From: Phorcus lineatus
Lineage: Eukaryota > Mollusca > Gastropoda > Trochida > Trochidae
Assembly: GCA_921293015.1 (NCBI GenBank)
Contig: OV121082.1
Coordinates: 26,053,497 to 26,117,496, forward strand
Direction: 5' to 3'
DNA: 64,000 nt
The number at the start of each line of letters is the position of its first letter. The first letter of the stretch is position 1. Made by a program: the position numbers and the translations under genes. Of the stretch, positions 1 to 64,000 are shown in pieces. A model generated the notes under the pieces. It did not search any database. It worked only from the letters and a program-made list of their open reading frames with translations, and was not told the DNA's origin.

Positions 1-2620
1 CTTCATACATGATTAGATATTTAAAGTAAGCAATCAATAGATCGAAGGCGATCATCGAATACACTTACAAGTAAAAATGAGGTTGTAACACATGAGATTC
101 ATTTTTAAATACGTTTAACATGATAAAAATATGTGAAACAGTAAAGTAAAAGATATATCAAGCTTTATTGATAGATAAGAATGTCTGAAGCAAATTTAAA
201 TGAAAAATAACAACTTACCAGTGTTACGTAGAGTCAGGGCTGTGATCACAACAAAACAGCATACTATTAGTTGCACAACTTATAAAATACAGGCACTCAG
301 TGACTGGTGGCTTAATCAAAACTGAATTAAGTTTTTCTCAATGGGCATAATACATAACATATTTGTCACATTTACTTACTTATTAATTAATTGCTATTTA
401 TTATTGAATTTGATTATTGTATAAAACTGTAGAAAATTTAAATTATTTTTTTGTCCATGAAAAAAAAAGGTTTTTGTAAAAAATATTTTCATCTATTTTA
501 GGTTAACCCCTATTCTGTCCAAACAGACGGGTAGCTTTGTCACAAATTCCTATACAACCTCTGTCTCATTTGAATCGCCCAAGTTATTTCCGTAAGCTTT
601 CCAAAAGCTAAGTTTTATTCTTACATGCACCTTGCACTTTGAGTCATGTTTACAGAACACTAATGTCTCATTTTCCAACTGTATCATTGCACAGGCCTGT
701 GTGACAACAAATACATTATTCATTCATTCATTCGTAAAAATCATTGACTGAAATATTGCCAGGTTGATTAAGTTGCAATATTGTTCCAGTAGGGGAAATA
801 ACTGGAAGCCCGAGAAACCTTCGTATTTAATTTATGACGATGCCACCTCTGTTGGGAGAAAATAGGTGAACCCCTTGAAATGATAATCAACCTGCCAATG
901 TCAGTTATCAGACTTGGTGACAAATTCTTATATTCCAATTGCCTTGCTGACATTGAAGAGTGACCGAATGTTTAAAGCTATTTTATATCTTTTTTAAATA
1001 ACTATCATAACCTCATTAAGTAGTGGTTATATCCTTACATGATAATTGTGTTATATCCTTAAGAAAAAATGTAATTCTCAAATTTAAAAAACAATTTTCA
1101 AAACAGTGTTATATGCCTCATTTCATGTTTTTACAAAGAAGCACATAAAACGCATGGATATGTGTTTAGAATATCTGACATAACCAAATTTCAATAAAAA
1201 CAAAAATATAGCAGAGGGCCACTTGTTATTTGTTTTGCTTATTTGTCAGAAGGAAAGCATAATGTTTGTGATGTCACAAACTTGAAGCATGATGGCAGCC
1301 TTCCTGAACTTCGACAGTAAGGTTTCAAGAAGTTTGTTATATAATATCTAGTAATAAGACATAGCTGAAACCTTACATTTGAGAGAAAAATCTTTGTTTT
1401 TATGCTACTTATGATTATAAGACAATGTTACAAATTATCTTTCAAGCTTTTCTATTTGTTCGCTTAGCATCACGAACTACAGCAAATCAAGCACTAACTG
1501 CTAAGGAAGCAGGGTCAGTGTGTATTAAAATTATGACAACACTCTGCTGGGTTGGAAGACATTTAATTAGAATGTTGGTTATAGATAGTAACATGTAATT
1601 TCGTATATGACAAAATATAACATAAACATACATGTTCATTGTTGCATTCTAATTTTATCTTAACATGAAAGGTGCACCTCTGTACCACCCAGAGGGTATG
1701 TGTGCCATGTGTAAATCTTTGTAAATGTCACAGCATTGTTTTGTAGTGGTCATTGAAATGTATACACAATATTGTAATTTGTATCATAATTCAATAGTAT
1801 TACTTATACATGATGATTCGTGATGTCACGAATATTTCAGCATATAGCATATTTCATGACTATATCTTTGAGTACTGTAATAACTCTTTGTGTAGTGATG
1901 TAATAGTCGCATTTGTCTGATCAATGCAAAGAATCTCTGCAGAATGGCTTGCAATGTTGCTATTTCTGGGTACGATCCTTGAGTGCCTGAACTTTGTAAC
2001 CAATTGCATCAGGTTCACATTTCCTCAATTATCAGTATAAGCTATGCTGTTGGGGTAAAATATAGCAAATATCGAGAATGGTGTTTGTCCAGAAGTAGTG
2101 GTTGTTTCTTAAAATTAACATCTCAATGCTTATGAGTCGAGATTTATGATTGAAAACTGGACAATGGCGCGCCAATGACTCAAACATAATTTAGGAAATT
2201 TTATTGTAGCAGAAACAGTAAGAAATATAGGTTGATATTGTTTATTATATCATTTAACTAATACACATGTAAATGGGATGCTGAATTTCAACTTCTTAAC
2301 ATTTATATGGCAGTTTTTAATTTACAGTTGAAAACAAGAAAATGTCATGTAAGAGAAAAAGGTACAACCTTTGATAGGCGATTGAACTTAACTCTGGTCA
2401 TATCATATTTTGGCTCAATCAAAGCCACATATAAAATTTGTGAAACAGCCTGCAGGGACTGGGATTATAAGGTAGGGATCATGGGCCATTTTGCACATAG
2501 GATGAAAAAATGACCTAATCAAATTAGAAATTTTACTATTGTTACAAAGGAAAATGGCCTGTTCAAAATTCTAAAAATGATTAAAATCCCTTAATCAGTT
2601 AAAGGCGTCTTTCCTTATCA
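1..2620. other. Intergenic, no gene seen
   Basis: AT-rich sequence with stop codons in all frames and only short chance ORFs. I see no splice-flanked coding segment, RNA gene or clear mobile element, only a short ATTC run near 715-735. Confidence 0.6.
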
Positions 2621-2942
2621 CTGGGGCGAAATAGTGCAGTGGTTATTCCGCGTTCGGCTTTGAATCAAGAGGTCCGTGGTTTGAATCCTGCCAGGGGCTC
2701 GGCAACTTTGTCTGCAGTAAAGAACTGTTCTAAACATAGTAAGATATGGTTGCAATGCTACACTGTATTTCAGCGCAGTACCACCTATGGTTCGCTAGTT
2801 CCAGCTAATTCTCACAGGTTTCACAGCATTGCTTAGCCACAGTAGTGTTTTCTGTAGCTTTCTTCCTACACTTATACTACCAGCCGCGATAAAAGTGAAA
2901 TACTCTTGAAAGCGGCATTAAGCCCCAAATCACCTCACCTCC
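2621..2942 (+). mobile_element. tRNA-derived SINE, full-length head
   Basis: The 5' end is tRNA-like, with an A box TAGTGCAGTGG at 2632-2642 and a B box GGTTTGAATCC at 2678-2688, the internal pol III promoter of tRNA-derived SINEs. A body follows that is closely shared with the copy at 48706-48987, including GGCTCGGCAACTTTGTCTGC, CAGCGCAGTACCACC and TGAAAGCGGC. The tail decays into CCTCACCTCC, a degenerate form of the CTCA tail in the other copy. The shared 3' end resembles SINEs of molluscs that borrow a LINE tail. No target-site duplication was resolved. Confidence 0.85.
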
Positions 2943-3686
2943 TAATCACAGAGTCTGTGTCACATTAATGCTTGTTATTCTAGTTTTCAATTTGAAAACA
3001 AATTTATAACTTTATCCTTATTTCTTGATAAGATTAGATTTATATTATACATACATCATGGAAGTTTTGATCAGGGAACAAAATGTGGCCATATACCCTA
3101 GGTTTGTTTACTTGGCTATGATGCTGTTTTCTGGAAAACTTATTCAAGATGCTTCATCAGGTTTGCATTGGGATTCCTATTTAGGCCTTAAAATTTAAGA
3201 TATTGCATATCCAACCTATAGTTTGGTAGAAAAATCATTCAACTATACTTTGACATTAAAATCAGATGTTTAATCAATGACCAAGTACCTTATTCCAATC
3301 TTGAAATGTACCATGCTGTAAACTTTGCCGTAGTTAAAAAGGAATCCACAATCCATTATGTCACCATTATTTGTGTACTTTGATTAACCTTACATCATTG
3401 TTTATCACAACATTGTTTATTGAAGGTATTGGGTATTGCAATTAACAGTTTTGTTAGTCAAACTGAAAAAAAGAAAAAGACTCGGGTAGTAGGTAAAGTT
3501 CAAATATGTTCAGGAGACAAAATCTAGAGATGAAAGCAGTCTTTGATGAATTTATTGGTGGAATATTTCTGATATTTTGCAAAAGATTTTTTCTTATGAA
3601 TTACTTTCCTTGCGAGTCTACTCATGATTGTCAATTGCACAGTTGATATAGCAATCATGTACACTTGTATCTCTACCGTCAAGACA
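2943..3686. other. Intergenic, nothing recognised
   Basis: AT-rich spacer between the SINE and the foldback element. No coding segment or repeat stands out. Confidence 0.5.
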
Positions 3687-4140
3687 TTGTTGCGAGCAGT
3701 CTGATTAAAATCGATTAAAATCGTGTTCCGAGGAATAAAACTTTTTTTTTAAATGACTCTCGCGGGGGGCTTTCCTTTCCACAACGGTCTGAAGGCAGCC
3801 TCACTGCTCGCACGTGCTGACACCAGTTTAGCACAGACAAAACCTAGTCATTAGCGAACCAATCACATCCTTGCGTTTAGAATAAGGATAACATCAATCA
3901 AGGTTAACGAATTGTTAATGGGAGGTACTTGCCCCTAGCTACTGATACCGAATGCTTTTGCCACACGCATTGTGATTGGTTAGCTGAGTTTACGTAAGAA
4001 CGTGCGTTACAGTAGGCTGCGGTCAGACCGTTGTGGAGAGGAGAGCCTAGACAGATAGAGTTCAAATCTCTGTAGAGTCATTATTTTGAAACTGTTATTC
4101 CTCGAAACGCGATCGATTTTAATCAGACTGTTGTTGCGAG
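3687..4140. mobile_element. Foldback MITE with 10-bp target-site duplication
   Basis: The element proper is 3697-4130. It begins CAGTCTGATTAAAATCGAT and ends with the inverse, ATCGATTTTAATCAGACTG. The arms continue imperfectly for about 110 bp: CCACAACGGTCTGA near 3780 pairs with TCAGACCGTTGTGG near 4025. Inner AACCAATCACA (about 3858) and TGTGATTGGTT (about 3970) also pair, so most of the element folds back. It is flanked by perfect direct repeats TTGTTGCGAG at 3687-3696 and 4131-4140. There is no coding capacity. A CAG terminus with 8-10 bp duplications would fit a hAT or Mutator-like non-autonomous element, but the superfamily is inference. Confidence 0.85.
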
Positions 4141-5671
4141 GCTCATTGTTGATTGACAGGTAAGTTATAACATGTTTCTAAGTGTGTTTATGTCCCAAAG
4201 TCCTTTGCGCTGCCCTGCAAATACTAGATCCTAGGTCACCCTTTTCCATCTAATTTTGATAAAGTTTAAGTATGAATATGCATGATTACATGTAGATGTG
4301 TAATGATTATCAATTTTAAAAATATTTTTCTAAAAAAAAATGGGGACTCTGTTAGAAAACTGTTTTGAGTCCTGCCTGGCTCCGAAATTCTAAACGTCTA
4401 AATTTGATCAAATCTGGTAAAAAGATTCAAGGTATTTACATGAAGATAAGTCAGGATTAATTTTTTCAACATTTTTAAAGTTTTGTAATAGTCATTAAAA
4501 TGTGGTGTCTCTTTTACAATGTTTTGACAGTCTTGTCCAGTTCATAATTTTTTAACTTATCATCTCAATTAGAAGATAAATTGTTGCGGTTGTAAAATTT
4601 CCAGGATTCATTGCTATTCAACACCTGCACATTTAGTTTAAAACGGATTGGATTAGCCAGAGGTTTTTAATGTTTAAATTTGCGGGCGTTGAATAACAAT
4701 GAATACTGGAAATTCTACAAATGCAACTATTTATCAATATTGTAACATGACCGTTAGAAGTTTAAGAGCCAACTCTGTTTGTGTGTACTAAATTTTTTGT
4801 TGAAAGGACTTTTTGACTGTTTTATTTTTGTAAAAGGTGTGTCAAGAGTAATATGAATTCCTGGCGTAATTTACATTACAAACATCGTCATTCGTAACAG
4901 CAAGATCTTACAACATACGTGTTTAAGTTTAGAACTAAATCAATAATTTATAACGTAAAACCCCAAGAACCAAATTTGAAAACTAGCCTAAGACTACTGT
5001 GTCAGTGAGGCAAACATTATGACGACAAAACAGTTGGCCTTTGTTACGTCATACAATGAGAAAGGCCTTTCAAAAGACATAAAACAAAGCGGCAAACTTA
5101 GACTGCGTATGCCAGATGAAAATATTTTGTTCTTCAAAAATAAATCACATTAACATACATTTGTTATATCTACCGTTAGACACAATCTCAAAAATGACAA
5201 AGACAACTTCCAAATTGGAATACGCCACAATTTTTTTAAGAAACTGGAAAAAACAATCAGAATCGAGAAAACAACTTAGCCATGTTACAATTTTGATTGA
5301 AGTTTGTATGAGATTCTGAATACACGAAGGAGTGTCATTATTTAAAATTTGGTTAGGGTTATGTCTGAAACATAAATGGTTCTCATTTTTGGCTTGTTGA
5401 AGGTCAGTTGGTTACAGTGATCAAGAGACACATGAAGGTTGATTTGAAAAATAATATTTTAAGACATCCTTTTTGTGGACAAAAATGATAACATAATGAA
5501 AAGGCTGAAATGATCCAATTTTCTCCGCCTATTTCATCCTGTGTATTAAGATCACAAACATGATTGAAAATATTTCCTTATGCTTTGTGAGTTTGTCAAA
5601 AATATGTTGATTTCATATTTTGTTTTTGATTGAAGAGTTTCCTTCTTTTCTTCTTTACAACATTGCAAATG
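4141..5671. repeat. Intergenic with degenerate interspersed repeat
   Basis: Several diverged pieces of one repeat can be seen, each with a phrase like TTTGATCAAA-TCTGGT-AAGATTC followed by TACATGAAG (near 4400-4450, 5290-5330, 5420-5460). Similar pieces lie in PICK1 intron 1 near 8250, 8400 and 8600. No gene is visible. Confidence 0.4.
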
Positions 5672-6343
5672 ATCTCATCCACTGGTATTCTCAACTCTTT
5701 AATCTCATCCACTGGTATTCTCAACCCTCTTTAATCTCATCTGCTTGTTAATCAACCCTCTTTAATCTTATCCACTGGTATTCTCGACCTTCTTTAATCT
5801 AATCCACTGGTATTTTCGACCCTCTTTATCTCACCTATGGTATTTTCAACCCTCTTTATCTCACCAATGGTATTCTCAACCCTTCTTAAATCTCATCCAT
5901 TTGTATTCTCAACCTCCTTTATCTCATCTGCTGGTTAATCAACCCTCTTTAATATCATCCACTGGTATTCTCAACCTTCTTAAATCTCATCCACAGGTAT
6001 TCTCAACCTCCTTTATCTCTTCCACTGGTATTCTCAACCCTCTTTATCTCACCTATGCTTTTCTCAACCTTCTTTTATCTAAACCACTGGTATTCTCAAC
6101 CCTCTTTTAATCTCATCCAATAGTATTCTCAACCCTCTTTATCTCACCTTTGTTTTTCTCAACCTTCTTTTATCTCAACCTTTGCTTTTCTCAACCTTCT
6201 TTTATCTCACCTTTGCTATTTTCAACCCTCTTTAATCTTATCCACTGGTATTCTCAACCCTCATTATCTCACCTTTTGGTATTCTCAAGCCTTTTTGTCA
6301 TCTAAGCTGTGTTTGACAACTACTGATAATCTCAACCCTCTTA
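5672..6343. repeat. 32-bp degenerate minisatellite
   Basis: About 21 tandem copies of a pyrimidine-rich unit of roughly 32 bp: TCTCATCCACTGGTATTCTC followed by AACCCTCTTTAA. Units vary from about 28 to 34 bp. The overlapping 69-residue open frame is a product of the repeat. Confidence 0.9.
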
Positions 6344-7052
6344 ATGAACTCTGTTGCTGTTGATACCCACTTTGGTCACAACTCAAAATGAACACAATGA
6401 AAGGAAACTAAGACTAAGATGCAGTGGGATCAACTCGGTGACAGTGCTGTAATTATTGTTATAGTGCAGTAGCCTCAACTAGCTGATAGAAGGAAAAGGT
6501 TTGAAACGTTATAAACATTAGAGAATGAAGATATGAGCAGTTTATGAAGTGGAAGACGTACTAAGTACCTGGTTTAGAGCCCCTCCTCGATGTTACATTG
6601 AATGTTTACCATACTGGCTAGCTAGCGGGATCCACTTATAATACCAATTACTTCACTATATAATGACTAACTACAATACTTCTCTCTGAACAGTTGTGCT
6701 CGCCCTTTTCAAGTGAACATAATAGTTAATGCAGAACAGGCTGACTGTTACTGATAGTCGGTGGTCGGACAGCTGTTGCCTGGTTGGTTGACACATTTAT
6801 ATAGGCTGACATGTTCACTGTAGGTATCTCCCTTTGTCACGTCTGTGTGATGTGGCCTGTACGTCCAGGCTGACAAGTGCACTTACTCTCACTCTGAGTG
6901 TGTGTATGGAGGATAAGCTGACCACAGTCAAAAGAAACCAACTGACTGGTTGGTGCTAAACTGTCAATTTTCACTTTTATGTGGAAGAGTGAAAGTGCTA
7001 GTAGTCACTCGGTTTTAAGTCAGTCAGGTTGTGGGTACCAACCTAGAGGGAG
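6344..7052. promoter_or_regulatory. Region upstream of PICK1
   Basis: It holds the probable promoter and 5' UTR of PICK1 but has no repeat or coding segment. No TATA box or initiator can be assigned by eye. The transcription start is unknown. Confidence 0.3.
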
Positions 7053-7165
7053 ATGAGTCAGTACGATGACGGTGACTTTGAATATGCTCAGCTCTCGACC
7101 TCTGACCCTGACGAGCACTACTACGATGAGAACAAGTACACTCCGCTGCCCTGGGAGGACATGAT
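7053..7165 (+). CDS. PICK1: PICK1 exon 1
   Basis: Encodes residues 1-37, acidic and tyrosine-rich (MSQYDDGDFEYAQ...). Donor is GTGAGT after phase 2. This N-terminal part is poorly conserved in the family, so the start is less certain than the rest. Confidence 0.85.
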
Positions 7166-10100
7166 GTGAGTAGTCCTAGGATCCACACTCTCACTCAACT
7201 CTCAACTCTCTTCTCAACTCCATCTCACTATCAACCATGGCTGTAAGGGAGGAGCAACAGCTTGCTGATGATTATTATGCCAACAGAGGACCTATGTATT
7301 GGTTCCACATAGCTAGCTCATATCACTTTGCACATTGTCACATAATCAAGTGAACAAAGATATGCGTACACTTTCCTACGAACTTTCATTGTTGAGTTTG
7401 AAAATTTTGTAATGTGGTTGAAGATCAAATATGCTGGTAACCATATGCCCCTTCAAATTATAGAATGAGAGTGTCAGTTTACATATTGCCTGCTACAAAC
7501 TTACTTCCTCATTTAATTTCCTTATCTTACCCCATACTTGTCTAATTGTGATGTCCTACATTTATAAGAGGATTATCATTGCTACATTGTGCAGTATGTC
7601 ATCTCTATGTAGGGCTATTAAAAACTCATACTACAATCTTTAGCTGTTAAAAGTTATCCATGATACTGTCAGCCCACAAATGGAAAGCTCAGTAGTTCAG
7701 GCAGGGAATATTTGGTTTAGGAATGCCATAAAGAGTGAACTGACAGGCTGTCCCTGATGTGCAACAAGTTGACAGTGCTCACTATCATTGTTATGCTGAG
7801 CTAAAATTTTATTAGGATTTACCTTGCTCCTAGGTGATCTGAATTTGTATATTTTGACTGACCCCTAACCCCCCAAAACCTCAAATATAGGCGTGGTACA
7901 CATTTTCCTTGAAATCTTTAAAAATATTCATCTATAAAACAATAACTGGCAATTAAGGGGTGAAATTTTAAGAGGAACATCTTTGTGACAAGAAAACTAA
8001 AATAGTAACTTTGGCTTTGACCCCCCTTAAAATATTATCTTTGTAGGATGGACACTATGATGTATAAATTTCCTTGTCCTACTCCAACTTATATGAGCAT
8101 GGCATATATTATATATATATATAATGTTCACAATCTGGAGATTGATGAACTATAGTACATATATATATTTACATAAAGGTTTATCACATTTAACTATTTT
8201 TAAAACAATTTTGTGTCATGCCTTGATTATGACTTTTACAGTAATTATCTGATTTTATTCAAATCTGTTATAAAGATTCCTAATTTAATGAAGGTTGATT
8301 AGGAATAACAATTTTTACAATATATTTTTTAATTTTGCAATATTTGTTAAAATGTTTAATAAAGTCCTGTCTGGTTTATAACTTCTCAACTAATCATCTG
8401 GTTTTGATCAAAGTTGGTTATGAGATGCTGAATACATGAAGATGACTTTGTCATTGTTTACATTTTTGGAAATATTTGTATATTTTGTTTTTGAAAAAAA
8501 AGCATTGCATTTGGAAGAAAATTGTAGCAAGTCATATACTGATCATTAATATCTTTCTTTTTTTGACTCGATAATGGTAAAATTCATCACAGATATCCAG
8601 AAATACATGAAGGTTAATTGGAAAAAAAAAATTGAACATATATACTTAAAACTAATAACATCATTGATAAACTGAAACAATACAATGGAGTCTTTTCCGC
8701 ATATGCTATTTTTAATTTATTATGATCACATGATGAAAGATATTTCTTATAGATTATGTGAGTTCCTAAAATATATGATTGAATTTTTCCCTTATTTAAT
8801 CTTTAAATAAATGGCAAATGACATATGATTCAGCAAACTTTAACTTCATCTTTTTCAACTTCTACAAATTTACATCTTGCACACCTAACCTGGAGGCCAA
8901 AGGCTACCAAAAAGACACCAAAAATCTGTGACCAGGGCCTTACATTCACAGGCCCTCGGATCATTAAAAAAAAATATATAAAAATTTTTTTTAAATTTTG
9001 AGAACACCCCCTGAATAGAATTGTTCCTCTGTTAATAGTATATGGAAAGGGCAGACACTCCATTCGCCCCCACCCGCTTTCTTGACCGAATGCTCCAATA
9101 AATACGCACGCAATCAATATAAAATCTATGCAGACATGATGTCAAATGATTTGCCTTTCTACTCCAACTGGGGTTATTTAATGAGGACGGCCGAAAGACG
9201 ATTTCCACGCCCAAAGTAATGCTGATGGGACAAATGGCCGCCCGTCACCTTGACCTTACGGGGTGTGTGGCCGCAGCGACAGATCTCATTGGTTTGATGC
9301 AAAGTTAGGAACAGATCACTCTAATTCTCCGTTCTTGCAACCAATGAAACTAGGAATCGCATATATCGTATCATTTTTGTAGACTGGAAACTAACATATG
9401 TAAATTTAACAACCCTACCCCTAAACATGACGGTGTGGCAGGGTCACAACTTTTGTTTGGTTTAGCCTGTTTAAGGGTATTGGTATATGATTATGAACTT
9501 TCAAATGAGTCTAATTTCAAGCCTGATGAACAAAATTCAAAATAATTTGTTCACCATCTAAGTTGTTATTTAAAGCAATAAATCACAGGGAAAGTCATTT
9601 AGTATCTGACCCACGTGTGACCCAAGTATACTGTCGATCAACCGTGAATCCCTTTTTGAAAATTCTACTGGGTTTTGCGCTAACAGCTGTGATTTCAACA
9701 GGTAGAATGTCTTCAAATTGCATATGATTACTGAAGTAGAAATAGGAGTGAGTGTTGACATGAGATGAGTGCAGGGAGCTGTAACCAGCAGAGATTCCTT
9801 ACCAAAGATTATTTTTACAGTTGTTTACAATCACTTAAAGATGTATAATCAAAGTGTGAAAGTGTTTTCAGAAAATAAATGAAAGAGCTTTCCTGCAATG
9901 GTTTATTGCAATAAAAGGAAAGGGGTGTAGAACTTGCAGTGTCATGGTAAGGATTGTTGTACGTAAACACATTTAGGAACATATACAAACTTAAGTTTCA
10001 ATCAACAATTGTGATGCCCCCCACCCACACTTTCAATCATCTTACCCTTATTTGTCACTTATGCAATAAGTTAAGATAATTGCCTTGGAAACCAGAAAAA

Positions 10101-13100
10101 ATTCAGAATGGTTAAGATAGCAAAAGGCACTACTCCAACACTAGGTCTGACCATGTACCGAGTTTCATAAAATAATACTGAATACATAATAATAATAGAG
10201 AATAGATTTCAAGATTGAGGCAGGAAAAGGTGCCTACACCTCCATTGGCACTAAGGTCAAATTTGTTTTTCATGGAAACCGGAAGAAATAAAACATTCAG
10301 AGTAACCAAAGTAGAAAAAGACAACTCTCCATCTGATCACATACCCAGTCTCATAAAATAATACCGAATTGTGTCCCGAATGCTAAAATTTTGACAGGAA
10401 GAACTGTTTGTTTAAACTATGGAATCAAGGCTTTTACAACTACTCCTTTCAACTTCTCTTCAGAACCATGTTGCAGCCTTATTGATATATACTAATTAAC
10501 GGCACTCATTGCAATAACGAGGTACCATCAACTCTCCATAGAATATTCACAGTAATGGTTCTGTTGCAGGGGTATGCGGGTAACGTCGGGGAGTGTGGCT
10601 CTGGAGAAGGACCCCCAGAACTTGATTGGGATCAGTATTGGGGGTGGGGCTCCCCTCTGCCCCTGCCTCTACGTGGTCCAGGTCTTTGACAACACACCGG
10701 CAGCCAAGGAAGGCTCCCTCGCAGCTGGGGATGAGATTGTTGGGGTCAACGGGCAGTCTGTCAAAGGTCGCACAAAGGTTGAGGTTGCACGTGCAATTCA
10801 AGCAATAAAGGTACATTTAACCATATTGTTTAAATACAAGTGAATGTATAAGTCTTTAGAAAGGAGAATAAAAGTTTTATATAGTTTATGTTATCATATA
10901 TTTATCATTATGTATATGTACCTAAATGAATTCTTTTCAACCTCTAAATTGGTAACAGATAGGAAATAATCATGAGCTCTGAATGTAAGATTGAATAGTT
11001 TGGGAGGGATATGTTCGTGTGAGTATTCATCTAGTACCAGTTCATCTTCTCTCTCATGCCAGGGCACAGTGACCATCAACTACAACAAGCTGCATGCTGA
11101 CCCCAAACAAGGGAAATCCCTCGATATCGGTGAGTCAACTACATCAGGATTCTACTGACCTCAGTCCCAAGAATATTTGCAGGGTTGTATAAAAGAAAGC
11201 CGCTAGATTCATTTGTCGCAAACTTTGTCAACAGAAACACCTTTGACGTTGGATTTAGTAACTGTGATCATGGTAGAGTGATAACAGAGCAGTTGATAGT
11301 TAATCATTGTTTTAAAGGGATCAGGAGTGGTTCAACCTTTTGTTCTTTTCGTAGACAATTAAGGTCTAACCAGACCTGATAAAGGCAATCTGGCATCCAG
11401 CATCTGTCATCAATAGTTTTGAAATAACTGCACCCTCAGAGCTGAAATTAAGTGATGATATAGCTTGCACCTGGGTAATCAGAATTTGTAGATTTTTTAC
11501 TTGAACATCCCTCATATATGGGCGGAGCAAAAATTATTTTAAAATTTGATAAACTTTCTTCTCAAAAAAGCAATTGGCACAGGAGGCTGAAATTTTTAGG
11601 GTAACATTTTTTCTGACATTAAAACTAAATATTTACTTTGGTCTTGACCCCCTTCAAGTATAGGTTGGGTTTCAATGCTGTTGGGTGTCTATTTTCAAAA
11701 ATACCATCAATGCTAGGAATCTCAAATTTTGAAGTTAGAATCGTAATAGGATGGAGACTAATTAAACCTTGTTGGCGTAGGATGCTTAAATTTAAAGTTC
11801 AAAGATTTGTTTTGTGAAGATTATAGTTTGTAGATTTGGTCTTGACTCTTGACCCACCTTAAAATATGGGCGTGACAGGGTACTTACCCTTACATATTTT
11901 GTCAGGTTTATTTTTTATGAGAATATCGTCTTTGTAGGTTTGAGACAAAGATGGGTAAATGCCATTGTCCTACCCCCAAACATTAGAGTATGGCAGGGAT
12001 TCATACGCTGTGGTAGAGTTGCAATTAAAAACGGCTAACCTTGTTGCAAATGTTGTAAAGACAATTCAAATGAGTCCAAGTTCATGTCTGTAGCACAATT
12101 ATTAAGCAAAATATAAACACAAAATGGTCAGCAATTATTTTGTTTATGACTCGGCTCGTGAAGACTGCCCTTACTAACATTGGACCAGGGAAAAGCGGAT
12201 CAAAACCTGAGTTCCTTGCGATATCAATTGCATATTGTCAGCGGTTTAGTTGATGTTAATTTGGGATGGGTGAACAAAGGGGAATGTGTGGAGATGAGAG
12301 TAACGTGAGAAATAATATTTTGCCAATTTAAAGCTTGTGTTTAGTTGTTTTTATGAGTGTTTAGTGCTTAACGAGAGTATTTGCACAAGATACAAAAGAT
12401 CAAATATATGAGAATGTATAAATGAATTAAAATATAGTTTCTGCCTTACTGCTATTATTTTTAAGAATCTTTTTTAATTTTGTACCATGAATGAAAGAAT
12501 GTAATGAGGTTTTATTGAGTTTCTTCCAAGTTTGTGTTAAGACATTGTCTCATCCACTGTCAGTTGACAGGTTTGTGATGTATTTCACCTGGACAACTAA
12601 CGGTGTATATCTTAGTCTTGGACATCAACAATGCAAAGGCTTCTGACCTTAGCACAGCACATGGCTCTCTTTTTTATCTTGGCTGGTTAACTATATTAGT
12701 AATTATTAATCAACATAACTTGCTTAATAAAACTTGTAAAAATATTTTTCTTTTCTATAAATGGGATGTACCATGACTAATGACTGCAGTTGGCTCATAC
12801 AACTTATGTATGTTTCAGTGTTGAAGAAGGTGAAGCACCGTGTTGTAGAGACGATGAATTCCAACACCGCCGATGCTCTGGGTCTTAGCAGGGCCATCTT
12901 GTGTAACGGTAGATACACCTGCAGCACGTCCTCTCCAATCATAGCACCTTTAACTACACATGAAAATAACTCTTGCTTGCTGCTCTATCCAAACTATATA
13001 GCAATGTTCACATGGTTACATGATAATACAACAGACAATTCAAGTCTTCATGAAAATAGGAGAGAATTCCTTTATTGTAAAAATTATCAGTTATTTGAAA

Positions 13101-16100
13101 CATTCGACATATCCTTGCATAATTTGTGTTATACCTGGTCTGTATGTGTATTGGCTGCTGTAGAAGTGCTATAATATTTGTAGTGTGTGTGACTGATTGG
13201 CTTGTGAAGAGTTATAAGACGTTGCATTTTGATTGTGTGTGTTTGACAGATGGGCTTGTTACAAGGGCTATAACATGTTGCAACTTGGTTTTGTGTGTGA
13301 CAGATGGGCCTGTTACAAGGGCTATAAGACGTTGCAACTTGGTTTTGTGCGTGGCAGATGGTCTTGTGAAGGGCAATAAGATGTTGCAACTTGTTATGTG
13401 TGTGGCAGATGGGCTATAAGATGTTGCAACTTGGTTATGTGTGTGGCAGATGGGCTTGTGAAAGGGCTATAAGATGTTGCAACTTGGTTATATGTGTGGC
13501 AGATGGGCTTGTGAAGGGCAATAAGATGTTGCAACTGGTATTGTGTGTGGCAGATGGGCTTGTGAAGGGCTATAAGATGTTGCAACTTAGTTATGTGTGT
13601 GGCAGATGGGCTTGTGAAGGGCTATAAGATGTTGCAACTTGGTTATGTGTGTGACAGATGGGCTTGTGAAGGGCTATAAGATGTTGCAACTTGGTTATGT
13701 GTGTGGCAGATGGGCCTGTTACAAGGGCTATAAGACGTTGCAACTTGGTTATGTGTGTGGCAGATGGGCTTGTGAAGGGCTATAAGATGTTGCAACTTGG
13801 TTATGTGTGTGGCAGATGGGCTTGTGAAGGGCTATAAGATGTTGCAACTTGGTTATGTGTGTGGCAGATGGGCTTGTGAAGAAGCTGGAGGAGATGGAGA
13901 ACACGGGCTACATGTACCAGGGACTCATCGACCAGACCAAGAAGCTCCTCAAGGCAACCTTCGATCTCTCCAAGTCCCATAAAGGTAACCAACAAGGACT
14001 CACTGACCTGAAGCTGAGGTGAAGTCTGATCATGTCATTATCAACTCAGCAGAAACAAGTATTCCAATTTTGTGCAGTACTTTATAGTTCATATGACTTC
14101 TTATGAAGCCTTCTGTTATAGAGATCTTTTTTTTAATGTTTTAGCATTTGGAGAAGTGTTCAACTGTATAGGGATGAGGGAGCCCCAGCCTGCTGCAAGT
14201 GATGCTTTTGGCAAGTTCGGTGAAGCTCACAAGAACATGGAGAAGTTTGCCATCAAAATGTTGAAAACTGTAAAACCGGTCAGTACATTTTGCAGATGTT
14301 TTAGGCTCATGACTTTGTCAACCCATTCAAATTTTCTTCTATGGTGTATGACTAGGCTCAAACTTCTTGATTCATGTGTCATGAATCTTACTTGAGTCGG
14401 AATGGCTGACTTCATCCTTACAGGTGAAGTATGTGTGTATAATCTACTGGGAGGAACTAATGTTTCCCATCTATATAAACTTACTTCTGTCAGGTGTCAT
14501 GGTAAGTAAGATTTATCCTGCATTCAGGTGCTGGGTAGATACTTGTCAGATAACTAAAAATACCGAATTTCAAGCAACCAGGACAATTATAGAATAGAAA
14601 AGAGGAGGCCCTTTTGAAAATAGCTTACATAACCAAGGAATGAGTGAAATGTCTTGATATTCATAATTGTAAAGGCTTTTTAGTTTTACTTGCAACAATA
14701 TTGAACAGTGTGGACAGTCATGTACATGTAAGAGGTATACTTGTACTGTAGCATGACAAAATGAAGAAGGAAATAGACCTCAGAGATTTCAGTACTACTG
14801 CCTGCATTTATTAAACAGTAAATAATGAGAAGGGGGTGCCAATTTTCCAGTGAGTTATAGGGAGAGGGCGTTTGCTGCATCTTGTGCAGAATTGTTATCA
14901 AATTAATTTTCTTTTTTATTTATGTAATGTGTATGTTAACTATGTTGTTCACATTACGTGTTTGACTGACTGCAGATGATCAGCGACCTGAACACATTTC
15001 TGCACAAGGCGGTGCCTGACACCAGACTGACCATCAAGAAGTACCTGGACGCTAAGTTTGAGTACCTGGTCAGTACATCTCGTTATTGGTCATTATGTTC
15101 TTATTACAGTATATTCTAGGGATTCATGTGCTCTTGGTCTGCTCAAGATGCAAGGCACACCTAGGCTTCAGTTTTAAAAAATTCCAAGCTTAAGAGCAGA
15201 ATGATTAAAGACATTGCACTGGTGGGCATGGTAAAAATATTACCAGTATAAGCTATCAGGCAAAGCTGTATGTGAAGTCTAGCTAATGGCTCATAGAGTC
15301 TCATGGTCTCTTGTTGTGCCTTTTGCGGTTGATGTTTCTAGAAGTGAGAGGGTTGTTGTTTCAGTCATACTGCCTGAAGGTGAAGGAGATGGATGATGAG
15401 GAGTACAGCTACGCCGCCCTACAGGAACCACTCTACCGCGTAGAGACCGGCAACTACGAGTACAGGTCAGTCAGCTCACAATTTGGCCGTTAGACACGAG
15501 ACATTATCTGTGTCCATTATTCACACACCAACTGGCACGTAAGCAGACTCGGAAAGTGTTAGCTTAAATTATTCTAGGCACATCTTGTAAAACAAATTCC
15601 ATCAGCTAGTAGATTCTTTTTCAACAGTAACCAGAATGATGATAGTTTCCTCTCTGCATTGATCTCAAAATACCTCATGACTACAAATTGTCTCTCCTGC
15701 AGTTTTGAAATATTAAAAGCCTACAGTCTTTGAAATGAAATCTATTATGCTGCTCTTTCTAACACAGATTATAGATCCCACAAGGCCCCTTTACTCAAGC
15801 TGTCAGGTTCACCTTTGACTCCAATTTGACTTCTTGATCCAATAACATCAAGTAATCACAATGCATATCTGTATATGGCCATCAAGTTTAAGTCAGAAAT
15901 GAAGTTATTTTCAAAACTACTCTTATAACATTTCAATTTTAATGGAACGTGTTGCAGGAATTTGCGTGTTTCATTACTTTATTATTATATCATGATTACT
16001 ATAATGGTATTTATCATTATTGATTATTTTCTTATTATTTTTGTCTGTTTTGGTGTTAAGGAATTTAGAGAGTATTCAACGGATATCACAATCAAATTTG

Positions 16101-19100
16101 AAATGTTATTCAACATACGAGGAAAAGTCAGTAAATTCATAGAAGTGCATTTGACACACAATTGAAGACATCTGACAACAGTTTACAGACATAAATAACC
16201 CAAAAATGAGCATTGTGCGGTTGTCAAGTTTCTCATCAAAGAAGGGGCGAATGTGACGGAAATACATCAGCATGTGACTAATGTGTATGGGAAAGAAGCT
16301 CCTCAATATTCTACTGTTGCACGATGTTCAGCTTAGTTTAAGCATAGACACGTGATCACCTATGACATCATATTAGCAACAGAGGTGGCTTTACGTTAGT
16401 CTTGCTCTGTGTATTCCAGCAGACAGACGTCTTGTCATGCGACGTTGAATCTGACATTAATACTTCATTGCAAATGATAGATAGTGTTTTGTCTCGCATA
16501 TCTTCAGAAGTTTGAAACTTATCAGATCGCCAGAGCGATATTGAAGCTCATTTTGAGAGGAACAATGAAGACTCTGATTGACGGCTGGCGTTTACCGCCT
16601 GAACTTGTAGAAAATGGCCGCCCTGCCAGCACTTGAGCGGAGATATAGACGCCGCAAGCGAGAGAGATATCCAGGGAGATTTCCAAGGCATTAAGGATTC
16701 CCTGCAACGAATTTGACTTCCTACGGAATTGAGGCTAAATGATTCCAGAAGAGGAATCAAGGCATGACAGATCTGTCTACAATGTCGTGAGTAAATCTGC
16801 CAGATATGTGGAAACTTGTTTAAAGGTACTCACGGCGGAGGAAAATCAGTCACAATCGGACGTTTGAGCTACTTTGTTTCTCGTGTTGAAGGCCCACATA
16901 AAGTACCTTCAAGATGAATATGCAGCACTATTAGTGCAAGGACAGTGTGACAACACGACATCTCGTGTTTTTCTAGCTCTACAGTCCAACACGAATGGAT
17001 TTTAGCTAGAATCACTAGAACAGCTACATAACGCAGCAGCCATCTTGGCGATATCGACTTCTAATTTTGGCAATCATCGACCCAAATACAGAGGACGTTT
17101 TACAAACTTAAATCGTGGTAGAGGTAATGCCCGTAATGACTTTTTCTCAACTTTGCGGATTCAACAGGGGTCAACGTGGAGAAGAGCACTCTACCGACGA
17201 TCAACTTTTACTGTGTGCGGTTGTGACACTGATAGGTTGGAGTTACTTCCCTTAGACTGTATACATTTTAGGCAATTTCTCAAAATGTATTGATATTTAA
17301 TTTTGAAATAAATACTTAAAAAGCCACTCCGTGAGTTGTTAGAGTCATATTATGCCAAACTTAATCAATGGTGTCATTTGATCGCAAAGTATAGACTGTT
17401 ACCAAAAAGATACATTATAAAGCTTATTGGTTTTTTTACAGTGACAATATGAAGGAAGAACGTCACCATTATGATAAAAAAACCAGACAGTGGCGTGCGT
17501 AAAATAGTCAAACCTAATTTTGGAGACTTATCTAAAACAGCGAGGAGGATAGTTAGGAGTTGATGTGTTTGTTAGGTTATTCAACTAGTGTCCATGTATA
17601 TTGGACGTGATATCTACACCTCTGTGCATTTATAAGGATGTTTTTAGGTTTTCATGGAAAACCAGTATTTGTCATATACATGTCTTTTGGACATGAAAAA
17701 TTAAGATGTTTTGATTTTATATCACCACATATGACATTTAGGTTCGTATCAAAGGTAAATAATATGTTATGAAAGTCACGGAGTGGCTCTTTAAAACGTT
17801 GTATTTTGAGATCACTGTGACGTAGGTTTGCATAAAGTAGTATCGCAGCTCCTTTGATGAATACCTTGGTCAGGAAGGCTTGTTGAAGCCATTTCAGATG
17901 ATATGGTTGTACAGGTTCAGGGCTCAATCATGTCAGATCATAGAGATATCTTTAGAGTGTGGTATCTCTCAAAGAGGTGTTTGCAACATAATTCATGAGC
18001 ACTTGCACATGTCGAAGGTGTCTGCAAGATGGGTGACACAAAACTTAAATGCATAAGATCGACACCAGAGAATTGAATCCAGTTTTTAGCTCTTGGACAT
18101 CTACAGTGCTGATCCTGATAACTTTAACGCCTGTCTGCTTACAGTTACAGAGGATGAAATGTGGATTCAAACTACACTAACAGGAGCCAACAATGCTGGA
18201 GATCAAGAAGAAGAGGCGCAGCATGTTGACTATTTGAGTTATGCTTCTCATGACAACACACTGCAGTGCACAAAAGTTGTATTGCACAGGCTGCACTTCA
18301 ACAGTGTGGCTTTGAACAACTTAACCATCCCCTATACAGTCCAGATCTGGCCCCAAGCGACTTCTATCTGTTTCGCAATTGAAAATCATACTTTTGTGGT
18401 GCAAGATTTGGCTGCAGCGTTTTCTACTGAGGCATGGCTAATCAGAAGACTTCTACCGCAAGGGCTTGACAGTCTCAAAGTAAAATGGGCAAAGTGCATC
18501 ATGGTCCAAGGAGATTATATTGAAAAAAAAAAATCAGTATCACAATCATTGGCTTCTCTTTTGTATCCACTTTTATGAACTTATTGACTTCCCCCTGTAT
18601 CTGTTTCCAGAGAAAGCATTTTGGAGTGATCATGTCTACTTCAGGTTTTAACTCCTAAGGGTGCGATATGATCTGGTATATTGGTCTGGTAAATCAAACC
18701 AAGGTTAATCTAAAGCAATTTACAATAATTCATTCGGATATTGAGGCAGCTCGACATTGTAGAAAGCAGTCATATATTTTCATTTTTCAAGTACTGAAAA
18801 TCATTGATGTTCAAGCAAAGTCGAGTTTGCCTGCAAACAAACTCGCTGATTGGCTGATTTGAATGATATCACAGGCAAATCTGACAGTTCATGTTATAGT
18901 GCCTGGTGAGATTTATACATGTTAAGTAGTAGAGCATTTCAGATTTCATTTTTATGAGATTGAGATTAATTTCCACTTTTTTAGTTTAAAGTGTCAAGAT
19001 TAAATTTGTAAGTTATGTGAGAACTGTTCACTTATACTATAACAAGCTTTCCCAAAAGCTTTTAATTATAAAGAAAACCTTGTGGTCCACATGGCTGATA

Positions 19101-22100
19101 TGATTATCATCAAAGTCATATGCCTTTACAGACTTGTATTGCGGTGTCGTCAAGAAGCAAGGACAAGATTTGCCAAAATGAGGTCTGATGTACTTGTGAA
19201 GATGGAGCTCTTGGACCAGAAACATGGTGAGTGGAACTGTACTTCATGTTCTCTTTCACCCTAGTGTCATTTTGTACAATGATATCCAGACTAATAGTAA
19301 TGCCTTGCATATTGCCTCACAGCTTTGTATATAAGTGCCCCCTGGGTCACAGCTGTGGCATGGTCAGTCGAGAGTGTCTCTACAGATCTGGAGGGTGTGA
19401 AGCTAACAGTAGAGGCTGGAAGCTTTATTGAAGTAGCCTGATGGTGATGCTAATTTATAGATTTGGTGACCCTGTGACCCTTAGTAATGGCCACAGCGAC
19501 AACACCCTAAAAACCTATTTTCATCTTCTCTTCAAGAAGCAAGAAAGCTCAAACTCTGTGTACAGACTGCTTAGCTCATAAATTTGGTGACCCTGTATAA
19601 GAGGGGATTACGCCCTTCATCTTCTCCAGGCCTAGAAATCTGAAATCTTGTGTCCAGACTCCTTAGCTGATTGGTATTCTGATTTATAGATTTGGTGACC
19701 ACCCAGCAGGCACAAAGACGTCCATTAGACTTCTACCCAAGAATTTTAAAAGATGTCTAAATAAAGTCGAATCTCTTGGACTTGAAAGAAGCCAAGTGGT
19801 TGTTTAAATGTCTATGGTAGAATTTTACAAGACGTCTATCAGTCGCTTATTAGATTTTTATTAGACGGCTCTTAGAAGATTAAATACCTCCATAAGGTAT
19901 TTGATAGACATCTGAAAGACGTTTTGTTTCAGGGCTTCAAACAAAAACCTGTGTTTTGTAGGTCACATTTGAAATTTTTACATGAAAACAGATAGATTTA
20001 TGCACCATATTCCACAATTAAAAACAATATGATTACTTATACTTTTTTAGAGTATGATATGATAGTTTTATTTTATGGGTTTTTCTTATGACAAAGATTC
20101 AAAATATGCAGGCTTAGTGATGTCAATTGTGCCTTGCAAATAAACAAGGGAAAAAACTCAAATAAGATAAAATATTTATTCAATACCAAAATCTATTTTA
20201 TTCACTCAACATATATACAGTAGTAATAATACATAAAATGTTTCCCTATACATGAGTTTAATTCAAACTTTACTTAGAATCAGATTTGTTTTATCATTGT
20301 CTCCAAACTTAAGAGTAAGGCAAAAAGCCCTGAATCGAAACCATTTTCTCCCATCACCTCCACATCTTGAAAGAGCATCCTGAAGACCTCTGCATTCTGT
20401 GCAAATTGTATCCTTGATTGCATCCTTGTAAAAGAATGGTGGAATTATCTGAAAATAAATTGAAACCTTGTTATCTTGACTCTCGATATAAATGATAACT
20501 GCACAAAGACACTAAATGAAACTAATGATAGTAGCCGTTACATTCAAAGACACGCCTGTCGGGTTATTTTTGTGGAAACAAATTTCAAGGGTACATTTCT
20601 GTTTATACAAGTATGTAATTAGTACATGATTTTAAAATAACCCAGTTCAAACATGTTACTGAGGGTAAAATTTGGTTGATTTAAATTTTACATCTAGATA
20701 AATGAGAGTTTAGACTCTGTAGAAGAAGAATGAGCAGTGAAGCCATTTATCAGTGCTACGAGTGTGAAATGCCTTGCTACGGAATTACAAGGCATTGTTG
20801 TTTAGTGTCATAAATTATAAGTAAATGTGGATAATCTATCTATAAATAGAGTTTATTTTTATGATGTTGTAAAATAAGTAAAGGAACGCCTTTTTTCATG
20901 TTATTTCCCCTAAAACAACATGCCAGACTGTAGCCAATAGGCCAGCCTCTATGAGTCAACAATTATGAGAAAGTGTTACTTTTGCAATGAATTAAAATGA
21001 TTATCTGATGATGAAAAATTCCACACTGATTCAGTTTCGCTGCATTTATTAGGTACTTGTATTAATGATATCTCATTTAGTCAAGAATTTATTGGTTTCA
21101 GTCAAAAAATAGAGAAGGCTTTAAATATGTCTACGGACAAAACACTAAACACATGTTCTTAAGGAGCATCACAAAATTATGAGCTGAAAGATAATAATGG
21201 AAGACGTTCTACAATTAGCTGCACGACCATTGTAAACAAAGGAGAGATGCTGACAAATGAGCGTCTAGATTACTGGGCCTGTATTTTCGAAGCTCTCTTA
21301 GTGAGATAGGTGTAAGTAACATACATTAACATTGGCCTACGACTATCTTAGCACTAAGAGAGCTTCAAAATTCTGGACCCTGTCACTGTAAAACAAATTA
21401 GCGTTTCCTTTATACAGAAAAAGTCTTACTGTAAACTAATAACTAAAGAAAGCTTAGGAACGCCTTTCAAGGAAACATCTTTCAAGTTGAAATATCAAAA
21501 CATTTTAATAAAATCTTATGAAAGTACAGGTCCACCTTAAGACATCTATTAGATATTGACTCAACGTCTTGTCTTAGATATGTAGATGGGTACGTTGAAG
21601 ATGTTGGACGTCTAACCCTGGATCTAAACCTAATTTAGATGTCAAAAAGACATGTAGTGCCTGCTTGGCTGTTACCCCTTCTAAGGGCCACAGGAGCCAT
21701 CAAACCTATTTTTATCTTCTTGGGAAAGAGGCCTGGAGAACTGAAAGCTTGGTTGCCGACTCCTTAGCTGATTGCGATCGTAATTCATGAATTAGGACCA
21801 AGTGGCACCATGCCCTAAAAACCTGTTTTATCTTCTCAAGAAGCAAAGGCCTAAAAAGCTGAAAGATTGTGTACAGACTCCTTAGCTGATTGGTATTCCT
21901 AGATTTGGTGACCTTGGTACCCCTGGTAAGGGCCAAAGGAGCCACACCCTAAAAGCCTATTTTCATCTTCTTCTCCAGACACCTCAGGTGAAAGGGATTC
22001 TAATTTATACATTAGGTGACCCTGTGACCCCTCATAAGGGCCGCAGGAGCCACATCCTAAAACCCAATTTTCTTCTTCTTTCTGTGCATCAAGAGGCCTA

Positions 22101-22778
22101 GAAAACTGAAAAGTTGTGTACAGACTCCTTAGCTAATGGGGATTCTAATTTATATATTTGTTGACCCTGTGACCCTTATATATAATTAGGGTCACACCAT
22201 TAAAACCTACCGTTACTCTTGTCCAGAAGAAAAAGCCTTGGCAAACTGAAACCATGTGTATAGACCCCTAAGCTCATGACAATTTGGTGATCCTTTTTAG
22301 ATTTAATTATGAAATAAATCATAGATAGCTGGATGAGCTGAAGAATCAACGGATCTAATTTTTTTGGGGGATGAGAAAAACTATGGGAAGAGGATGATGT
22401 TTCAATCTGCACAGATGGTTTGGGCAGTGTTCATGAGAAGATGTTCTGATGAGACTGACTGCTGGTTGAGTTTGTTGCTTTATTCCCTCTATCTCTCCAT
22501 CTCATGTGTTTCCAGTTCAGGACATAGTGTTCCAGCTGCAGAAGTTTGTGACAGCGATGGCAAAGTATCACAATGACTGCCACAGTGTGATGAAGGAGGC
22601 TGTAGTGTTCCCCATCGAGGTGGACCTGTCCCGCGGCACCTTCACATACGATGTGGATACACGCTACCATGACGGGGAGGACGAGGAGGAGGGGGAGGAA
22701 GTGCGCCCCGAGGACTGTGCGGGGGGTGCAGATGATGACCCACCTCTTGATCTAGGGCCTCTCATCAGCACAGACTGA
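7053..22778 (+). CDS. PICK1: PICK1 (PRKCA-binding protein), PDZ-BAR scaffold
   Basis: Ten coding exons join in frame to 437 residues: 7053-7165, 10570-10810, 11063-11129, 12819-12908, 13868-13984, 14145-14278, 14976-15068, 15365-15465, 19132-19226, 22516-22778. All introns are GT-AG. A PDZ domain (about residues 46-129) has the carboxylate-loop Lys51-Asp52, NLIGISIGGG and the CPC pair Cys68/Cys70. A BAR domain (about 168-381) has conserved stretches such as REPQPAAS and YCLKVKEMDDEEY. An acidic tail (DGEDEEEGEE, 403-412) follows. In the known family, PICK1 dimers bind C-terminal PDZ ligands of receptors and transporters and curve membranes through BAR, acting in vesicle trafficking. The start was chosen as the only ATG giving a phased exon 1. 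The N-terminus is about 24 residues longer than in human PICK1, and the C-terminus ends ISTD. Confidence 0.97.
7166..10569 (+). other. PICK1 intron 1 with dispersed repeats
   Basis: The 3.4-kb intron carries a degenerate repeat at about 7840-8110 with phrases like CTTTGACCCCCC and TAGGCGTGG. Related copies lie near 9370-9480 and in intron 3 (11440-12020). There is a TA microsatellite at about 8105-8125 and fragments of the TACATGAAG repeat at 8230-8660. The open frames at 8830-9214 and 9570-9761 look like chance. Confidence 0.55.
10570..10810 (+). CDS. PICK1: PICK1 exon 2 (PDZ core)
   Basis: Acceptor CTGTTGCAG, donor GTACAT. Encodes most of the PDZ domain, including EKDPQNLIGISIGGG, the CPC zinc-type pair and GDEIVGVNGQSVKGRTKVEVA. 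Ends in phase 0. Confidence 0.97.
11063..11129 (+). CDS. PICK1: PICK1 exon 3 (PDZ end)
   Basis: Encodes GTVTINYNKLHADPKQGKSLDI, the last PDZ strand and linker. Acceptor CATGCCAG, donor GTGAGT, phase 1. Confidence 0.95.
11130..12818 (+). other. PICK1 intron 3
   Basis: Between about 11440 and 12020 there are two or three diverged copies of the intron-1 repeat (CTTTGGTCTTGACCCCCTT, CCTTAAAATATGGGCGTG, CCTACCCCCAAACAT). The rest is AT-rich with nothing recognised. Confidence 0.5.
12819..12908 (+). CDS. PICK1: PICK1 exon 4 (start of BAR)
   Basis: Acceptor TATGTTTCAG, donor GTAGAT. Encodes VLKKVKHRVVETMNSNTADA and then LGLSRAILCN, the highly conserved linker into the BAR domain. Confidence 0.96.
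13173..13867 (+). repeat. 52-bp minisatellite repeating the exon-5 acceptor
   Basis: About 13 to 14 tandem copies of a 52-bp unit fill the 3' end of intron 4. Later copies are nearly identical: the phrase GGGCTATAAG recurs 52 bp apart, for example at 13619 and 13671. Each unit carries a block like GTGTGGCAG followed by ATGGGCTTGTGAA, the same sequence that forms the true acceptor and first bases of exon 5. Early copies at the left edge are more diverged, with TGTTACAAG in place of TGTGAAG. Open frames on both strands in the array are repeat artefacts. Confidence 0.95.
13868..13984 (+). CDS. PICK1: PICK1 exon 5
   Basis: The acceptor is the last copy of a tandemly repeated GTGTGGCAG. Encodes the conserved DGLVKKLEEMEN start and LIDQTKKLLKATFDLSKSHK of the first BAR helix. 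Donor GTAACC. Confidence 0.95.
14145..14278 (+). CDS. PICK1: PICK1 exon 6
   Basis: Encodes AFGEVFNCIGMREPQPAASD and then AFGKFGEAHKNMEKFAIKML with KTVKP. Acceptor ATGTTTTAG, donor GTCAGT, phase 0. Confidence 0.97.
14976..15068 (+). CDS. PICK1: PICK1 exon 7
   Basis: Encodes MISDLNTFLHKAVPDTRLTI and KKYLDAKFEYL of the BAR helices. Acceptor GACTGCAG, donor GTCAGT. The flanking 0.7-kb intron 6 holds nothing recognised. Confidence 0.96.
15365..15465 (+). CDS. PICK1: PICK1 exon 8
   Basis: Encodes SYCLKVKEMDDEEYSYAALQ and EPLYRVETGNYEYR. Acceptor TTGTTTCAG, donor GTCAGT, phase 2. Confidence 0.97.
16214..16334 (+). pseudogene. Mariner transposase N-terminal fragment
   Basis: In PICK1 intron 8 one frame reads VVKFLIKEGANVTEIHQHV then YGKEAPQYSTVARC. 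This is the helix-turn-helix start of mariner-type (HTH_48) transposases. It breaks off after STVAR. It may be the same insertion as the fragment at 17937-18599, split by later insertions or deletions. Confidence 0.7.
16400..17290 (+). pseudogene. Possible gag-like retroelement fragment
   Basis: Around 16890-17140 a broken frame reads HIKYLQDEYAALLVQGQ, VFLALQSNTNG, LEQLHNAAAILAIS and then RGRFTNLNRGRGN. This has the look of a structural ORF of a DIRS-like or similar retroelement, ending in an arginine/glycine-rich tail. Stops and frameshifts interrupt it. The family assignment is a guess from appearance. The remainder of 16400-16890 has no open frame of note. Confidence 0.35.
17316..17794 (-). 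mobile_element. TTAA-flanked TIR MITE, copy 1 (inverted)
   Basis: A 479-bp element in PICK1 intron 8 with ends TTAAAAAGCCACTCCGTGA and TCACGGAGTGGCTCTTTAA. The interior matches the copies at 29360-29841 and 38968-39441 in reverse orientation, for example GGTTTTCATGGAAAACCAGT and TTTGGAGACTTATCTAAAAC. The terminal repeat is AGAGCCACTCCGTGA between TTAA tetramers. This is the most diverged copy, and its small reading frame is broken. Confidence 0.9.
17937..18599 (+). pseudogene. Decayed mariner transposase, middle and C-terminal part
   Basis: Shifting frames give IIEISLECGISQRGVCNIIH, HLHMSKVSARWVTQNLNA, LTVTEDEMWI, then HKSCIAQAALQQCGFEQLNH and YSPDLAPSDFYLFRN. The last is the mariner catalytic C-terminus with its third aspartate (APSD). 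The end reads LDSLKVKWAKCIMVQGDYIE, followed by TTATTGACTTCCCCCTGTA, a mariner-like 3' terminus. Several stops and frameshifts make it non-functional. Confidence 0.85.
19132..19226 (+). CDS. PICK1: PICK1 exon 9
   Basis: Encodes LVLRCRQEARTRFAKMRSDV and LVKMELLDQKH, the last BAR helix region. Acceptor CCTTTACAG, donor GTGAGT, phase 1. It follows the 3.7-kb transposon-filled intron 8. Confidence 0.97.
19446..19700 (+). repeat. Degenerate 130-bp tandem repeat, left part
   Basis: Two to three copies of a unit with phrases TTTGGTGACCCTGTGACCC, GGCCACAG, CACCCTAAAA, CATCTTCT and CAGACTCCTTAGCTGATTGG. The array stops at TTTGGTGACC (19700), where a TIR element is inserted. It resumes at 21669. Confidence 0.8.
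19701..21668. mobile_element. About 2-kb non-coding TIR element in PICK1 intron 9
   Basis: The left end reads CCCAGCAGGCACAAAGACGTC. The right end, read in reverse, is CCAAGCAGGCACTACATGTC. Both ends are rich in GACGTC/AGACGTCTA-type phrases. Removing the element rejoins TTTGGTGACC to CTGTTACCCCT, which restores the consensus of the tandem repeat it interrupts and fixes the insertion point. No transposase frame is visible, so it is non-autonomous. Any target-site duplication is very short or absent. Confidence 0.7.
21272..21382. mobile_element. Small hairpin MITE nested in the TIR element
   Basis: About 110 bp with facing arms TCGAAGCTCTCTTAGTG...GATA and TATC...CACTAAGAGAGCTTC, plus outer ACTGGGCCTG and CTGGACCCTG. 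No coding capacity. Confidence 0.6.
21669..22300 (+). repeat. Degenerate 130-bp tandem repeat, right part
   Basis: About five more copies of the unit seen at 19446-19700 (GGTGACCCTGTGACCCCT, AGGGCCACAGGAGCCACA, CAGACTCCTTAGCTGATTGG). Two further diverged copies lie at about 32580-32840. Confidence 0.8.
22516..22778 (+). CDS. PICK1: PICK1 exon 10 (C-terminus)
   Basis: Acceptor GTGTTTCCAG. Encodes VQDIVFQLQKFVTAMAKYHN, the conserved VFPIEVDLSRGTF, the acidic run DGEDEEEGEE and the end LGPLISTD, then TGA at 22776-22778. Confidence 0.97.
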
Positions 22779-24282
22779 CATCACACATGGTGCTCCACTC
22801 ATAATCATCCAGTCATACATCATTGGTTGTTTACATAAGTTATGATCTGAAGTTATTAATGTTTTTGTTTTTTGTTGGTTCATTCCATTAAGTCTACGCA
22901 AGGATATGGCTTAGTCTTTTGAACATATTGTCTTTGTTTGTTAACTGACAATGCTGCATTTCTCTTGATCATGAAAGTACATTATATGTACGTGAAGATC
23001 TGATCCCCCTCCTTAACTTGACATGTAATTCTTTTGTTGACATGTATATAAGTATTTAATTTCCCAAAGTGCTTGTCACATGGCATTTTGGGTTATCATG
23101 GTAAGGTTTGTCATTTTCCAATTTGATTTTTGTACTATGTTTACGTATCATTGTTATTTAAGACAAAGTAATCTCTCGCTCTCTGTTTATCTCCTAATGT
23201 ATGTGCGTACTCCTGTTCTAACCTCTCTCTTGATAATCTCTGTAGTAGCAGTTAGACTGACAGTTGTCACATGTGCAATACATTTACCTCTGTAAACTTT
23301 TTGTGGTTGAAATACACCTGGCATACATAAATACAACATGTTCAATCAAACTCCTTCTCTTGTCTTCTGAGTTGAATCACAATCAACTCTAACTGGTATT
23401 CAGTGAAAGGAACACCTGAATCTGACCAAGGAGAAAAGCAAGTAAAACTATTTGACTGAGAAAGTACAATGATCTTTTAATTTAAGCTTTATGTGCTTAT
23501 AAATTTTTTGCCTATCAAACAGGACATCTCACTGTCAGCCATGAGACGATGAAGGAAAGGCTGGTATAGAACTTTTCATCTGTTAACTATGTATTACCAT
23601 GACAAACAGCGTAACATTGTGCCACGGGCGGACATTGGCACATTGGTAAAGCAACATCACAGGCAAACAATGATGTCATAAGATTCTTTATGACATGTCG
23701 TCTAAAAGAAAAGTGATATTTTGCCCTAGGGCATCTTATGAAAAATATTAACCTCTAATGATTGCCTTTGTAAGTAATAATTGATTTATAGAGATAAGTT
23801 GGATATGGACCAAAGATAAAGGGTATGCTGCATCTTTTGTCTTTAATAATTTGGTTTTGCTTTGTAGGGTATTTTCTTCATTGGGTACAAAATAGAGAAA
23901 AAAAATTATTGGAATATGATACTAACTAAATTCTTTTAATTATTTCCACAGCTGCAGATATACACTTAAGTTGTGAAATTATATCATAAGATAAGACGAC
24001 CCTCTTTCAGTTATTGTCCCACAGCGGTTAGGACAAAACATTATAATACGATTCTCAAGATTTTTAGAATGGATGGTAAAAACATTTCTGCTTTTGAATT
24101 TCATACACTAGGTTTTCGATCCTAAAACTTTCAAGAAAATATCAATGTGTGATAATAAATCTAATTTTCACAATATATCATATATCTTCCTTCTCTAAAC
24201 ATCACTGATATGGGTATGTCTGGAATTAATACTATTCTGAATTATTTTTCTATTTCATTTGATTTTATTGGTAACATATAGC
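22779..24282. other. PICK1 3' flank, no gene seen
   Basis: Contains the 3' UTR of PICK1. I see no clear AATAAA within the first 500 bases after the stop, so the poly(A) site is not assigned. The rest is AT-rich. Confidence 0.5.
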
Positions 24283-24622
24283 CCCTGATAGGTGCCCGTA
24301 CATGAGAATGCCGCAACTGATGCGGCAATCCGCACTTTTGCCGCAAAAGTGCCGCACATGCGGAGTATTGGACAGCCACATGTTGCGGCATTTGAGCGGA
24401 AAATAAGAAAAGGAAAAAGCCGCAAGAAAGCCGCAAACACTGGCCGCATAAGTGCCGCATGGTCCCCTGGTATTAATGCCGCAAAAATGCTGCACCTGCG
24501 GAGTATTGGGCAGCCGCGAGTTGCGGCATTTAAGCGGAAAATAAGAAAAGGAAAAAGCCGCAAGAAAGCCGCATACACTGGCCGCATAAATGCCGCACGA
24601 ATTCTACATGATCCCCTGATAG
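24283..24622 (+). mobile_element. TGCCGCA-rich dispersed element, copy 1
   Basis: A GC-richer block studded with TGCCGCA or TGCGGCA every 10-35 bases. It holds a 138-bp internal tandem duplication: CGGAGTATTGG at 24361 and 24499, each followed by AAGCGGAAAATAAG-type phrases. CCCCTGATAG occurs at both edges (about 24283 and 24612). The left end, TGCCCGTACATGAGAATGCC, recurs in inverse orientation at the right end of 33133-33505. The long frames through it on both strands follow from the repeat and are not taken as genes. Confidence 0.7.
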
Positions 24623-24695
24623 AAAATGCGTGAATTGGACGTATTTTTTTTAGCGTAAAATGGGATATTTTTGGTGCATTAAAATTAGTTTTGAC

Positions 24696-24772
24696 TAGTG
24701 GTAGAAGCCCTGAAGAAGGCGGCAAGCAAATATCACGGAATCAACACCACCATCTATTCATTATATAACAAG
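24696..24772 (+). other. Possible orphan coding exon
   Basis: Between a weak acceptor (TTTTGACTAG) and a strong donor (GTGAGTC), one frame reads VEALKKAASKYHGINTTIYS then LYNK. It resembles a small helix-turn-helix of the pipsqueak/pogo kind, but no flanking exon could be joined. It could be a transposon remnant or chance. Confidence 0.25.
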
Positions 24773-25184
24773 GTGAGTCAAAAACATTTAGGTTTGAAAT
24801 CTTTACTTAACAGTAAACATCACTACAAACATTAAACAAATTCTTCTTTGAACTTCAAACAGTTTCTAAAGGGCTGCCATCTTCCCGGCTGTTGATGTGT
24901 ATCAAACAATGGTAGATTTCATTCTGATTTCTGGAAAGAAAAGAAAAGAATTAGAATGTTATCATAATCTACAGAATGTTATCATTATCTAATTCAACAT
25001 GTAAAATGGACCTTGGGGGTTATTGGGGTTCTTTTCACCAATGAAAGGAAATATTGCAATTTGAATTTCCACTCTTTAATAATTATGTTAATATTATCAT
25101 TCATTAAAATTTTGGGTCTATGTTTGACTTTACCCTTATTTCCCTCTTTTCATTGGAAATTTCAGCAGAAGAGACTTTGAAGCA

Positions 25185-27300
25185 TCAGACCTCGGCCAGC
25201 TCAGAATTTTCTTCACGCTCATCTCTGCAGCTGTTCCCAAAAATAAAGAAGAAATTTGAAATAACGAAATGATGTAAAATATGATATATGATCTAAATCT
25301 GTTAGTAAATATTGTTACTTTGATCTTATTAAATGCAAGAAGATAATGGTTTATTCGAGCTAAAGATTAATGGACATTCGGGTACAAACTCTCCGTTTGC
25401 TACAGTTTCAGGTTTAGTAAAGGAACAAAGGAAGCCCTAAAACTATAAGTGCCTTAAAACATTTTCACTTTTATTTGAGAATTTAAATAAAATATATCCA
25501 TACAATATACGAAACATATATGATATGACATGTTATATTTTATGTGCTTTTAGGCAAAAACAAACTTTGATGCAGAACACCAAACTTAAAACAGAAGAAC
25601 TTTTAAAAAACTTTTTCACTGTCTTAACCTCACTATTTTGATAAACATGGAATGATTTAGCACATTGAAATTATCAATATGAGTACAATTTCTTTTATTA
25701 CCTCAAATATGAAGTTCTCAAATTCATTATGCAGATAAGATCCAGGATGAATAGATCCTTTTCTTTTGACCTCATTCTGAAATATAATCATGAGAAAAAT
25801 TAAAAGTACCATCTTTTAGAGACAATAAATCAATTGTAACATGCTACAACAAATATGATGTTGCAGATAGTTGGATTGATTCATCTTCAATAAACACTGA
25901 AAGTAATAACTTAAAATGATACGAATGCATGAGTTTAACTTAAATTCTCGATCAAAATTTCAGAATTCTCTTTTTCATATTGCACTCACTTTGTAATCCT
26001 GTTTTCCCTTTTATAGATCGTTGCATTTCTTGACTTCTGAAAAATTGAAACAAGTAGTATAGTCCTCCAATCACAACTGTTTTTCATCAGATGTTGAGCT
26101 TTGGTCATCCTTTCTAAATTAAGTGGATTAAATATTTTTTGAAGGCTTGAGCTGGAGGAGGGGAAACCTAACAAATAAACGACTAAAGACTTTTTTCCTC
26201 CACACCTTATTTCACTTTGAAAACAGGTAAAAAGAATTATGAGAAAAATAAAAAATAGGTTCCTTTTGTTTATTGAGATAATCAGTATTCAAATGAAACA
26301 TTGTGTTTATTATAATATTTCTTTAAACATGTAAAAAAATTGCACTGGTGAATCCAGGAAGTTTCAATAGCCAATTAATTTATCCAATTAGATATAATTA
26401 ATGAAGAGAAGTTGGTGGGCCAGCGTCTCCCCCCCCCCCCCCCCCCCCCCCCCTGCCAAAGGACACATTAACTAAGGTGTGTATCTTGAAAGAATGACAA
26501 TTACTTGTTCACTTATAAAAACTTAATTGCTTATAAGGATGAAAGTTTGTGATAATTAATTACAAAAATCATGTGACCTTTAAAAAAAAATCAATGAATA
26601 ACTGAAAACATCTTAATTAATAAATCAATCCATATACAAAAGAATTAATTCAACATTGTATTTCAAACTACCTTTGTTAATCAATTAACTACTGCCTTGC
26701 TAAAGGTAAAGATGGTTGCAAATATAAACTTCTTGTTGCTAACAGTAAAACTGGTATCAGAGATGGATATCATGGTACCCTTCCCTAGCAGGTGATATTT
26801 CGAAATTAACAATTACTTGATGTTGAATCTAGATAAGAATAAATATATCCACAATTATCAATAAGAAATTGCAGTAATAAATATTGTGTTTTCAATGGTG
26901 AAATAATTCAAAATAGAATTGTTTTTCTATTTAAATGTTATTTTAGCAAAGGAAATTATAGTTAAATATAAACAAATACATAGTAAAATATACCTACGAT
27001 GTGGTCAGAAGTGTATCAAAACATAAGCATTCTTCGTTCTCGTTTTCCGGATTCGTCCATTGTTTTGGTTCGTGTGATCGACAGGGCCCAAGAATCAGGT
27101 TACTCATCCAACGGTTATTGCTGCTTCCAATTTAAGAACATTTCCTACATTTCCGAATAGAATGAAAATGTCTCCAAGATCGTACAATACGAAGAACAAC
27201 CCACGTCAGGCAACATGATACTTTAGAAAACGGAAAATCACCCCATGCCTGATGTTACCATTTTCATAATGTGGCGCCTATTCTTGGGCATGCGTAGAAA
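25185..27300 (-). CDS. Possible small spliced gene, unknown product
   Basis: I do not recognise this. On the minus strand three consecutive segments have acceptors and donors whose phases fit. 26036-25990 (KSRNATIYKRENRIT; acceptor CAATTTTTCAG, donor GTGAGT) joins 25776-25702 (MRSKEKDLFILDLICIMNLR...; acceptor TTATATTTCAG, donor GTAATA), which joins 25230-25185 (SCRDEREENSELAEV then TGA; acceptor TTGGGAACAG). A possible first exon ends at 26994 (donor GTATAT). It sits below a promoter-like stretch near 27280-27320 with an ETS-type CGGAAGT and a GCATGC core. The start codon and the link from the first exon are not resolved. The middle segment is also open in another frame. It may be a lncRNA. 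Confidence 0.3.
26429..26453 (+). repeat. Poly(C) run, 25 bases
   Basis: An uninterrupted run of C after CAGCGTCT. The length may be affected by sequencing error. Confidence 0.95.
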
Positions 27301-29359
27301 GGACTTCCGATGATTCCATCGTGGCTGGAAAAAAATCCAATGTCCATTCCCTAAACGGACCACAACATCGTGTTATTTAAACCGATTATTCCTTTACCTT
27401 GTCTTTGAGTACTCATAATATTTGACTCATAATATTTATAGATAATAATATTATCAATATATAATATAACTGATTTTCCTGATTCCAATTTCAAGAAAGC
27501 AAGCCAATGAAAACGCATTAAAATAATTTTTAGATTTGCTTATTATTCACGAAAATAGGATAACAATTTGTTATAGCGTGTATAATGGATAACTTAATTG
27601 AGATATTTATTTTCAACGAATGTTTTCAATACCATATTTTTCAACAATGAAGTCTGAAACGTGTCATTGAAAATAGGATAGTGGCATACGCACGTTAGTT
27701 TTTGCACGAATTAAATTCCGAAATTAAGAACTTACAAATTCCTAAAATTAATGTTATAGTGTATAATATAACAGAATGATTGATTAATAGATTTACTTCT
27801 TATAAAACACAGACAGCTATATGTCCGTAACAAGTTAAAAAATCTTAAAATCATCTTAAGTCGCTTTATCGCGTAGCCTTTTTTGTCACCATATACATTC
27901 ACAATTGCCTTGACGATAGGGCCGATACAACTTATAAAAACGATCGCAATTCTTTGGAAAACACAGGTAATGTTCAATGAATGTTAAATGCATGTGCTAA
28001 ATGTAAATGTTTGAGAAATATTTACTTTATGTACTATTGCTCGAATTAAAGTCGACTTGTTCCTAAATTTCTCCAACTGGTCTACTCTTGACGCATTAGT
28101 AGAAAGAAAAGTCGTTTGTATGATAGATTTTCAAAAACGATTTGCCTCAAAAGCATCTATGTGGGAATGGCGTTTCACGATACTTTTTGGGGAAAAAAAC
28201 AATTTAGGAAACGCTGCGCCAAATTTAACGGTCACTGTGAACCGGAGACTTTCAACGTAAGAAACATTTCTAGATTTAAAGTCCATGCTATAACTATACT
28301 GCTTTGAAGTTGATTGAACCCTTTTGGCATACTGAACCGAACGTGTTTGCTATTTATCGGCTTCTTGAATTATTAATTGCAAATTGTGTCATTATTTATT
28401 ATTTCAAAGTAGATAATATCTTTTAGGCCACTAACTGATAAGAACTTCATTACAACTTCTTAAACAGATACTCCGTCATTTTCTTGGCATGCATAGTATT
28501 TTGCTTTCTATATAATAGTGTCAATGCACCAATCATGATGATACTTATTCAAAACATCTCACATATTAAAAAAAAAATATCAAATATATGAAAATTATAA
28601 TGTTAGAAACAAAAACAAACACCGAATGTATGTGCTAAAGCCGAAACTACACATACAATTTGCATGAATCGCTGCTTTTTATCTTTATATCGTCACTCTG
28701 CTCGACGAACAGCATTAAAATGCTACTTTCCATCAACAGTCAGTATTTCTCGCTAGACACCAGTAGGATAATTGGTATATTTGACTCCAACTATTCATGG
28801 GTTGAATCTTTAATTTAATTTTAACCTTACGACGTTTCGGAGTATATAATAACTACGTCATCAGATGATAGTTGTTATAAAATCACATTTCGTATACACG
28901 TGTTTCCATATAAAAAATAAATTCTTATCCGCGGCGAGAATCATGCTAATTTCTTATCTGACATTTCAATAATTACAACTACGATGTTTGTCCATATAGA
29001 TTTGAAAACAATATCGGCGGTAAACTCATATCTTTCATCATTTGGCACCAAATCTCACTAAATCATATTTATTGGACAAAATATGTAGATTTATTCCTTG
29101 CCTACCACCTGTTTGTTAGTTATTTAAACATTTATTGTTCTCATTAAAAGAATTATTTTACTTCCGGATTTTTGCGGGTAAATAAAGTGCATACGCATTT
29201 CTTCTAATACGCAAAAGCTACAGTAAATTTGAAATCTTTGCTTTATAATATGACTATTTCTCAGTTAGGCCCTATTCACAATATACATAGGCCAACGGTA
29301 AATTTGCTATATTAATTTATGTCAATCAGTTGTGCACCTTCGCGTTTATCATAAGCCAG
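27301..29359. other. Intergenic, no gene seen
   Basis: AT-rich. The only feature of note is a hammerhead-like core on the minus strand at 28834-28864. The short open frames at 28057-28307 lack splice or protein support. Confidence 0.5.
28834..28864 (-). ncRNA. Degenerate hammerhead-ribozyme-like core
   Basis: Read on the minus strand, CTGATGA is followed after a short AT-rich stretch containing a weak stem (AGT...ACT) by GAAAC and then GTCG. These are the two conserved strands of a hammerhead core. Penelope-like and related retroelements often carry such motifs. The stem II pairing is poor and the cleavage site is not identified, so activity is doubtful. Confidence 0.25.
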
Positions 29360-29841
29360 TTAAAGAGCCACTCCGTGATTTTCATGATATATTATTTACC
29401 TTTGATACGAACCTAAATGCCCTATATGGTGATATAAAATCAAAACATCATAACTGTTCATGCCTAAAGGACATATATATGACAATTACTGGTTTTCCAT
29501 GAAAATATAAAAATTAACAGCCTTATAAATGCAAAGAGGTGTAGATATCACGTCCAATATACGTGGATACTAGTTATATAACCTAACAAACACTATCAAC
29601 TCCTAACTGCCCTCCTGGCTGTTTTAGATAAGTCTCCAAAATTACGTTTGACTATTTGACGCGCGCCATTGTCCGGTTTTCGATCATAATTGCGACGTTC
29701 TACCTTCATATTGTCAATGTAAAAAAAACAGTAAGCTTTGAAATGTGTCTTTTTGGTAGCAGTCGATAATTCGCGATCAAATGACACCACTGATTAAGTT
29801 TGGCAAATATGATTTCAACAACTCACAGAGTCGCTCTTTAA
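29360..29841 (+). mobile_element. TTAA-flanked TIR MITE, copy 2
   Basis: 482 bp between TTAA tetramers, with ends AGAGCCACTCCGTGA and (inverse) AGAGCGACTCTGTGA. The interior is shared with copies 1 and 3. On its minus strand a small frame (29790-29596, no ATG at its head) contains MKVERRNYDRKPDNGARQ and then IVKRNFGDLSKTARRAVRS. The element has no transposase and is presumably mobilised in trans. TTAA target sites are typical of piggyBac-type elements, but the termini do not prove that. Confidence 0.92.
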
Positions 29842-32009
29842 AATAAAGTTGAGATCGCCTACTTAAAATACTGTTGGAGCTGAACATATAGGCTATAAGA
29901 TTTGTTGCCGTTTATTTCATACCAAAAATATTGTTCGTGTTTGCAAATATAGCCTCTCTAAGCATGTCGCATCCTGTTATTCCTCCAGAAAACCTCGATT
30001 TTTCAAGTTGAATTCGCGTTTTCGAAAATTGTGCATGTATAAACCCGACTCCAAGATCTGTCAAAACATAAATCAATACCTAACAAGGTCACTAAAATAC
30101 TTGTATGTACAAAATTAGGGATACGGGTTAATTCAAGTTCTTTCTGAAGATGATTGGAAAGTGAATTGGTAACAAATGAAACTGATATAGGACATTTATT
30201 TGTCAATAAAGTGGTTCTAAAATCGAGTCGAGTTCGTCTAAGGTACGAATTCACCGACAGAACATTGCTCCTCGCACCGAAATCCGATATCGTTATTTGA
30301 GTGATAGACTATTTCCAGCGCTGCTGTGGAGTATAAGACAATGGCTACACTTCCGGTTATTAAATTTAGCGGGTATATTCAATGCGCAAAAACAAATGTA
30401 GTTCGGAGAAAACAAACAAATTAGAGGGTACCCATGTCGTGATTTTAAGATACTACGAACGAGTGAATTTTAAAACCATCAATTTCGAACACTATTTTGA
30501 CAATAAATATTGAGTTCGCATTCGGTACGAATCCACCGCATTTCTTACACCAAACATAAACTTCCGGTTGAAATATTTGCGCGAAATGCAAGCAGGCAAA
30601 TTTGTTTAAACTACCAACAGATGTAAATAGAACGGTAATAATATATGAAGTTTATATTTATTAAAACAGCGCAATTTTATCTGCCAAGAATTTTAAATTT
30701 TCCGAAGTGCCGATTAAAAAGAGGATGATTTTGTAAGGAATATTTCGAACTTTCATCAACTTGGATTATTATGTTTTGTCATGCAAATGATTCACGTAGG
30801 CCAAAAACGTTATTAGAGGTTTGTATGTGCATACATTTTGTTGTTGTTGAATAATACCAAAATGGCATGAAATTTTAAGTTCAAAAACCGTTCCGTGGCT
30901 GTCAATCAATCATCCATTTACCTATCGATCTATCCAAATTATGTACTTTTTTATTTATCTATTTATCTAGGCCTATGTGTCTATTTTTGGAATAAATAAA
31001 TAGATAAATCAATTAATAAATAAGAAAAGTTAACAATAACTAATCAAATTATCAATCAACTTCGATTTTAAGTAGAATCAATTGACAGTAATTTGATATA
31101 GCACTGCTTAAATGATGGAACTTTCAGATTTTTATCAAATGTAACTAAACTGAGAACATGTGCAGTATCAGTCTGATATTATAGATTTTCTAATTTGTTA
31201 TAAATTGTCAATAAAAATTGTCAAAAAGACATGGAAATCTGACGTCTGGTCAATAGATAATTTCCCAATTATTAAAAGGTAAAACTTTGCAGTATGATTG
31301 ATCATTTAACCTATTGTGCTTTTCCAAAGTTTGTATGTGTGAAAATATTCCATCAACAAACATTTGAATATGTTGACTTCAATGCATGCACAATTTATTT
31401 TTCATCCCACTCTTAAGGAAAACAGTACACAATTTAAATTTTATTTCTACAGATATTCATCTCATTTCTTCAAAACAACAGGTTTCAATCATTTTGTAAA
31501 CAAACATATATATGGGTGGAAGTTAAAAAAATGGTACATTATACCAAAACTGATCTATATCTTCAAAATATTTATTTGATTTTAATTTTATTAAACAAAT
31601 TCTGTACTCTTTCTTCAAACAGTGCATTAGATTTCAAAGTTTTAAGAAAATAAAGATGTTTTAGGGATAACTTTTGTGATATTCATCATTGTTATAATGA
31701 TGATGAAGATCAAATGCTTCTATGTAAAACACACTGTAATGATTGCAATAAAACATATTGTTTCCATAAGTAACGTTATTGTTCTTTAAAAAATCTTCTT
31801 CAGTAACTCAAATAGAGATTATTACCCGAGGAAGTGTGTCTAATGACTTTTATGAAACAAGTGTGAATCTTTTCATTACCCAAGCAAGAGTGAGAGTTAT
31901 ACAAAACTTTTGCATGAGTTTTATAAAAATCATATGACAGACCTCTGAGTGTATTAATTTTGTTATTCCCGATTCTGTTCCATTTAAAATGCATTGAAAA
32001 CAGCCTCCT
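29842..32009. other. Intergenic, no gene seen
   Basis: AT-rich sequence with a short run of AATAAATAGATAAAT-type repeats near 30950-31020. No coding segment is supported. Confidence 0.5.
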
Positions 32010-32472
32010 TCCCTTGCGACGCTCTGCCACAGTGACGTCATGAACAATGGTTGTATGATGTCACAGACGACAAAAAACGGTAACTCGCACTTAAACAATC
32101 GTTGCAAGGCTAAAGTGATTTGCACATGTGCTTATATTGAAAATATGTCACTGCTTATGATGAACCATATGGGTACTAAAATAATTTATCTACTTCATCT
32201 TAATCAATTCAGTCAAATTCAAATATGAAATGTTTTAGCTCTCCCTTGCGACGCTCTGCCACAGTGACGTCATGAACAATGGTTGTATGATGTCACAGAC
32301 GACAAAATACGGTAACTCGCACTTAAACAATCGTTGCAAGGCTAAAGTGATTTGCACATGTGCTTATATTGAAAATATGTCACTGCTTATGATGAACCAT
32401 ATGGGTACTAAAATAATTTATCTACTTCATCTTAATCAATTCAGTCAAATTCAAATATGAAATGTTTTAGCT
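32010..32472 (+). repeat. Recent 232-bp tandem duplication
   Basis: Bases 32010-32240 and 32242-32472 are the same except for an A to T change (32076 versus 32308), so the duplication is recent. Each copy starts CCCTTGCGACGCTCTGCCAC and holds a full CRE palindrome TGACGTCA (32033-32040 and 32265-32272). The matching 62-residue open frames are a by-product of the duplication. Confidence 0.97.
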
Positions 32473-32579
32473 TGATTAAAGGCATCTGTCAATTCATCAA
32501 TTCACCCGTTCACTGTTTGGACTTCTTCTCATGAAGCACTGGCACCACGCATCTCAACCAATAGGGATAATAATTTCTA

Positions 32580-32840
32580 GATGTTTTGCCTGTGGTCTTG
32601 AATGAGGGCCATGGGTTCCTCACCCTAAAACATGTTTCGACCTCTTTTCCAGAAAAAAAGCCCTAGACAGCTATTAACTTGTGAACAGTAAGTGTTGGTT
32701 ATTAAGTTCAGATTTTTTAGGCTGTGGTGCTTAATAAGGCCACACCCTAAATTTTTTTACATCTTCTTCACAAGAACTAAAAGCCTTAGATGACTGAAAT
32801 TTTGTGCATAGATTCATTTGTGATTGGTGATTCTAAATAG
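32580..32840 (+). repeat. Diverged copies of the PICK1-intron 130-bp repeat
   Basis: Phrases GAGGGCCATGGG, CACCCTAAAA, CTTTTCCAGAA and AAGCC, then a second round with GGCCACACCCTAAA and CATCTTCTTCACAAG, match the unit at 19446-22300. Confidence 0.6.
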
Positions 32841-33132
32841 TAGATTTTGGACTCGCTTAACTGTACTGAAGACTAACTTAGGGGCTAAATGTTATATTAG
32901 TCTATATTTACGAAACTGAAAGTTTTACAAGCCTATGACATCAATTGTGGATATATTTACCTCTAAATTAGCTGTGCTGAATTTTTTTAGATTTATGTTT
33001 AATATTTATCTAATATTTAAACTGAAGCCTGATGAGTTAGCCATTGGTTTTACTTTTGCATGGCGAATTGATAAAACCAGACATCTTAGAGCTTGTTAAA
33101 AAAAACTCCTGCAAATATTCTAAGTCAGTATT

Positions 33133-33505
33133 GCCGCAAAAATGCCGCTCTGCGTCATTTTGGACTTAAACAAAATTCTCATTTTAGACTCGGGTGGGCA
33201 CCAAGAAAATTTCTAAGTAAAAAAAAGCCGCACTAATTCCGCAAAGAATTGTCATAATGCCGCACATGAAAAGTTCTAAGTCAGAAAAGCCGCATAAATT
33301 CCGCAACTATTGGGTAAAGCCGCACAAGAAAATGACAAAGTCACAAAGCCGTATAAAATCCGCAAGGATGCCGCAAAGAGGTTGTGGCAAAAGTGCGGCT
33401 TTACAAGAAGCCGCTCTTTTGCCGCACTGAACCTCTCTTTGCCGCACTTTTTCCGCATGTGCCGCACATTTGCCGCATCAGTGCGGCATTCTCACGTACG
33501 GGCAA
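33133..33505 (-). mobile_element. TGCCGCA-rich dispersed element, copy 2 (inverted)
   Basis: GCCGCA or TGCGGC heptamer cores recur throughout, densest at 33360-33490. The right end (GCATCAGTGCGGCATTCTCA then CGTACGGGCA) is the reverse complement of the left end of the element at 24283. The interiors differ, so the shared parts are the terminus and the motif cluster. Open frames across it are composition artefacts. Confidence 0.7.
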
Positions 33506-33824
33506 GGGATGGTTTTCCAAAAATAACCAATTTAAAAGTTTTAAACCTGACGGAAAACAGGAATAAAAAGTTGTATAAACACACACAGAAATGTTGGTAT
33601 TTGTACAAAATGGTTTTGTTCTGTAGACATAACGAACATGTATAATCTGGTTTATATAGACAAAACAACAAAAGGACCCAATGGCTTAATCTAAAGTTTA
33701 ATAATGAAATGAAACAGCAAACAAATTCAAAATATGTTTTATCTGACATTGGTACAAAAATACATTGAGTTGTACTGAATGTTTACAAACTATCCAGTGG
33801 ATTTCCGAATCAAGCATTGACTTT

Positions 33825-33866
33825 GATAGCATGCACATATATCTCACCATATATGTGCATGCTATC
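33825..33866. repeat. Perfect 18-bp inverted repeat
   Basis: GATAGCATGCACATATAT, a 6-base spacer CTCACC, then the exact reverse complement. It lies 36 bases before the TIR-domain relic. Confidence 0.95.
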
Positions 33867-33901
33867 AGATGATAGTAAGTACACATTTACCAATAAATTA
33901 G

Positions 33902-34256
33902 GCGCATGAAGATCGAGAATTTGTTGTAATTGAGATGGTCAATAAGTTAGAGAGTGACGAGGATTTCATGCTGAACATCCAGAGAGATTTCACCCCTGGT
34001 CGACCCATTGCAGAGAACATCATTGAAGCTATACAAACCAGCAGACGAACTGTCTGCATCTTGTCCAGAAGCTTCTGTGGAGCGAGTGACGACTGAGAGA
34101 GATGTGTTGTTGATTATAATGATGGAACAAATCCCTGTTAAGGAACTCCCTACAGAGATCCTCAACTATGTCCAGACTAACTCGTACCTGGAATACCATG
34201 CTGATCGAGAGAAGGACCTATTCTGGAGAAACCTGAACATAACGTGGAAACATTGA
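33902..34256 (+). pseudogene. Broken TIR domain of a Toll-like receptor
   Basis: The first frame reads AHEDREFVVIEMVNKLESDE, then LNIQRDFTPGRPIAENIIEA and TSRRTVCILSRSF. These are the TIR box 1 neighbourhood, the box 2-like RDFTPGRPI loop and the following strand of Toll-like receptors. It stops at 34094. A second frame continues ERDVLLIIMMEQIPVKELP, TNSYLEYHADREKDLFWRNL and stops at 34254-34256; this is the TIR C-terminal half with the FW of box 3. About 30 residues of the middle, normally with a WC-type motif, are missing and the frame changes. No leucine-rich repeats or transmembrane segment are found upstream, so it is a fragment. Such TIR signalling domains recruit MyD88-like adaptors; this copy cannot make one. 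Confidence 0.72.
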
Positions 34257-35340
34257 CGTGGAAAAATTATTGCCAGAATTCAGTGTATATTAATAGGACT
34301 TTAGTTAAGAAATACGAACAAAATTATATAAAGCTACAAAGGCTGTACATCTATTGATGTACACAAAAAATAACATCTTCTATTGTCTTTGTCCACCAAT
34401 GCAAAACACAGGAGAAGAAAAGGAGACAGACATGGTCTCAAGGTCGTTGTCAAGGTCCTCGAGCTTCAACAGCAATGTATGACACAAGGTTGTTCTGTGG
34501 TCGAGTTTGCATTCATTGTTCCGCCAACAGGCGTCATCCTAAAACTATATCAAAGACACTTAATGATTGAAAAATGCTGTTTGATATTTATTACGATAGG
34601 CTAGTAGCATTGAATGCTTGTTAAATATGCTAATAATAACATATCCTTCAACAATGTTTGTCTTCAACACTGATGTCATTAACATTCTACAATTATTTTC
34701 ACTTTTTCCAAAACGTTTTTTATTGGCCCTATGAAACAATTTACAAACGTCTGTGTGTTAGTCAAAAGATTATAGTTTAGTGATAGGTATCAACAAATAT
34801 TCTGTTTAACAAATGTTCTGTTTTTAAAAGTTTAAGGAACCTGAAAAGAAACAATAAATTGATTATTGTCAGCGTTTTTTCATATTCTAAAATTGGTTTG
34901 TTCCTATCACATTCAGGCTTTACAGCTCGATTGTGATTAGATAAAATTAAAAATAAGGAAGTAAAGTTTGATGACCGCTTCGTAGGCAGAGGATATGTTC
35001 AGGTGATAGACTTCGTCCCTACCTTCAATACAGCAGACAGGAATTTTGAATAGGAGAGTTTGATTTTGGAGTTCACATAGTTATATCTTAATGTTATCGT
35101 TGAATTGAAATGATTTTAATTGTTTGTCATCAGATGTTTTTTTTTGGTTATTAGTGACATTTTTTTCAATCTTACCTATGAATTATAAGATTGATCAGAT
35201 GAAATGTAATTACTCTTTTTCCCCCAAAAAAGAGAGAAATGTTTATTTTTGTTTTTTTGTTCCTATTAATTAATGTGCCTATAGCTAATCTTCTAATCGT
35301 TGTTCGGTTTCAAGTTGCTATCAGTTTATATTTCATTTCT
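34257..35340. other. Intergenic, no gene seen
   Basis: AT-rich. The ORF at 34383-34604 has no recognisable features. Confidence 0.5.
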
Positions 35341-35625
35341 GAATATCAAGACACATTTTTGAGTGCAACCAAATACTGTGGAGAATATCAAGACACATTC
35401 TTGAGTGCAACCAAATACTGAGGGAGTATCAAGACACATCCTCGAGTGTAACCAAATAATTAGGGAATATTAAGACACATTCCCGAGTGCAACCAAATAC
35501 TGAAGAGAATATCAAGACACATTCTCGAGTGTAACCAAATATTTAGGGGAATATCATGACACATTCTCGAGTGCAACCATATACTGAGGGGGATATCAAG
35601 ACACATTCTCGAGTGTAACCAAATT
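35341..35625 (+). repeat. 42-bp tandem repeat, seven copies
   Basis: Unit TATCAAGACACATTCTCGAG then TGCAACCAAATACTGAGG, with start-to-start steps of 41-42 bp (35344, 35386, 35427, 35468, 35510, 35552, 35594). From the second copy onward, TGCAACC...ACTGA and TGTAACC...TTAG versions alternate, so the true period there is a dimer of about 83 bp. Confidence 0.95.
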
Positions 35626-35669
35626 GAAATTGATTCAAAATGATGTGCAATGTCCGTGCCTATATAGTG

Positions 35670-37975
35670 TTTGATAGATGCACAATTTTTTATTTTTTTT
35701 TTTTTTATTCCAACAAATAATCAATACATTTTCAGAAAGAAATAACATAATCAACAACACGTTTAGATGGATTATATATCGGTACTAATTCAACCAAATT
35801 ATAGAGTCATAGTATAACTTATATGAAGAGAGGAGATAGACGGAGGGAGCTAGAAATGAAGAGAGAGGGAGGGAGTGGGATAGTTTGTACGAGGTAAAAA
35901 CATATCAAATAATACATCGGTTTGGTTTGAGTCAAACTACAGATGCAATGGGGCCCATTTTTTAATAAATTCTCGTTTATCATTTGAAATGAATTGTTCA
36001 ATATTATGATAATGTTTTATTTGATATAATAACTGAAGAAATATGGGAGATGTGTGGGTATATTGACACTTTTGTATGTAACGTTTTGTAATTATAAAAA
36101 TATGATTTTCAAGAATATTCAACTTTGGATCGCCAAGGAGAAAATTATTACAGTTAAGGATTAATTTTCTAGAAGTTTTTACTTCATACCAGGTTTTGAG
36201 CTCATGTATCAGAATTTGAACCTTTTGACATAGAAAAAATAAATGTTCAAGTGTTTCATTTTCAGATTGGCAAAAGGTACAGAGGTTATCCACTGTAAAT
36301 CCTATTTTGAGGAGAAATAATTTTGTGGATATGATCCGATGGGTGAATTTATATTGGAAGTTTCTTGTCCTACTGTCAGTCACACAATTCCGTATTGTAA
36401 CAAAACATTCAGAAAGGTCATTTTCTGACATTTGAACCCCCAGTTTTTAGTTCCATTTTGATGTAAGATTTTGAAGAGAACAAATACCCCCATTAGTGCG
36501 AATAGATTTATAAAGGAATTTACAATCTGGTGATGAAATATGTCCTTAAGAATCTGACAGTTTATATCATAATTGGTCCTGTAAACAGGGTTATCCTTTG
36601 AAAGCTTTATCCATGATTTTGGTAAAATATTTACCAATTTGAAATAAGAGATGAAATTACCATTTAATTGAAAGTCACTTTTCAAGACATGAAATTCTTT
36701 TAAATGTCCATTGTCAGTCATTAGATCTCGAATATATTTTATTCCACATTGAGACCATTTAAGATATGTTCTAAAGTCCTCATCGGGAACGTAACTCATT
36801 AACGGAAGATTCCTAAATTCGACTATGTTCTTAATCTCAAAAGAATGCAAGTTATTATAAATAGCTAGGACATCCTTCCAGAAGTCATTATTGACATGTT
36901 TAATTATCTTTTTTAATTGATGTTTTGGGAAATTAAGGATATCGATATTTTAAAAATTTATCATTGAACACCTGGCTAAATGTTGCCAGAGGTCATCTTT
37001 GTTTGTCATTCGTTTTATCCATTTCAATTTCATGTATTTACAAAAAGCTTCAACGTCAACCATGCCAAGCCCTCCTTCTCAGTAATCATTCATCAACATT
37101 CGTCTTTTTATTTTATCTCGTTTCCCATTCCAAATGAACTTAAACAAGATTGCGTGTAAAGAAGATTTTGTCCGGCTGTGGAAGGGCTGAAAATAGATGT
37201 GTAAATAAAGGGATAATTTGTGACTTAATAATTGCAATTTTCCCATTCAACGTCAGTAGTCTTTTGGACCAGGAAAAGCATATTTTTTGCTTTGTCAATT
37301 TGTTTGTCAGTCAGCCGAGAACATTATCCCTAGAATTTTGAAAGGTTCTTTTGACCATTGGAGAGGTATATGGGGAAATAGTTGTTAATCTGAATTCTTT
37401 TTTGAACCGATCCAGATAGCCTTAGTCTTATCACAATTAATTTTTAAACCGGATGCAAATGCGAAATCTCGTAGGGTACCAATAAGTTCTGAAAAGCCCT
37501 CTTGTGATCCTTGTGAAATTGGCATCATCAGCGTATTGAAAAGTTAAATATTCAACACCATGAATGTCTATGCCTTTTATCCGTTCGTTATTCTTGATAG
37601 ATATGGATAATAACTATATACATACAATAAATAGATATTGGGAGATGGGGTCGCCTTTACTACAGCCTGTTTCAAGGTTGAAATAGTTTCAAAGGTGTCC
37701 TGTATTTATTATTGCGCTATTACTGTTACATTGAAAGAATTTAATCCATCGTCTAAGAGTAGGCCAAAAAATTAAAAGATTCTAGAGCTCTGTCTATGAA
37801 CTTCCACTCTACAGTATCAAAAGCCTTCTCAAAATCAACAGTTATTAGAAGTCCTGGCTTTTTGTGTACTTCACAATAATTCATTATATCATATAATATT
37901 CTTGTATTTTCCCCAATGAAACGGTCCTTAAAAAACCTGTTTGCGTTTCGCTTATGATATTTGATAGATGCACAA
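35670..37975 (-). mobile_element. 5'-truncated non-LTR retrotransposon with 16-bp TSD
   Basis: The insertion at 35686-37959 is flanked by perfect direct repeats TTTGATAGATGCACAA (35670-35685 and 37960-37975). It has an A-rich tail at its 3' end (T-rich 35686-35706 on the + strand). On the minus strand it starts inside the reverse transcriptase (ETQTGF..., ENTRILYDIMNYCEVHKKPG, LLITVDFEKAFDTVEWKFID). It continues through ETGCS-GDPISQYLFIVC and the catalytic YADDA. It ends in a CX2CX8HX4C finger (CTFCQSENETLEHLFFLC, in 36431-35937). Frameshifts are present. The style suggests an L1/Tx1-like clade. Confidence 0.93.
35937..37955 (-). pseudogene. LINE ORF2 remnant (reverse transcriptase and C-terminal finger)
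   Basis: Open pieces are 36850-36380 (connection region, SFEIKNIVEFRNLPLMSYVP...) and 36431-35937 (finger and tail), with the reverse-transcriptase core upstream in broken frames around 37955-37500. Endonuclease and ORF1 are lost to 5' truncation, as usual for target-primed integration. The product would have copied LINE RNA; this copy is dead. Confidence 0.88.
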
Positions 37976-38967
37976 AAAATACTTTTGTTGATTATATTTC
38001 ATTATATCCAAATTATCTTTCTTAAAAGGAAAATATTTTACAAAAAATATGTTTCAGTTATATACCAATAGTAACAAGCAAAGTCGAATCAGATGTGTGG
38101 GTCCCAGGTGAAATCGCTTCAAAATCAGAATGGCAAAATGCATTGATAAAACTGACTCCTAAATAGCAACTATCTAATGTTGACGACATTCGTTATTTAA
38201 AAGGCAAACCTTAGTCCCATACACGTATCTGCAAATGTAGAATTGTGTGTGAAATTGATTGTAATTTACCACTTTAAGACACAGCTTTTCTAATTTCCAC
38301 CCAAGCATTTACATATTCTTTTCCTCGAACCTCTCAAATCTGAACACTTGATAATTTTAGAAATACATATGGCGAATAATTAAGCATCCCTGTATTCAAA
38401 ACTATGTGTGATTCTCTTGGAATGTTATAATAATAAGCCTGGACTTGTCACTCTTCACTGATAAATGTATATGTTGTGAATTATTTCTTCAAAAGAAGGT
38501 TACTCATGGTGACATTTTAATAAATGACTTCAGTTGTAAGGGTAAGAGCTTCATACCATACAACGTCTTTTTCTTATCAAGCAACTTTTTCTTCTGAAAA
38601 ACGAGGGGGTGCTGAACACAATTCCATGAGTGTATTTGAAACAAGGTTTTCTCAATGAAACTGATTTTTTGCTTGATGATAGAGAATGAATGTAGATCAT
38701 TATGGAATGTAGGACAGCAAAGAACATGTTACGTACTCTCCTCGCAAAGCTGTTACTACCACTGATTCAATCTAAATACAGAAATATCATTTTCTGTCTT
38801 TTCTTCGATAGGATCAAAGTGATATCAAACCTGATCCCATGTTTTGTTTTTGAAGTAAATCGATTGATTTAGGAAAGGTTGCCAAACTTTTTTTATCATT
38901 CCCCTCTTCGAACCACTGCGGGCTTACTTCCCAAAAAAATTTGACACTTTTTTCTTCCAAGTTTACT
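37976..38967. other. Intergenic, no gene seen
   Basis: AT-rich spacer between the LINE and MITE copy 3. Nothing recognised. Confidence 0.5.
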
Positions 38968-39441
38968 TTAAAGAGCCACTCCGTGATTTTCATAACATAT
39001 TATTTACCTTTGATACGAACCTAAATGTCATATGTGGTGATATAAAATCAAAACGGCTAAACTTTTCATATTCAAAAGACATATATATGACAAATACTGG
39101 TTTTCCATGAAAATCTAAAAACAGCCTTATAAATACACAGAGGTGTAGATATCACGTCCAATATACATGGATACTAGTTATATATCCTAACAAACACTAT
39201 CAACTCCTAACTGCCCTCCTGTTTTAGATAAGTCTCCGAAATTACGTTTGACTATTTGAGGCGCGCCACTGTCCGGTTTTCGATCATAATTGCGACGTTC
39301 TACTTTCATATTGTCAGTGTAAAAAAAACAATTAGCTTTAAAATGTGTCTTTTTGGTAACAGTCGATACTTCTTGATAAAATGACACCACTGATTAAGTT
39401 TGGCATATATGACTCCAACAACTCACGGAGTAGCTCTTTAA
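38968..39441 (+). mobile_element. TTAA-flanked TIR MITE, copy 3
   Basis: 474 bp between TTAA tetramers, with ends AGAGCCACTCCGTGA and (inverse) AGAGCTACTCCGTGA. It is in the same orientation as copy 2 and very similar to it. The minus-strand frame (39390-39187) again contains MKVERRNYDRKPDSGAPQ and IVKRNFGDLSKT, then diverges by a frameshift. Confidence 0.93.
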
Positions 39442-39667
39442 TCATAACTGGTCCGGCCAAATATTCAAATTATATGTCAAAGTGAAAGAAAACATTTTCC
39501 AATTTTCTGAGGAAATCTCGTTGACTGTTGGTCTCTGAAAATCGCACTTTTTTAATCAGCTGAAGGCCGGAGCTGGGCTCTAACATCCGGTTCTTTATAT
39601 CTCAAATAAATTCACTATGAACAGTCCCTCATTATTAGACTTTCGGGCTTTTATCAAATGAACTTCA

Positions 39668-41240
39668 TTTCTATGACTATTGAACACCACTTCCTATGAC
39701 TATTTATTATCACTTCCTATGACTATTGAACACCACTTCCTATGACTATTGAACACCACTTCCTATGACTATTGAACACCACTTCCTATGACTATTTATT
39801 ATCACTTCCTATGACTGTTTAATATCACTTCCTATGACTATTTAATATCACTTCCTATGACTATTGAACACCACTTCCTATGACTATTGAGCATCACTTC
39901 CTATGACTATTGAGCATCACTTCCTATGACTATTGAACATAACTTCCTATGACTATTTATTATCACTTCCTATGACTATTGAGCATCACTTCCTATGACT
40001 ATTTAATATCACTTCCTATGACTATTGAACACCACTTCCTATGACTATTGAACACCACTTCCTATGACTATTTATTATCACTTCCTATGACTATTTATTA
40101 TCACATCCTATGACTATTTATTATCACATCCTATGACTATTTAATATCACTTCCTATGACTATTGAACACCACTTCCTATGACTATTGAGCATCACTTCC
40201 TATGACTATTGAACACCACTTCCTATGACTATTGAACACCACTTCCTATGACTATTGAACACCACTTCCTATGACTATTGAACACCACTTCCTATGACTA
40301 TTTATTATCACTTCCTATGACTATTTATTATCACTTCCTATGACTATTTATCATCACTTCCTATGACTATTGAACATAACTTCCTATGACTATTGAACAC
40401 CACTTCCTATGACTATTGAGCATCACTTCCTATGACTATTGAGCATCACTTCCTATGACTATTGAGCATCACTTCCTATGACTATTGAACATAACTTCCT
40501 ATGACTATTGAACACCACTTCCTATGACTATTTATTATCACTTACTATGACTATTGAACATCACTTCGTATGACTATTTAATATCACTTCCTATGACTAT
40601 TTAATATCACTTCCTATGACTATTGAACACCACTTCCTATGACTATTTAATATCACTTCCTATGACTTTTGAACACCACTTCCTATGACTATTGAACACC
40701 ACTTCCTATGACTATTTATTATCACTTCCTATGACTATTTATTATCACTTCCTATGACTATTTAATATCACTTCCTATGACTATTTAATATCACTTCCTA
40801 TGACTATTTAATATCACTTCCTATGACTATTGAGCATCACTTCCTATGACTATTGAGCATCACTTCCTATGACTATTTATTATCACTTCCTATGACTATT
40901 GAGCATCACTTCCTATGACTATTGAGCATCACTTCCTATGACTATTGAACACCACTTCCTATGACTATTGAACACCACTCCCTAAACTATTAACACCACT
41001 TCCTATGACTATTGAACACCACTTCCTATGACTATTTATTATCACTTCCTATGACTATTGAGCATCACTTCCTATGACTATTGAGCATCACTTCCTATGA
41101 CTATTGAGCATCACTTCCTATGACTATTGAACACCACTTCCTATGACCATTGAACACCACTCCCTGTGACTATTGAACACCACTCCCTAAACTATTAACA
41201 CCACTCCCTAAACTATTAACACCACTTCTTGTGACTATTC
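39668..41240 (+). repeat. 23-bp minisatellite, about 68 copies
   Basis: The constant part CACTTCCTATGACTAT is followed by one of five endings: A TGAACAC, B TTATTAT, C TTAATAT, D TGAGCAT, E TGAACAT before AAC. The approximate order left to right is ABAAABCCADDEBDCAABBBCADAAAABBBEADDDEAB-CCACAABBCCCDDBDDAA-ABDDDAAA, then decayed units (CCCTAAACTATTAACAC) at the right edge. No interspersed unique spacers, so it is not CRISPR-like. Confidence 0.97.
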
Positions 41241-42744
41241 AACTTCTGGTACTATTGATTATTAATCAACATCCGCTTGATCGATGTAATATCTTATCCT
41301 CCATATATTTACTTTCAAGGCTTGTGAAGCTCATTGTACTCATTGTTCTTGACATCTAAACTACGGGTCATTTAACCATTAACTAACTGAAATGAAGTCG
41401 ACGGTTTCTAACACAAACATCTGACAATCACTGTATCAGTCTGTACGTAGATATATTTCTTTGCCACATACTTCATGCATTTGAACCCTGATCGACAATT
41501 CAAGTACAATAAAGCACCACCTAATCATTTTGTAGTTTGTAATGCGTTTAAAGTATCATACCATCCGGTTTGATTTACCCTTAAAAACGGAGCAACTTAC
41601 GGATGTTTCAGGTTATGTGTGAATGGGTTTGGATTTGGATTATATCAAATTTTAAGGTTTTGCATCTTGAATACTTCATTTTATTTTTTTAATTTGCGAA
41701 ATATTTGTTACTGTTTTTATTTTCATACTAAACATTCAAACCTGTTGGATTTTAGAAAACGTTGAACAGACTGGCGGTAGACGTTGTCCTCATTACTAAT
41801 GTGACTTGGTTTGTTCTCTGGCTTCTTAAAATTCTCTCTCTTAGAAATGATGTATTTGTGTAGTAAGGTGGACGTGGGTCAAAGGATGACAACACTTCTG
41901 CTGGTATATAACTGAGCACAATATGAGAAAATATGATGCGCTATATACATCATTTCATATACATCCATAGATACACTTTGATACGACATATCATCACACG
42001 TTATGTGATGATACTATTTACAATGGTTCATAAGAAAGATAGATCATTGCACAGAAGCAATGATACGTTACTAACCTAAAAAAATAACCTAAATATATAT
42101 AAACATAATACACATACCCTGTGGGTGATACAGAGGTGTGCTCTGAACAAATATACAGCACCTGCCGTTGGAACGGGGAGTTCACTGTAGTAAAATAATA
42201 TAATGGTAAGTATTGGTTTTGTGGAATATTCATAGTAGCTACATTAGTATACAGCATTTATTCCACGTCAAGCGTCAAGGCGTCAAGGCTTGGGCAGTTA
42301 TATAAGGGGATTTAACTAAGGCCAAACTCTAAAGGCTTTATACTGATTTGTTTGATAATATAGATAAAAAAAAGAGAGAATTGCAATGATACTAAAATAC
42401 TATATTTACAATAAAATACATCTGCCACATTTGATATATGATAAATTTCAAACGCTTGTGTTCATGATTGTATATGTAATAAGATAAATGTCAATGTTTC
42501 CAAAGCTTGTTCATATGATTTATCAAAGACGTACATAGTATGGCCTTATCTGCAAAATTGCCATTGGACAAATTTCCCAAAATAAACAGATTACACAAAT
42601 ATTATATGTATGACATTATAGTCAACAAAATTAAATTTTGCAACATAGAGTGGTAAACTAAATGATTAGATCAAACACTTCGAGGTTATTCAAGTTTGTT
42701 TGAAAATTTTTAAGATTTGCCTTCGTCCGAGCACAGGAGTAACA
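41241..42744. promoter_or_regulatory. Region upstream of RPUSD1
   Basis: AT-rich spacer that must hold the RPUSD1 promoter. No specific element can be assigned. The ORF at 42018-42257 (minus) looks like chance. Confidence 0.3.
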
Positions 42745-42753
42745 ATGAAATGA
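42745..42753 (+). promoter_or_regulatory. Two-codon uORF overlapping the first RPUSD1 ATG
   Basis: ATGAAATGA reads Met-Lys-stop. Its stop overlaps the first in-frame RPUSD1 ATG (42750-42752) as ATGA. The second in-frame ATG (42801) lies in a strong GCCATGG context. The arrangement could control which start is used. Confidence 0.5.
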
Positions 42754-42800
42754 AAGGCGTTCTGCTAGCGGCAAGATGCTCGTCCCGACTCTCAGGTGCC

Positions 42801-42970
42801 ATGGCCGATCAATTAAAAGTTCTTCACAAAAGCAACGATATCATAGTCCTTGACAAACATTTCGATATGAAGATCAACTCAAACGATCCCCGCGACACGA
42901 GGACGGTTGACAAACTACTGGCACGCGAGTTTCCTCTTTTGATGGATCCAACAGTCGAGTTCGGCTTCCG
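42801..42970 (+). CDS. RPUSD1: RPUSD1 exon 1
   Basis: Encodes MADQLKVLHKSNDIIVLDKH and continues to EFGF, phase 2. The donor GTTTGT is weaker than the others, but the phase and the FGFRFAHRLD junction support it. Confidence 0.88.
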
Positions 42971-45900
42971 GTTTGTTTTACCCATTACCTTGAAATTTAA
43001 AGGTGAAAAAAATACAGTCGAATGTAGTTGCCAGTAAATGTCCCAGTGTGCATTCAATGCATATACAATTCTTTAAAATGAATCGAGTCCGTCTCATTTT
43101 GCTTCCAACACACACTGATCAACTTGGACGTTGTACATAAGGTAAATCAGCATACGTGCAATCTTGGAATCTACGTGCTGCAGAAACGGACTCTTACACA
43201 GTCGTCTTTGGTTATGACTTATTGAATTGATAATATTTTGCTCAGACATACTTTGTTCCTTGAATTCTATATATTTTGAAAGATTAAACTAAGAACTTTG
43301 GGAACTTTCATGAACAATATTATCTTGATCAATTTAGTCTTTTTAATTTCACTGTTAGATCTATGACATATGACAAAAATGTATATCATATCTCTTGGTC
43401 TGGATGTATCAAGGGATCTGACAAAATTACTATTTCTTTTATCTAAAGATATATTATATATCAAAAAATATTAACATCTTAAAAAGTAGATGTAAAAGGA
43501 AAGTTGCAATTTCAAGAATTAAGAATACATGACATGTTTCTGTTAGATATTTCTGATGTTTTCAGAAGTGAAATGAATTATGTTCTTTGAAAAACCTTCT
43601 TCTCTTTGCATTTCTACAATTATTTAATAACCAATCATATGTATTAATATTTTTTAAGGAGTTCACAAGTGTTATTTATTATGCATTGTTTTTTTAGGCA
43701 TTTTTCACATTGCTTGGATTCTCTTTTTTTGGGTTAAAAATTTCCCCACTGAATATTAGTTTGTGCAAATTGTTTTTTCTTCAGAGGGTAAAACATAGTA
43801 GTAGAATGAGGTTTCACATATGGAAATAGAACTTCAAGCTAACACTTGTCAAAGACACAGCTTTATGACCCGCAGAGACAGGTGTATTAACTTACAAGAT
43901 AAATTTCAGCCACATGCAAGGAACAAAACTGGTCAGGGGAAATCTTTTATCTTCATACTTCACAGTAGCTTGTTGCAAAGTTATTTGAAGAACTTTTGAT
44001 CCCCTTAGGACACTGGGGTTTTATTAAATAAGGACTTGATGCATCACAAAGTGGCAGTGTTTTGGGATTGGGCTAAATTAATATCTTCTGCTTGCAGGCA
44101 GGAGATAAATTTAAGGTGTGATAAAGAATGAGAAAGAAATATTTTATTGTAATGTTGTATGTAGAGTTATAGGGAAGATTTGCTACCACAAGATGATGGT
44201 CACCTTGATGCTTTCTCTAAAAGCAGTGTTTGATCGTTTGATGCTTTGACTTCAAATTCAATATCTAAGCTGATCTCACTTTTTTTTATTGTATTAATTC
44301 TCTTTTATATTTTATTTTTTCATTTGAGAATTGAAAGAAAAGTCTTAGTTCATTTAAGTATTTAACTAAAAGTCATACAATAGCTGACAATCTTTAATTT
44401 GTTTAGGATAATAATATAACACAATGATTTATGATCTTCAGATTTGCTCATCGGCTGGATCATGCAACCAGTGGTGTTTTGTGTATTGCACTGAACAGCA
44501 AGACTGCGGGCAGGTTCGGCAAGTTGTTCAGCAAGAGGCGGGTGACCAAGCATTACCTGGCTCTGGTACGTCGGTTTCCTGCCAGTTCACAATAAATAAC
44601 CTAAAATAATCTAATGAGGTTCTTTTCATATTTGTTTTGATCAATTGAATGTGCATCATGTAAGAAAATGGTTTAGTTTGTAAGAACTTCAGTGTAAACT
44701 TTTTTCCAGGGCTTCTAAATAACTTGAGAATGCAACAAGGTGTGCATTTATGTTCTTCCTCTGTGAAATACTATCATCACAATATATTTCTAGAGTATTT
44801 TTCCAATGTTCATTTTAGCTTTCCCAAAGTATTCACACAGACAACCAGTGTTGGTATTGAAAATCCCATTTTTTAATTGAAGTTTATTTGGTCCTATTGA
44901 CAGTTTTGTAATTGATTGATTCAGATTAATGTTGAAACCACAGTATAGAAATACTCTTTTTACAGGTTTGGGGACATTTACAACAAAGGAATCTTCTCCT
45001 AAACATTCCCATTGGTCCTGACTCCAGTGAGACTGAGATCCACAAGATGTGTGTGGCCTCCTCACCGCACTGCATCCCGCCCGTCAAGTCGTGTGTGACC
45101 ATCGCAGTCTGTTTGGAGACAGGAGTCTACATGGGTAGTCCAGCATCAAAACTGCTTCTCATTCCTCTCACAGGTGAGGCCTTGAGACTCCAGAATCTGA
45201 GACCCTTCACTGGGCTCAAGGGCTGTGTAAGCGATCAGTAAAAAAGTAGCCAGCCCAAAAGCATTTTTTTGTTAATTTTAGAACTGAACAGAAGTTTATC
45301 ACATTTCTGGTCCAGGAAGCCTAGAGTACAATTACAGTATCCCAATGTATGTAAGACAATACTAGAGTGTTATCTTAATTCAATACTTTATATAAGTAGG
45401 CGGCTAAGCATATTACTGTTGGTTGTTGATAACAAGGAAATAAAAAAGTTAAGTGCATGGATGTTTAAGATAATGAATAATATTCACAAATTTGGGCATA
45501 ATATGAACATAAGAACAAAACATGATATTCATCTTCTTCGCCTTCTCCCCCATACGGACAAATAAAATCAGCAGGGTTAGAATTCTGGACATGTTTTTAT
45601 TTAGAAACTTAAAAAATTATTTCAGCAGCATCAAAACTTTGTTATTGCCCTTCTCAATTGTACAGATTTTATACAAGTCAAATACTGTCTGACTCCAGCA
45701 TTGTTTATACATGTCAAATACACGTTGATTAAATTCTAACATAAATAATTTATTATTTCAAACTTCTTGACTTATCCATACAAACCCAAAGCCATAAGAA
45801 AATAAAAACATTCTAACAGCTGTTGCCCAATTTTTGCAACCTATGTCATCATGTTGTTTCATAAGAAAATAACAATGCTTCACATATCTATTATAATTCA

Positions 45901-47260
45901 TACTGACTATCTTTAACCAGTAACTTAAACCCTAAGCTGTAGTGTTTATTGATAAACAATGGATGGCGTCCACATTCACCTAAAGCTGCCAAATTACTTT
46001 AGTGTGGATAACTTCTAGTGATTTTGTTTCTATAGTTCCCCATATTTCCAAACCATACATCATAATTTGTTGAAATTTTTAATAAAAAAAAGTCAATACT
46101 TGTCTCAATATCCAAATTTTCGTATCTCTAGATCATTTTTTTTACAGGGACCAAGGCTTTCTCTGCCTTACTATTTTTCAAGCTCTTGATAGTTCTTTTT
46201 ATTTCTTCTTTAGTAATTGGATCGCCCAGAATATCGTCACCCCAGCACAATCCTCAAACACTTAAACATTGCGGTCTGATAGATAATTTGTTAATTTTAA
46301 TGGCAAAGTGAAAGAAAATCCTAAAATTGGGCAGGCTGTCAACCATGCCTTACTAAAAGATTGGTTGACAGTTCTCAAGCAGTGGCCTCTCTTAAAACAC
46401 ACAAGGAGGAAGTTCCTATCCGTGATGAGGATGTTTGTGATATCCAACTTAGACTGTGTTGTCCATGGCAACCATTCATGAAAGTGTCCTGTTCATTATC
46501 AATAGAGGATGTCATAGCGCGGTGGTTAGCGTGTTTGGCTTCACTTGAAACATGTGCAATCAGATGCAAGGACTCTTTGGAAAACGGGCTTTTAAACAAG
46601 GTTCAAAACTTAACGTTTCACTGGCAAAATCATGACACTAGAAAACAAACTGAATATATGTTTACTAAACTAGCTCTTTAAATGAGATTAAAAACAAACA
46701 GCACACGCAAGAGTTTACACTGGACCACACCTTTCCCATAAGTATTATTAGTATAAGCTAAGAAACTAACTAAAATTGTCTTGGTACCTATTCCTATTCA
46801 GAAACCGCTCTCGACATTCAGTTGTATAACACTTGTTGGTAAACCACTGTCGTTCTTCTAAATCCCTAATCAGAATCGACGTTTTCTTAATTTGATCATG
46901 GTATCAAGTTGTATGTCTTTCTCTTTGGTTGCAGGTAGAACCCACCAACTGCGAGTACACTGCTGCCATATTGGACACCGTATTATTGGAGACTACATGT
47001 ACAGTGGTCGCATTGATACCAGCCCCCCACGCATGATGCTACACTCATATCGCATACATGTTCCCTTTTCCCCCAAACCTCTCGATGTGTTTGGACCAGA
47101 CTACTTTGTGCCAGAGCTGGTGGGGGGGTGGACGCCGGAGGAGGTGCACACCACCTACCAGCAGTTCTGTGAGGCTCAGTATTCTCTGGAGGACAGGAGT
47201 CTCAGACTGAATCTCGACAACATGGATATGAGGACGGTTACTCTAGACAAGGAGCATTAA
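42801..47260 (+). CDS. RPUSD1: RNA pseudouridylate synthase domain-containing protein 1
   Basis: Four coding exons join in frame to 275 residues: 42801-42970, 44442-44565, 44966-45173, 46935-47260. It belongs to the RluA family of pseudouridine synthases, which isomerise uridine to pseudouridine in RNA; the substrate of RPUSD1 itself is poorly known. Visible motifs are FGFRFAHRLDHATSG with the presumed catalytic Asp63, RRVTKHYLALV, and GRTHQLRVHC (168-177) followed by GDYMY. The closest match by eye is RPUSD1 rather than RPUSD2-4, from KHYLAL-WGH and the C-terminal MMLHSYRIHVPFSP. The start was put at 42801 for its Kozak context and fit to family length. An upstream in-frame ATG at 42750 would add 17 basic residues. 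Confidence 0.93.
42971..44441 (+). other. RPUSD1 intron 1
   Basis: 1.5 kb, AT-rich. Nothing recognised. Confidence 0.5.
44442..44565 (+). CDS. RPUSD1: RPUSD1 exon 2 (catalytic)
   Basis: Acceptor GATCTTCAG, donor GTACGT. Encodes FAHRLDHATSGVLCIALNSK and then TAGRFGKLFSKRRVTKHYLA, holding the catalytic aspartate motif. Confidence 0.94.
44966..45173 (+). CDS. RPUSD1: RPUSD1 exon 3
   Basis: Acceptor CTTTTTACAG, donor GTGAGG. Encodes VWGHLQQRNLLLNIPIGPDS and on to SKLLLIPLT. Confidence 0.94.
45174..46934 (+). other. RPUSD1 intron 3
   Basis: 1.76 kb with no coding segment. A tRNA-like stretch TAGCGCGGTGGTTAGCGTG near 46514-46533 resembles the A-box head of a tRNA or SINE but has no B box. Confidence 0.5.
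46935..47260 (+). CDS. RPUSD1: RPUSD1 exon 4 (C-terminus)
   Basis: Acceptor TTGGTTGCAG. Encodes RTHQLRVHCCHIGHRIIGDY, then MMLHSYRIHVPFSPKPLDVF and a variable tail ending TLDKEH with TAA at 47258-47260. Confidence 0.96.
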
Positions 47261-48694
47261 GGGTTTTGTTACTTCTTGCTGTACCTAGTGCATCTTGGCA
47301 GGGCTGATTCAGAAACTTGTGTGGCCATGTGCGAATTGCAAGACATCTACATCCACCTTTAAGGAAACACAATAACAATGTAGATCTCATGACCTTACTG
47401 ATGTTGACACTCTACTTTGAACTAGAGATACATGATCATTCTCTGTACATTTCCAGTTCTTGCTAAATTACATGATGGTAGACCTACTGGGAATGATAGC
47501 GTAAGAGTAGATACAAGTGTTACACTATCACAATGTGATGTACGACACAAGTCACAGAATAGATCAAGGACTGCAAGTATATGTCCAGTGGAGTGTCATT
47601 GTTGACCCCAATATTTGAATTTTAACATTCTAACCATCTAAAACCCAATGAGCTACAGAGCCCATGGCTCCATTTTCATTGTATAATGAGCAATGAATTA
47701 CAGGGATTACTAATGAAAGTATATGTCTGTCAAGCTACAGTTTTGATAATTTATAATTTCAATGAAACCAGATAGATATATATCTTCACAGGCCGGTGGC
47801 AAGACCCATTTCAATTATTTCAATAATGAGAATCACTTTGCTACTTTGAAAGTAATATTAATTATATATCATTAAAATTATATGATGAATAGAATACTTA
47901 ATGGAGTTTGTCAAATACCAGGTAGACTTCAGTCGGTACATGTATAGCGTGACCAGTGGCTGGAAGGCTCTTTCCAAAGTAAAAGAAACATGTTTTAATT
48001 GGCTATTTGGATAACAATAATGTTCCTTTGAATATCATCATTTTGATAAAATACCTCATGTTAAAGCAAGCTGAATAAAAGATTACCACCTTTCAAAACA
48101 TTTTTTTTTAAAATAAGGGAATAGTAATTTCTTACTTAATGTTCCGCGTTTGTTGAGTGTAATTGCCTATTACATAAATTCTGGTCAACTTGTCATAATC
48201 TAGTCATGTGAACTTGTGAATGCTGTACTGGAATGTTGAATGGAACTGTTGAGCTTGTAAAGACACATAAAATACTTTAGAACATGAAATCCTTTTTTAA
48301 TTTTTGCCGGAAGTGGTTAACCCTCGACACCCAGGGAAATATGCATATGAAATATGCAAGCACAATCAAACATCCCTTCGACCTCCCCTCCCCTAAGCCC
48401 TGATGCTACCATCCTGACCTGTAAGACCCTACCGTCTCGTATCCAACCTTAACTTTTCTTACCTGCGATTAGACCCTACCATCCCATCTCTCCCTGACAT
48501 GCCCTCATTATGAGGCAGGAAAAAGAAATTTTCTTATAAATGCTAGATGAGGAAATTATAACAAAGGTATGATGGGAGGATTATCCATGGAGAAAGAGGT
48601 TAATTTGAGAGATAATGAATCGATATGAGAAGATATTATTTCAGCATTTTCTGTTAGGAGAGAGTAATGGTATCAAAAGATGTTTCACAAACTT
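47261..48694. other. RPUSD1 3' flank
   Basis: Contains the 3' UTR. An AATAAA at 48074-48079, about 810 bases past the stop, is a possible poly(A) signal. No other feature seen. Confidence 0.4.
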
Positions 48695-48998
48695 CTGCTT
48701 GGGGATTTGGATCAGGAGGTCCGTGGTTCGAATCCCGCCAGGGGCTCGGCAACTTTGTCTGCAGTAGAGAACTGTTCTACACGCAGTCAGGTTTGGGTGC
48801 AATGCTACACTGAAATTCAGCGCAGTACCACCCATGGTTCGCTAGTTCCAGCCGATGCTCGCAGGTTTCACCGCAATGCATAGCCACAATAGTGTTGCGG
48901 GCTTTCTCCCTGCCATAATACTAGCAGCCACGTATAAGTGAAATAATCTTGAAAGCGGCGTTAAACAACATCTCACTCACTCACTCACTGCTTGGGGA
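48695..48998 (+). mobile_element. 5'-truncated tRNA-SINE with 11-bp TSD
   Basis: The SINE body at 48706-48987 starts inside the tRNA head: the B box GGTTCGAATCC (48725-48735) is present and the A box is missing. The body matches 2621-2942 and the end reads GAAAGCGGCGTTAAACAAC followed by CTCACTCACTCACTCA. Direct repeats CTGCTTGGGGA at 48695-48705 and 48988-48998 flank it, so the insertion is well bounded and fairly young. Confidence 0.92.
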
Positions 48999-50689
48999 GG
49001 AGAATTGGTGATTGCCCCAACTCTCTAGACCTAAGAAGTCTAATATTTTATTCACTCTTGCAACCATATGACAGCATGTGCAGACTATTTACAGGCAAAC
49101 AACTATCACTTAAGTGTATTTGTATTAGCATCCTTGATTTGATGACATGTGGATGGTAGCAGAAGCATCTCCGGTGCAGTTAGGAGGCTGAAGGTGTGCT
49201 TGTAGTTGATACTTTCACTGCAGAAGCTTGTGTCCATATAACATCAAATGTATTTCATGATGTTCCATGTGCTAATGCAATGACAACAGACCTTTGGAAA
49301 AATTGCTAATTTATTGGTCAAAAGCAAAATATAAATATACTGAAAATATCTTTTGATGACTGTAATTTTAAAGACATAAATAAACAGGTCCTCTGGCAGC
49401 CATAGCTGCAGAAATGTTTGATCTACTTTAAAAGCACGTTGATAAAGGTGCCATTAGAACAACAAAAACAAAACAATGACAAGACAGGGCAGTTTTCCTT
49501 GTCACAAGGAAGGTTCTGACTCTGATGCAATAAATATCTATCAGCCAACTGGCTTAATTTGTCCTCACATTCAACCCCCACAGAGTGAACACTCTCACAA
49601 AGCTTCTCTCATGTAGCAACTCAACTCACGGGGCCATCTTTTACAAACCAAATCCACTCAACTTCACACAAAGCTACTGAACTCATAATGCAATCTCTTC
49701 TAAAGCAACTGAACTCATGAGACAATCTCTCGGGAAGCAACCGAACCTGCCGATGGATGCCTGTAAATATTCAGTTCAACCAGTCACCAGTGCATGTGTT
49801 CACTTCATATTTGGAATTAATAACTTCATTTAGTAGACGATTTTAAGTTGAAAATCAGTTGGTGACAATAGCGCTAATTGTTTATATAGTCTAGGTCAGG
49901 CAAGGACAAGTTGTAACTATCAATCTGGTCAGTTATATACAAAGGGACCCTGGAAACACAGAACACAGTACACTGGCCAATGCTTCACACTCACCCATCC
50001 ACCCACACAAAAATGCCTAAACCGGGGTCAGAGTCTGTATATACACTAGCATGCACCCTCATGTGCAGAACTATGCATGTCAAAACACAAACAACCGTCG
50101 TGTCTAGTGTTACAATATCAAAATATAACATAAATAAGAGTATGAAAGTTTTGAAGTCTGTATACACATATTTGTACATGAATGCACCTCTGTGTTTGTT
50201 CTAATCAACAACAAACTCCAGTCAGATTAAGATCAACCATGTTCCAAGAATAAATGTTTCAAATAAACCCTCTACTTTGATATAAACTTTTAGAAACAGC
50301 CTGTGTAAGCACTTAAACTCTCATCAGTTTAAAGAAGAAAAAACAGTCATAACTGACCAAGGAAAGATGTGAGCATATTTAATCGGTTACAGGAGTTACT
50401 ATCTTCAGATATGAAAAGCATTTGTTGGAGGCCTTGGCAATGGCTTGCTTAACATGACAGCATGTGACCAATGGGGGTGTTCTCCAATGTGGACAGGAAA
50501 CCCCTGATGGATTGGTCAGTATTCTGGACGAGGCAATATTTTAAAACTTCAATTGCAGAATATGGTTGACTTTAATCAGACTACAAGAAACTCTGTAAAG
50601 TTTCTGAGCATCAGCCTTGGAATCCTTGCAATGCTCAGGTTGCATAAAACGTTCAACACATGCACACAGCCCCAGAGTATGGTCGCTCA
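48999..50689. other. 3' flank of the desaturase gene
   Basis: Probably holds the desaturase 3' UTR, read on the minus strand. A minus-strand AATAAA at 49310-49315 is a possible poly(A) signal. No coding segment is supported. Confidence 0.4.
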
Positions 50690-51113
50690 CTACGAGCTGC
50701 CGTCCCCTGTACGTAACTTTCTCTGCCTGACCACATCAGTTGGGATCCTGCGGCGGTCATAGGCAAGGCCAAAATAGGCCATAGTGTCGATGAAGGCTGT
50801 GGTCACATTGATCTTCCAGCCAAACTCACTTGTGGAGTAGTCCTGTGGGAAGGTGTGGTGGTAGTTGTGGAAACCCTCTCCTACCGCAGACAGCGCTACA
50901 AACATGTTCTCCGCAGGGTTGATTCGTTTGTCGTATGGCTTCATTCCCCACAAGTGGGCAGCACTGTTGACGAGCCACGTAGCGTTGAGCACCAGGCAGT
51001 AGCGCAGCACCCCAGATACGTAGAATGCGATGAAGAGACTCTCCCCCCAGAAGTACCACGGCACCAAGGTGGGCACCAAGAAGCAGCAGACCAGCATGCA
51101 TGCTATGTAGTGT
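50690..51113 (-). CDS. SCD: SCD exon 4 (C-terminus, third histidine box)
   Basis: Acceptor CTGATTTCAG on the minus strand. Encodes HYIACMLVCCFLVPTLVPWY through NATWLVNSAAHLWG, GEGFHNYHHTFP and TGDGSS, TAG stop at 50692-50690. Confidence 0.97.
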
Positions 51114-54100
51114 CTGAAATCAGGGAGCCAGAAACTTTCTACATTTGCACAACACTAAAAACACTAAATGTTAATTTTAAAGGTTATTTTCCTCCATATA
51201 AAGTGGTCAATTCCAAAAACTTTCAAGTCATGTAACATCTAGTTGTTCTTCCATAACTAAACATCATTATCTCAATTGTTAATGTGAAAAAAGGAGTAGA
51301 TCTGAATATTCAGTGTTCTCTTAACTGAAAGTGAAGAATACACAAATTATTTAGCAATATCAGCTATTGCCAGAGTCCTTTAACCTTCATCCTTATGAAT
51401 AAATTAAAACAATGATTAGGCAGACAAATAAATAAATCAGAAAATACTTTTGATTTTTAACAAAATTATGTTTATCACAAAGGAGAGATTTAAAACTACA
51501 AACATGCTATCAATGAACAAAAAATCATTTCTCATCAACCTCCTGCCTCCATCTTCTGACTACCCCCTTTGTCATGCACCAATCCCAAATCTACATCAAG
51601 CAGACCCCTGACAATACGCAATGGCAGTAAGAAGGACATCAGGTTTCTATCTGCCTGTCCCTGGATAGTTTGAGCCCATCCACTGTTAGGAAACCGGGTC
51701 TTACTGAGCTCAGACATACACTACACAATTTCTTATCATTTTATGTTTATATATTTTTCTTGATAATTTTTGTGCTACAGTTATGACCACCACATCAATA
51801 TGATTAAATTGACCATTTTACAAAGCTTTCAAAAATGGTTAGGCCTTTTTATTTGCAACCCTGAGATATGGCTAGCATAACAATGCAAGAAAATATGAGA
51901 AAATCAAAATTAAAGTTCTGTAAGTTTAACAATGTAATTCTATGCCGAAAATCAAACTAGATGAGCATTTGGGGGACACTGAAAAAGAAGAGCAGCCCCT
52001 AAACTAAGAGATCCAGCTTTCCCTATTCCGCCTTCTCCACAGCCACAATAAATTTGACATTTTTTTAAAATGTACCATAAAAGACGATTGAGCATTAAAG
52101 TAAAAAAAATACACTTACAACTAGTAGCATTTGGATGACATTTTTCAAGTAATCGTGCTTCTATTGATTTATTTTTGTGGATTTCATAAGTTGCTTCTTT
52201 TTCATTTGACTTTCAATGTGAGCATGCCAAAAAAAGGTTCCCCATGATACTAGTAGGGTTTAGTTGGACTCGAGTCCATTTTCTTGGATTCGAGGACTCG
52301 ACAAAGGGATATAACTCTCATTAAGTTAACTTTGAAAATGTTTACTGATGGCATGATCGCGCAGAGATGACACTAGAACGACATGATGAATAATAGTGAA
52401 TAAACTTGGATACATTGTCGTATCGTCGGAACTTGGACGTGATTGACTTACCAAGTTATCAGTTGAAGATTTAAAATGACATGTGTATGTCTGATCTCTT
52501 AGGTAAATGTCCTTGTTTCAAAATATATTACTCATTTTCACTTGCATTTACATCTTTATTTCTGAAATGTGACAATATTCGAGTCTGAGTCGAGTCTGAC
52601 ACCTCAAGTGCTCGAGTTCAATATTTTGGACTCATGGAAGCCCTACCCATGGGTATAGATAAGAAGTTGTGCACGCGTTCTAAAAACCTTAGAGGAAAAC
52701 ATAATTGCTAAATACAATGTGCTGCGACGGCATCATGAGAGAGTGGACAAAAAATGATAGCAGCCCGACTAAGCATGAGCTTCTAATTACCTAGACACAT
52801 TTTGAGATCAAAGATCCTTACTTGTGTTGGAATCGAACTACAGGGTCCGCCTTCAAGTCAGACATGTCCAATTGCTTCCCCTTAGCAATGACATCTGGGT
52901 GTTTCCTGACAAGAAGCCAGCCAATATGAGCAAAGAAGAAACCACGTTTGGCATTGTGGGGGTCGGCATCTGTCTCTGAATACTTGTGGTGCACACGATG
53001 GTCCCGGCTCCACTCAAATATAGAGTTCTGCAACATAAACAGGAGGTTGAACATGCTCCTTCTCACTCCTCACTCACCCTCAACCCACTCTCAACCCTCT
53101 CTCAATCATCTCCCACCCAACTCTCAACTCTGAGGACAACAAGGTAGAGACCTCTCTCTATGTACATGTCTTAAGCCTATCTCTGATGTTCTGAGGACAA
53201 GATAGAAGCCTCTCTCTGTGTACATGTATTTAAGCCTATCTCTGATGGTGTTCTGAGGACAACAAGGTAGAAGCCTCTCTCTCTGTGTACATGTATTTAA
53301 GCCTATCTCTGATGGTGTTCTGAGGACAACAAGGTAGAAGCCTCTCTCTGTGTACATGTATTTAAGCCTATCTCTGATGGTGTTCTGAGGACAACAAGGT
53401 AGAAGCCTCTCTCTGTGTACATGTATTTAAGCCTATCTCTGATGGTGTTCTGAGGACAACAAGGTAGAAGCCTCTCTCTGTGTACATGTATTTAAGCCTA
53501 TCTCTGATGGTGTTCTGAGGACATCAAGAGAACCCACTTGAAATGCGGACGACTCCATGACTGCTAGCAGGATGCGGAGAGGCAACTTAGCCTTGTAGGT
53601 GCGATGAGCCCAGAGTCTGTGGGCACCGGCCGTCACACCAACACCAGAACACCAGTACATGAACAGAGCTGAAAAGGAAACATACTTAGGATTCATAAGA
53701 AGCACATGTGCAAAATCTAGACTTTGTTATTGTTTGAACAGATGTCTCTCCTTCACAGAATTCTATACAAAATCTCTGAAAAATACTACTGTTAAACACC
53801 ATGAACTTCGTCAGTAAACTTTTCCTATTTCATTTAACTCTACAGTTTTTATTTTAAAAAAATATTCAGAATTCACAGTGATTTAAAATGGAAATTCATA
53901 AACATCTGATGTCTAGTCAAAGACCTGTCTCTAGTCACTGACGATTTCAACAAATGATGGAATCCAAGTCACATTTATTTCAGTTTTAGTTAGGATGTAC
54001 ATGTTGCATTGGAATCGAGTCAAGATATAGGTGGTTTCATGAAACAACGGTAGAACTTCTATATGAAACCAATGCTTTTAACTTGAGGTATTATACCTAA

Positions 54101-55015
54101 AGACCAACAACTTTTTAAATAAAGAGAGACTCAACTAGGTGTAACCGTGTTTCTTTAGCCTGCACCAAAACTATCAATGGATATAGAAATGACTTCTCGT
54201 CTTTCCAAACCAGACCTCAAAAATGAAAATACCTAGCTTGTTGAAACTTGTTATTTGGAACAATAATCATGTGTAGTGATGCCTTTGGCCTTCCATCCTC
54301 TTCCTACTTTCACATATTCTTGGCCATTTACTTGGAAACACCAATCAAAAGTTTGGTTGCCAGAGAAGAACTAATCATCAAAAGGCATATTTAAAAATAA
54401 GGAAACAGTATAGCAAATCTAGTGATGACGGGTGGGCTAGAGTTATGCTCCAGCAACAGTTAGGCTCCTGAAACTGACACTGGCGGAAAGACGCCCATAA
54501 ATATTGTTATGGAGACCTATGCATATGTGTTTTAATTGATATTTAAGCAAGAATATGCACAATTTTAAAATAATATTGATTTACAAAGTCATCTTCACAA
54601 TTGTAACTAATTTCTGTTTAGTGTTGTATTCCAGTTGGCTTCTATCATATCTACTTCATTGTTAAAAACCTGGGTATATCAGGTGTGGGTTGTGTTGCTG
54701 TACTGATGGTCACATTACAATCAGTTACCATTCATACCCTGCATACATAATGCATTGAAAGTTGAGGTCTAATCAGTTAGGACAGAGTAACTCACTCCAG
54801 AGCCAGGTGGCGGGCATGGCACGAGGGACGAGAAAGACTGAGTAGAGAGAGACGAGGTGAAGCAGAACAAACAGTACGACATTGCGCCACACTATCTTCA
54901 TTGGGGGCCGCTTCTGGGAGTGTGTCTCCTCCGTGATGACTGGCTCCACTTCCGGTGTTGATGTAAACAGATCATCGGAAGGAGCTGTCTCCATGACGAC
55001 ATTCTTGGGTGCCAT
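50690..55015 (-). CDS. SCD: Stearoyl-CoA (acyl-CoA delta-9) desaturase
   Basis: Four coding exons on the minus strand join in frame to 326 residues: 55015-54796, 53668-53538, 53027-52822, 51113-50690. The enzyme puts a delta-9 double bond into saturated acyl-CoA in the ER membrane, using a di-iron centre with cytochrome b5. All three histidine boxes are intact: HRLWAH (90-95), HRVHH (127-131) and HNYHH (268-272), plus the extra ligand-type DADPHN and NSAAHLWG. Hydrophobic stretches at about 44-63, 70-88, 189-209 and 212-236 fit the four-helix family layout. The C-terminus LAYDRRRIP...RTGDG is typical. The start at 55015 is the first ATG of the exon. At 326 residues it is somewhat shorter than vertebrate SCD, mainly at the N-terminus. 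Confidence 0.97.
51114..52821 (-). other. SCD intron 3
   Basis: 1.7 kb, AT-rich. The ORF at 51535-51717 shows no protein features. Phrases like GACTCGAGTCCA and ATTCGAGGACTCGAC near 52265-52300 and GAGTCTGAGTCGAGTCTGAC near 52580 suggest a small dispersed repeat. Confidence 0.45.
52822..53027 (-). CDS. SCD: SCD exon 3 (second histidine box)
   Basis: Acceptor ATGTTGCAG, donor GTAAGG. Encodes NSIFEWSRDHRVHHKYSETD, ADPHNAKRGFFFAHIGWLLV and RKHPDV, ending FQH. Confidence 0.97.
53125..53530. repeat. 65-bp minisatellite in SCD intron 2
   Basis: About six copies of a 65-bp unit (TTCTGAGGACAACAAGGTAG...TAAGCCTATCTCTGATGGTG). The phrase TTCTGAGGAC recurs at 53251, 53318, 53383, 53448 and 53513. The array runs to within about 10 bases of the exon-2 donor. 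Minus-strand frames through it are artefacts. Confidence 0.95.
53538..53668 (-). CDS. SCD: SCD exon 2 (first histidine box)
   Basis: Acceptor CCTTTTCAG, donor GTGGGT. Encodes LFMYWCSGVGVTAGAHRLWA, HRTYKAKLPLRILLAVMESS and AFQ, phase 0. Confidence 0.96.
53669..54795 (-). other. SCD intron 1
   Basis: 1.1 kb, AT-rich. Nothing recognised. Confidence 0.5.
54796..55015 (-). CDS. SCD: SCD exon 1 (first coding)
   Basis: Encodes MAPKNVVMETAPSDDLFTST, an acidic N-terminus, then the first membrane helix VVLFVLLHLVSLYSVFLV. Donor GTGAGT. A 3' acceptor (ATGTTTTAG) just upstream at 55037-55045 implies a further non-coding 5' exon. Confidence 0.95.
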
Positions 55016-55036
55016 TTTAGTTAGGTTAGGAAACTT

Positions 55037-56566
55037 CTAAAACATAAGAATGTCACAGCATTTAATTTTATGAAGTTACAAAATTATTCCTGAGAGTTAT
55101 TAAGCCAGTGCTGCTCATTGGCTGCTCATCATTACCTTGCTGGAATTGTACTTCATGCAAGCATAATAGGTCTTTACTTGCCCTGTTCAGGGAATGATCT
55201 TGTGATATAGTTTTGATGTTCATGTTCTTGTTCACCGGCATAAGAGTAGTTTGAAATGTCATGTTAAAATGTTATAAATGTTGAAGCTTGTTAACTGCAT
55301 TTACACAAGTAGTTAGCTTGAACAAACACATAATGAAATATATTTATTTTACACATCAATCTATGTAAAGCCAAATATTATTAACATTATTGAATCTTAA
55401 TGATACCTCTTTATATTTAAATTTTTCATTTAATGTTTTAATCATGGATATCCTACCTAGATCAAAATAATTCCAATGTCGAAACCATGTGGCAACTGCC
55501 TGCTCGAAAGAATTTTCATTCCAACATTTTTATCTTATCACATAAGACATGAACTACATCTTTATGACATTTAATTGCTATATTTACTGGGTTTTTCGTT
55601 TACATAAAAGTATAATTTTTCACTTTGTTTCTTGTTATTTTTTTTCGATAGTTCTAGGCTATTTACATTCACAACACTTTATATATCTTAATCATGTTAA
55701 TAAAATAACTATAATACATACAGTTCAACTTGTATTAACGGTCACCTGCCCGTTGCAGCCATCTTAAAATCCTTACAATTGATTTTACAAAATATTTTAC
55801 CTCCAAACAGTGGCCACTTGCATAATGCGGACAGCAGACACCCTGTCAGACAAACTATAATATAGCGGTTATTTGTATGGCGGACAGCGGACACGTACCC
55901 TATTAGACAAACTATATTATAGTGGTTGAAACTTTTACAACTTTTTAATGATTGTTTCAGTAAGCTGAATAATACATTTCATTTTAAACTACTGAATTTC
56001 AATATATCTTTGAGTGTGCTTACTTGGTTACATAAAAATATATCACAATTTGAATTAGTTGTGTTGAGTACGACTGATTCTCTCTACAACGATGTCCACA
56101 TCGTTCCTTATCGCTATGTGAAAGATACAATGATCAGACTGCAATGTGAATCAATCAGGCTACACCAGTGACAGTGCACCGTGAATGTGTTTACATGCCC
56201 GTAACAGACTTCCGCCAACGATTCTTCATTAATGTTCACATGCCAACAAAGGCAAAGACAAAATTCACTATCTTACACAACATCGAACTAGAAAATCATG
56301 GCAAATCCATACAGGGGATATTGTGAGGGCACTCATGCCCGGGCAGCCACATCGAGAACCTTCCACTCAAATCAACCGGCTTATTTCTCTCAGCGTATCC
56401 CTCAGTTTGACAAACGCCATGCAAGCAGCCATTGCTACTGATTATGCTAACAAATGAATATTGTAATAATATGTTACGTCGGCGCAGCCGGGGAGCATAC
56501 AGAACTCAGAATGGTGAGACAAGAAACACGACCTAAAGACATATGGTAATATAACGGGTTATTTAC
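55037..56566 (-). other. Probable SCD 5' intron
   Basis: AT-rich. A near-repeat of about 60 bp occurs twice at 55825-55925 (GCGGACAGC...TAGACAAACTATA, then again with small changes). No coding segment. Confidence 0.4.
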
Positions 56567-56720
56567 CTAAACGTGTTGTGAATGTCTTGTCAGTGGTGAG
56601 AGATTGAGGGACGCTTCAGAAAGGCCTAGCTAGGAAGTCAACGTGCACCTTGGTCGGCCTTCACGAGGGAAGTGATGTCCACACTATTATTACTTCTCCC
56701 TTACCAAGTTCAGATCATCG
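56567..56720 (-). other. Candidate non-coding first exon of SCD
   Basis: Minus-strand sequence ending ACATTCACAACACGTTTAG followed by donor GTAAAT at 56566. The upper limit is approximate. It would pair with the acceptor just above 55036. Confidence 0.3.
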
Positions 56721-56811
56721 ATGTCGAATTGTTTGTCAATTAAACCCTTGCTTGTCAACTTTAATGATATTGCTGGGACAGTTTATTTTCACACAGGAAG
56801 GGTAAATGCGA

Positions 56812-56821
56812 GTCACGTGAC
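56812..56821. promoter_or_regulatory. Palindromic E-box upstream of SCD
   Basis: GTCACGTGAC contains TCACGTGA, the E-box form bound by SREBP-1/TFE-type bHLH-LZ factors. It sits just upstream of the candidate SCD first exon. Confidence 0.35.
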
Positions 56822-56879
56822 CCACGTTGCATGTTCCCCGAAGTTGGTCGAAAGCGCGATCAGCTGATGTACTCGGCAT

Positions 56880-58249
56880 GGCGTGATGGTGTGGGGTGAG
56901 GGCAGTGGGGGCGCTAGACAGGCACACGTGTGTTTGGGCTTACTACCCATCAGCCGTCCTGTGTTGAAGGCAACACTCTCACCCTCTTACTTGCTCCTTC
57001 CAGTTGTTGTTATCATTCATATCTTTCATCGAGGGTTCAATATATTAGAAGGTGGCATGTTTTGTTTAGTATTCAAAATTAGGGCTAGTTAACACGCAAA
57101 GACAAAGGATCGTTGTACATAGGTCTATCGCAAGAACTGTAATATTTTGTAACTGTCATCTCATAGAGATTTATTCAATTATTGAATACTCAAAAGATGT
57201 TCACAAATAAAAATAACGAATCCAAAAGTATTATACACAGGGGAAACATACATTCTCTTTCAAGGTCAAGGTTATGGGAAATCCCAAATGCTATTTTTAG
57301 ATGGCTTTGTCTTGACAAGGCTATATTTGATGATTTGCTTCCATTCAAACCTTCAAAGGCGTGTGTATTATTACAGTAACCAGAGCACGTGACAAGGTGT
57401 TGATACCTGCTTGAGGATATCTTTGACAAAACAATGCTACCGATAAATCAATTAACCTATCGCAACCTGTCAATACAATTTCAGACCAACCAAGAAGCGT
57501 TTTATTATTCACCCCGCTAAGCGTGTCGTTGCAGACGCCTTTTTGCCCGACAAATAACAAAACGTGGTGTACATTTCGTTTTTGATTATCGCCGCATACA
57601 GTTAAAATACGTTATTCAAATACAGAATGGGAGCAACTGGATTTTGAATACTGATTTAATGCCAAGGTTAACATTTTAACACGTGTCATCTTCAGATAAA
57701 GACTTTGTCGCTTGGTGCCAAAGAACGTTAGAACGGGGAAATTCCAAGTGATGACAGCCAAAGATAAATGTTTTTTTTTAGAAAACGAGCATATGCGAAT
57801 ATCTATCAATCAATTAATTTATTCATGAAATAAGATACACGATAGCACACACGCACGTACAGTTTTGCATTAGTATTTTGTTCACTGGATAAACAATCTC
57901 TCGTAATATGATTTTTATGATAGATTCTAATACTAATGTGAAAGATAACATCTTAGTTTTCAGTTTGATTAATATGTGTCTGATTTAATACTTATCTTTC
58001 TGAATGCCCGACAGATACTTTTAAATTGATACACCCATGGCTTGTTTAATTTATGGTTTTTTGAAAAGGGAGGGGGATGGGGGGTATTCTTTCAATGCAC
58101 AATAACCATCAAATGTTGCATCTAGTAGTAGTAGTAGTAGTAGTGTTTACAATGTAAAAGCCATAGTACTTGCCCTGGAGATGCAAAGTAAACTGAAAAC
58201 AAAATCACATGCTGATATCTAATCGATTTGACACAGGCTGGTTTTCCAT
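56880..58249. other. Intergenic, no gene seen
   Basis: AT-rich. It carries a TAG/AGT trinucleotide run at about 58123-58143. Short ORFs lack support. Confidence 0.5.
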
Positions 58250-58251
58250 AA

Positions 58252-59110
58252 CTAAGCGGTTATATCACTTGGAATGTCAGCTGGTAATACTGACGTCAGG
58301 GATGGTGCCAAATCTGAGGAGTAGGGTGGATGCGGAAGAATTTCAAAGCCACATTCGCTTGCTGCAATGAAAGCAACATGTGCTGTGTGAACAGGGGCGT
58401 TGTCCTGAAGGAGCAGCACCCTGAGCTTCCCTCGCCGCTTGACCATGATGGCTGCCCTTAATTGCCTCAATTCATTAGCATAATATGTTTATATAGTTTT
58501 GCCCTTCTCTAAGTTATCTATCATGATGATACCACTGCTATGCAAGAAAACGAGGCCATCTCCTTTCCGGCAGATGGAACGGCCTTAAAATCTTTTTTAA
58601 GGCCGGGGAATTGGCATTCCTCCACTGTTTGCTTTGGTTTTTGGGTCAAAGTGATGTACCCACGTCTCGTCCTGGGTCTCTAATCTTTTCAGGAAAGTAT
58701 CCCTGTCTCCCCTGAATCGAGTCAAACGTTCCTTTGAAATGTCCAGGCGTTTCTGTTTCTGGTCACCATTCTTGGCACCCATCTTGCAGAAAGCTTGCTC
58801 ATATGAATAACATCTGTCATTATTGTCGTTACTGATGCCCAGTGTCTCAGCAATGTTATTGTCAGTCTGCAAGCACCATGTCAACAGCATCAACTTGATC
58901 ATCACTGGTGGAGGTTTTTGGCCGACCAGACCTGGCATCATCTTCAACACTCTGCCGGCCACGTTTAAAGTCATCAATCCACTTGGCAACTGTGGAGAAT
59001 GCAAGGGACTCCTCATCCAATGTATCAACCATGTCTTCATGGATTTCCTGTGCAGACATTCCTTTTCTGAACAAATACTTGATGACTGCACGCTTTTCGA
59101 CATAATTCAT
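58252..59110 (-). pseudogene. Decayed mariner transposase
   Basis: The minus strand starts at 59110 with MNYVEKRAVIKYLFRKGMSA and KWIDDFKRGRQSVEDDARSG (HTH domain). It shifts frame near 58865 into NNIAETLGIS, KERLTRFRGDRDTFLKRL and the first catalytic motif DETWVHHFDPKTKA. After further breaks it continues LLLQDNAPVHTAHVAFIAA (second aspartate) and PHPPYSSDLAPS. The third catalytic aspartate, expected right after APS, is replaced (CTG, Leu) and the downstream sequence is not mariner. The element is 3'-truncated and dead. Confidence 0.9.
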
Positions 59111-59199
59111 TTTCCAGTTTCTTCACCACTTCGAACTTTGGGATGTAACATCTCGAAAACTACTCTACGGATGGTTGCAATAGCAAGCTTATAAATATT

Positions 59200-61261
59200 G
59201 CTTCCCAGGTTTATACATAGTTTGGAACTAGTGGATTGTTACATAATACTTATTCTACGAACTTGTTTTATTAACCCTCGTACATACTGCTTATATCACT
59301 GTTTTACTTTATTTGATATTAGATTTGGCCAATCAGAGTCAATTCCGACGGGGACAGTCAGTGGAGATAGAATTATCTATATTTCATGTACTTTCAAATT
59401 TTGATTCACTTCCTCACTGATACACCGTCATCAGTTGTGATCAACAGAAAGAGAAATTTGCAGTTGAACACGTAACCGGTTAATTTTACAGCTGTAAGAG
59501 TAATTTTTCAACGGTTTAGGTTCATTTTTCAACTTTATAAAAAGTACTCGGTTTAATATTCAACACCGGGTAGATATGTTCTACGACTGTCCGGACCACC
59601 CCACCCCCCCCCCCCCCTTTTTTTAAAATCAATTATAGATTCAAGTAGATTCAAAATAATTTGAAAATGAGAATAGTATATCAAAAATGAGACTATGACT
59701 TTAAGTATTTCTTTGCATCGATAGAAAGCTTAAGTGAATGCATAAGTCCTCTAAACCTTAAAATAGCCAATTTAAACCGTAAAAGCGTGCACTAGTGCCT
59801 TTTTGGTATGAGATAGGAATACGTTGGGGTTTTCTTCAACCTCTGAAAAAAGTTGGACGAATGATGCTTGGCACAGTCGATCTTAAGTGAACGATATTAT
59901 ACATGATATTTGCACTAAATTTGAAAGTAAGGAAACACACTTTAATAAAACAGCTCTATCATTCACCGTTACATCGAACACCAGACGTTATATGTCATGC
60001 AGGCCTGATCTATGAGCTAAGATGGGCAAGAGATCAAACATCTGAAGTTAGGTTTTCAAATGCCAACTACTCCCAACTACTTTCTATCGTGTAATTTAGT
60101 GTGCTGAATACAAAGGATCCACTTACCGCAAGCTGACAGTAATGTTGGCCTAACCATATGTCGAATTAATCAACGTCGACTAACTGCTCAATGTAATTAC
60201 GGCTTGTTTCGACAGCCTGCTGCAAAAATCGTATTTCAATATTTCACGAATTCCCATTTACAACCTAATGATTCCAATTTGTCACATGAGAACACAATGA
60301 GAATACATAAGATCACAGCTGTTGCTGTTTAATTCACTCTCTGGAGATTCTAAAATTGTCAGTTTGATATTAATGACGGATATATTTATTGATTTTATTT
60401 TAACCATGACCAATGATAATATTTCAACTCACAAAGAAAACAACAATAATAATAGATTGTTAACTTTACCGATAAACGGAGATGGTTTTATTATGTTAAT
60501 TAAACAGAATCACTATTTCATTGCGAAAAGTTTGCAATGAAAAGTTAATAGTTGTTAGAAAATATACTGTTGCCGCAATCATGTGATTCTCTCCGCCAGT
60601 GGAAATGAATTTAATGGTTATTATGGCACTTTGAATCTTTACCACGGTATTAGTGTCAATCATGATTTGAAAGTGTATGTTATGTAAGCCACAGTACACA
60701 GTATAGTCCAAAATATTTTAACCCTAACTTTTCCCAAGCCCAAAAAACTTGAAAACCAAGTCCAGATTGGAATGGATAATAGTCTACTTCTGAAATAGCG
60801 ATTTCTCTTATGCCGCTTTTTGAAATGTAATGAAACTACTTTTTACTGAATATCTTACTACAAATCATATTTTAATGTCAGTCTAAACCTCGTGCAACAA
60901 GCAGGAATGTAGACAACATTCGATACATAGCGATAGCAGTCTGTTTCATCCATCTCCCATAATAAGCAGGGCACAGGTTTTAGTCGGGCCTAAGGTTGAC
61001 TTCTAGTCGCGAGTCATATTCGAGTGACACAAACCTGCATGTTTCCTCTTATCAGTGTGGAATATGAACATGCGCACAGGGTGAATGTTGTCCCAGTTGC
61101 GAAGGTTGACCCGATTCTCCCTTCGGCATTCACTAAGCAAGACAGCTAGCCTATGTGAACTGAAGCACGCACAGCGTCTTATAGGTAATCTCTTGAATTC
61201 TCGCTGTAAAGTTCTATTAATTACAAAACGCTGTAAGATTTGAAAGCCGTTATACACATCA
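59200..61261. other. Intergenic, no gene seen
   Basis: AT-rich, with a 14-base C run at 59604-59617 followed by T. No coding segment is supported. Confidence 0.5.
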
Positions 61262-61795
61262 CCCTGTCCCAACTGTATCACTACAACAATCGGTAACGAT
61301 GTATACCACTCATCCTGTCACTACCCACCCTGTCTCTACCGTACCACTACAACACCTGATAACCGCTCTACCACTCATCTTGTCTCTACAACATTTGATA
61401 ACCGATGTATCAGTCATCCTGTATATACCGTAACGATAGCCTACAACACTTGATAACTGCTATACCAATCACCCAGTATCTACCGTGCCGCTACAACAAT
61501 TGATGACCGCTGTACCACTGTACCACTCACCCTGTATCAACCGTATCGCTACAACATTTGATAACTGCTATACCACTCACCCTGTATCAACCGTATCGCT
61601 ATAACATTTGATAACTGCTATACCACTCACCCAGTATCTACCGTACCACTACAACATTTGATAACCGATGTACCAGTCATCCTGTATATACCGTACCTCT
61701 ACAACATTAGATAACCACTGTACCACTGCCATGTCTCCATTCACTTTACCCCTGAAACACTTGAAAATCACTGTACCATTGAGCCTGTCCCCTCC
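61262..61795 (+). repeat. 50-bp degenerate minisatellite
   Basis: About 10 copies of a 50-bp unit: ACAACATTTGATAACTGCTA, TACCACTCACCCTGTATC, AACCGTATCGCT. ATAACATTTG or ACAACATTTG recurs at 61551, 61601 and 61651. Confidence 0.93.
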
Positions 61796-62497
61796 GTAAC
61801 ACCATACTATTGAATTTGATCAAAACACGACACTATCGATACCTGGTTTCCATAAGTTTAACGTTCCTCTTAGTGTTAAAAGACGTACGTACGTACCAGT
61901 ATGTATATCTGATACCCCTCCACACAAGGCAGTACAAGCCCTAATGCTGTTTGGTAAAGTTATCAAGTAGGCTCCCTTCACCAAAATGCTTTTTTTAAAC
62001 GCTGTAAGTTTTCAATAATATAACAATAACTGATGTTATCTTAAGATAATTTAAAGTTGATGGTTGTTAGTATTTGAATGTAGTAAGCCTAATACTGATG
62101 TACACACACAGATGTGTAAGAGAGTATATTCCCTAAAAATATCATTCGTCTCCCCTACAAATCGTGGAAGGACGTGTTCGCTTGTCGTTTGTGTCTGAAT
62201 TTTTACGAATATAATATCGTTTCAATATAAGATCGGTAAATTTGATGAATAGTTTAAAATATCGCCGCTGAACGAGGATGGTGGGGTTCAAAGTGCATGC
62301 GGGCCAAATCCGGTCACGTGTATTAAATTCGCTAACAAACTGAAGCGATTAGTTGATCCACTTTAGTATGGAGAGCGAATGTCATACCCAATACCGGACG
62401 TGGAGGATGCGTCCTCTTTATCAAACAAGCAACAATATAACGTCAAAATTCACATCAAAACCAATACCATCATCCCCATCAAGGTGGAAAATCAAAG
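61796..62497. other. Intergenic, no gene seen
   Basis: No feature beyond a doubled ACGTACGTAC stretch near 61885. Confidence 0.5.
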
Positions 62498-62960
62498 TAG
62501 TATATTCAATTCAATTTCAATGGTTTTATTGTTTCAAGGCCATTTGACCCATAAAACAATACATTAGATGTAACACATGAAAATTTATACACATGCGCAT
62601 TAAAGGATTTCTCCTCGTACACGAAACACGTTATATAAGAATTTTCCCATCAGGAAAATATGATCATTAGATTCCATTAAATACATTAGACTCTTAATAT
62701 TTTCCTTGTGACTGAATAATACCGGTACATCATCACGAAGAGTTTGATACATTGGACAATGATATATAATATGCATTCCATCTTCAGTTACATTACATAA
62801 AGAACATTTAGTATCAGAATTGTCATAGTCACAAAAACCTTTTCTAATTCATTGTATTCCAAGACGGTTGTAACAGCTTCTGAAAATTAGCAATGCTTTC
62901 CTGTACTTCGTATTATTGATGTTATATATATACATTTCAGAAGTAAATGATGTTTTCATT
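62498..62960 (-). pseudogene. LINE 3' end with C-terminal zinc finger
   Basis: The minus strand reads YRKALLIFRSCYNRLGIQ, a stop, then GFCDYDNSDTKCSLCNVTED, HIIYHCPMYQTLRDDVPVLF, and further to NVFRVRGEIL with TAA near 62607. CX2CX7HX4C is the finger found after the reverse transcriptase in several LINE clades. The 3' end has ATTGAA/AATTG-type short repeats (about 62500-62530), a common LINE tail. It is from a different family than the LINE at 35686. Confidence 0.8.
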
Positions 62961-64000
62961 GTGAAATAGAATTGCAGCGAGACTTTATCTGTAACGTAGT
63001 ATATCCATTTAGCATTCGCTTAAATGTCTATCTTCTAAGTTAGCCTACTTAAACCATCCCCATTAAAACTTGAACATGCTGAAGATTATCATCAACAATA
63101 TAAATGAAGGAACGGTGAGCATTCTTTGTCTCATAGTATGTTGCCTGTGAGCCAAATGGAACTATAATCGCTCTTAAGTAAGCTTATCAAATCGAATTAG
63201 TAAGCATACTATTTTAAGCGGTGCCAAAACGTTTAACATTCTGCGATCTGTCTCTGTCATCTGCAGTACCAGTCAGTAACATCTTCAAAACTCAGCGGGG
63301 GATTGGGAAAGGTTTCTCATATTCAGTATCAATATCATATCATCTCATACCATTTCTTGATACAATTCGCGTGCTTTTAAAATTGATTTCTCACGTTAGG
63401 GCTATAGGATTGACTGATTTCTACAATAGCAAAAGCGTCCACTCACCTGTCTGAAGGCAATGTATGAAGTATAAGCGGTATTGTGTGTCGAGCCAGTCCT
63501 TTCTCTCTACCAGCATTTATAGTGACAGACACAGTCAGTGGGGAATACCGGTCACGAGTTGGTCCGTCAGCGCGTAGTAGAATAAAGCAGTCCAAAGTCG
63601 AGTCTGTTCGAGTGTTGTTGTTGTGGACTGCATCACAGATGCCCTCAGCCCGTCTCGTAAACATTCCGTCACCTGCAGCTGTAAACATTTTGATGGTGCA
63701 TGTACAGTCAATATGCTTTGAATATTCTGACATTTAATAAGATTGTTTGCTAAAGAGCACAAGAACTACGAATTGTCAACCTCTAAATGTTGTTAATGAC
63801 ATACTAAGTACGATGATGTACATGATCGGAGCTTTCGCAAAATAATGACATTGATCATAGTGTTATATATTTTTCTTTAAGAAAACCACTGCGATCCAAA
63901 GATTAGGACTGCAATGGTAATGTCAGGGATTTCATGCTTTTAGACATAACTCGAATAAGCGAATAATAGGTAAAATACTAAACACAGTCCCGTTTAATTA
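62961..64000. other. End region, no gene supported
   Basis: On the minus strand a good donor (GTGAGTGG) at 63446-63439 follows CATTGCCTTCAGACAG. A first exon of a gene could lie at about 63447-63700, but no downstream exon was found and the 96-residue frame there is not recognisable. Confidence 0.3.

Follow-up and report, generated by a model that had tools for sequence, protein, structure and literature searches.

A minisatellite of repeated splice acceptors in intron 4 of PICK1 and similar arrays at splice donors of the neighbouring TSC2 gene

Intron 4 of a PICK1 gene in the window (the whole stretch of 64,000 nucleotides that was analysed) contains a minisatellite in which the acceptor of exon 5 is repeated many times, which raises the question of which acceptor is used and what would follow from the use of an upstream copy. 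The gene had been recognised as PICK1 in the original prediction, and the protein encoded by its exons bears this out. When joined in frame, the exons give matches to the Pfam domains Arfaptin (1.3e-75; residues 100-335 of the joined protein) and PDZ (6.3e-12), and the solved structure nearest to the joined protein is the PDZ domain of PICK1 (3.2e-41). A search of the genome with the PICK1 protein gave ten matches, nine of which lie at the window locus, in nine stretches without stops; the tenth is a weak match to a PDZ stretch elsewhere (42% identity). A single locus was thus matched, and no retrocopy or intronless copy, which could record the junction used, was reported in this genome search. 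Exon numbers follow the original prediction, and the exon 4/5 boundary was placed by protein homology and reading frame. The features of the locus are listed below (a slash marks a splice boundary).

10570..22778, + strand: PICK1 gene as found, nine exons, with PDZ and arfaptin/BAR domains; first exon not located
12819..12908, + strand: PICK1 exon 4, ending ...ILCN G, phase 1; donor GTAGAT at 12909
13163..13209, + strand: degenerate 5'-most (fourteenth) unit copy, AG lost (ACTG/ATTGG), read directly
13184..13881, + strand: acceptor-side minisatellite (mirage), intron tail of ~38 nt and exon 5 head of up to 14 nt
13250..13816, + strand: 12 decoy acceptors, any one of which, if used, gives a premature stop
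13250, 13304, 13358, 13409, 13450, 13503, 13554, 13606, 13658, 13710, 13764 and 13816, + strand: first exonic bases of the decoys
13868..13984, + strand: PICK1 exon 5, 117 nt, phase 1-1; donor GTAACC at 13985

The array occupies positions 13163-13881 (~720 bp) and consists of units of 41-54 bp, each made up of the last ~38 nt of intron 4 followed by up to 14 nt of exon 5. The commonest intron part is GGCTATAAGATGTTGCAACTTGGTTATGTGTGTGGCAG and the exon 5 head is ATGGGCTTGTGAAG. Tandem Repeats Finder reported the array in two parts, at 13184-13415 (period 54, 4.4 copies) and at 13411-13881 (period 52, 9.0 copies, 94% matches). The pattern G[AG]CAGATGG occurs in 13 copies from 13245 to 13871, at spacings of 54, 54, 51, 41, 53, 51, 52, 52, 52, 54, 52 and 52 bp, so that 13 CAG/ATGG acceptors are present: 12 decoys and the true site at 13868. 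The original prediction of an array at 13173..13984, with about 13 units carrying the same acceptor block, therefore stands in outline and needs two corrections. The left edge lies about 10 bp earlier, at about 13163, and the complete acceptor string is exact in some units only, since the 20-nt motif GTGTGGCAGATGGGCTTGTG is found unchanged in 7 of the 13 copies, the true one included. As predicted, the copy at 13868 alone runs on into coding sequence (DGLVKKLEEMENTG...). A search for the motif in the 957.8-Mb assembly reported seven forward matches, all of them within the PICK1 array, and none for the reversed control pattern. Over positions -20 to +3, four of the 12 decoys are identical to the true site and three more differ by one base. 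The exon stub is identical to exon 5 over 13-14 nt in seven decoys and over 4-10 nt in the other five. The AG-free stretch before the acceptor measures 27-30 nt in 11 of the 13 copies (37 and 14 nt in the other two), which suggests that the branch point of every copy would probably lie inside its unit or nearby. Rfam gave no matches at the gathering threshold over the window.

Tandem copies of intron-exon boundaries are called 'mirages', a class whose name was coined for Adh3 of amphioxus and later applied to globins, TnC and PGBD5 as well (excerpts of PMC3087553 and PMC3902484). In the structural features tested, the PICK1 array is a mirage. Its units lie across a real intron-exon boundary, and CAG is kept in 13 of the 14 unit copies, the true one included, and lost in the 5' copy. 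Inner copies are alike (unit 13 is matched exactly by units 10 and 12) and the edge copy is divergent (82% for unit 1, gaps ignored); divergence rises weakly with the distance between units, and this correlation is not significant (reached in 581 of 5000 permutations). As far as the excerpts describe them, the amphioxus mirages (Adh3, BflGb6, BflGb9, TnC, PGBD5) likewise consist of tandem units spanning a boundary, often with AG or GT kept, and both boundary types are represented. Adh3 units measure 10-72 bp, a range that includes the PICK1 unit, and concerted evolution from which the boundary copy is left out was counted as common to the amphioxus mirages and the PICK1 array. BflGb6 is on the acceptor side, as in PICK1, and is described with haplotypes of six and three units; its units of 150-160 bp in 3-6 copies differ from the ~52 bp and 13-14 copies of PICK1. 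The PICK1 array itself was read from one haplotype, and the assembly has it at a single locus. A further difference concerns the host and not the structure. The mitochondrial contig (19,115 bp, all but about 6 kb read) carries cox3-nad3-nad2-cox1-cox2-atp6 (start) on one strand and nad1 on the other (cox1 found by search, the rest by eye), and its COX1 reads in the invertebrate code (code 5), with 16 TGA and 14 ATA codons. Such a gene order is shared by many molluscs, among them chiton, abalone and octopus, and by some other lophotrochozoans, but not by amphioxus; by this comparison, the host is not a cephalochordate and is probably a mollusc. Going by the described cases, the host lineage appears to be new for the class, and a search covering part of the literature found no relevant report of such splice-site arrays in molluscs.

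Related arrangements are known from other organisms. Human segmental-duplication repeats (PMC2812944, in part) resemble the PICK1 array in having minisatellite units at exon-intron boundaries, and are linked there to changed splicing, with 27 intron modifications in recently duplicated genes checked by transcripts; PICK1, in contrast, matched one locus and is read from DNA. The intron gain in potato RdRp, as excerpted from PMC4974935, also involves a tandem duplication that spans the junction between an intron and its downstream exon. There, one duplication made a new intron, whereas PICK1 has many copies with weak internal donors.

Turning to the origin of the array, the capture of an exon edge in the repeat, as originally proposed, is evident from units that span the end of intron 4 and the start of exon 5. 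Two findings support growth by slippage or unequal exchange: the most divergent copies sit at the 5' edge, and a 54-bp variant recurs at units 2, 3 and 11. The rise of divergence with distance adds little, being weak. Direct reading showed that the left flank (GTAGAAG) and the exon edge (GTGAAG) have GAAG in common, as would be expected if the first tandem duplication arose at a short repeat, although a four-base match is weak evidence. Selection on AG could not be demonstrated, as many columns of the unit are without variation. An assembly artefact is unlikely because the units are not uniform, no exact repeat inside the array (~720 bp in total) is longer than 93 bp, and the locus sits inside a 69.65-Mb contig. 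Nearby arrays of the same kind but of unrelated sequence (see below) also argue against an artefact or an inflated copy number. One amphioxus mirage does seem to be aberrantly assembled in the genome draft (PMC3087553, in part); for PICK1 we give such an explanation a slight chance at most.

To what extent the decoys matter depends on the reading frame that they open. Frame analysis indicated that all 12 lead to an early stop in the mRNA. From the acceptor one unit upstream (13816) the stop comes after 55 codons, at TAA 13980-13982, so that the expected frameshift and stop hold and the expected length of about 60 codons does not. From two units upstream (13764) it comes after 24 codons at the TAA at 13835, in the next unit, as had been foreseen. 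The ten acceptors further upstream differ in where the stop falls; the four most 5' ones share the frame of exon 5 but run into a stop at TAA 13417. Stops that lie upstream of later exon junctions are known to trigger nonsense-mediated decay, and because later exon junctions follow the decoy stops, decay of such transcripts would be expected.

We regard it as probable that the array is a near-neutral mirage whose final acceptor receives most of the splicing. Tandem duplication of ~52 bp spanning the junction of intron 4 and exon 5 would have founded it, perhaps by slippage at the shared GAAG, and the copies would then have been amplified and homogenised. U2AF and U2 snRNP may bind several of the acceptor copies, while splicing, guided by exon definition, would finish mainly at the last one. 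Rare use of an upstream copy would open a frame with an early stop and end in removal of the transcript by nonsense-mediated decay. The array would thus be tolerated baggage of variable copy number and not a regulatory device.

The last acceptor most likely wins because it is the only copy with a real exon and a good donor after it. The 23 bases around the acceptor are the same in the last copy and in the four best decoys, so that a model reading that stretch alone cannot separate them and the choice must come from the wider context. Scored with an approximate matrix, no donor-like GT of the array exceeds 0.61, while the exon 5 donor reaches 3.26. The donor argument is nevertheless weak, since with the same approximate matrix the best GTs of the array outscore the real exon 4 donor, which at 0.32 is the lowest of the eight PICK1 donors scored; donor scoring is therefore a weak guide. 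Exon definition alone need not exclude the decoys either, since exons starting from decoys one to four units upstream would be 169-327 nt long, which is an ordinary size. Two other ways in which the array could act were considered and rejected. RNA structure hiding the decoys is not indicated, as the array folds no better than shuffled sequences (z +1.38; 19 of 20 shuffles at least as good). Micro-exons inside the units, using CTT/GTGAAG donors, are unlikely, as their GT is too weak to rank among the top 12 of the 83 GTs and would leave an intron of 44 nt.

Several of these observations would also fit a leaky or poison array, in which upstream acceptors take a sizeable share, the stop-bearing transcripts are degraded and the length of the array sets PICK1 output. 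A premature stop from each of the 12 decoys, the perfect match of four of them to the true 23-mer and an exon 4 donor that ranks last among the eight and scores below the best GTs of the array are all in line with it, while the lack of a full exon behind any decoy and the weakness of the GTs in the array speak against it.

Experiments on duplicated sites bear on both readings. Reed and Maniatis reportedly described duplicated 3' splice site substrates in 1986. In the excerpted part of PMC5389562, beta-globin substrates carried two copies of a 3' splice site, with 14, 55 or 205 nt of exon after the upstream one, and were spliced exclusively to the distal site; the same passage mentions earlier reports that the length of the proximal exon matters. 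These substrates are like PICK1 in that part of an exon follows the upstream acceptor (14 nt in one construct) and the full exon the distal one, but they are engineered, human and carry one decoy, whereas PICK1 presents twelve decoys in a natural series. As an upstream exon of 205 nt caused no shift, the globin test favours the distal copy but leaves the role of the short stub unproven, and a choice that is independent of stub length is a point for leakage. Splicing of the duplicated-site substrates was also very inefficient in vitro (PMC5389562, in part), which by analogy suggests a cost of such a duplication and would likewise suit a leaky array. For the amphioxus mirages, RT-PCR suggests that regular splicing is undisturbed, according to the part of PMC3087553 that reports it. 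By analogy, the amphioxus mirages and the duplicated globin sites together favour the last acceptor.

The IFI6 gene provides the opposite example. Turri is said to have described the IFI6 (6-16) minisatellite with multiple splice donors in 1995. As in PICK1, a minisatellite repeats a real splice site beside its exon, and in IFI6 two downstream repeat units serve as donors (excerpt of PMC4526556), which supports leakage. The IFI6 array is on the donor side and its downstream copies are used in mRNA, whereas the PICK1 array is on the acceptor side and known here from DNA alone. On balance we consider leakage with an effect on PICK1 output unlikely. UG sequences are bound by TDP-43/CELF proteins, and the UG-rich units (UGUGUGUGGCAG) might recruit such UG-binding repressors, or out-compete the true site, so that exon 5 is skipped and a PICK1 protein lacking 39 arfaptin residues is made. 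The frame would be preserved (117 nt, phase 1-1), but part of the arfaptin domain (residues 100-335) would be lost, and a skipping switch of this kind is in our view very unlikely. PICK1 offers a natural series of twelve decoys, each with up to 14 nt of exon, for studying the disregard of equal nearby sites by the spliceosome, which is often studied with built constructs. Array length variants, if they exist, would form a graded experiment.

To place the PICK1 array among the repeats around it, tandem arrays were analysed in the window together with 100 kb on each side (264 kb). Arrays with a period of at least 10 cover 14.2% of this neighbourhood, and 53 of the 82 exceed 100 bp. These 53 were screened for adjoining exons by eye, using the flanking open frames, so that the number of boundary arrays found is a lower bound. 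Downstream of PICK1 lies TSC2, the joined exon translations of which match solved tuberin (1.9e-115) and the Pfam domain Tuberin (1e-58). Four TSC2 exons run directly into arrays whose units hold the last bases of the exon and its donor. Copies were counted by loose patterns, and a few steps are irregular or multiples.

L020:5497-6005 (own genome C2:26162993-26163501): TSC2 donor mirage ...TTCAGACAG/GTAACC (..SVLPSFRQ), 42-bp steps, 12 copies by the loose pattern, 9 exact
L022:6767-7617 (own genome C2:26184263-26185113): TSC2 donor mirage ...CTCCATG/GTGAGT (..LCQCLCSM), 33 bp, 25 copies by the loose pattern, 16 exact
L023:7126-8181: TSC2 donor mirage ...TTTCTCCG/GTCAGT, 37-38 bp, 25 copies by the loose pattern, 15 exact
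L023:9261 to L024:822: TSC2 donor mirage ...AAAGTCAG/GTATGG, 32 bp, at least 32 copies by the loose pattern, 32 exact

With four donor-side mirages in TSC2 beside the acceptor-side one in PICK1, arrays of this type recur in the host genome. A fifth TSC2 array (56 bp, L024:9697 to L025:348) starts 5 nt into the intron after the exon ending ..KMGTIK and abuts the donor without containing it. All five TSC2 cases are thus at donors (four spanning, one abutting) and the PICK1 case is at an acceptor. The block of 42-bp units is found again ~10 kb further on, before the next TSC2 exon found (L021:6343-6851), and between the two blocks lies an open frame of 1238 aa that was judged by eye to be retrotransposon-like. 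Reading on from the exon, all GT donors counted in the 42-bp array (11 of 11) and in the 33-bp array (24 of 24), with the true donor among them in each case, leave an open frame that contains no stop, and use of a downstream donor in the 33-bp array would add in-frame repeats of 11 residues. In the 32-bp array, 36 of 38 donors meet a stop. Judging from these frames, such arrays could lead either to decay of the kind expected for the PICK1 decoys or to the insertion of peptides in frame.

A null model with founding units placed at random within the gene was used to ask whether boundaries are preferred. For TSC2, with 24 exons (some ends approximate), 15 arrays and unit length capped at 70, it gave a mean of 0.63 boundary-spanning arrays and at least four in 0.275% of 20,000 trials, where four were observed. 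With one array each, PICK1 and a desaturase gene have expectations of 0.06 and 0.08 under this null; PICK1 has one boundary-spanning array and the desaturase gene none. Because the test was designed after the arrays had been seen, unit length was capped and arrays cover 25% of TSC2, the excess in TSC2 is a lead and not proof. Tentatively, and with more doubt than confidence, the exon-intron boundaries of this lineage may be favoured birthplaces of minisatellites through a duplication process linked to boundaries, and mirages may be frequent genome-wide (5 in 264 kb, four of them at TSC2 donors). If so, they would create series of near-identical splice sites. Leakage at these would either trigger decay, as proposed for PICK1, or, with units that are a multiple of three and without stops, such as the 42- and 33-bp units of TSC2, could insert repeated peptides and so open a way to new protein repeats and introns. 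The mirage class is already known, though rarely described, and its recurrence in the neighbouring TSC2 gene is the part most worth following: the four boundary arrays suggest that mirages are not confined to amphioxus, and the birth of minisatellites at splice sites could be measurable genome-wide as a source of intron and protein change.

Other arrays near exons were also noted. On the - strand at window positions 53129-53528, a 65-bp array fills most of an intron of the desaturase gene (a stearoyl-CoA-type fatty-acid desaturase), from about 9 nt past the exon end, and its units hold the acceptor-like CCTTGTTGTCCTCAG/AAC. It was considered as a second mirage of the window and rejected, since its units have the acceptor-like CCTCAG/AAC without exon sequence. 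At L028:8630-9820 (own genome C2:26032126-26033316), 28 copies of a 43-bp unit stop about 9 nt short of the acceptor of an exon with a zinc-dehydrogenase domain.

The window also contains three copies of a dispersed repeat, at 17652-17927 (- strand), 29302-29502 (+ strand) and 38868-39107 (+ strand), with a similar translation (LRDFH, N or D, ILFTFDTNLN), an apparently recent 232-bp tandem duplication at 32010-32472 (two copies, 99% matches), and a broken mariner-like transposase remnant, recognised by eye, on the - strand at 58255-59122. In the mitochondrial genome, a run of almost pure (TA)n measuring about 2.8 kb lies near cox3 (mitochondrial contig, L037:2999-5886).
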